Assembly (NCBI GenBank): GCA_947626125.1
Contig: CANQRA010000008.1
Coordinates: forward strand, 1-37,007
Direction: 5' to 3'
Length of the DNA stretch: 37,007 nucleotides
Origin: an uncultured Bacilli bacterium
GTDB lineage: Bacteria; Bacillota_I; Bacilli_A; RF39; UBA660
Shown here piece by piece: positions 1 through 37,007 of this stretch. Positions within the stretch are counted from its first letter, which is position 1. Every line of letters starts with the position of its first letter. The notes beneath the pieces are model-generated. The model made no database searches, had not been told where the DNA came from, and saw only the letters and a list, made by a program, of their open reading frames with translations. The position numbers and the translations under genes were made by a program.

Positions 1-255
1 AAGATTACAAAATTGCTTATCATTTTGATTATCGGACGGCCTCCCCCCGAATTGCTAATTTTATGCCTTTCATAATCTTATTTCTCTCTTTCTATCTTTA
101 TCTAAATTCTACTATTTTTACCTTCCTTAGTCAAGGGCTTTATGATTATTTTTAACAAGATGGCATTTTACATTTGTTTACAAAAAAAGTCTTTCCAAAA
201 CTCTAGAAATTTGGGCAAAAAACTACAACTTTTTTCTTTTTTTATTCAAAAACTA

Positions 256-284
256 TTTACAAAAATAATTAATATTGCTTTAAT
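256..284 (+). promoter_or_regulatory. Putative sigmaA promoter for the 33-aa peptide transcript (TTTACA-N17-TTTAAT with upstream TG)
   Basis: -35-like TTTACA at 256-261, 17-nt spacer, -10-like TTTAAT at 279-284 preceded by TGC. Confidence 0.4.
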
Positions 285-373
285 AAAGCCTAGGAGGACA
301 AATTTAAGTTGTTGCCTAAAACTTTTTTTGAAGAAACTCAGGTGGGTTTTGGATAGGAAGGTGGTGGGTGCCA

Positions 374-475
374 ATGAATAAGAAGTGTCGTGAAGATATA
401 TTTTTATTTATTGTTTTTATGTTAGTCTTAACTCTGTTAATATTAGTCATAAAAATGGCTAGCCCTTTGAAGTAG
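374..475 (+). CDS. Putative small hydrophobic type I toxin-like peptide (33 aa: MNKKCREDIFLFIVFMLVLTLLILVIKMASPLK)
   Basis: Hand translation. Charged N-terminus, single TM stretch, basic C-terminus; AAGGTGG SD-like sequence about 10 nt upstream; 3' end overlaps an antisense RNA candidate. Too short for the supplied ORF track. Confidence 0.6.
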   Translation: MNKKCREDIFLFIVFMLVLTLLILVIKMASPLK

Positions 476-522
476 CAATGGACTAGCCAGTACACACAGG
501 TAACGCTTAATGCGTTCTCCTA
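445..522 (-). ncRNA. Putative antisense antitoxin RNA (about 75 nt) overlapping the 3' end of the small toxin-like gene
   Basis: Minus-strand promoter TTGTAT (552-557)-N17-TAAAAT (529-534) with extended TGC; 5' hairpin AACGC/GCGTT (502-516); terminal hairpin (457-488) followed by ATTTTT. Confidence 0.5.
451..488 (-). terminator. Intrinsic terminator of the antisense RNA
   Basis: Minus strand GGCTAGTCC-loop-GGGCTAGCC then ATTTTTAT; arms 480-488 and 457-465 with one G-U pair. Confidence 0.6.
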
Positions 523-579
523 TTAATAATTTTAGCATATTAATTTTTATTATACAATTACTTTTTACTATATTTTTTC

Positions 580-768
580 TTACCCCTTTTTTATTTTTAA
601 CATAATGGTTAATAATAAAATGCCAATCGGTAATGTTATACCTAAGGTAAGTTGGGAAGATAAACATGTATCTAGATTAGTAGTAATATCTCCCTTTGAA
701 AAGTCACTAGTTTTTACTTCAAGTACATTACTATTAAAATAATCGAATAATATCATTAAATGTAACAA
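580..768 (-). CDS. Possible small membrane protein overlapping the rseP 3' end
   Basis: 62-aa ORF with C-terminal TM stretch and KIKKG tail; overlaps the rseP stop by about 35 nt. No recognised family. Confidence 0.25.
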   Translation of the reverse strand: MLHLMILFDYFNSNVLEVKTSDFSKGDITTNLDTCLSSQLTLGITLPIGILLLTIMLKIKKG

Positions 769-1804
769 CTATAATTAAAAGCATTAATAAGATAAAACCA
801 ATGGTATGACAAATACTTTCAAATCTTTGATTAACAGGACTTCCTTTAATTTTTTCAATAATTAAGAATAAAATGTGACCTCCATCGAAAGCTGGGAATG
901 GTAAAATATTTACTAAACCAACATTAATACTTAATAAAGATATTAAAGTAATAACATTATAAATAACATCCGTAAATTTAAAACCAACAACATTACTACC
1001 TACAGCTTCATAAATACCTACAGGGCCAGATAAATTATCTAAGGATAAATGACCCGTTACTAGATTACCTAAGGTAATAAGCATCGTATAAAGTAAATCA
1101 CCAAATCTTAAGAAAGAATTTTTTAAGGCTGGAATAAAGCCTTTTTCTAATTCATTTGTATTAAAGCCATATAGTAAATCATCTGATACACAGTTACCTT
1201 CATCATCTTTAACACAATCTTTTTTTAATTTCAAATCTCTTGTTTTACCATCTTGAGATTTAATAGTAAAAGTGTAAGAACCATCTTTACTTTTAAATGC
1301 TAACCTAGTTTGAATTTGATACATACTATGAACTTTTTTACCATCGATGGCTAGAATTCTATCTCCAACTTCAATACCATTTAAATCAAAAACCGAATTT
1401 TTTTCTACAATGGCTACTTTATTACTTGTCGTTGTACTTCCCCAGATAAGGAAAGAAATAAACAATAATATTAAAGCTAAGATAAAATTATTCATAACTC
1501 CGGCAGCCATGACAATAATTCTTTGCCATATAGGTTTATTACATAAACATTTTTCTTTCGGAATTTCTTTATCATCTTCATATACTTCCCCAGCCATGGC
1601 AACAAAACCACCAATAGGTAAAGCCCTAATATGATAAGTTATTCCTTTTTTACTAACTTTTGTCCATATAATAGGACCCATCCCAATGGAAAATTCATAA
1701 ATATGAACACCAAAAGCTCGAGCCCATAAGAAATGTCCTAACTCATGAACTAAAACAATTATACCTAAAATAAAGATAAATACTAATAAAGTCACTATCC
1801 ACAT
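734..1804 (-). CDS. rseP: RIP metalloprotease RseP (site-2 protease family)
   Basis: HELGH zinc motif near the N-terminus, PDZ region, NILPFPAFDGGH motif. Confidence 0.95.
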   Translation of the reverse strand: MWIVTLLVFIFILGIIVLVHELGHFLWARAFGVHIYEFSIGMGPIIWTKVSKKGITYHIRALPIGGFVAMAGEVYEDDKEIPKEKCLCNKPIWQRIIVMAAGVMNNFILALILLFISFLIWGSTTTSNKVAIVEKNSVFDLNGIEVGDRILAIDGKKVHSMYQIQTRLAFKSKDGSYTFTIKSQDGKTRDLKLKKDCVKDDEGNCVSDDLLYGFNTNELEKGFIPALKNSFLRFGDLLYTMLITLGNLVTGHLSLDNLSGPVGIYEAVGSNVVGFKFTDVIYNVITLISLLSINVGLVNILPFPAFDGGHILFLIIEKIKGSPVNQRFESICHTIGFILLMLLIIVVTFNDIIRLF

Positions 1805-1819
1805 AGTTGCTCTCTCTTT

Positions 1820-2596
1820 CTATACTGTCCAAAGTAATATCATATATGCAAACATAATAAAGCTTATACTATCTAAACGGTCTAACACTCCACCATGTCC
1901 GGGCATGATATTGGAAAAATCTTTAATGCCATTTTCTCTTTTAATTTTACTATAAAATAAATCCCCAGCTTGACCAACTAAAGATAAAAGCAAGGTTGTT
2001 ATTAATATTCTAAAACTAAAAGGACCTATTAAATTAACATAAACAATCATGGCAATAATAGTACCCCCGATTAAACCAGCACCAAATCCTTCCCATGATT
2101 TATTAGGACTAATTTTAGTCATTTTATGTTTGCCTATTAAACACCCTATGGCATAAGCAAAGGTATCCGTAGCAATCGATATACTAAGTAAATAAACTAA
2201 AACATGAACATTAACACTTCTTATGATAATAAATAAATTAAATAACATGCCAATTAAATAAATACAGGCAAGTAAATATAAGGCATCATGAGTAGAATAT
2301 TTATCATTTTCATAAAATACCGTTGGTAATAATACTAAAACTAAAGGTATAAGAATTAAACGATAAGTAAGCAATATACTATTATAATTACCTATAATCA
2401 TAAATAACAAGGAAACAAGTCCCAAAATAACCACGACTAAAGGAAATTTTTTATGGGATTTTTGTAAATCAAGTATTTCTTTATAAGCTAAAACACCTAA
2501 AATACTACAAGCAATAGCAAAAGGAATACCACCAATCATAATTAAAGGAATAAGTATTGCTAAGGCTACAATAGCACTAATAATTCTTACTTTCAT
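1820..2596 (-). CDS. cdsA: Phosphatidate cytidylyltransferase
   Basis: Polytopic membrane protein with C-terminal signature PGHGGVLDRLDSISF; adjacent to rseP. Confidence 0.93.
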   Translation of the reverse strand: MKVRIISAIVALAILIPLIMIGGIPFAIACSILGVLAYKEILDLQKSHKKFPLVVVILGLVSLLFMIIGNYNSILLTYRLILIPLVLVLLPTVFYENDKYSTHDALYLLACIYLIGMLFNLFIIIRSVNVHVLVYLLSISIATDTFAYAIGCLIGKHKMTKISPNKSWEGFGAGLIGGTIIAMIVYVNLIGPFSFRILITTLLLSLVGQAGDLFYSKIKRENGIKDFSNIMPGHGGVLDRLDSISFIMFAYMILLWTV

Positions 2597-2624
2597 AGAT
2601 TACCTCCATACATTATATTACTAA

Positions 2625-3077
2625 TTAATTATCAAATTTACTAAAATCTTCTAAAGTATCAAGATTTAAAGTTTCCACCGTTTCTAACTCGGTTTCTAAA
2701 TAATCTTTATATTTCCTTTTATAAGTAGAAACTCTTCTTTTTAAACTTTGAGCCATCTTTTCTAATTCTTCACTTTTTATTAGGGCATTATTAATAATTC
2801 TAGAAGCATTTTTCTTAGCATCTTCGACAATGACTTTAGCTTCCGTTATAGCACTCTTCTTAATATTATGCGTACTTTCTTCCGCAATTAAAATAGCTCT
2901 ATTTAGAGTATTTTCAATTGTCTTATAATGTTCTAATTCTTGCTTTAATTTTTCAATTTCCGCATCTCGTGCTTTTAAATTGTTCAGCATACTTTCATAT
3001 TCATTTGTGACATTTTGCACAAATGAATTAACTTCATTTTTATTATATCCTGGTATGCTTGTATTAAATTTTCTCAT
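2625..3077 (-). CDS. divIVA: DivIVA domain protein
   Basis: N-terminal FNTSIPGYNKNEVNSFVQNV plus coiled coil; next to sepF. Confidence 0.85.
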   Translation of the reverse strand: MRKFNTSIPGYNKNEVNSFVQNVTNEYESMLNNLKARDAEIEKLKQELEHYKTIENTLNRAILIAEESTHNIKKSAITEAKVIVEDAKKNASRIINNALIKSEELEKMAQSLKRRVSTYKRKYKDYLETELETVETLNLDTLEDFSKFDN

Positions 3078-3104
3078 ATTGCATCACAGCCCCAACTTAA
3101 AATA

Positions 3105-3515
3105 TTACCACTCTAACTCGTCGTCTCTATCCGTCTTTCCTTTATCATTATCTTCTGTTATTTGTCCTTGAACATTAACATTATTAGGTGTACATAAATA
3201 AATACCAACACCTATTTTTTGCATATTGCCCCCAATGGCATAGATACACCCACTTAAAAAATCAATAATTCTTTTTGCTTGAGGACTTGTAACTCTTTTT
3301 AAATTAACTACCACACTATTGCGACTTTTTAAATGGTCCGCGATAGCTTGCGCCTCAGATACACTTCTTGGCTCTAACAAAACCATTTTATTTCCAGCAG
3401 AAGTAGCATCTTTATAAGCATCTTGAGTTGATACTTTATAATATTCATCTTCTGTTTCATTAACTTCTAATTCATCATCACTTTTAAATAATTCTTTTAA
3501 TTTACTTAAAGCCAT
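3105..3515 (-). CDS. sepF: Cell division protein SepF
   Basis: [30 protein letters not shown]...[15 protein letters not shown] motif. Confidence 0.92.
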
Positions 3516-3565
3516 ATTTATCCTCCCTATTTTTACTCTTTAATTTTATCAAACAAATAAAGTTT

Positions 3566-4942
3566 TTACAAGACTATTTTACTTTCAATATAATCTTTTA
3601 CTTCGCTAATTTTTAAGGTAATTTGCTCCATGGAATCGCGAAGACGAAGGGTTACCGTATCATTGTTGATTGTTTCATCATCAACAGTTATAACAAATGG
3701 CGTTCCCACGGCATCACTTCGACGATATCTTTTCCCAATACTTCCCGCATCATCATATGAACAAGGGAAATATTTACATAATTTGGCATATATATCACTG
3801 GCTTTTTCACTATGGAATTTCTTAACTAATGGTAAAATAGTAACTTTTATTGGAGCAAGCGCTGGATGAAGTTTTAAAACTATTCTCTCTTCATTATTTA
3901 CTTCTTCTTTGGCATAAGCATCACACAAAATAGTAAGTAATAAACGGTCGACACCTAAAGATGGTTCAATAACATAAGGCAAGTATTTTTCATTAGTCTC
4001 CGGGTCTAAATATCTTAAATCTTCACCGGAATGTTCCATATGCACAGATAAATCATAATTAGTCCGGTCAGCAATGCCCCAAAGTTCACCCCAACCAAAA
4101 GGAAATTTATATTCTATATCAGTTGTAGCTTTACTATAAAAAGATAGTTCTTCTTTTTCATGGTCACGGTACCTTAAATTTTCACTCTTAATGCCAATTA
4201 ATTTAAGGAAATCAATGCAATAATTTTTCCAAAAACCAAACCACTCTAAATCCGTATCAGGTTTACAGAAAAACTCTAATTCCATTTGTTCAAATTCCCG
4301 CGTTCTAAAAATAAAATTACCAGGAGTTATTTCGTTTCGAAAACTTTTACCATATTGACCAATCCCAAAAGGAATTTTAGCTCGCATACTTCTTTCCACA
4401 TTTTTAAAATTAACAAATATTCCTTGAGCGGTTTCTCCTCTTAAATAAATTTTATTCTTAGCATCTTCCGTAACCCCTTGACTAGTTTCAAATAATAAAT
4501 TAAATTTCCGAATATCCGTAAATTCAGTACTACCACATTTAGGACAAGCAATATTATTATCTTTAATATATTTAATTAATTCTTCTTCACTAAAACCATC
4601 GCCCGTAATTTGCCCTTTAGTAGCATCTTCAATTAATTTATCAGCCCGATAACGACTCTTACATTTTTTGCAATCAATTAAAGGGTCCGCAAAAGAAGCA
4701 ACATGACCAGATGCTACCCATACTTTAGGATTCATTAAAATTGCCGAATCAAGCCCATAATTATATGGTAATTCTTGAATAAATTTTTTCCACCATATAT
4801 TTTTAATATTTTGTTTAAGTAATACCCCTAATGGGCCATAATCCCAAGCATTAGCTAAACCTCCATAAATTTCGCTTCCTTGGTATATGTAACCATAATT
4901 TTTAGCATAATTAGTAAGCTCTTCCATTGTTAAATTTTCCAT
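3566..4942 (-). CDS. glyS: Glycyl-tRNA synthetase (single-chain type)
   Basis: [30 protein letters not shown] and class II motifs. Confidence 0.95.
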
Positions 4943-4960
4943 TAATTTTCTCCCATCATC

Positions 4961-5764
4961 TTATTTATTTTCAATTTGCTTATTATCATCAACATATTTA
5001 TAATTTAAAGCATTATTACTGGAAACTGCCAATGTTTTTGTTTCTTTTTCATATAAATCTCGAGCACCTTTGGCAACTTTTCCTCCCCGTGCAGCTATTT
5101 CCCCAATGTCAGTCAAAGCTATTTCTATGTCGGTCATATTATCTCTTAAAGATTCTTTTCTCAACCCTTTATAAGCTTTATATTCACTAGCTTTCATTCC
5201 TGACCAGTTGCGATATATCTCATTTGTTAAAAGAGCAAATTCGATAGGTTTGTTAATGCCACCATCTTTCCAAGTATCGGTTAACTTAAAACGGTCGACA
5301 ATGCCAATTAATCTTTTCTTAATCCATTCATCACTATAGCCTTTATTGCGATAATAATTAACTGCCCTATTAACAGCTTTTTCAGGGTCAAATACTTCAT
5401 CAACTCTCTCTTTACCTAAACTGGCAAGCCAAAGTTTAAATGGCTCTGCTTTAGGGCTTGGAACCGACTCAATAAGGCGAAATATTCCCTCGGTATCTAA
5501 GGTATCGGTTAAATAACTTTTACCATCTTTTTTAGATTGCATTTTCAGTTGGTTAGTTTTACTAACCAACTCACTGCCCTCATCATTTAATTTGCCTTTT
5601 AACCATTTCCAATAATTTCTTGCTTTGTCATAATCATTGTTAGTTAAAGCACTTATAACATCAACTACACTAAAAAAATATTCCTCTGCTTCAGCATTCC
5701 AAATGCTTCTAATTTCTACTCCTTCGAATAAATTTGATATTGTTTGTAATTTGTTTTGAATCAT
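4961..5764 (-). CDS. BRO family N-terminal domain protein (phage antirepressor-like)
   Basis: RSIWNAEAEEYFFSVVDVISALTNNDYDKARNYWKWLKGKL pattern typical of BRO-N proteins. Confidence 0.75.
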   Translation of the reverse strand: MIQNKLQTISNLFEGVEIRSIWNAEAEEYFFSVVDVISALTNNDYDKARNYWKWLKGKLNDEGSELVSKTNQLKMQSKKDGKSYLTDTLDTEGIFRLIESVPSPKAEPFKLWLASLGKERVDEVFDPEKAVNRAVNYYRNKGYSDEWIKKRLIGIVDRFKLTDTWKDGGINKPIEFALLTNEIYRNWSGMKASEYKAYKGLRKESLRDNMTDIEIALTDIGEIAARGGKVAKGARDLYEKETKTLAVSSNNALNYKYVDDNKQIENK

Positions 5765-5805
5765 CCTCTACCTCCATTAAAATTATATCATGCATACAAT
5801 AATTA

Positions 5806-6657
5806 TTAAACTATTTTTCTGTGCAAAAGCATACTTTTTTCTTTTAAATTGTCCATCATCGTTATTAAAGAAATAACCCCAACATCACTTATTAGATATG
5901 CCTCATCAAAAAGTACTTGTCTTTCCAATTCTTCATCACTTAATCCCGCGATAGTATCTAAGCATTCATTTAAAAAATCTAAATAATATATAGGAATATT
6001 TAAGGATGCTTTATATAAATTTAATAAAGTAGTTATAGGCTTGTTACTAGATATTTTATAATGCTCACGTAAACTTTTTATTTCTATACCTTCTTCTGTT
6101 TTTTCAATATCATCACTAAATAACAAATATCCTTTGGCTAGAAATTGTTTTTGTAATAAATATAAAATTTGTTCTAATTTCTTTATACTAAAATGATTAT
6201 TTAACTTGGCTAGAACATATTTAGCTACTTCTAAAGCTTTAATACTATTTTTCATTTCCACTAAAGTTTCACTCATCAAATAAGTTTTTATTCCTTCACT
6301 ACTTTTATGTATTTCTTCTCTTATCTTTTCTTCATCATAACTATCTAATAAATTTAAAGCATTAAAGATAATACTTATAACATCTTTATCTAAATAAGGA
6401 AAATTATTAGTTAATTCTTTTTTCGTAGTTTTACTTGATAATGAATTAAAATATTGCATTACTTTTCCTTTTTCTTCATCTTTATATTCACTAATAATTT
6501 TTATCATTTCTAATAAACCTAAAGTAATAGTACTACTTTTACTTACTAAAAAATCATGACAAAAAACATTAGTATAATGAAGTCTTTTATCATTTTCCAC
6601 TAATTCCCCTATATTTTTAATATCTTCCATTGTAAAAAACATAAACCAATTTATCAT
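5806..6657 (-). CDS. Uncharacterised protein; weak Panacea/DUF4065-like central region
   Basis: Segment VAKYVLAKLNNHFSIKKLEQILYLLQKQFLAKGYLLFSDDIE loosely resembles DUF4065; first in-frame ATGs ambiguous. Confidence 0.4.
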   Translation of the reverse strand: MINWFMFFTMEDIKNIGELVENDKRLHYTNVFCHDFLVSKSSTITLGLLEMIKIISEYKDEEKGKVMQYFNSLSSKTTKKELTNNFPYLDKDVISIIFNALNLLDSYDEEKIREEIHKSSEGIKTYLMSETLVEMKNSIKALEVAKYVLAKLNNHFSIKKLEQILYLLQKQFLAKGYLLFSDDIEKTEEGIEIKSLREHYKISSNKPITTLLNLYKASLNIPIYYLDFLNECLDTIAGLSDEELERQVLFDEAYLISDVGVISLITMMDNLKEKSMLLHRKIV

Positions 6658-6727
6658 CTATTCTCTTATAATAATCCTTTCTATTAAATTATATATTATT
6701 TATAAAACATAATATTAAAAATAAATG

Positions 6728-6997
6728 CTATTTTTTATTTGTAGCATTTAGTAAACTTTGTAAATTATTTTCATATTCTTCAAATAATTTTTCATCATCA
6801 GCATTAAGCAATATAACATTTGCCGACAACAAATTATCTAGTAAATTTCGCCACCCTGGAAAATTATCATTTCTTAAACCAATACATAAATGATAATACT
6901 CGGTAAATTCATGAAATGTAATTTTATTAATTTGGATATGTCTAGTAATCTTATTAATTAATTCATACATTTCTTCTTGTTCATCATTATTATTCAT
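6728..6997 (-). CDS. Hypothetical 89-aa protein
   Basis: ORF in minus-strand gene series upstream of 5806-6657; no recognised domain. Confidence 0.5.
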   Translation of the reverse strand: MNNNDEQEEMYELINKITRHIQINKITFHEFTEYYHLCIGLRNDNFPGWRNLLDNLLSANVILLNADDEKLFEEYENNLQSLLNATNKK

Positions 6998-7009
6998 ACA
7001 GTCCTCATT

Positions 7010-7651
7010 CTATTTTACTTTATCTACTAATTCTGTTAAATCTTTAGCTTCTTCACTTTTAATTTTCACATATTTTAAATAACAATCTGAGCATAAAGGA
7101 ACGTATTCATATTCATTTTTCGTTCCATCGTCAATAACTATGGTTGGCCCTACATCTGTAAACCTACCACTTTCTTTCCGAGCATTAAAAATAGCTTTTT
7201 TACCACAAGCACAAACAGAACTGCTCCCTATTTCTTCCACAAAATCAGCCGAAGCAAATAATTGAGCAATCCCATCACTAAATATTTCTCCATGAAAATT
7301 ACTTCTTAACCCATAACAAATAATAGGTATATTTATTAAATGAGCAATCATCCATAATTCTTTAACTTGTTTCTTATTTAATAATTCAACTTCATCAACT
7401 AATATAATTTTAGCCGTATAGTATATTTTATAATATTCTTCTGTTAATAAAGACGCATTTTCTTTAAGTACAATATCTGCTTTTCTTTTATTATCATTCC
7501 GGAATATAACATTGTCAAACCCTTTTGTATCTTTTTCGGACTTAACTAAAACAACTTTAAAATTGTTTTTCTCATAACTATAAATGGTTTGCATAATATT
7601 TAATGTTTTGCCACCATTCATAGCACTATATTTAAAAATTAAATTAGCCAT
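7010..7651 (-). CDS. tdk: Thymidine kinase
   Basis: N-terminal SAMNGGKT P-loop, ILVDEVELL, Cys-rich CACGKKA...CSDCY zinc region. Confidence 0.93.
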   Translation of the reverse strand: MANLIFKYSAMNGGKTLNIMQTIYSYEKNNFKVVLVKSEKDTKGFDNVIFRNDNKRKADIVLKENASLLTEEYYKIYYTAKIILVDEVELLNKKQVKELWMIAHLINIPIICYGLRSNFHGEIFSDGIAQLFASADFVEEIGSSSVCACGKKAIFNARKESGRFTDVGPTIVIDDGTKNEYEYVPLCSDCYLKYVKIKSEEAKDLTELVDKVK

Positions 7652-7659
7652 AAACCCTC

Positions 7660-8499
7660 CTATTTATAAACTTTTTTCTTAAATGATATATTACATATTA
7701 TTTCTATTATCATAATAATTAATAACATAGATACTGCCACAAATTCTTGATAACCAGTTAAAGGATTATCAGTTGTTTCATCAACATAACCATCATCAAC
7801 ATTATCAAAATAATTTAAATTTATCTCTTCTATATCACTATAATTATCTGCCATCGATACAACTGCTTTATAATAATATTTAGCATTATCTAAATTATAA
7901 TCTATATAGCTTCCTAAGTTATCTATTATTTCTATTGTACTTATATATTCATAATTTTTATTATCAATACTTCTATATAAATCAACACTTTTTTCATTAC
8001 TCTTAACATTTATTTTAACTTCACCATCATTTAATTTAGTTAATTTAATTTCTGGCTTATCAGCATCAATATAATTTAAAGCAAAATTAAATTTACTAAT
8101 ATCTATTTTAAATGTTACAGTATTATTTTTTCTAATTATAGCATATCCGTTTTTTTCCAAGTCAGCTTCATTTATTTTAGGCATGTAATAATCAATATCT
8201 TTATAACTATACCCTTTAAGTAACGCGATGGATTTAGTAACATAAGAATACATTGTTAAATCTTTAGCACTATTTAATAAGTTATCATATGTTTTAGTAC
8301 TTTCTAAAATGTTATTTTCAAATTTTAAGGTAATATCATAATTACTATTTTTAATAATTAAATTATGATCTTGAATTTCACCATTAACAGTAAAAGATAC
8401 TTCATTAAATTTGTCTTTTATATTCTCTAAAGTTATACTTTCTGCTTTAACTACATTAAGGCTAAATAATAACATTATTATTAATAATATTTTTTTCAT
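7660..8499 (-). CDS. Secreted cell-wall-anchored protein with NPLTG-like sorting signal
   Basis: N-terminal signal peptide (MKKILLIIMLLFSLNVVKA) and C-terminal DNPLTG + hydrophobic segment + KKK tail. Confidence 0.65.
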   Translation of the reverse strand: MKKILLIIMLLFSLNVVKAESITLENIKDKFNEVSFTVNGEIQDHNLIIKNSNYDITLKFENNILESTKTYDNLLNSAKDLTMYSYVTKSIALLKGYSYKDIDYYMPKINEADLEKNGYAIIRKNNTVTFKIDISKFNFALNYIDADKPEIKLTKLNDGEVKINVKSNEKSVDLYRSIDNKNYEYISTIEIIDNLGSYIDYNLDNAKYYYKAVVSMADNYSDIEEINLNYFDNVDDGYVDETTDNPLTGYQEFVAVSMLLIIMIIEIICNISFKKKVYK

Positions 8500-8529
8500 T
8501 TTATCACTACCTATCCTAATTAAATCACA

Positions 8530-8560
8530 AAAAAAGTTATGTGTAAAGTCATAACTTTTT
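8530..8560 (-). terminator. Intrinsic terminator downstream of the Ig-like surface protein gene
   Basis: Perfect 11-bp inverted repeat AAAAAGTTATG/CATAACTTTTT (8531-8541, 8550-8560). Confidence 0.7.
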
Positions 8561-8577
8561 AAAAACAGATTTTATTC

Positions 8578-10863
8578 TTAACTAGCCTTTAGTGCGGCTT
8601 TATAACATCTTTGAGAAGACCCCGAACCATCAAGAACACCCCATGATGAGCTGCAGATCCACTCATAAGAATAGCACGCATCAATGAAACGACGGTATTC
8701 AATCCGATACATCCCAGAACCAACGTACACACAAGAAGTCGAGCAATCAATGTATGAAGACCACGCATTGATCTGAGAGGTGCAAGAATCAAGAGAGTGG
8801 AATGTTGGGCCAGTGAACTCACCCGTCTCCAAGCAAGAATCACCAACGCTACAATTGACAACCGTCTTCTCGAAGGCATTCTCCACGCAAATCCACCCAT
8901 GAGTAGAGTGGTTCATTAAGGTACCGCCAATTCCTTTACATGTATATGATACCTGTGTAGTTACAGTATTACTATACTGTACTTCACTTGATTCTCTTCC
9001 TGAATTATCTTTTGTCTTTACCTTAATGGTATATGTCGTACCTTCGGTAAGACCCGAAATAGTACATGTTGTTCCTGATGCTGTTTTCCATCCGCTGTCA
9101 TATCCACTCTTTGTTGCTTTACAATATCTGGCTGCTATTCCACTTCCACTATCACTTCCGCCAACGGTTACAGTAATACTAGTAGTCCCCGCACTTACAC
9201 TACTTACACTTGCTGTTGGATTTGTCTTATCTATCTTTATTATTGTCCCTGTATTTCCACTACATCTTCCGGATTCATTACATGCTCTTACATATTCTGT
9301 ACTATTTCTCTCTGTACTATATTCTGGTGTTATATATGTTAATGCATTTGAACTACTATATGTACTCCAACTACTTGTATTTCCTGTATATTGCCATTTA
9401 TCTATTCCTACTTTACTTGTTGTTGTTAATCTTAATATTACATCATCCATGTTCCATTGGCCTACAGTACCTGATAATCCTAAATGTTTTATTGTATACT
9501 TTAAGCCACTTGAACTTCCTATATCAAATCTTACTTGTTTCCAACTTCCACTTGCACTCATTGGTAAATATATCTTTTTATCTCCTGCTTTTAATGTTCC
9601 TTTTACTGAGTTTGTCTCATTATAACTTCCTGTTGATGTCGCATAAAATACCTGAATTAACATATCCTGGTTCAAAGCTTCTTCTAATTCAATATAGAAT
9701 CCATTTATTCCACTTATATTTCCTATGTCATTAAATATAATCATAGGGTCATTATTGCTGGTTGTCCAAGTTCCATTTTCCCCAACATTACTACTATAAT
9801 TTTTGGTCGTATAACTTCTACTTCCCCATATATCATATATCTCTATTATACTTGGTGTTGATGGATTTGTTTTATCTAATGTTATGGTTTTACTCGCACT
9901 TCCTATATTTCCTGCTTTATCTTTAACATTTATTTTTACTGTTTTTAATCCCTCTGTATCACTTACGCTTATTCCTACATTATTAAATGTTTTAGTTGTA
10001 CTACTTGTATATGTTGTACAATTCCCTTCCCCTATACAATATCCTTCCATATTATCTTCCGTTATACTTGCTGTATATTTTATACTTGTTGTTTGAGTAT
10101 ATGTTCCACTATTGCTTAATGTTTGGCCTGTATCTGCTGTTCCTGTTAAGCTTAATGTTACTTTCGGTGCTGTTCTATCTACAGTGATTGTTTTACTTGC
10201 TACTTGTGATACATTCCTGGCTTTATCTCTTATATAGGCATAAATTGTTTTGGCTCCTTCACTACTTACTGTTATGGTTCCACTTTTAGTTGTTACTCCA
10301 TTTGTCTTTTGCCAGTCACTTTCACTACATGTAGAACTTCCTTCTTTTACACAATAATATACTACATCTGTATCTGTCCATGTAACTGTATAACTTATTC
10401 CATAATTATATATATAATCACTCTTTGTATTCCCATCTTTATCTGTTCCATTTATGGTCAAACTTTTTACTGTTGGTTTCGTATTATCTATGTCAAAATA
10501 CATCTGACAATAGATTGATACTGTTGTTTCTAATCTTACTCTTCCTTCATCTGTTTGGCTTACTTTTCCGGTTACTTCTTTTCCATAATAATCAAAACAC
10601 TTGGTCATACTTGTATTTAATATATATCCTTCAGTTGGGTATTCATTATTATTTTGTTTAACATAATTATTACTATTTTCTTTATCTTGCAAATAAATCC
10701 CAAAGTCATTGACATTGATATATTTATTATTTATTTTATTTGTTTCTAAGGTATAACTATTCTTTACTTTATTGTCATAGTATTTATCTACTTGTAATAT
10801 TACTATTGCTATTATTATAAACAATATTGTACTTATTATAAAATATTTCTTTTGCTCTTCCAT
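8578..10863 (-). CDS. Large membrane-anchored surface protein with repeated Ig-like domains and Cys-rich C-terminal domain
   Basis: N-terminal TM anchor; repeated [IV]D[NKR]T[KNA]P + TITVD modules; C-terminal about 120 aa with 10 Cys. Confidence 0.75.
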   Translation of the reverse strand: MEEQKKYFIISTILFIIIAIVILQVDKYYDNKVKNSYTLETNKINNKYINVNDFGIYLQDKENSNNYVKQNNNEYPTEGYILNTSMTKCFDYYGKEVTGKVSQTDEGRVRLETTVSIYCQMYFDIDNTKPTVKSLTINGTDKDGNTKSDYIYNYGISYTVTWTDTDVVYYCVKEGSSTCSESDWQKTNGVTTKSGTITVSSEGAKTIYAYIRDKARNVSQVASKTITVDRTAPKVTLSLTGTADTGQTLSNSGTYTQTTSIKYTASITEDNMEGYCIGEGNCTTYTSSTTKTFNNVGISVSDTEGLKTVKINVKDKAGNIGSASKTITLDKTNPSTPSIIEIYDIWGSRSYTTKNYSSNVGENGTWTTSNNDPMIIFNDIGNISGINGFYIELEEALNQDMLIQVFYATSTGSYNETNSVKGTLKAGDKKIYLPMSASGSWKQVRFDIGSSSGLKYTIKHLGLSGTVGQWNMDDVILRLTTTSKVGIDKWQYTGNTSSWSTYSSSNALTYITPEYSTERNSTEYVRACNESGRCSGNTGTIIKIDKTNPTASVSSVSAGTTSITVTVGGSDSGSGIAARYCKATKSGYDSGWKTASGTTCTISGLTEGTTYTIKVKTKDNSGRESSEVQYSNTVTTQVSYTCKGIGGTLMNHSTHGWICVENAFEKTVVNCSVGDSCLETGEFTGPTFHSLDSCTSQINAWSSYIDCSTSCVYVGSGMYRIEYRRFIDACYSYEWICSSSWGVLDGSGSSQRCYKAALKAS

Positions 10864-10884
10864 AGGAACCCTACCTTTTTATTA

Positions 10885-10943
10885 GTGCTTATAGCACAAT
10901 AAAACTATAACATAAAAATATCAAAAAATCTAGTGCTATAAGC
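10885..10943. promoter_or_regulatory. Paired operator-like sites GTGCTTATAGCAC / GTGCTATAAGC
   Basis: Palindrome at 10885-10897 and inverted copy at 10933-10943 in the divergent intergenic region between the Ig-like gene and the XRE gene. Confidence 0.5.
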
Positions 10944-10986
10944 CCATAAATTTATTTTTTGATATATTGGAAAATATTATTAGGAG

Positions 10987-11229
10987 TTGGTGTTAATGGC
11001 ACTAAAAAATAGTGATAATTATTATTATGATATTGTAAGAAAAAATATAAAAAAATACCGTAAAGAAAAGGGATATACTTTACAAAAATTAGCAGAAGAA
11101 GCTGAAATGTCCATGGATTATTTGGCGGAAATTGAAAGTGAAAAAAGAAAGAAGAGTTTTAGTTTAGCTATCTTAGGAAGGATTGCCGAAGTATTAGATG
11201 TCGACATAATTAAATTTTTTGACAAATAA
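10987..11229 (+). CDS. XRE-family helix-turn-helix regulator
   Basis: YRKEKGYTLQKLAEEAEMSMDYLAEIESEKRKKSFSLAILGRIAEVLDV, a classic HTH_3 pattern. The track start at 10987 gives MVLMALKNSD via an alternative start codon; the ATG at MALKNSD is a likelier start. Confidence 0.85.
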   Translation: MVLMALKNSDNYYYDIVRKNIKKYRKEKGYTLQKLAEEAEMSMDYLAEIESEKRKKSFSLAILGRIAEVLDVDIIKFFDK

Positions 11230-11252
11230 AAAATAAGTAAAGAACTCTCTAC

Positions 11253-11993
11253 TTATAATTTTTCGATTGTTTTTAAGAAACTTTTACTTTTTAAATATAG
11301 ACCTGTATAATCATCATAATAATTACTTAGAAAACCATTTATTTCTTTAATAATATCTTCTTTAATTGATAATTTACTAATACTTTTGATTTCTACTAAA
11401 TAATACATATTAAGAATTTTAATAACACTTAAAGGTATTATTCTTTCATTATGATAACAATTCTTACAAAGTATGCCACCACGCTCACTAGATAAAGTAA
11501 CAATTTCTTTTTTGCTTCCACAGATAGTACAACTAGTAAGATTTAAACCCACCCCTAAGTAATCTAACATTTTAACTTCATAAATGTTCGTTATAACCAT
11601 GGGGTTTAATCCTTCTTCAATTTTTATTAAAGCATCTTTAAAATTTTTATAAATATCTTTTATTTGTTCAATTTTTAAATCTTGTTTCAATATTTGATAA
11701 GTTAAATCACTTAAATATGAAGCATAACTAATCAGAGTTATATCTTTTCTAATATTGGGGAAATAGTTAATAATATCCGATGATGATAATAAAGATAATT
11801 TATTTTCTTTATCATAAATGTTATAAGCACCAAGAGTAAGTTTCGTGGTAGTAAGGCGATTTTTATTTTTAATAGCCATGGCTCCTTTACAAATTATGCC
11901 TTTAAGGCCTGAATCTGTAAAAACATTAATAATTTTAGAGGTATCGCCAAAAGGAGTCTCACTTAAAACTATACCCTCGATTTTTTTTAACAC
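11253..11993 (-). CDS. recO: DNA repair protein RecO
   Basis: LSETPFGDTSKIINVFTDSGLKGIICKGA, Cys cluster CTICGSKKE...CKNC. Confidence 0.9.
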   Translation of the reverse strand: MLKKIEGIVLSETPFGDTSKIINVFTDSGLKGIICKGAMAIKNKNRLTTTKLTLGAYNIYDKENKLSLLSSSDIINYFPNIRKDITLISYASYLSDLTYQILKQDLKIEQIKDIYKNFKDALIKIEEGLNPMVITNIYEVKMLDYLGVGLNLTSCTICGSKKEIVTLSSERGGILCKNCYHNERIIPLSVIKILNMYYLVEIKSISKLSIKEDIIKEINGFLSNYYDDYTGLYLKSKSFLKTIEKL

Positions 11994-12003
11994 TTAAACC
12001 ACC

Positions 12004-12084
12004 TTATTTACTTTTTTTATAATTTAGGTAATCTTCAACTTTACCACTTTTTTTAAATTTCTCCCAAGCTTCCTTTTTATTCAT
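12004..12084 (-). CDS. yqzL: YqzL-like small protein (26 aa: MNKKEAWEKFKKSGKVEDYLNYKKSK)
   Basis: Hand translation; W..F..SG.VE.YL.YK pattern and recO-era intergenic position as for B. subtilis yqzL; GGAAAGGAA SD-like sequence upstream. Confidence 0.7.
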   Translation of the reverse strand: MNKKEAWEKFKKSGKVEDYLNYKKSK

Positions 12085-12130
12085 GTTCTTTTTTCCTTTC
12101 CATTACTATAATGGGGAAAAAAGAAAAATT

Positions 12131-13012
12131 TTATTCATAATCAAAAAAACCTAGTTCTTTTAAATATTTTTCTTTATCTTTCCAATCTTCAATTACTTTA
12201 ACATATAATTCTAAATAAACTTTTTTATTAAACATTTCTTCTAATTCTCGGCGAGCTAAAATACCAATTCTTTTAAGCATCTCTCCACCTGAACCAATAA
12301 TGATTTTTTTAATGTTTTGTTTATCTACAATTATATCAACAGATATATTAACAATATCTTTTTTATTTTCTAATTTAATGGTATGGCAAGTAATCGAATG
12401 AGGAATTTCGTCCATGGTATTTTGCAATAACTTCTCTCTTACTATTTCTGAAACCATAAAAGATGTACTACTGCTTGTGATAGTTTTATCATCATAATAT
12501 TTAACATCATCTTTTAAGTATTTTTGAATTACCGTGATTAAATGTGCAACATTATCATTTTCTTTCGCCGATACAGGAACAATTTCCGCAAAGTTATAAT
12601 CTTTAAATTCATTAATAGCCATGATTAAAGTTTCTTTCGATACTTTATCAATTTTATTAATGACTAAGATAACGGGTACTTTATTATTTTTTAAAGAATC
12701 CATTAAAAATTTATCGCCTTTACCTATTCCTGAGGCAATATCCACCACAAGCATGATGGCATCAACATCTTTAGTTAAAGCAAATGCTTGTTTATTTAAA
12801 ACTTTACCTAATTTATTTAATGGTTTACTTACGCCGGGAGTATCAACAAAAATGATTTGACAATCGGGCATATTATAAATACCTTCAATAATATTTCTGG
12901 TTGTACCTGCCACATTTGAAGTAATGGCGATTTTTCTTGCTAAAATAGCGTTAAGTAAAGTACTTTTTCCTACATTTGGTCTTCCAACAATACTAACAAA
13001 CCCACTTTTCAT
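12131..13012 (-). CDS. era: GTPase Era
   Basis: GRPNVGKSTLLN, DTPG, NKID motifs and C-terminal KH domain. Confidence 0.96.
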   Translation of the reverse strand: MKSGFVSIVGRPNVGKSTLLNAILARKIAITSNVAGTTRNIIEGIYNMPDCQIIFVDTPGVSKPLNKLGKVLNKQAFALTKDVDAIMLVVDIASGIGKGDKFLMDSLKNNKVPVILVINKIDKVSKETLIMAINEFKDYNFAEIVPVSAKENDNVAHLITVIQKYLKDDVKYYDDKTITSSSTSFMVSEIVREKLLQNTMDEIPHSITCHTIKLENKKDIVNISVDIIVDKQNIKKIIIGSGGEMLKRIGILARRELEEMFNKKVYLELYVKVIEDWKDKEKYLKELGFFDYE

Positions 13013-13020
13013 AAACCCTC

Positions 13021-13458
13021 CTAAAACATTTCAACAAATAAGGCAATAAAATAAGGAACAAAAATAATTATATTAACAATTACCGCTAAAATAGACATAA
13101 TTCCTGTGGCTGCGGAACCACAATCTTTAGCAATCTTAGCATACTCATTATATTCTTGGGTAAACATATCGACCGTAGCTTCAATCGCTGTATTAAGTAG
13201 TTCAATAACCATGATTAAAGCCATCGAACCAAAAGATATAACCCATTCTAAAAATTCGATATCAAAGGCAATACCTAAAACAATAATAATGCAACTACAT
13301 AAAGCTACTAGTAAAAAAGATGATTCATTAGTAAAACAATACTTTAACCCTTGTAGGGAATATTTACATTTATTTAAGACATTTTTTATTAGACCGACTT
13401 CTTTTTTTATTTCTTTTTTATTTTCTCTATTAATTTTTCTTGGTTCTTTCATCTTCAC
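13021..13458 (-). CDS. dgkA: Diacylglycerol/undecaprenol kinase family
   Basis: ELLNTAIEATVDMFTQEYNEYAKIAKDCGSAA motif. Confidence 0.92.
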   Translation of the reverse strand: MKMKEPRKINRENKKEIKKEVGLIKNVLNKCKYSLQGLKYCFTNESSFLLVALCSCIIIVLGIAFDIEFLEWVISFGSMALIMVIELLNTAIEATVDMFTQEYNEYAKIAKDCGSAATGIMSILAVIVNIIIFVPYFIALFVEMF

Positions 13459-13879
13459 TTAACACTTCCTCTTGCTTTTGAAACATAACCATTTCATCTT
13501 CTTTAGTCATATGGTCATAACCTAATAAATGTAAAAGACCATGTACCGTTAAGAAAGATAGTTCTCTTACTTCACTATGACCATAATTAATTGCTTGTTC
13601 TTCCATTCTGGGAATACAAATATATATCTCTCCTAAAAGGCGCATATTATTATACAATACTTTTTCATTATCTTCAAATGCAAATGATATAACATCCGTA
13701 ATACTATCTTTTCCTCGATAAGTTTTATTGATTTCTTGAATCTCTTCATTACCGACAAAGACAATACTAAAATTAGCATTTTTAACTTTTTCTTTTTTTA
13801 ATGTTCTTTTAATAACATCATCTAAGTAACTATAATCTTTTTCATAACCATAAGAATTGGTAATACTATAATCTATCAT
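13430..13879 (-). CDS. ybeY: Endoribonuclease YbeY
   Basis: TVHGLLHLLGYDH metal-binding motif. Confidence 0.95.
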   Translation of the reverse strand: MIDYSITNSYGYEKDYSYLDDVIKRTLKKEKVKNANFSIVFVGNEEIQEINKTYRGKDSITDVISFAFEDNEKVLYNNMRLLGEIYICIPRMEEQAINYGHSEVRELSFLTVHGLLHLLGYDHMTKEDEMVMFQKQEEVLSEDERTKKN

Positions 13880-14493
13880 TTAAATATAACTCCCCAATAA
13901 CCAAATATATATATCCCAAATAAAATAATTAAAATTACTGTTACAATATTATAAAAAGTATCACTCGTTAAAAAACTTGGTAAATGTCTCTTGATGGCCG
14001 AAAGTCCTATATATAATAAATATCCTGTGATAGCCCCTACAATATTTAATAAGATATCATCAATATCAAAACTCCTGCCAATATTTAATTGGACAAACTC
14101 TACGGTAATGCTGGTAATAAGACCCGTGATTAAAACGGGGAAAATATTTTTGGGATTAATATATTCGCCAATTAAATAACCAAAAGGAATAAAAATCAAA
14201 ATATTACCCAGAACATTATAATTAAACATGGTTGTCCCTACTTTATAACGCATAATTTCTTTAAAAGGTATTAAGTTAAACCCACTAGTAGGATTATATT
14301 CTGTCGTAGTTAAGATTTCAAATAAAAGCCAAATATATAAAATAGATACGAGATAACTAACTTCTTTATGTAAACAAAATCTTTCTTTATGATTTTGTAA
14401 GTAAAAAAAGCGCATACAAATTAAAGCCACCATAAAAATCACTAACATAGGCCATATATTATTAAATATTTTATGGATTATTTGTGCTATCAT
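13876..14493 (-). CDS. VanZ-like family protein
   Basis: NLIPFKEI...NVLGNILIFIPFGYLIG...SFDIDDILLNIVGAITGYLL typical of VanZ-like proteins. Confidence 0.85.
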   Translation of the reverse strand: MIAQIIHKIFNNIWPMLVIFMVALICMRFFYLQNHKERFCLHKEVSYLVSILYIWLLFEILTTTEYNPTSGFNLIPFKEIMRYKVGTTMFNYNVLGNILIFIPFGYLIGEYINPKNIFPVLITGLITSITVEFVQLNIGRSFDIDDILLNIVGAITGYLLYIGLSAIKRHLPSFLTSDTFYNIVTVILIILFGIYIFGYWGVIFK

Positions 14494-15646
14494 TTAGGTT
14501 ATCCTCCTCAACTACTTTTAATTCGGCAATATTTTCTTTCGTTACAATAAATACTTCTACATATATTGTACTATCATTTACTTCTTTTTTCAAAACTTTT
14601 TTAACAATTATATCTTCATTGGCACTTAATTTTAATTTTATTTTTTCTTCAGCTAAGGATAATGCTTTATTATAGGCTTCTTCTTCACTAATTATTTTCT
14701 CTTTCGTTACATATTCTTTCTCTTTAACTAGATTAATGGCAAAATCATTTAACTTATATAAATTAGTCTCTTCTATCTTTTTATTTTTGATTCTACTTTT
14801 TAAAATACTATATGTATTGTCATTAATTTTAACACTTAAATTGTAACGATTTTTCCCTGTATACTCGATATATGTTTCTTTAAAAGGAACAGTAACTTTA
14901 ACTTTATACCATACTTCCCCATATATTTCGCCACTGGCACAAACTTTATTTTTTACTTCTTCATTAAAGGATACTTCCCCACTTAAAATAATTTCTCCTT
15001 TAGTAACATAATCATTAATTTCTTTTAAAGCTACACCCCGATAAATATTCATGTTACTTATTTTAGCATCGGTATTAGCCACAATATGACAAAAAGAATG
15101 TTCTTCTTCCTTAACAATGGGTGTTTTCTCGGTCACATAGACATTCATGAACATGCCATCATAATTGATTTCTAACCATTCTAAAGTATCTTTGTTATCA
15201 TCTAATATTTTATTAACAATTTTTTCAATTTTAGGGTGTTTTAACTTTAATTTAAAAGTAGTTAAACCATTTTTTTGTAACTCATCTAAAACTAATTGAT
15301 TTATTTTAGCATTGTTACTTTTTACTTCGATTTTAAAAACCATATTATTTGCCATAAATAATAAAATAATACTTATAATACTCGCGATTAAAAAAACAAT
15401 ATATTTTTTCGTGATTTTTTCCGCTTTCGTTATGCCTGTATAAGCATAAATAGATGTGTCATAACTAATTAAATATTTTTGAATTCTTTGATAATCTTTT
15501 AAAGTTGTTTTAATTAGAATATAATTATTTATTTTTTTATTATCATAAATATTAATACTTAAACTATTTAATTTAGTTAACACTTTATAATAATTATCAT
15601 CATTAATTTTTACCCAGATTATTTTACTATTCATAAGTAAACTCAA
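14471..15646 (-). CDS. yqfD: Sporulation protein YqfD
   Basis: Size, N-terminal domain, TM and GVALKEINDYVTKGEIILSG motif; neighbours yqfC and ybeY. Confidence 0.85.
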   Translation of the reverse strand: MSLLMNSKIIWVKINDDNYYKVLTKLNSLSINIYDNKKINNYILIKTTLKDYQRIQKYLISYDTSIYAYTGITKAEKITKKYIVFLIASIISIILLFMANNMVFKIEVKSNNAKINQLVLDELQKNGLTTFKLKLKHPKIEKIVNKILDDNKDTLEWLEINYDGMFMNVYVTEKTPIVKEEEHSFCHIVANTDAKISNMNIYRGVALKEINDYVTKGEIILSGEVSFNEEVKNKVCASGEIYGEVWYKVKVTVPFKETYIEYTGKNRYNLSVKINDNTYSILKSRIKNKKIEETNLYKLNDFAINLVKEKEYVTKEKIISEEEAYNKALSLAEEKIKLKLSANEDIIVKKVLKKEVNDSTIYVEVFIVTKENIAELKVVEEDNLNDSTNNP

Positions 15647-15884
15647 CTTTCAAAACTTCACCTTTAATGAGTAATTCTTGTTTGGTCATTTTAATAACTT
15701 TTAAGTCTACTCCCTTAATTGTTACTATTTTATTTGCCATCGTTATAATTATTTCATCACCTTGTAATTTATTTAATTTCGTATAATTAAACACATGAAA
15801 ATTATTTTCATATATACTTATGAAGTTATTTAAATCAAATAAAAAATTTTTAAAATACTCATTAAAATGTAAATTTTTCATCAC
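15627..15884 (-). CDS. yqfC: YqfC/YabP family sporulation protein
   Basis: 85-aa protein immediately upstream of yqfD, with YabP/YqfC-like pattern. Confidence 0.7.
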   Translation of the reverse strand: MMKNLHFNEYFKNFLFDLNNFISIYENNFHVFNYTKLNKLQGDEIIITMANKIVTIKGVDLKVIKMTKQELLIKGEVLKVEFTYE

Positions 15885-15915
15885 TAAAGTATATTTTTAA
15901 CCCATGAAAAAAAGA

Positions 15916-16353
15916 CTATTTTGTTAGTCTTTCTTTCACTATTTGACTTACCTTTGTCATGTCAGCATTGGCAAGTTTGGTTGTAACATATTTCATAATA
16001 CTACCCATATCTTTCATACTTGTGGGATTAATTTCTTGAAAAGCAGCATCGATGACTTTATTAATCTCTTCCTCACTAGCTTCTTCGGGTAGATATTTAT
16101 TAATAATGGCTATTTCTTTATCTAGGTCATTCACAACATCCATTTTACCAAGATTTTCATATTCTTTCTTCGAATCATTTCTTTGTTTAACTTGTTTTTT
16201 TAAAACGCTTATTACGACTTCATCAGAAGCCTCTTTTTTGTTGTTAATGATTTCTAATTGCAAAGCACTTTTTACCATTCGCAAAACAGAAAGAGTAAAC
16301 TTATCACCATCTTTTAAGGCTGCTTGCAAATCATTATTAATTTTCTCAAACAT
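15916..16353 (-). CDS. yqeY: GatB/YqeY domain protein
   Basis: NKYLPEEASEEEINKVIDAAF... and SMKDMGSIMKYVTTKL motif. Confidence 0.93.
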   Translation of the reverse strand: MFEKINNDLQAALKDGDKFTLSVLRMVKSALQLEIINNKKEASDEVVISVLKKQVKQRNDSKKEYENLGKMDVVNDLDKEIAIINKYLPEEASEEEINKVIDAAFQEINPTSMKDMGSIMKYVTTKLANADMTKVSQIVKERLTK

Positions 16354-16364
16354 TAAAATCCTCC

Positions 16365-16550
16365 TTAATTATGATTTCTTTTATGAGAATTTTTGATTCC
16401 TTCTTCTTTTTTTATTCTTCTTTCCACTCCTGGTTTAACATGGAATTTTCTCTTTTTTACTTCTGAAGGGACTCCACTTCGTGCAACTTTAACTTTGAAT
16501 TTTCTTAATGCTGTGTTAATGTCTCCGTTTTGTACTACTACCTTTGTCAT
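16365..16550 (-). CDS. rpsU: 30S ribosomal protein S21
   Basis: TKVVVQNGDINTALRKFKVKVARSGVPSEVKKRKFHVKPG. Confidence 0.95.
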   Translation of the reverse strand: MTKVVVQNGDINTALRKFKVKVARSGVPSEVKKRKFHVKPGVERRIKKEEGIKNSHKRNHN

Positions 16551-16587
16551 GATTTCGGCCCTCCCTTCACGTTTGAACTAGCCATAT

Positions 16588-16616
16588 TATAACACTTACC
16601 ATGCCATTTGACAACC
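16588..16616 (-). promoter_or_regulatory. Strong sigmaA promoter for rpsU (TTGTCA-N17-TATAAT)
   Basis: -35 at 16611-16616 and -10 at 16588-16593 on the minus strand, spacer exactly 17 nt. Confidence 0.65.
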
Positions 16617-16653
16617 AAAAAGCAAAGTTTTTGTAAATAGTTTTTTTATATTT

Positions 16654-16812
16654 TTAGCTAAGTTTACAAATACTACTTTCAAAAAGTCTTCTGATGGCTG
16701 AACCAATAGTTCTCCCAAATTCAAATATACTTTTCCCCGCATTAACTATACTAGTAACTAGGGCTGCAGATATACTACCACCTTGAACTTTCATTAACTC
16801 TTCATCACTCAT
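16654..16812 (-). CDS. Double-glycine leader bacteriocin-like precursor A (MSDEELMKVQGG|SISAALVTSIVNAGKSIFEFGRTIGSAIRRLFESSICKLS)
   Basis: Hand translation; GG leader (E-L-x-x-V-x-G-G), AGGTGA SD 6 nt before the ATG, GxxxG motif; next to a C39 ABC transporter. A second ATG lies 2 codons upstream (start 16818). Confidence 0.8.
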   Translation of the reverse strand: MSDEELMKVQGGSISAALVTSIVNAGKSIFEFGRTIGSAIRRLFESSICKLS

Positions 16813-16822
16813 AGACATTCAC

Positions 16823-16966
16823 CTAACATTTCTTGGGATGCAAAATACCATCCAAAACTCCCGTCAAAAAGAGAACTACTCCGCCAATTAGGGACAACTG
16901 CAAATAATAAGTCGTTGAGACAGCTCCCCCATTTACATTCAACATTTCTTCATTATTTAATACCAT
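16823..16966 (-). CDS. Double-glycine leader bacteriocin-like precursor B (MVLNNEEMLNVNGG|AVSTTYYLQLSLIGGVVLFLTGVLDGILHPKKC)
   Basis: Hand translation; AGGAGG SD 4 nt before the ATG; GG leader; mature hydrophobic helix with GxxxG. Confidence 0.82.
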   Translation of the reverse strand: MVLNNEEMLNVNGGAVSTTYYLQLSLIGGVVLFLTGVLDGILHPKKC

Positions 16967-16974
16967 ATTACCTC

Positions 16975-17391
16975 CTACTTAAATAAATCAAAAACATATT
17001 TGCACAGTTTTTCATCATCATAATAAATCGTTACTTTACCAACTTCATTATTATAAAAATTACCATCTAGTTTTAAACTAATACTTTCATAAATTATATT
17101 ATCGATAATGTCATATTCATTAAAACTTAGAACCGTATAACTTGTCGTAGTATCTTTAAATTTTAAAGTATTGCCTTTTTTAATTTTATCAGAGAGTTCA
17201 CTATTAATTTTTAAATTTAATACTCCATCATTTATAATACCATAATAAGTTATATTCTTTTTAACTTTAATAAAAAATGCTAGAAAAGAGACATACAAAA
17301 TAATAAATAGACCAAAAACAATAATAATATAATAATTTTTTTGTTCTAAGTTTTTTAATTTATCATAATTAACTTTAAAATAATCCATCAC
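16975..17391 (-). CDS. Short HlyD/membrane-fusion-like accessory protein (mini-MFP)
   Basis: N-terminal TM helix followed by a small beta-rich region; overlaps the ABC transporter gene. Only 138 aa. Confidence 0.5.
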   Translation of the reverse strand: MMDYFKVNYDKLKNLEQKNYYIIIVFGLFIILYVSFLAFFIKVKKNITYYGIINDGVLNLKINSELSDKIKKGNTLKFKDTTTSYTVLSFNEYDIIDNIIYESISLKLDGNFYNNEVGKVTIYYDDEKLCKYVFDLFK

Positions 17392-19430
17392 ACTTCTCCT
17401 ATCTCAATAATTTTGGTAAAATTTTTAGTTTGATTTTTATGCGAAATGTAAATCAAAGTTTGATTTTTAAAATAATCATGGATATTTTTAATAATTTTAT
17501 CTTCTAAGTTTTTATCTACTTCACTTAAAGCTTCGTCTAAAATAATAATGCTAGCATCTTTTAATAGACCACGAGCTAAAATAATTCTTTGCTTTTCACC
17601 TCCGGAAATGTTTAAAGCTTCGTTTTCTATTAAGGCATCATATCTTAAGCTTTTCTTACTTACGATGTCTTCTAATTCACAAATGCGACAAACATTCTCA
17701 AATTTTTTTAAACTAACTTGCCGATTTAAAAGAATATTCTCTCTTATCGTGGCTGTGAATAATTCTTCATTTTGTGATACATATAAAATGTTATTTCTAA
17801 TTGTATTGATACTAAGGTCTTTAACATTTATATTATCAATTAAAATATCGCCATAATTAGCCTTTAAATCTTTGTGAATTAGTTTACAAATGGTACTTTT
17901 ACCCGAACCGGATTTACCATTTAATAAAATATGTTCCCCAGCATTAATATTAAAGCTTTTATTTTTTAAAATATAATCATAATTATTGTATGAATAAGAT
18001 ACTTTTTTAAAACGAATATTTCCTTTTAATACTTCTTTACTATCACTTATTTTTTCTTCTTCAATGTTAATAAACTCTTCTATTTTTCTAATTGTAGCTT
18101 TAATAAAGTTGTACTTAGGTAAAATGTTGATTATATTTTGAATTGAGGAAGTAAAATAGTTTAATATTAAATCGAAGGTGAATAAGTTTATAATATTAAA
18201 GTTACCTTTTAAAGAAAAATAAAGTCCAAAAGAATTGATTAAAAAGAACGCTGTTTCTAAAATTATATTCTTAATTAAGTTATAATTATTAAATTTATTA
18301 TTAAATTCATAATTATTAAGCAGATACTTAGATAAACTTTTTTCTATATTAAAAAGTCCCGTATTAATTAAATTTAAATTTTTAAGACTTTCTAAGCCCT
18401 TGATATTTTCTAAAACCACACTATGAAAAGTGGTATCATAATCAATATTCGTTAAGACATCTTTATAAATTAATTTACTTATAAAGAACCCATAGATTAA
18501 ATAAATAACCATAAAAATCATCAGAATTTGCCATAATAATTTATTAAGGGTATAGAGAATAAACATCGATGAAAGCATCATTAAAGTATCTAAGAAGCAT
18601 GAAACAAATATTTCGGAAAATAAACTTTTCACACTGCTAAGTTCATTAATACGCATCATAACTTCTCCTGTGCTCCTACTCTTGATGCTTTTAAAAGGAA
18701 GGTAAAAGATATGATGTAAAAATTCAGGGAATAAATAAACATCAACTAAATTATTTAAATGATTGAGATAATATTCTTTAATGTAGTTAAATAGACATTT
18801 AAATAAAATTAGGAAACCAAATATAACGAAAGCGTATTTTAAATAATCAACATTAGTACTTAAAATATTACTGCCAACTTTTAAATAGTAGCTACTTAAA
18901 ATTGATATAAGCGTTAAAACAATACTGGTTAAAATGATTTTAAATAAAAGACTTTTTTCATGACCAATAATCTTAAAAAATATTTTTCTTAAGGTTAGAC
19001 CCTTAGCCATTTTTATTAGTGTACTTCTTGGTTTGCAAAGAATTATGTGACCCGTGAATAATTTATTGAATTTTTCTTTACTAATAACTTTATCACCATT
19101 ACCTGGATCCATTATATAAATAGTTTTTGGTGATACACCCTTAACCACGACAAAATGTTCTAGACCATTTTCTAATGATAAGTGGGCAATTAAAGGAAAA
19201 CTAATATTATTTTTGGTAAGGTCTTTTTCAAATATTCCGACAGCATCAAAGCCCCATTTTTTGAAAGCATTAACGATTTGGTAGGCATTCGTACCATTGA
19301 TGTCCGTTAAAGTATCTTCTCTTAATTTTTCTAATGAGACATAACCATCATAATAGATAAAAATCCATTGCATACAAGAGATGCCACAGTCTTTAAAACT
19401 ACTACTTAAAACCGGCTTAATTTTTTTCAT
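17388..19430 (-). CDS. Peptidase-containing ABC transporter (C39 peptidase + TM + NBD), bacteriocin export/processing
   Basis: C39 motifs FKDCGISC, EHFVVVKG, YIMDPGNG; Walker A GKSGSGKST, signature ISGGEKQR, Walker B IIILDEALSEVD. Confidence 0.93.
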   Translation of the reverse strand: MKKIKPVLSSSFKDCGISCMQWIFIYYDGYVSLEKLREDTLTDINGTNAYQIVNAFKKWGFDAVGIFEKDLTKNNISFPLIAHLSLENGLEHFVVVKGVSPKTIYIMDPGNGDKVISKEKFNKLFTGHIILCKPRSTLIKMAKGLTLRKIFFKIIGHEKSLLFKIILTSIVLTLISILSSYYLKVGSNILSTNVDYLKYAFVIFGFLILFKCLFNYIKEYYLNHLNNLVDVYLFPEFLHHIFYLPFKSIKSRSTGEVMMRINELSSVKSLFSEIFVSCFLDTLMMLSSMFILYTLNKLLWQILMIFMVIYLIYGFFISKLIYKDVLTNIDYDTTFHSVVLENIKGLESLKNLNLINTGLFNIEKSLSKYLLNNYEFNNKFNNYNLIKNIILETAFFLINSFGLYFSLKGNFNIINLFTFDLILNYFTSSIQNIINILPKYNFIKATIRKIEEFINIEEEKISDSKEVLKGNIRFKKVSYSYNNYDYILKNKSFNINAGEHILLNGKSGSGKSTICKLIHKDLKANYGDILIDNINVKDLSINTIRNNILYVSQNEELFTATIRENILLNRQVSLKKFENVCRICELEDIVSKKSLRYDALIENEALNISGGEKQRIILARGLLKDASIIILDEALSEVDKNLEDKIIKNIHDYFKNQTLIYISHKNQTKNFTKIIEIGEV

Positions 19431-19564
19431 CTTTTCCTCCCTTCTACTATATATATAACAACTTTCTCGCCCATTTCCTTTTTTTTTCGAAAACTTTTTA
19501 AAAAAACTGCATTTTTTTGCCCAAATCTCATAAGATTTAGTAACAAAAAAGGAGCGATAAAAAA

Positions 19565-20056
19565 ATGATTAATAAACAAAACTTATGGTTTGTAACTTTA
19601 TTTTCTTTAATCCTAATTTTAGGAATTTATTATGTTAGCATTGATGATGAAGTAGAAAGCGTTTTAAAAGCCGAGAATAATAACAATAAAGAAGTAATTG
19701 AGATAACGGAGTCAGATGTTTTAGTCGCTTTAGAAGTAGAAAGTGATGAGGAAAAACAAGCCTTGATGGAAGAATACCAAAATGTTTTATTAAATGCCGA
19801 AAGTACTATTCAAGAAAAAAATGCTGCTTATGAAAACTTACAAAAATTAAATAATACGAAAGCTAATGAAACGAAGATTAAAAATTTAATTAAAGAAAAA
19901 TTTCAAATGAATGCTTTTGTTAAAATAGATGATAATGCCATTAGCTTAGTTATTGCTGAGAAGGAACATAACACCGAAATTGCTAATAACATCATTAGAG
20001 AGGTGCAAAAACTATTTAACGAAGAAAAATATATAACTGTCAAATTTAATGCTTAA
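19565..20056 (+). CDS. spoIIIAH: SpoIIIAH-like protein
   Basis: N-terminal MINKQNLWFVTLFSLILILGIYYVS and SpoIIIAH-like C-terminal domain. Confidence 0.8.
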   Translation: MINKQNLWFVTLFSLILILGIYYVSIDDEVESVLKAENNNNKEVIEITESDVLVALEVESDEEKQALMEEYQNVLLNAESTIQEKNAAYENLQKLNNTKANETKIKNLIKEKFQMNAFVKIDDNAISLVIAEKEHNTEIANNIIREVQKLFNEEKYITVKFNA

Positions 20057-20059
20057 AAA

Positions 20060-20086
20060 AACAACCTCCGGGTTGCTTTTATTTTT
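20060..20086 (+). terminator. Intrinsic terminator after the spoIIIAH-like gene
   Basis: CAACC-TCC-GGGTTG hairpin followed by CTTTTATTTTTC. Confidence 0.6.
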
Positions 20087-20807
20087 CTTTTTTAATTTTC
20101 GTAAGTTTTCTTAAATTAACATCATTTTTATGTTGAGCGTAATAATCGGGATTAAACCAAACATTTTTAATTCTTTCCCATTTGCTTTGGTTTTTTAAAG
20201 AGGGAACCACTACTTCTTTATTATCATTATAAAGGACTTGCATATTTTTAGGTGAAAATATTTCTAAAACATAACTGATTAAAGTTAAAGCTTCTATAAT
20301 TATAGTCGGAAGTAATAAACAAAAGTATAAACGGTCCGCATTAACGGAACTAATATTGTTTTTAAGGCTAGCACTTAAAAAAGGAATGTTATTAATATCG
20401 CTCATAAAGAATGTTAAAACGATTGTTATAGCTAAAATCCAGACTTTTGATTTACCAATAATGTTGGATTTAACATTAAGATTTTTACGATACTTGAAAT
20501 ATTGGACAACAACTATAGATAATTCAAAAATAAGGGGAATGATGGCATAAGGTGTAATTAAATAAAGAAGAATAAAATTAGCTATAGTTAACATTTTGTC
20601 CGCTAGAGCATCGAAAGAAGCCCCAAAGAAGGTGGAAGCATGAAAATGACGGGCTAAAATACCATCAATACTGTCGGTTGCATAACAGATGAGGGAAATT
20701 AAACCAGCATACACCCCTCCATAAATCTTATAAATAGGGACAATAATAATGGTACCAATAATTCTAATTAGGGTTAAAAAATTAATAAAAAGTAATTTAA
20801 AAGTCAT
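20079..20807 (-). CDS. CDP-alcohol phosphatidyltransferase family protein (PgsA-like)
   Basis: DSIDGILARHFHASTFFGASFDALADK motif. Confidence 0.9.
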   Translation of the reverse strand: MTFKLLFINFLTLIRIIGTIIIVPIYKIYGGVYAGLISLICYATDSIDGILARHFHASTFFGASFDALADKMLTIANFILLYLITPYAIIPLIFELSIVVVQYFKYRKNLNVKSNIIGKSKVWILAITIVLTFFMSDINNIPFLSASLKNNISSVNADRLYFCLLLPTIIIEALTLISYVLEIFSPKNMQVLYNDNKEVVVPSLKNQSKWERIKNVWFNPDYYAQHKNDVNLRKLTKIKKEK

Positions 20808-20818
20808 AATACCTCTCC

Positions 20819-21385
20819 TTAATAATGAACTTCTTTTACCGCATTAATATTCGCAAAAGATAGTTTATAATAATCATTTTCTAAATAAATATCGATATTA
20901 GTTATATTTTTATCATCAAAGGTAACTGTGATATTTACATTTTCTAAAGTATATTGATATGATGAATTATTTTCCTCATAATTTTTATTGGCAATTAAGT
21001 TTTTAAGATAATTAATATCCAGATAATCTAGGTTAATACCGGCATATAAATCACTTATTTGATTTAATCCTCCATCAATTACTTCATAAATATAATTGTT
21101 TTCTTTAAAATAATTGGTGGTTGTATCATTAACTTTTTTAACTCCCACTTCTCTATCTTTATTTCTTTTTCCTACAAAATTATAAAGTTCCTCACCAATT
21201 TTAATATCATAAGTATACTCGTAATTATCATTTAAGTTTTGCAATTTTTCAGTATAAGTTATTTGCTCTTCCTTTATCTCTTTTTGATTAGGGGTAGAAA
21301 ATTTAGCAATGATAACTAGGACAACAATAAAACATAACCATAAACCAATTTTAATAATCGATACATTTTTATTTACTTCTTTCAT
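20819..21385 (-). CDS. Membrane-anchored hypothetical protein
   Basis: Single N-terminal TM; position between fmt and the phosphatidyltransferase gene. Confidence 0.6.
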   Translation of the reverse strand: MKEVNKNVSIIKIGLWLCFIVVLVIIAKFSTPNQKEIKEEQITYTEKLQNLNDNYEYTYDIKIGEELYNFVGKRNKDREVGVKKVNDTTTNYFKENNYIYEVIDGGLNQISDLYAGINLDYLDINYLKNLIANKNYEENNSSYQYTLENVNITVTFDDKNITNIDIYLENDYYKLSFANINAVKEVHY

Positions 21386-22290
21386 TTTAAAACTCCCTTT
21401 TTACCATTTAAATAATCTTTAATAGCCATACTATTTTTACCAACAGGCTTAACTATATCTAAATAAATAATTCCTTTTTTGGTACCAATACCTAAACTAT
21501 TTTTGGTAACATATAATTTATTTGGCGTGGCCTCTTCATCCGTATAATGAGCTTTTATAATTTTTACTTCTTCATTACAAATGGTGGTTTTAGTTAATGG
21601 ATAAGGACTAAAAGCTCTTATTTTATTGTATAAATCTTTGGCGGGATAATTAAAATCTAACTCTTCCATTTCTCTTGTTATCATGGGAGCATAAGTTGCT
21701 TCTTCCTCATTTTGCTTAATTCTATGCACGCGATTATTTATGATATCATCTAGATTATTCATTAATAACTCACAACCTAAGGTACTTAAAACATTAAATA
21801 AATCTTCAACATTATCTTCATCTTTGATTTCATAAGTACCCTTGGCAATTATATCACCCGTATCCATAAATTCATCCATATACATTAAAGTAATTCCTGT
21901 TATTTTTTCTCCATTAATTAAAGCCCATTGAATAGGGGCTGAACCTCGATACTTAGGAAGCAAAGAAGCATGAATATTAACACAACCAAATTTAGGATAA
22001 TCAATTAATACTTTAGGAATGATTTTTCCATAAGCACAAGTAATAATAATGTCGGGTTTATAATCAATTATTTGTTGATACTCTTTCTTAATAGATTTTA
22101 ATTTTAAAACCGGAATATTATTGGCACTGGCAAGCTTAGCTACGGAAGATGGAGTTAAAACTTTTTTCCTACCAACATAAGCATCAACTTTAGTTACCAC
22201 ACATACAACATGACAATTATCTATTAAAGCTTGTAAAGGTTTTAAAGCAAAATCGGGAGTTCCCATAAAAACAACTCTTAAATCTTTCAT
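21382..22290 (-). CDS. fmt: Methionyl-tRNA formyltransferase
   Basis: VVFMGTPDFALKPL, NIHASLLPKYRGSAPIQWALINGE. Confidence 0.96.
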   Translation of the reverse strand: MKDLRVVFMGTPDFALKPLQALIDNCHVVCVVTKVDAYVGRKKVLTPSSVAKLASANNIPVLKLKSIKKEYQQIIDYKPDIIITCAYGKIIPKVLIDYPKFGCVNIHASLLPKYRGSAPIQWALINGEKITGITLMYMDEFMDTGDIIAKGTYEIKDEDNVEDLFNVLSTLGCELLMNNLDDIINNRVHRIKQNEEEATYAPMITREMEELDFNYPAKDLYNKIRAFSPYPLTKTTICNEEVKIIKAHYTDEEATPNKLYVTKNSLGIGTKKGIIYLDIVKPVGKNSMAIKDYLNGKKGVLK

Positions 22291-22353
22291 TTGTATTCAC
22301 CTAATAAGTATTATAAGATAAAATTTCTAAAAACACAAACTAACTTGTTTATT

Positions 22354-23544
22354 TTAAATATCTTCCAAGCTATCCATTAGTAAAAAATCTTTTAATTTAA
22401 TATGTTTTACGGTACTTGTAGAATAATCTATATCATCATTAGAAATGATTATTTTTTGGGATAAATTATCAAGATATTTAAATGATTTAACTTTTCTTTG
22501 ATATTCTTTTTCATCAACTAAACTATAAGTCGCTTGAATATAATATATTTTATTTTCTTTTTGAGCAACAAAATCTATTTCTTTACCATTCTTATTATAA
22601 ACATTAATTTTATATCCCATATAGATAAGTTCATTATAAACAATATTTTCTAAATTATGACTTATATCATATTTATTATCAAAGGTACGAATAGAATTTA
22701 AAGAAACATCAGCATCATATAATTTATAATAATAGGCTAACTCAGATTTAGTTTTTAAAGAATATTGCTTAACTTTTTCAATTATATATGCTTCTTCTAA
22801 GTAATCAAGATATTTTATAATAGTATTAATTGAACAATTCTCACTTTTTCCTTTAATATAATCTTTGATGGAACTAGCTGAAAAAATCCTCCCGTTAGAC
22901 TTTAAAACATAATTAACTAAGCTTTTAAATAAATTTTCTTTTTTAATTTTATAACGATTAATTAAATCATTAATAACGATGGTATCATCCAAGTCATTTA
23001 AATATTGTCTTCTAGCTTCTAATGAATCAAATTCAAAAATTTTGGGAAAACCACCCCAGATTAAATAATCAGTTACACTATATTCTTTTTTTAATTCTTT
23101 TGTATATTCTAGTATTTCTTTATAAACAAAAGGTCTTATTTGAAAAGATACATATCTTCCACTTAATTCTTTAGTAAATTCTTTCGACAGTAATTTGGAA
23201 TTAGACCCTGTGATAAAAATAGAATTATTACTCAACCGTAAAGTTTTACAAGCGTCTTGCCAGTTATCTAAAAGTTGTATTTCATCAAAGAATAGATAAC
23301 ATTTACCTTTTTTTCTATTTTTATCAACATATTCAATTAATTTATTTTCATTATCAATATTAGTTAATACTCTTTTATCCTCAAAATTCAAATAAATGAT
23401 ATTATTACTCTTTTTTTTAATTTCCGTCATTATTTGCTCTAAGATAACCGATTTACCACATCTTCTTATGCCAGTTATAATTTTAATTAAATCCGAATCA
23501 TAAAACTCTCTTATTTTTTTTAAGTAATGTTCTCTTTTTATCAT
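22354..23544 (-). CDS. AAA ATPase with DUF4143-type C-terminus
   Basis: ITGIRRCGKS P-loop, YLFFDEIQ Walker B, FITGSNS, C-terminal DUF4143-like. Start set at the ATG (MIKREHYLKK) rather than the upstream TTG of the ORF track. Confidence 0.88.
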   Translation of the reverse strand: MIKREHYLKKIREFYDSDLIKIITGIRRCGKSVILEQIMTEIKKKSNNIIYLNFEDKRVLTNIDNENKLIEYVDKNRKKGKCYLFFDEIQLLDNWQDACKTLRLSNNSIFITGSNSKLLSKEFTKELSGRYVSFQIRPFVYKEILEYTKELKKEYSVTDYLIWGGFPKIFEFDSLEARRQYLNDLDDTIVINDLINRYKIKKENLFKSLVNYVLKSNGRIFSASSIKDYIKGKSENCSINTIIKYLDYLEEAYIIEKVKQYSLKTKSELAYYYKLYDADVSLNSIRTFDNKYDISHNLENIVYNELIYMGYKINVYNKNGKEIDFVAQKENKIYYIQATYSLVDEKEYQRKVKSFKYLDNLSQKIIISNDDIDYSTSTVKHIKLKDFLLMDSLEDI

Positions 23545-23560
23545 TTTTATCACCAATTAA

Positions 23561-23589
23561 ATTATACTGAAAGATTTTTTAAAAGTCAA
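23561..23589 (-). promoter_or_regulatory. sigmaA promoter of the ATPase gene (TTGACT-N17-TATAAT) with a repeat arm as spacer
   Basis: -35 at 23584-23589 and -10 at 23561-23566; the 17-nt spacer TTTAAAAAATCTTTCAG overlaps 16 of the 17 bp of the outer inverted repeat arm. Confidence 0.7.
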
Positions 23590-23642
23590 CATATCTTTCA
23601 CTGCCGCTGAAAGATATTTCAAAAATTAAAAAATCTTTCAGT
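23566..23642. repeat. Nested inverted repeat with four TGAAAGAT elements
   Basis: Outer perfect 17-bp arms at 23566-23582 / 23626-23642; inner perfect 10-bp arms at 23591-23600 / 23608-23617. Confidence 0.8.
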
Positions 23643-23656
23643 ACATTTACAGTTCA

Positions 23657-23688
23657 AATAAAAAAGACTTTTCAGTCCTTTTTATTTG
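23657..23688 (-). terminator. Intrinsic terminator at the ileS 3' end
   Basis: AAAAAGACT/AGTCCTTTT hairpin overlapping the ileS stop codon. Confidence 0.5.
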
Positions 23689-26600
23689 GTAACTTTTTCA
23701 ATGCTGACTAGAACATCAATACCATTAATATTTATTGTTTCCCCACCAACTTTATCTTTAATTTCTAAAGCTAAAGTCTCTCCTTTGATATAATCCATGT
23801 ATTCATTAATAACGGATTCAAACTCATCACTATGATAATAAATAATTATGCGGTCACTTACATCATAATTATTAACTTTACGCATGTTTTGAATTTTAGA
23901 AATAAATTCTCGAGCATGACCTTCATTAATTAAATCACTTGTTAAATTAGTATTAAGAACAATAAATAAATTACTTAAAGTACCGACATTAAAGCCTTCT
24001 TTACTAGATATTTTTATTTCATACATATCATTTGTTATAAGAACATCTGCAAATTTAACTTCGCCATTATTTAAACTTTCAAGACTAGTATTTTGTAAGA
24101 ATGTTTCAAATTCTTTGATTCTAGAGCCTAATAACTTACCTACTACTTTATAGTTAGGTTTTAAAGTAATATTCATATACTTATTTAAATCTTCTTCTCT
24201 TAAGACTTCTTTAACATTTAATTCTTCTTCAATAAGAGGAACTAAATCAACAATTTTATCATATACTTTACTTTCAATGATTGCTTCTTTTAAAGGAGTC
24301 CGAACCTTTATTTTGGCTTCTTCTCTCATCATCCGTCCAAGAGAAATCAAATTACGCACTAAATCCATTTTTTCTTCTAATGTTAAATCAATTAATGATT
24401 CATCATATAATGGGAAATCTTCTAAATGAACAGAATAATTACCGGTTAATTTCGTATATATTTCTTCACTTACATAAGGCACAATTGGGGCAATCATTTT
24501 AGCAAGACCGACTAAAACTTCATAAGTAGTCATATAAACAGCTTTTTTACTATTATCTAGGGAGCTTCCCCAGAAACGATTACGACATCTTCTTATGTAC
24601 CAGTTAGATAAATCATCGGAAACAAAACTCGTGATATTACGAACAACTTTATTTAAATCATATTCTTCATAACCTTCGGTTACTAATTTAAGTAAACTAT
24701 GATACCTGGAAAGGAGCCATTTATCTATGGTTTCTCTATCTTTAACCGGAATATTGCATTCATCGATATCTATTTCATCGGTCGTCGCATACATACTAAA
24801 GAAATTATAAGTATTTTTTAAAGGATTAAAGAATTTTGAATAAACTTCTTTTAAGCCTTCTTCATCAAATTTAAGCGGAGTCCAAACGGGAGATACATAA
24901 GGAATATACCATCTTACTGTATCAGCTCCATAAGTTTCCATGATGGTAAATGGTTCAATGGCATTACCCTTAGATTTATGCATTTTTTGCCCATTTTTAT
25001 CGAGTAATAATTCGTTAACTAAAACATTTTTATATGGCGCTACCCCTTTAACAAAGGTGGAAATAACAAGTAAAGAATAGAACCAACCTCTTGTTTGGTC
25101 AATACCCTCACTAATAAAATCCGCCGGAAATTGATGCTCAAATAAATCTTGATTTTCAAATGGGTAATGGTATTGGGCAAAAGGCATAGCCCCAGAGTCA
25201 AACCAACAGTCAATAACATCTTTAACCCGGCTCATAACTTGACCACATTTTGGACATAAAATGTGAATATCATCAACATAAGGACGATGCAAATCAATAT
25301 CAGGAGTAATATCCTCCATAGCTTTAGAAACTAACTCTTCTCTTGAGCCAATCATTTCATCATGACCACAGCTACAACGCCATAAAGGAAGTGGTGTTCC
25401 CCAATAACGACTCCGTGATATTGCCCAATCATTTAAATTCTCTAACCAATTGCCAAATCTTTTTTCGCCCACAAAAGAAGGATACCAATTAACGGTTTTA
25501 TTATTCGCAATTATTTTATCTTTTAATTTTGTAACTTCTAGATAAAATGATGGTTTAGAATAATAAATAAGTGGAGATTTACAACGCCAACAATGAGGAT
25601 AATTATGGACAATTCGTTGTTTTTTAAATAATTTATCATTGGCTTTTAAATAATTAATGACTTCTTTATCGGCATCAAAAACAAGCATGCCTTTCCAAGG
25701 TCCTTCGGTATAACAACCATCATCGCCAACCGGATTTAAATAAGGTAAGTTATAATTTTTACCAACATTAGCATCATCGGCACCAAAGGCAGGAGCAATA
25801 TGAACGATACCAGTTCCATCTTCCATCGTAACATAATTATCACATGTAACAAAGAATGCTTTTTTATTAACTTTTAACTCCGGAATTAATTGTTCATATT
25901 CCATGTATTCTAAGTCTTTACCTTTGTATGTGGCAAGGATTTCATAATCATCGCCTAAAACTTTATTAGCTAAGGCTTTGGCTAGAATAAATTTATAATC
26001 CATGCTTTTAACCAAAACATATTCTTCATTTGGGTTAACACATAAGGCAACATTGGCAAGCAAAGTCCAAGGTGTCGTTGTCCACACTAAGAAGTAAACA
26101 TCCTCATCTTTTTTCTTCATGGGCACAATTACAGTATCAACCGGAGTTTCTTCATAACCTTGAGCTACTTCATGAGAAGCAAGACCAGTACCACAACGAG
26201 GACAATAAGGAAGAATTTTACTACCTTCATAAAATAAGCCTTCATCGAAGAATTTCTTTAAAATCCACCATTCGGTTTCAATATAGTTATTATCATAAGT
26301 AATATAACGATTATCCAAATCAATAAATTGACCCATATTATTTGTTAAATCGCGAAAAGCTTTTTCATTTTCCCAGACAATATGACGACATTCTTCATTA
26401 AATTCTTTAATGCCATAAGCTTCAATGTCAGCCTTAGAAGTAAAGCCTAATTTCTTTTCTACTTGCACTTCCACTGGTAAGCCATGAGTATCCCAACCAA
26501 TTTTTCTTAAGACTTTATAACCTTGCATCGTTTTATATTTACAAAAACTATCTTTTAAAAACTTCGATACCATATGGTGTAATCCTGGCATCCCATTCGC

Positions 26601-26750
26601 CGTCGCTGGTCCATCATAAAATACCCAGTAAGGTTTATCTTCTCTATTTTGAATACAACGATCCAAAATATTATCTTTTAACCATTTTTCCCGGATATCT
26701 TTTTCCACTAATGATACCTTTCTACTATCCAAACTCACAAATTCTTTCAT
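23682..26750 (-). CDS. ileS: Isoleucyl-tRNA synthetase
   Basis: Class I signatures DGPATANGMPGLHH and KMHKSKGN; Ile-specific architecture. Start re-set to the ATG at 26750 preceded by GAGGAGG; the ORF-track start lies inside the T-box leader. Confidence 0.93.
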   Translation of the reverse strand: MKEFVSLDSRKVSLVEKDIREKWLKDNILDRCIQNREDKPYWVFYDGPATANGMPGLHHMVSKFLKDSFCKYKTMQGYKVLRKIGWDTHGLPVEVQVEKKLGFTSKADIEAYGIKEFNEECRHIVWENEKAFRDLTNNMGQFIDLDNRYITYDNNYIETEWWILKKFFDEGLFYEGSKILPYCPRCGTGLASHEVAQGYEETPVDTVIVPMKKKDEDVYFLVWTTTPWTLLANVALCVNPNEEYVLVKSMDYKFILAKALANKVLGDDYEILATYKGKDLEYMEYEQLIPELKVNKKAFFVTCDNYVTMEDGTGIVHIAPAFGADDANVGKNYNLPYLNPVGDDGCYTEGPWKGMLVFDADKEVINYLKANDKLFKKQRIVHNYPHCWRCKSPLIYYSKPSFYLEVTKLKDKIIANNKTVNWYPSFVGEKRFGNWLENLNDWAISRSRYWGTPLPLWRCSCGHDEMIGSREELVSKAMEDITPDIDLHRPYVDDIHILCPKCGQVMSRVKDVIDCWFDSGAMPFAQYHYPFENQDLFEHQFPADFISEGIDQTRGWFYSLLVISTFVKGVAPYKNVLVNELLLDKNGQKMHKSKGNAIEPFTIMETYGADTVRWYIPYVSPVWTPLKFDEEGLKEVYSKFFNPLKNTYNFFSMYATTDEIDIDECNIPVKDRETIDKWLLSRYHSLLKLVTEGYEEYDLNKVVRNITSFVSDDLSNWYIRRCRNRFWGSSLDNSKKAVYMTTYEVLVGLAKMIAPIVPYVSEEIYTKLTGNYSVHLEDFPLYDESLIDLTLEEKMDLVRNLISLGRMMREEAKIKVRTPLKEAIIESKVYDKIVDLVPLIEEELNVKEVLREEDLNKYMNITLKPNYKVVGKLLGSRIKEFETFLQNTSLESLNNGEVKFADVLITNDMYEIKISSKEGFNVGTLSNLFIVLNTNLTSDLINEGHAREFISKIQNMRKVNNYDVSDRIIIYYHSDEFESVINEYMDYIKGETLALEIKDKVGGETININGIDVLVSIEKVTK

Positions 26751-26757
26751 ATATACC

Positions 26758-26990
26758 TCCTCATTAAAAAATTCATAAACAAAAGGACACTTTGACATGT
26801 GGTACCACCTTTATTTATGAATTAATTCACCTCATTTATGGTTAACGCCCAAAAACGAATTATTTTACTAACTTTCAAATAATTAACTCCCAAGTGATAT
26901 AAATTAAATAATATTTATTAGTTTGCACCAACCACTAATTCTCTTTAAACTTTCTTTAATTTACCTGTCTTGTTCTTCGTCTTTAATTTA
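26758..26990 (-). promoter_or_regulatory. T-box leader (Ile) upstream of ileS
   Basis: Minus strand T-box GGTGGTACCACATG...GTCCTTTTG (about 26781-26811) and specifier region TATATCACTTGGGAG containing ATC (Ile). Confidence 0.85.
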
Positions 26991-27057
26991 CAATTAAAAT
27001 TATATGCAAAATAGCCTTTTTCGTCAAGAACTTTTTACATTTTTGCCATAATTTCTT

Positions 27058-27978
27058 CTAACCCATTACTTCGCCACCATTATTATGGATAACTTGACCC
27101 GTTACATAACTAGAATCATCACTGGCTAAAAAGACAAATGTTGGTGCTAGTTCATAAGGATTGGCTCCTCTTGCCATCGCGGAATTACAACCTAAAGAAG
27201 GAATTTTTTCTTTAACCCAACAAGCCGGTTGTAAAGGGGTCCAAAAAAATCCTGGGGCAATAGCATTAACCCGAATATTCTTTAAAGCTAAATTTCTAGC
27301 TAAAGCTCTCGTAAACCCCACAATCGCACCTTTAGTAGTTACATAATCAATAAGCTGTGGGTCACCATAGAAAGTGGTTACACTTGATAAATTGATGATG
27401 GAATCGCCAGAATGTAAATGAGGTAAAACCGCTCTAGTTAAATAAAACATCCCATAAACATTTACTTTCATCGTCCAATCAAATTGTTTATCACTAATTA
27501 AATCCAAAGAATCCGCTTGATATTGAACTCCAGCATTATTTACTAAAATATTAATTTTACCAAAAGTTTCTAAAGTAGCACTAACTATTCTTTCACAAAA
27601 CTTTTTATCGCTAATATCTCCGGATAAAAGTAAACATTCTCCTCCTAAAGATTCAATGTATTCTTTAGTTTCATTGGCATCTATATGTTCATCATAATAA
27701 GGAATAACAACCTTAGCTCCTTCTTTAGCAAAGGCTACTGCCGCGGCTTTCCCAAGACCACTATCACCACCTGTAATAATAGCTACTTTATCTTTTAACT
27801 TACCACTACCTTTATAATTAGGATTATCAAAAATAGGTTTTGGTTTCATTAAATACTCAAAACCTGGTTGTCTTTCTTGTTCTTGCTCGGGAGCTAAAAT
27901 TTCATACTCTGTACCTTCTATCCCAAAATCATCATAATAATCATAAAAATTATTGCCGAAGGCATAATTATGTTTCAA
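27058..27978 (-). CDS. SDR family oxidoreductase (YhdF/YghA-like)
   Basis: N-terminal extension, AIITGGDSGLGKAAA, NNAGVQ, YVTTKGA, APGFFWTPLQP. Confidence 0.92.
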   Translation of the reverse strand: MKHNYAFGNNFYDYYDDFGIEGTEYEILAPEQEQERQPGFEYLMKPKPIFDNPNYKGSGKLKDKVAIITGGDSGLGKAAAVAFAKEGAKVVIPYYDEHIDANETKEYIESLGGECLLLSGDISDKKFCERIVSATLETFGKINILVNNAGVQYQADSLDLISDKQFDWTMKVNVYGMFYLTRAVLPHLHSGDSIINLSSVTTFYGDPQLIDYVTTKGAIVGFTRALARNLALKNIRVNAIAPGFFWTPLQPACWVKEKIPSLGCNSAMARGANPYELAPTFVFLASDDSSYVTGQVIHNNGGEVMG

Positions 27979-28080
27979 TTAAAATCACCCATTATAATAA
28001 TATTGGCTTCCTTTGTAAATTATCCCTATTAATTTTTGGAAGAATATGCTAAAATTATAAATAAGATATGAGGGATTGAT

Positions 28081-29439
28081 ATGGTAGATAACATTTTTAG
28101 AGAATATGATATACGGGGAAAAGTACCTAAGGAAATAAATAAGGATGTTGCTTATAAAGTTGGCTTAGGATATGGCTCTTATTTACAAGAATTTTTAAAT
28201 CAAAAAGCTTGTGTGATTAGTCATGATAATCGTTTATCAAGCGATGAATTAAATAAACATTTAATTAAAGGTTTATTAGAAAGTGGTATTAATGTTATTG
28301 ATTATGGGCTTACAACAACCCCAATGCATTACTATGCTAGATACATAAATAAATTATTTGGTATCATGATAACGGCATCACACAACCCTAAAGATGAAAA
28401 TGGCTTTAAATTTTCCTTTGATGAATACGCCAATGCCCGAGGAATAATGGTTAAAGATTTAAAAACTTATATCGATAATGGTGTTTTCTTAAAAGGTAAA
28501 GGTACTTTAGAAAAGAAAGATATAAAAGAAGATTATATAAATTATCTTATTAGTCATTTAAAGATGGGGAAAAAGAAAATTAAAGTAGTTGTCGACCCCG
28601 CGAATGGTGCAACAACTTGTATATGTAAAGATATTTTTGCTAAATTTAATTTAGATGTCGTATATATAAATGATAAATCGGATGGCAGTTTTCCTAACCA
28701 TCATCCCGACCCTAGTATTGAAGAAAATTTAACAATGCTAAAGGAAAAGGTTTTAGAAGTAAAGGCAGATATTGGCGTTTCCTTTGATGGTGATGGTGAC
28801 CGGGTTGGCTTTGTCGATGAAAAAGGTAATGTAGTTTCAACAGAAGAATATGCCATTATAATTTTAAGAAATATAATTGATAAAGTTAAAAATAAAAAAT
28901 TCTTATATGATGCTAAATGTTCAGATAATTTTAAAGATGAAATCATTCGTTTAAAGGCTACCCCTGTGATATGCAGAACAGGTTCTAGTTATACCCAAGA
29001 AAAAGTATTAAGGGAAAATATTCCTTTTGGCATTCAACAAGTAGGACACATTTCATTAAACGACCGTCTATATAGTACGGAAAGCGCTATTTACGCTAGT
29101 TTAAGATTAATTGAAATATTAACTAAAACTGATAAATCTTTAAGTGAACTTACAAAAACTGTTCAAAAATATTGCAATACGCCGGAACTTAAATATGCTT
29201 CCTCAGATACTTTAAAAGTTGAAGTTATTAACAAAATCAAAAAATATTGTGATGATAAAGAATATAAATATATCGAAATTGATGGCTTAAAAGTAATATT
29301 TAAAAATGGTTGGGCTTATGTAAGAAGCAGTAACACGGGACCAAATATTACACTTAGATGTGAAGCTAATAACAAAGATGATTTAAATAATTTAGTTAAA
29401 TTATTCGAAACCTTAATTAATGTGTATAATAATGATTAG
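28081..29439 (+). CDS. Phosphomannomutase/phosphoglucomutase
   Basis: FREYDIRGKVP, TASHNPKDENGFK, DGDGDRVGFVDE. Confidence 0.94.
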   Translation: MVDNIFREYDIRGKVPKEINKDVAYKVGLGYGSYLQEFLNQKACVISHDNRLSSDELNKHLIKGLLESGINVIDYGLTTTPMHYYARYINKLFGIMITASHNPKDENGFKFSFDEYANARGIMVKDLKTYIDNGVFLKGKGTLEKKDIKEDYINYLISHLKMGKKKIKVVVDPANGATTCICKDIFAKFNLDVVYINDKSDGSFPNHHPDPSIEENLTMLKEKVLEVKADIGVSFDGDGDRVGFVDEKGNVVSTEEYAIIILRNIIDKVKNKKFLYDAKCSDNFKDEIIRLKATPVICRTGSSYTQEKVLRENIPFGIQQVGHISLNDRLYSTESAIYASLRLIEILTKTDKSLSELTKTVQKYCNTPELKYASSDTLKVEVINKIKKYCDDKEYKYIEIDGLKVIFKNGWAYVRSSNTGPNITLRCEANNKDDLNNLVKLFETLINVYNND

Positions 29440-29466
29440 TGATAACGATAAGTTATCGCTTTTTTA
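29438..29466 (+). terminator. Intrinsic terminator after the phosphohexomutase gene
   Basis: AGTGATAAC-GATAA-GTTATCGCT followed by TTTTTT. Confidence 0.65.
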
Positions 29467-29499
29467 AGCAAAAAAGGCAATGACTTAGCTCACTTCCTT

Positions 29500-29676
29500 T
29501 TATTTAACTAGTTTACTAGATACTAATTTTACTTTACTTTTACCATTTAAAGTGTTTTTACTCCACTCAAATGGTTTATCGTAATCTTTAGAATCTTTAC
29601 TATGATTGATTTTGCAAGGCTTGATACTGGTAAAGAATCCTTTGGGAAATTTAGTATTTGACTTTTTTTCGCTCAT
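29500..29676 (-). CDS. Small basic hypothetical protein (58 aa: MSEKKSNTKFPKGFFTSIKPCKINHSKDSKDYDKPFEWSKNTLNGKSKVKLVSSKLVK)
   Basis: Hand translation; GAGAGGAG SD; ATGA overlap with the upstream 41-aa ORF; followed by a terminator-like hairpin. Confidence 0.6.
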   Translation of the reverse strand: MSEKKSNTKFPKGFFTSIKPCKINHSKDSKDYDKPFEWSKNTLNGKSKVKLVSSKLVK

Positions 29677-29798
29677 AGAAACTCCTCTCTTGATATTTTT
29701 TCTTCTTTGATTGCTAAATTTTGCTTAAATTGAATTTTTTGGTCATCACTCTTTTCTAGAAAAGCGCATCCTCTACACCCTTCACTATATATATACAT
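29673..29798 (-). CDS. Tiny CxxC protein (41 aa: MYIYSEGCRGCAFLEKSDDQKIQFKQNLAIKEEKISREEFL)
   Basis: Hand translation; ATGA stop/start overlap with the 58-aa ORF; glutaredoxin-like YSEGCRGC start. Confidence 0.5.
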   Translation of the reverse strand: MYIYSEGCRGCAFLEKSDDQKIQFKQNLAIKEEKISREEFL

Positions 29799-29870
29799 GT
29801 TTTTTTCATGATTTCCTTTTTTTTGAACAAAATTTTTAAAAAAAGCAATGAACCTTGTTCATTACCTTAA

Positions 29871-30821
29871 TTATTGCTTATTATTCATATCTTTATATAT
29901 TGCATAAGCTTCATTCCAAGAAGCATACGCTTTATCATTTCTTTTATCTTTAAATAAATTAGTATCTTTTAAATATTCACCTATATAATTAGATAACTTT
30001 AAAGCACCTTTATAATTTAAATGATTGCCTCCATCTCGTGACTCAGTTTTCCAATCGATTTTTAAAGGATTGCCAATGTTTAAATCAATATAGATAACAT
30101 TATTTTGCTCTGCTAGTTCTTTAGTTCCTAAATACTTACTATAATTCCAACTCTTCATGTTTGGGGTACTAATTAAAATTAACTCTACATCATTTTTTTG
30201 ACATAAATCCACAATCTTAGCAAATGTTTCTTGATTTTCTCTAGGTACTTTTTTTATTTTATCTGTATATTCCATATAGTTTAATTTCTTTCCGGGAGCA
30301 GTTTTGTTAATGTATTTAAAACCTTTATAGAAATTTAACCTACTATACTCTAGAGAATCATTTAAAGAAGAAAATAAATATTTTTTCCAATTATTATGAT
30401 ATTTAATAATGGGAAAATATGTTTTATATAATTCTTGATAAACATAGAACCAAGGTTTATTTTTACTTTCTCGATACAAGACATTCCCTTCAAAGAAAAT
30501 AATTTTTGGATGTTGACTAGCAATGACAACTTCAAAACTTTTATATGCATCATCAATAAGCTCTGCACTTTTTGCCACATCAAAAACCGTATAACCATAA
30601 TTATGCCAAATTTCCATGGGAGATATGCCCGAATAAATTAAGCTATCCCCAATGACAATGGCATCGAGAGTATTCTCTTTTTCTTCTAATATTTCATAAC
30701 TAGAAATTTTAAACATGCCATATTTTTTAATATTTTCTTGAGGTGTTAAAAGAAATGAAAAGGCCACGAATAAAACGAAAAAAATTATAACAAATAAAAT
30801 ACTTTTTCCAAAATTTTTCAT
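29871..30821 (-). CDS. SGNH-hydrolase-like / DltD-like membrane-anchored protein
   Basis: N-terminal TM, VIGDSLIYSGISP block, DGGNHLNYKGALKLS C-terminal Asp/His block; downstream of an MBOAT gene. Confidence 0.75.
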   Translation of the reverse strand: MKNFGKSILFVIIFFVLFVAFSFLLTPQENIKKYGMFKISSYEILEEKENTLDAIVIGDSLIYSGISPMEIWHNYGYTVFDVAKSAELIDDAYKSFEVVIASQHPKIIFFEGNVLYRESKNKPWFYVYQELYKTYFPIIKYHNNWKKYLFSSLNDSLEYSRLNFYKGFKYINKTAPGKKLNYMEYTDKIKKVPRENQETFAKIVDLCQKNDVELILISTPNMKSWNYSKYLGTKELAEQNNVIYIDLNIGNPLKIDWKTESRDGGNHLNYKGALKLSNYIGEYLKDTNLFKDKRNDKAYASWNEAYAIYKDMNNKQ

Positions 30822-30829
30822 GATATCAC

Positions 30830-32386
30830 CTAAAAATCCGCATAAATTGGTTCCACTGGAGCATAACCATCACCATAAGCCCCAAAGATAATAATACTAA
30901 ATATTAAAAGATAAAAACAAGCCCATCTAAGTACAATATTTTTCTTACTTAAACTATCCCGAACTTCAACATTCTTTTCTTTTAAAATACTTATAATAAA
31001 GATAACTATTAAAGCGATAGCCATTATAATATAATCTTTAATATCTAAGCCTAGAGTTAAAACATATTTATTAAAGGAATGGAAAGTAAAATGCGTAAAT
31101 ATTCTCTTTAACATTTGCATTCCCGCCTTAAGAGATGATGCATTAAAGAATAACTCCCCAATAAAGATAAAGAACCAAGTTTTGACAATTCTAATTATTT
31201 TAATAAAAATATTTTCGCGATTAATCTTTAGTTTATGGCAAAAATTAATAATCGTGGGTTCAAATATATTACCTAGAAGAATTAAGGTAAAATGATAATA
31301 ACCATAAAAGATAAATTGATACCCAGCTCCATGCCACAAACCATTTAAAGACCAGACCACAAATAAAGCGATGGCGCCCATTAATAAAGAAGATACCCGA
31401 TTATTAAAGACCTTTTTAACAAAGGTAGTTATTTTTCTTACTACCCTTGATAAAGATACAGGATAAAAAATATATTCTTTAAACCATAAACCTAAGGTAA
31501 TATGCCATCTACTCCAAAATTCGGCAATATTCTTGGAGAAAAAAGGTTGACGGAAGTTTTCCGGAATTTTAATATTAAATATCTCGGCACTGCCAATAAC
31601 AATATCCATGGTACCAGAAAATTCCATATAAAGTAAGATTGTATAAAAGATAGCGCCTAGAAAAACAATGGGACCCGAAAAGCGCACATAATCTTGAAAG
31701 ACTATTTTTACAAAAATATTTAAACGGTCAGCGATAATCATTTTTTTAAATAGACCATATAAAATTCTTTGGGCGCCATAACAAAAACCTTGATAAGTTA
31801 TTTTATCGCCAGCATAGATGGTATCAGAGACTTCATTATAACGGGTAATAGGCCCTTCCACAATGGTAGGGAAAAAACTTAAATACAACATTATCTTTAA
31901 TAAATTCTTTTCGGCTTTATACTTTTCATGATAAATATCAAATAGATAAGATAAAGCTTCTAAAGTATAAAAAGAGATGCCAATTGGAGCTAGATGTTTA
32001 ATTATTTTATTTTTAAGATGGAAAATACTTTGAAAGAAATTTAAATATTTAAAATAAAATAAAAAGGCTACATTAAATATGATTGTTACTAATAAAATTA
32101 ATTTATTAATATTCTTATATTTAGTTTTTATTTTTTTCTTATCTTCTATTTCCTCATTTAAAGCTTTATCTCTTCTATCATTAACATGTTTCATTAATAG
32201 ACCAGCAAGATAAATGCTTAAAATCGATAATAATAAATAGATAACTAACCATTTACTATAAATAAAATAAAAGATGAAACTTGCAATAAGTAAAATAATG
32301 GGTCTTATTTTGCGAGGTAATATATTATAAATGATAATGACAAGAGGTAAAAAGGCCAATAAATATAAAATGCTAAAATAAGACAT
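30830..32386 (-). CDS. MBOAT family O-acyltransferase (DltB/AlgI-like)
   Basis: RQPFFSKNIAEFWSRWHITLGLWFKEYIFYP and LNGLWHGAGYQFIFYG motifs. Confidence 0.93.
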   Translation of the reverse strand: MSYFSILYLLAFLPLVIIIYNILPRKIRPIILLIASFIFYFIYSKWLVIYLLLSILSIYLAGLLMKHVNDRRDKALNEEIEDKKKIKTKYKNINKLILLVTIIFNVAFLFYFKYLNFFQSIFHLKNKIIKHLAPIGISFYTLEALSYLFDIYHEKYKAEKNLLKIMLYLSFFPTIVEGPITRYNEVSDTIYAGDKITYQGFCYGAQRILYGLFKKMIIADRLNIFVKIVFQDYVRFSGPIVFLGAIFYTILLYMEFSGTMDIVIGSAEIFNIKIPENFRQPFFSKNIAEFWSRWHITLGLWFKEYIFYPVSLSRVVRKITTFVKKVFNNRVSSLLMGAIALFVVWSLNGLWHGAGYQFIFYGYYHFTLILLGNIFEPTIINFCHKLKINRENIFIKIIRIVKTWFFIFIGELFFNASSLKAGMQMLKRIFTHFTFHSFNKYVLTLGLDIKDYIIMAIALIVIFIISILKEKNVEVRDSLSKKNIVLRWACFYLLIFSIIIFGAYGDGYAPVEPIYADF

Positions 32387-32389
32387 TTT

Positions 32390-32623
32390 TTATCCTTTTA
32401 ACCTCGTTATTAAAGCCCATATATTCTTAATGGAATTGAAATTCGCAGGGATTATTTCTACCGTGGGAATTTCAATATCAAAGGTATCTTCTAATTCGGT
32501 GATTAAAGATAAAATAGTTAAAGAATCTAAATATCTCCCATCTACTAAATTTTCACAGGTCATAAAATCTACATCAAGATTTAATTCATTAAATATATCG
32601 ATTAATTTTTCCATTTTTATCAC
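32390..32623 (-). CDS. Acyl/peptidyl carrier protein (DltC-like)
   Basis: 77 aa with GRYLDSLTILSLITELED phosphopantetheine Ser motif; within the dlt-like operon. Confidence 0.8.
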   Translation of the reverse strand: MIKMEKLIDIFNELNLDVDFMTCENLVDGRYLDSLTILSLITELEDTFDIEIPTVEIIPANFNSIKNIWALITRLKG

Positions 32624-33768
32624 TACTCCTCTATCTTTGGAAAATTTAATTTACTTGTTTTAAAATTATCTCTTACAAGCATATCTTTATCTTTATTTTT
32701 TAAAATTACTTTCGGTAAGTCATGACTTAAAAATAAAGATATTCCTTCCGTTACACTGTAAGCACCCGTATTATGAAAAACAATATAATCATTAATTTTT
32801 AATTCTTGTAAGTTAACATTTTTAACTAAAATATCATTAATAGTACATAAAGAACCACATAAATTATAATTAATGATTGTATTTCTTTTAGGTATTTGTT
32901 CCATGTAAGGTATTTTCATAGCCATCGTTTGGCCATAATAAACTAGTTGATTAATTCCCCCATCTAAGATAACAAAATTACCATTTTCATTGGTTTTCAT
33001 ATCAACTACTTTGGTAATGTAAAACCCACAGTTTGCCACAAGAGAACGACCAATTTCTAAATATAATTTAGGCTCAATTTTACTTAATAACTGATTTAAT
33101 TCGGTTAAAAATTCTTCTTCCTTAAAATCATCATCTTGAAAATAATATATTGGTAGTCCTGGACCATATTCTAATTCATTAACGGAAAAATGCAAATCAT
33201 TTTTCAGATGATTAATAAAATCTTGTAAATAATTGATTTCTTTTTCAATTCTTTTTAAGGAATGTTTTTGTGTACCGGAAAAATACTCTAACCCTTCGAT
33301 AACAAGATAATCTTTATCATAGTCTTGAATGATTGTTTCACATTCTTCTTTAGTAATCCCAAATTGATTACCACTGGTTAGCCTTAAAAGCAAATGAATT
33401 TTTTTCTTTCTTTTATGAGCTAAATGCGTAAGCAAATGATATTGTTCCAGCGACTCAATTGTGTATCTTAATACTTCCTCGTTCATTAAGTTTTCCATAT
33501 ACTCTTCTTCTTTATAGACACCCGAGATAACTTTTTTCTGACTAGAAATTTTTAAACCCGCACAAATATCTATTTCTCCCGATGAACAAATTTCTAATCT
33601 TTCTACTTTACTTGCCATAAAAGGAAGAACAAAAGAATTAGCTTTAATGGCATAGACAAAATCATACGGTAACTTACTCTTTAAAAATTGCAGACGACTT
33701 TCTAAAATATCTAAATCAAAAAGATAACTAGGAGTTCCATATTTTTTAATAATGTTTTCTATATTCAT
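32623..33768 (-). CDS. Fold-III PLP-dependent decarboxylase-like enzyme (LysA/ODC superfamily)
   Basis: FVYAIKANS PLP-Lys motif, LEIGRSLVANCGFYITKVVD, NLCGSLCTINDIL, GAYSVTEG. Confidence 0.85.
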   Translation of the reverse strand: MNIENIIKKYGTPSYLFDLDILESRLQFLKSKLPYDFVYAIKANSFVLPFMASKVERLEICSSGEIDICAGLKISSQKKVISGVYKEEEYMENLMNEEVLRYTIESLEQYHLLTHLAHKRKKKIHLLLRLTSGNQFGITKEECETIIQDYDKDYLVIEGLEYFSGTQKHSLKRIEKEINYLQDFINHLKNDLHFSVNELEYGPGLPIYYFQDDDFKEEEFLTELNQLLSKIEPKLYLEIGRSLVANCGFYITKVVDMKTNENGNFVILDGGINQLVYYGQTMAMKIPYMEQIPKRNTIINYNLCGSLCTINDILVKNVNLQELKINDYIVFHNTGAYSVTEGISLFLSHDLPKVILKNKDKDMLVRDNFKTSKLNFPKIEE

Positions 33769-35282
33769 ACTTCTACCACTTTCTTTTCGTCTAATTCTTG
33801 TAATTTTTGCCGGTCAATTTTGCCATTTTTATTTAAAGGAAATTCTGAAACTTGCATAAATTTTGCCGGCACCATATAACTAGGTAAGACTTGTTTTAAA
33901 TTCTCTTTAATATCTTCTTTTTTTATATTACCGATATAAAAAGCTTCAATTTTATGCTTTTCTTCTTTAAAAATAACCACTGCCCGGACAATTTCAGGAA
34001 TATCCATCATTGCTTTTTCGATTTCTTCTAATTCAATACGATGACCTTCAAACTTAATTTGAAAATCTTTTCTTCCCATAAAATAGAAATCATTCGCAGC
34101 ATCAATATAGGCTAAATCACCCGTTTTATAAATAATTTCATTATAATGATTATTTAAAGGATTTTGACAGAAATGTTTGGTAGTTATTTCTTTGTTATTA
34201 TAATATCCTAACCCCACAGCAACACCAGAGACACATATTTCGCCCACTTTATTTTTTTCCGTTATTAACAGATCATTTTCATCTAAAAGAAATACTCTTT
34301 CATTTGGAAAAGGCTTACCTAAAGGTATTTTTTCATAATCTTTTTGCTTATTAATAACATGGTAAAGACAATTACAAGTTATCTCCGTTGGGCCATATAA
34401 ATTAACAAATAAAGCGTTAGGTAATTTCTCTTGCCATATTTTTAAATGTTTCATGGGCATAACTTCGCCACTAAATAACACCTTATTAACTGTTTGAGGT
34501 ACTTTATAATCAAGGCCATGAAAAGTAGTAATTAAGCATAATGCTGATACTGCCCAAGTAAGCGTTGTTACTTTGTGTTCACATAGATAATCTAATAAAG
34601 AAGCTGGGGCGGAAAAATATTTTTTTGGTATTAGTAAAAGGGTCCCGCCAACTTTCAAAGAAGTATAAATATCTTTAACCGAAACATCAAAATCTAGAGG
34701 TGCTTGATTAGCAATAACATCATTATCAGCAAAAGGGAAAAGCTCTGTAAATTCCTTAATAAAATCAATAACGGCTTGATGCGAAATAACAACCCCCTTA
34801 GGATTACCCGTCGAACCCGAAGTAAAATTAATATATAAAGGGTCCGAAGATAAATGTTTACTTAAAGCATTCTTTAATATCTCTTCATTAATTGGGTATT
34901 CTTTTAATTCATTAATATTTTTAACTGTTGCATCGGAAAAATATTGTTTAGCCAAAGCATAGTTTTCATCATCAGTAATAACTAACTTAGTTTTAATTGT
35001 CTCTTTAATACTTTGAATTCGTACCTTTGGTAAACTAGGATTAATTAAAGAGTAAAAACAACCAGCATAAATAGTACCTAAAAAACTGATAAGCGCATTA
35101 ATGCTTTTATCCATAAAAACCACGACCGGTTCATTAAACAAATTATTAGCAATAAAACTCCCTACTCTTTTACTACTCATGGCTAAATCTTGATAAGTGA
35201 TTTTTTCATCTTCACAAATAATCGCTATTTTATCTTTGTTAATAAGTAAGTTGTTTTCCACATATTCTACTACATTATTCAT
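33765..35282 (-). CDS. Amino-acid adenylation enzyme (DltA-like / NRPS A-domain)
   Basis: NFTSGSTGNPKGVVISH, LYGPTEITCNCLYH, YKTGDLAYID, NGKIDRQKL. Confidence 0.92.
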   Translation of the reverse strand: MNNVVEYVENNLLINKDKIAIICEDEKITYQDLAMSSKRVGSFIANNLFNEPVVVFMDKSINALISFLGTIYAGCFYSLINPSLPKVRIQSIKETIKTKLVITDDENYALAKQYFSDATVKNINELKEYPINEEILKNALSKHLSSDPLYINFTSGSTGNPKGVVISHQAVIDFIKEFTELFPFADNDVIANQAPLDFDVSVKDIYTSLKVGGTLLLIPKKYFSAPASLLDYLCEHKVTTLTWAVSALCLITTFHGLDYKVPQTVNKVLFSGEVMPMKHLKIWQEKLPNALFVNLYGPTEITCNCLYHVINKQKDYEKIPLGKPFPNERVFLLDENDLLITEKNKVGEICVSGVAVGLGYYNNKEITTKHFCQNPLNNHYNEIIYKTGDLAYIDAANDFYFMGRKDFQIKFEGHRIELEEIEKAMMDIPEIVRAVVIFKEEKHKIEAFYIGNIKKEDIKENLKQVLPSYMVPAKFMQVSEFPLNKNGKIDRQKLQELDEKKVVEV

Positions 35283-35356
35283 AACTACCTCAAAACTTCA
35301 CATAAATTTCACTTTTAATTATACCATGAAATTAAAAAAGAGTATATCACTACCCT

Positions 35357-36094
35357 TTATTTTATAATAGAATTTAACGCTAAAGTTATCATATCGTTTA
35401 AACTTCTTTCTCGCTCTTCCCCACTTAGAACAACATCGCTAAATTTAGAATCCACCGCGGTTAAAAGACAAGAAGCTTCTTTTTGAAAATGACTGGCGAT
35501 ATGGAATAAACCAAAGGCTTCCATTTCTTCCCCTAAAACATTTAATTCTTTAGGAATTCTATTTAAAACTCGGTCATAATCAATATAAGGACCAAAAACA
35601 TCCATGGTGGTAATATCACCAACATGTAATTTATATCCTAACTCCTTAGAAGTTTCAATGATTTTCTCATTTAACTCCTTAGATGGGTAAGTTATATTTT
35701 TATCATAATTATCAAAGGTATATGCAAAATTCGTTTCACTATAAGATTTGGTCGCTAAAATTAATTCAGGAACATTAATGTTGGGATTAACTACTCCACA
35801 AGTTCCAATACGAATAATTTTTTCAACATGATAAAAATAATATAATTCAAAAGAATAAATACCCATGCTAGGCATTCCCATCCCAGAACCAATAACTGAT
35901 ACTCTTACTCCTTTATATGTTCCTGTATAACCTAACATATTTCTTAAATTACAAACTTCTTTCGCATTTTCTAAAAAATTTTCAGCGATATATTTAGCTC
36001 TTAAAGGGTCTCCTGGCATTAAAACTAAGGGAGCTATACTTCCTTTTTCGGCATTAATATGAATAGGTTCTTCGCCAATAAACATAATTACCAT
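35357..36094 (-). CDS. deoD: Purine-nucleoside phosphorylase (DeoD type)
   Basis: VLMPGDPLRAKYIAENFLENAKEVCNLRNMLGYTGTYKG; GSGMGMPSMGIYS. Confidence 0.95.
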   Translation of the reverse strand: MVIMFIGEEPIHINAEKGSIAPLVLMPGDPLRAKYIAENFLENAKEVCNLRNMLGYTGTYKGVRVSVIGSGMGMPSMGIYSFELYYFYHVEKIIRIGTCGVVNPNINVPELILATKSYSETNFAYTFDNYDKNITYPSKELNEKIIETSKELGYKLHVGDITTMDVFGPYIDYDRVLNRIPKELNVLGEEMEAFGLFHIASHFQKEASCLLTAVDSKFSDVVLSGEERERSLNDMITLALNSIIK

Positions 36095-36114
36095 CTCCTA
36101 ATCTTTATTCTAAC

Positions 36115-36146
36115 AAAAAAAACATATTATGAAATATGTTTTTTTA
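36115..36146. terminator. Bidirectional AT-rich terminator
   Basis: AAAAAACATAT-loop-ATATGTTTTTT inverted repeat in the deoD upstream gap. Confidence 0.55.
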
Positions 36147-36236
36147 ATTTTTGACATTAATTTAACAATGACGATTAATTTTCTAATTTACCCCATATCT
36201 GTTAATTTTAAACTTATTTTGTCAAATATTACTTTT

Positions 36237-36887
36237 TTATACATTAATTTCTTCTTCGCTTAAAATATTAGTTATGTATTCTAATGAATCAAATAAACTT
36301 TCAAAAGATATATTACTAGAATATGGGGCAGTAATCTGATAACTTTTCCACAATTTAATAAGTTGCTCACTTGATTTCATATTATTTAATTGTTCTTTAA
36401 TATTTTCTATATTTAATTCAGTTTCTCTATATTTGAAAGTATTTCTTATTGCTAAAACAAGATTTTTAAAGTTTATTTTTTCTTTATTGTCATTTATCAA
36501 AACATAAATATCATAAAAATCTTTCATTCTAGTATTATAAATATCTCTGTCTATTACAGTTTGATACTTTTCAGCAATAAGGGTTTCCAATGTATACGCG
36601 AGAATTGGTATCTTTTTATCTTCAAAATGTGAATTATACATATAGTGGGTTTCTCTTGGTGTTATTCTATCTCCCGTTGTAAGTTCTATGGCAAGATAAA
36701 CCTTCAAATTATCCATAGTTGCTAAAATGTTTATCTTAAATCCTCCATATTCACTTTCCTGCCTTATATCTTTAACACTTTCAATTTCAAATTTTATTCC
36801 ATCATCAACTTTTGTATTTAATATTTCTGTTATTATTTCTTTTACATTATCTTTCTCAAGTGGCAAACTCTTTAATGTTGCATCCAT
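36237..36887 (-). pseudogene. AbiEii/AbiGii-type nucleotidyltransferase toxin, 5'-truncated
   Basis: MDATLKSLPL...ETHYMYNSHFEDKKIPILAYTLETLIAEKYQTVIDR...RMKDFYDIYVL; upstream in-frame LLSSIIGDDERTTKD is still coding but runs into a stop (about 36931) right before it, so the N-terminus is missing. Confidence 0.6.
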
Positions 36888-37007
36888 ATCCTTTGTTGTT
36901 CTTTCATCATCACCAATAATAGAAGAAAGTAATTGGTGTTAGGATAGAAATATAGACACAAAAAAATGGAGAATATGATAAAATAACATACAAGGAAGGA
37001 AGTGTCT

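What the first reader, a model, noticed from the sequence alone, without database searches (positions are those of the whole stretch)
256..557. Candidate convergent type I toxin-antitoxin module next to rseP
Seen: a 33-aa single-TM peptide (MNKKCREDIFLFIVFMLVLTLLILVIKMASPLK) with promoter-like TTTACA-N17-TTTAAT. On the opposite strand there is a promoter TTGTAT-N17-TAAAAT (extended TG), a short RNA with a 5' hairpin and a U-tailed terminator hairpin inside the toxin's last codons. The layout matches established antisense-regulated membrane toxins (Fst/RNAII, BsrG/SR4, TxpA/RatA), but the peptide resembles none of those I recall.
Basis: partly seen in the sequence, partly recalled or inferred. 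Interest (0 to 1): 0.82.

Follow-up and report, generated by a model that had tools for sequence, protein, structure and literature searches.

The report
Multi-copy antisense-controlled membrane peptide toxin module
The 300-base stretch is one of about ten dispersed copies, in an uncultured gut bacterium, of a self-folding gene for a tiny membrane peptide paired with an opposing antitoxin RNA; the whole package is conserved in sister species in the pattern expected of a poison-antidote pair, but toxicity has not been tested.

Summary
Window 250-566 is one of about ten copies in its genome, with 4-10 copies in each of several sister species. Both promoters, the peptide start, the antitoxin 5' hairpin and its terminator recur in the copies. 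The 28-33 aa peptide is under purifying selection (pN/pS 0.27-0.44, other frames 0.71-1.35) and matches no Pfam, NCBIfam or PADLOC family. Best reading: a new family of type I toxin-antitoxin modules, confined to one genus in the genomes searched. It is not an Fst member by the features tested. Toxicity, transcripts and antitoxin action are untested.

The parts
197..212 (.). palindrome (consensus AAATCTCTAGAGATTT, 2 mismatches here) upstream of the toxin promoter; putative operator
   Evidence: 8 of 10 sites in this genome lie upstream of a module copy; the same site precedes clpC in 6 species
256..284 (+). toxin-mRNA promoter TTTACA-N17-TTTAAT, extended -10 (TGC)
   Evidence: sequence; conserved across copies
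292..300 (+). mRNA 5' arm, first half (AGGAGGACA), pairs with 513-521
   Evidence: covariation
309..317 (+). mRNA 5' arm, second half (TTGTTGCCT), pairs with 498-506
   Evidence: covariation
320..363 (+). leader hairpin just upstream of the ribosome-binding region
   Evidence: predicted fold; a hairpin of varying sequence is predicted at this place in the four copies whose folds were printed
356..368 (+). G/U-rich ribosome-binding region (GGAAGGTGGTGGG)
   Evidence: sequence; mostly paired in predicted folds
374..475 (+). toxin ORF, 33 aa MNKKCREDIFLFIVFMLVLTLLILVIKMASPLK; AUG predicted to pair with codons 12-14
   Evidence: pN/pS 0.27-0.44; alignment A1; AUG helix
449..524 (-). antitoxin RNA, about 75 nt, two hairpins and U tail
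456..490 (-). antitoxin intrinsic terminator hairpin, overlapping the toxin's last codons
   Evidence: terminator helix: 9 pairs, 6 with change on both sides, 93% cells paired
490..497 (.). hypervariable linker: A/C-rich anti-RBS in the mRNA, G/U-rich single strand in the antitoxin
498..521 (-). antitoxin 5' hairpin AGGAGAACGC-ATTAA-GCGTTACCT; its complement is the mRNA 3' arm
529..557 (-). antitoxin promoter TTGTAT-N17-TAAAAT, extended -10 (TGC)
   Evidence: sequence; conserved across copies

Best explanation
A chromosomal, multi-copy type I toxin-antitoxin module of a family not matched by the libraries searched. The + strand makes a roughly 230-nt mRNA for a 28-33 aa single-span membrane peptide. 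The mRNA is self-inhibited: its 5' arm pairs with its 3' end, its AUG is held in a hairpin, and an A/C-rich 3' linker can pair with the ribosome-binding region. The - strand makes a roughly 75-nt RNA, antisense to the mRNA's last 75 nt and ending inside the toxin's last codons. It would bind the mRNA 3' end and most likely mark it for double-strand RNase decay. Because its 5' hairpin copies the mRNA's own 5' arm, both compete for the same 3' site, and the unique single-stranded linker would make each antitoxin prefer its own toxin. Shown by comparative sequence: conservation, coding selection, the 5'-3' helix, the terminator, linker variability, toxin-first decay. Inferred: transcription, toxicity, membrane action, RNase decay, antitoxin specificity, regulation through the upstream palindrome.
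For: Copies in the same and sister genomes. Peptide pN/pS 0.27 in close pairs and 0.42-0.44 overall, against 0.71-1.35 in the other five frames. 5'-3' mRNA helix: 92.5% of cells paired, 5 pairs and 23 cells changed on both sides (shuffles 2.5 and 6.6, 0/500 reach), slid registers 37-66% paired. Wobbles on the sense strand are G.U 61 against A.C 6, so the constraint is on the mRNA rather than on the DNA or the antisense strand. RNAalifold, given no structure, predicts this helix with 9 covarying pairs in the whole fold, plus an AUG-sequestering helix. Antitoxin: 95.4% of cells paired, 7 covarying pairs. The antitoxin model finds copies without toxins: 12 antitoxins without toxin, 1 toxin without antitoxin and that one truncated by stops. 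Linker identity 0.63 where ORFs are 0.94 and 3' arms 0.97 identical.
Against: No expression or toxicity data. The promoters are ordinary consensus matches. Antitoxin binding to the 3' arm could open rather than close the ribosome-binding region, so repression must come through RNA decay or another step not visible here. The antitoxin shows no complementarity to the 5' UTR beyond chance. Copies are related, so covariation cells are not independent events. Some copies are degenerate (L071 frameshift). The solitary antitoxins may share ancestry, so 12 is not 12 independent losses.
Confidence: 0.77

Rival explanations
1. A small membrane protein with a physiological, non-toxic role (for example a stress-induced modulator of a membrane complex), under antisense and foldback control.
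For: Palindrome shared with clpC suggests a stress regulon; peptide conserved.
Against: Ten near-redundant copies with individualised antitoxins, and solitary antitoxins without solitary intact toxins, are odd for a benign protein; mRNA closure plus start-codon sequestering plus antisense RNA is the control level seen for toxic peptides (PMC6733600).
Confidence: 0.15
2. A selfish, non-coding or MITE-like dispersed repeat whose inverted ends and ORF are incidental.
For: Dispersed, multi-copy, inverted repeats at both ends.
Against: Reading-frame-specific purifying selection; covariation in the mRNA strand only; partial copies keep the antitoxin unit rather than both ends; shared neighbour genes at the same site in several species indicate old residence.
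Confidence: 0.04
3. A divergent member of the Fst/Ldr family (par of pAD1).
For: Same convergent layout, 28-33 aa peptide, antitoxin terminator inside the toxin gene (PMC7472228).
Against: No PxxxG motif in the copies, no Pfam Fst match at E<=10, no direct repeats making antitoxin complementary to the 5' UTR, 5'-3' foldback instead.
Confidence: 0.03
4. The antisense RNAs are mainly trans-acting regulators and the peptide is secondary.
For: Solitary copies keep promoter, both hairpins and U tail.
Against: Most copies are paired (45 of 57); the variable linker is matched only by the cis partner by construction.
Confidence: 0.04

Closest known systems
aapA/IsoA (Helicobacter pylori)
   Same: multi-copy chromosomal type I TA, antisense RNA of about 80 nt, toxin mRNA of about 225 nt made inert by a 5'-3' long-distance interaction with SD-masking hairpins in the leader and ORF (PMC6733600)
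   Different: different phylum; here the antitoxin is antisense to the mRNA 3' end and repeats the mRNA's own 5' arm, with a variable linker. Peptide relationship to AapA was not tested directly
par/Fst-RNAII (Enterococcus pAD1) and Fst/Ldr family
   Same: convergent promoters, about 30-aa hydrophobic peptide, antitoxin terminator within the toxin gene, specificity elements poorly conserved between paralogues (PMC7472228)
   Different: no PxxxG motif, no DRa/DRb direct repeats, no U-run after the hairpin in the sense direction, inverted instead of direct end repeats
Clostridioides difficile CD0977.1-RCd11 type modules
   Same: convergent orientation, several copies per genome, 34-47 aa peptides, antitoxins highly specific for the cognate toxin (PMC7699646)
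   Different: those carry a positively charged C-terminal tail and sit in prophages; here the charges are N-terminal and no plasmid, phage or viral contig match was found
BsrG/SR4 and TxpA/RatA (Bacillus subtilis)
   Same: antitoxin overlaps the 3' end of the toxin mRNA (own knowledge, not tested here)
   Different: peptides show no Pfam match here

Membership tests
Type I toxin-antitoxin (functional class) | small hydrophobic peptide gene | tested here: met
   33 aa, 19-residue mean hydropathy 3.1; pN/pS 0.27-0.44
Type I toxin-antitoxin (functional class) | antisense RNA unit overlapping the toxin mRNA | tested here: met
   conserved promoter, covarying terminator, independent copies; sequence evidence only
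Type I toxin-antitoxin (functional class) | peptide is toxic and the RNA neutralises it | not testable with these tools
   indirect only: no intact toxin without antitoxin
Fst/Ldr family | convergent promoters | tested here: met
Fst/Ldr family | PxxxG(C) motif in the peptide; Pfam Fst model | tested here: not met
   no such motif in alignment A1; no Fst match at E<=10
Fst/Ldr family | direct repeats giving antitoxin-5' UTR complementarity | tested here: not met
   longest direct repeat 7 nt; duplex energy no better than shuffled
Fst/Ldr family | bidirectional intrinsic terminator | tested here: inconclusive
   hairpin has a U tail only on the antitoxin strand; the mRNA 3' end is unknown
aapA/IsoA-like mechanism | 5'-3' long-distance closure of the toxin mRNA | tested here: met
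aapA/IsoA-like mechanism | 3' processing activates the mRNA | not testable with these tools
   needs RNA data; simulated 3' truncation did not free the AUG in predicted folds
aapA/IsoA family (homology) | AapA peptide homology | not tested
   no AapA sequence was compared directly; the library scans returned no such match

The most novel reading that the evidence does not exclude
A type I family in which each genome runs about ten orthogonal toxin-antitoxin pairs: the antitoxin mimics the mRNA's own 5' arm and competes for the 3' end, an 8-14 nt hypervariable linker acts as the pair-specific barcode and diversifies while the rest of the unit is conserved, and the toxin promoters belong to the same stress regulon as clpC through a shared palindromic operator.
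Probability: 0.3. Interest if true: 0.8.

Novelty: new variant of a known kind. Interest (0 to 1): 0.62.

Why it matters
It adds a toxin family without library matches and an RNA control design to a class known from few lineages, in an uncultured gut lineage where no such system was found in the literature searched. The paralogues offer a natural experiment on how co-resident antisense pairs stay specific, and the shared palindrome with clpC makes a testable link between type I toxins and protein-quality stress.

Tried and rejected
Fst membership. Rfam: only a sub-threshold SpF66 hit, 18.7 bits against a cut-off of 42. A conserved upstream ORF (LDRKVVGANE) overlapping the toxin start: its frame differs between copies, rejected. 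Mobile carriage: no match in plasmids, phages or viral contigs. Wider spread: peptide hits outside the genus are weak, at most E 4e-5; the one inspected (G538) lies inside a longer frame with a stop, read as chance. Linker-RBS co-evolution: better than shuffled linkers (0/200) but not clearly better than swapped ones (16/200), so only a generic anti-RBS is claimed. CtsR as the palindrome's regulator: no CtsR in any of 38 genus genomes. clpC operator in species with other subfamilies: no palindrome nor their own GACAA-TTGTC dyad upstream of clpC in those whose upstream region was printed. A first antitoxin structure was off by one column and was redone.

Full report
OBSERVATION. By consensus alone it is unremarkable. 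It becomes solid because the unit recurs: nine full-length alignments (68-100% identity) and further pieces in its own genome, and 4-8 copies in each of five sister species. The peptide model finds convincing copies in seven species of a 38-species genus and weak hits in two more. Related records come from rabbit-gut MAGs titled 'uncultured Bacilli bacterium Lapin-...'. No match was found in plasmid, phage or viral collections.

THE PEPTIDE. Consensus MxKKxREDILLFIVFILVLALLILIIK with 0-6 further residues. pN/pS is 0.27 for close pairs and 0.42-0.44 overall; the other five frames give 0.71-1.35. The last few residues vary because they are read from the antitoxin's terminator stem: the stop falls inside the stem in 28-aa versions and after it in 33-aa versions. 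No Pfam, NCBIfam or PADLOC family matches; one PHROG of unknown function appears at E 0.26.

THE mRNA. The first about 25 nt of the mRNA are complementary to its 3' end. On 26 distinct copies, 92.5% of cells pair; five pairs and 23 cells change on both sides (shuffles 2.5 and 6.6; 0/500), and slid registers pair 37-66%. On the sense strand imperfect pairs are G.U (61) far more often than A.C (6), which places the constraint on the mRNA. RNAalifold on the full alignment, given no structure, predicts the same helix and a helix that pairs the AUG with codons 12-14. The window mRNA folds at -80.7 kcal/mol, z -7.15. In predicted folds the AUG is paired with probability of at least 0.89 in all but three printed copies. 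Simulated removal of the 3' part did not free the AUG, so how translation is switched on is open.

THE ANTITOXIN. About 60-77 nt: 5' hairpin, linker, terminator hairpin, U tail. 95.4% of cells pair, with seven covarying pairs. Since the mRNA 5' arm and the antitoxin 5' hairpin both complement the mRNA 3' arm, the antitoxin in effect repeats the mRNA's own 5' end. It shows no complementarity to the leader beyond chance. The simplest mode of action is therefore duplex formation over the 3' 75 nt and decay by a double-strand RNase. This step is inferred from other type I systems, not shown.

LINKER. The linker is A/C-rich on the mRNA (A 0.47, C 0.28, G 0.06), while the ribosome-binding region is G/U-rich; predicted pairing beats shuffled linkers (0/200) but not clearly swapped ones (16/200). 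Within a genome, paralogues with ORFs 0.94 and 3' arms 0.97 identical have linkers only 0.63 identical, near the random-pair value of 0.58. Examples with identical ORF and leader but different linkers are L035/L037 and the tandem pair in L034. Diversifying selection for specificity is the attractive reading. Relaxed constraint with gene conversion of the rest is not excluded.

DECAY ASYMMETRY. With independent models for peptide and RNA, 57 antitoxin copies and 46 toxin hits pair up as follows: 12 antitoxins have no toxin, and one toxin has no antitoxin, which is truncated by stops. Solitary antitoxins keep promoter, hairpins and U tail. This is the direction expected if losing an antitoxin is harmful and losing a toxin is not. 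The events are not all independent.

GENUS-WIDE RELATIVES. The antitoxin model also hits species with no close peptide. Reading those loci shows other short peptides at the same position, for example MKMKTLVKVLIFIVFVLLYIIVLIIKTNYPFIGVV (G026, G032), MKLRVFDFLKVILFFLRKHKK... (G001, G007), MRVSTQRDILLIINFILTLLLVIVTLKMLTLMD (G011), MNAKTEKCFLLIIILILSLVILIGKLKDVIH (G022), with complementary 5' and 3' arms seen by eye. These were not counted statistically, and peptide homology across these groups is not established.

UPSTREAM PALINDROME. AAATCTCTAGAGATTT (up to 1 mismatch) occurs in 7 of 38 species, 59 sites on the forward strand against 4 for the reversed control. By my tally in the six species with subfamilies A/B, 33 of 45 sites lie upstream of module copies or relics, and each genome has one upstream of a Clp ATPase gene. 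Three further sites precede PD-(D/E)XK nuclease-family genes and one precedes ssb. A shared stress operator is a lead; the regulator is unknown and CtsR is absent. The palindrome is not upstream of clpC in species with other subfamilies.

VERDICT. A type I toxin-antitoxin family not matched in the libraries searched, with aapA-like mRNA closure and an Fst-like layout but belonging to neither by the features tested. Function rests on inference until the peptide is expressed.

Noticed in passing
L183, L186, L187, L190, L191, L196 (upstream of clpC); window 197-212: Palindrome AAATCTCTAGAGATTT shared between toxin promoters and the clpC upstream region in six species; also upstream of PD-(D/E)XK nuclease-family genes (L184, L189, L192) and ssb (L188). 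Unknown regulator.
   Followed up: partly
L028, L030, L035, L036, L037, L038, L041, L043, L044, L053, L152: A recurrent gene of about 230 aa (MKLIELIKNLFKHHKINTNAELVRP...) lies next to many module copies in four sister species; no family above its curated cut-off.
   Followed up: partly
L167, L168, L171, L172, L173, L165, L166: In species with other toxin subfamilies the toxin promoter is preceded by a different dyad (GACAAATGTTGTC or GACAAAACTTGTC); a second operator type may exist.
   Followed up: partly
L193, L194 (G011): In G011 the palindrome comes in tandem pairs 66 bp apart; at C10 a TetR-like gene (by eye) precedes the pair and a reverse-transcriptase-like ORF follows it.
   Followed up: no
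L164 (G019:C41:7822-7897): A well-scoring antitoxin RNA (E 9.5e-9) with no toxin ORF on the opposite strand.
   Followed up: no
window 26780-26986 (-): T-box leader (110.5 bits) directly upstream of the gene that reads as isoleucyl-tRNA synthetase.
   Followed up: no
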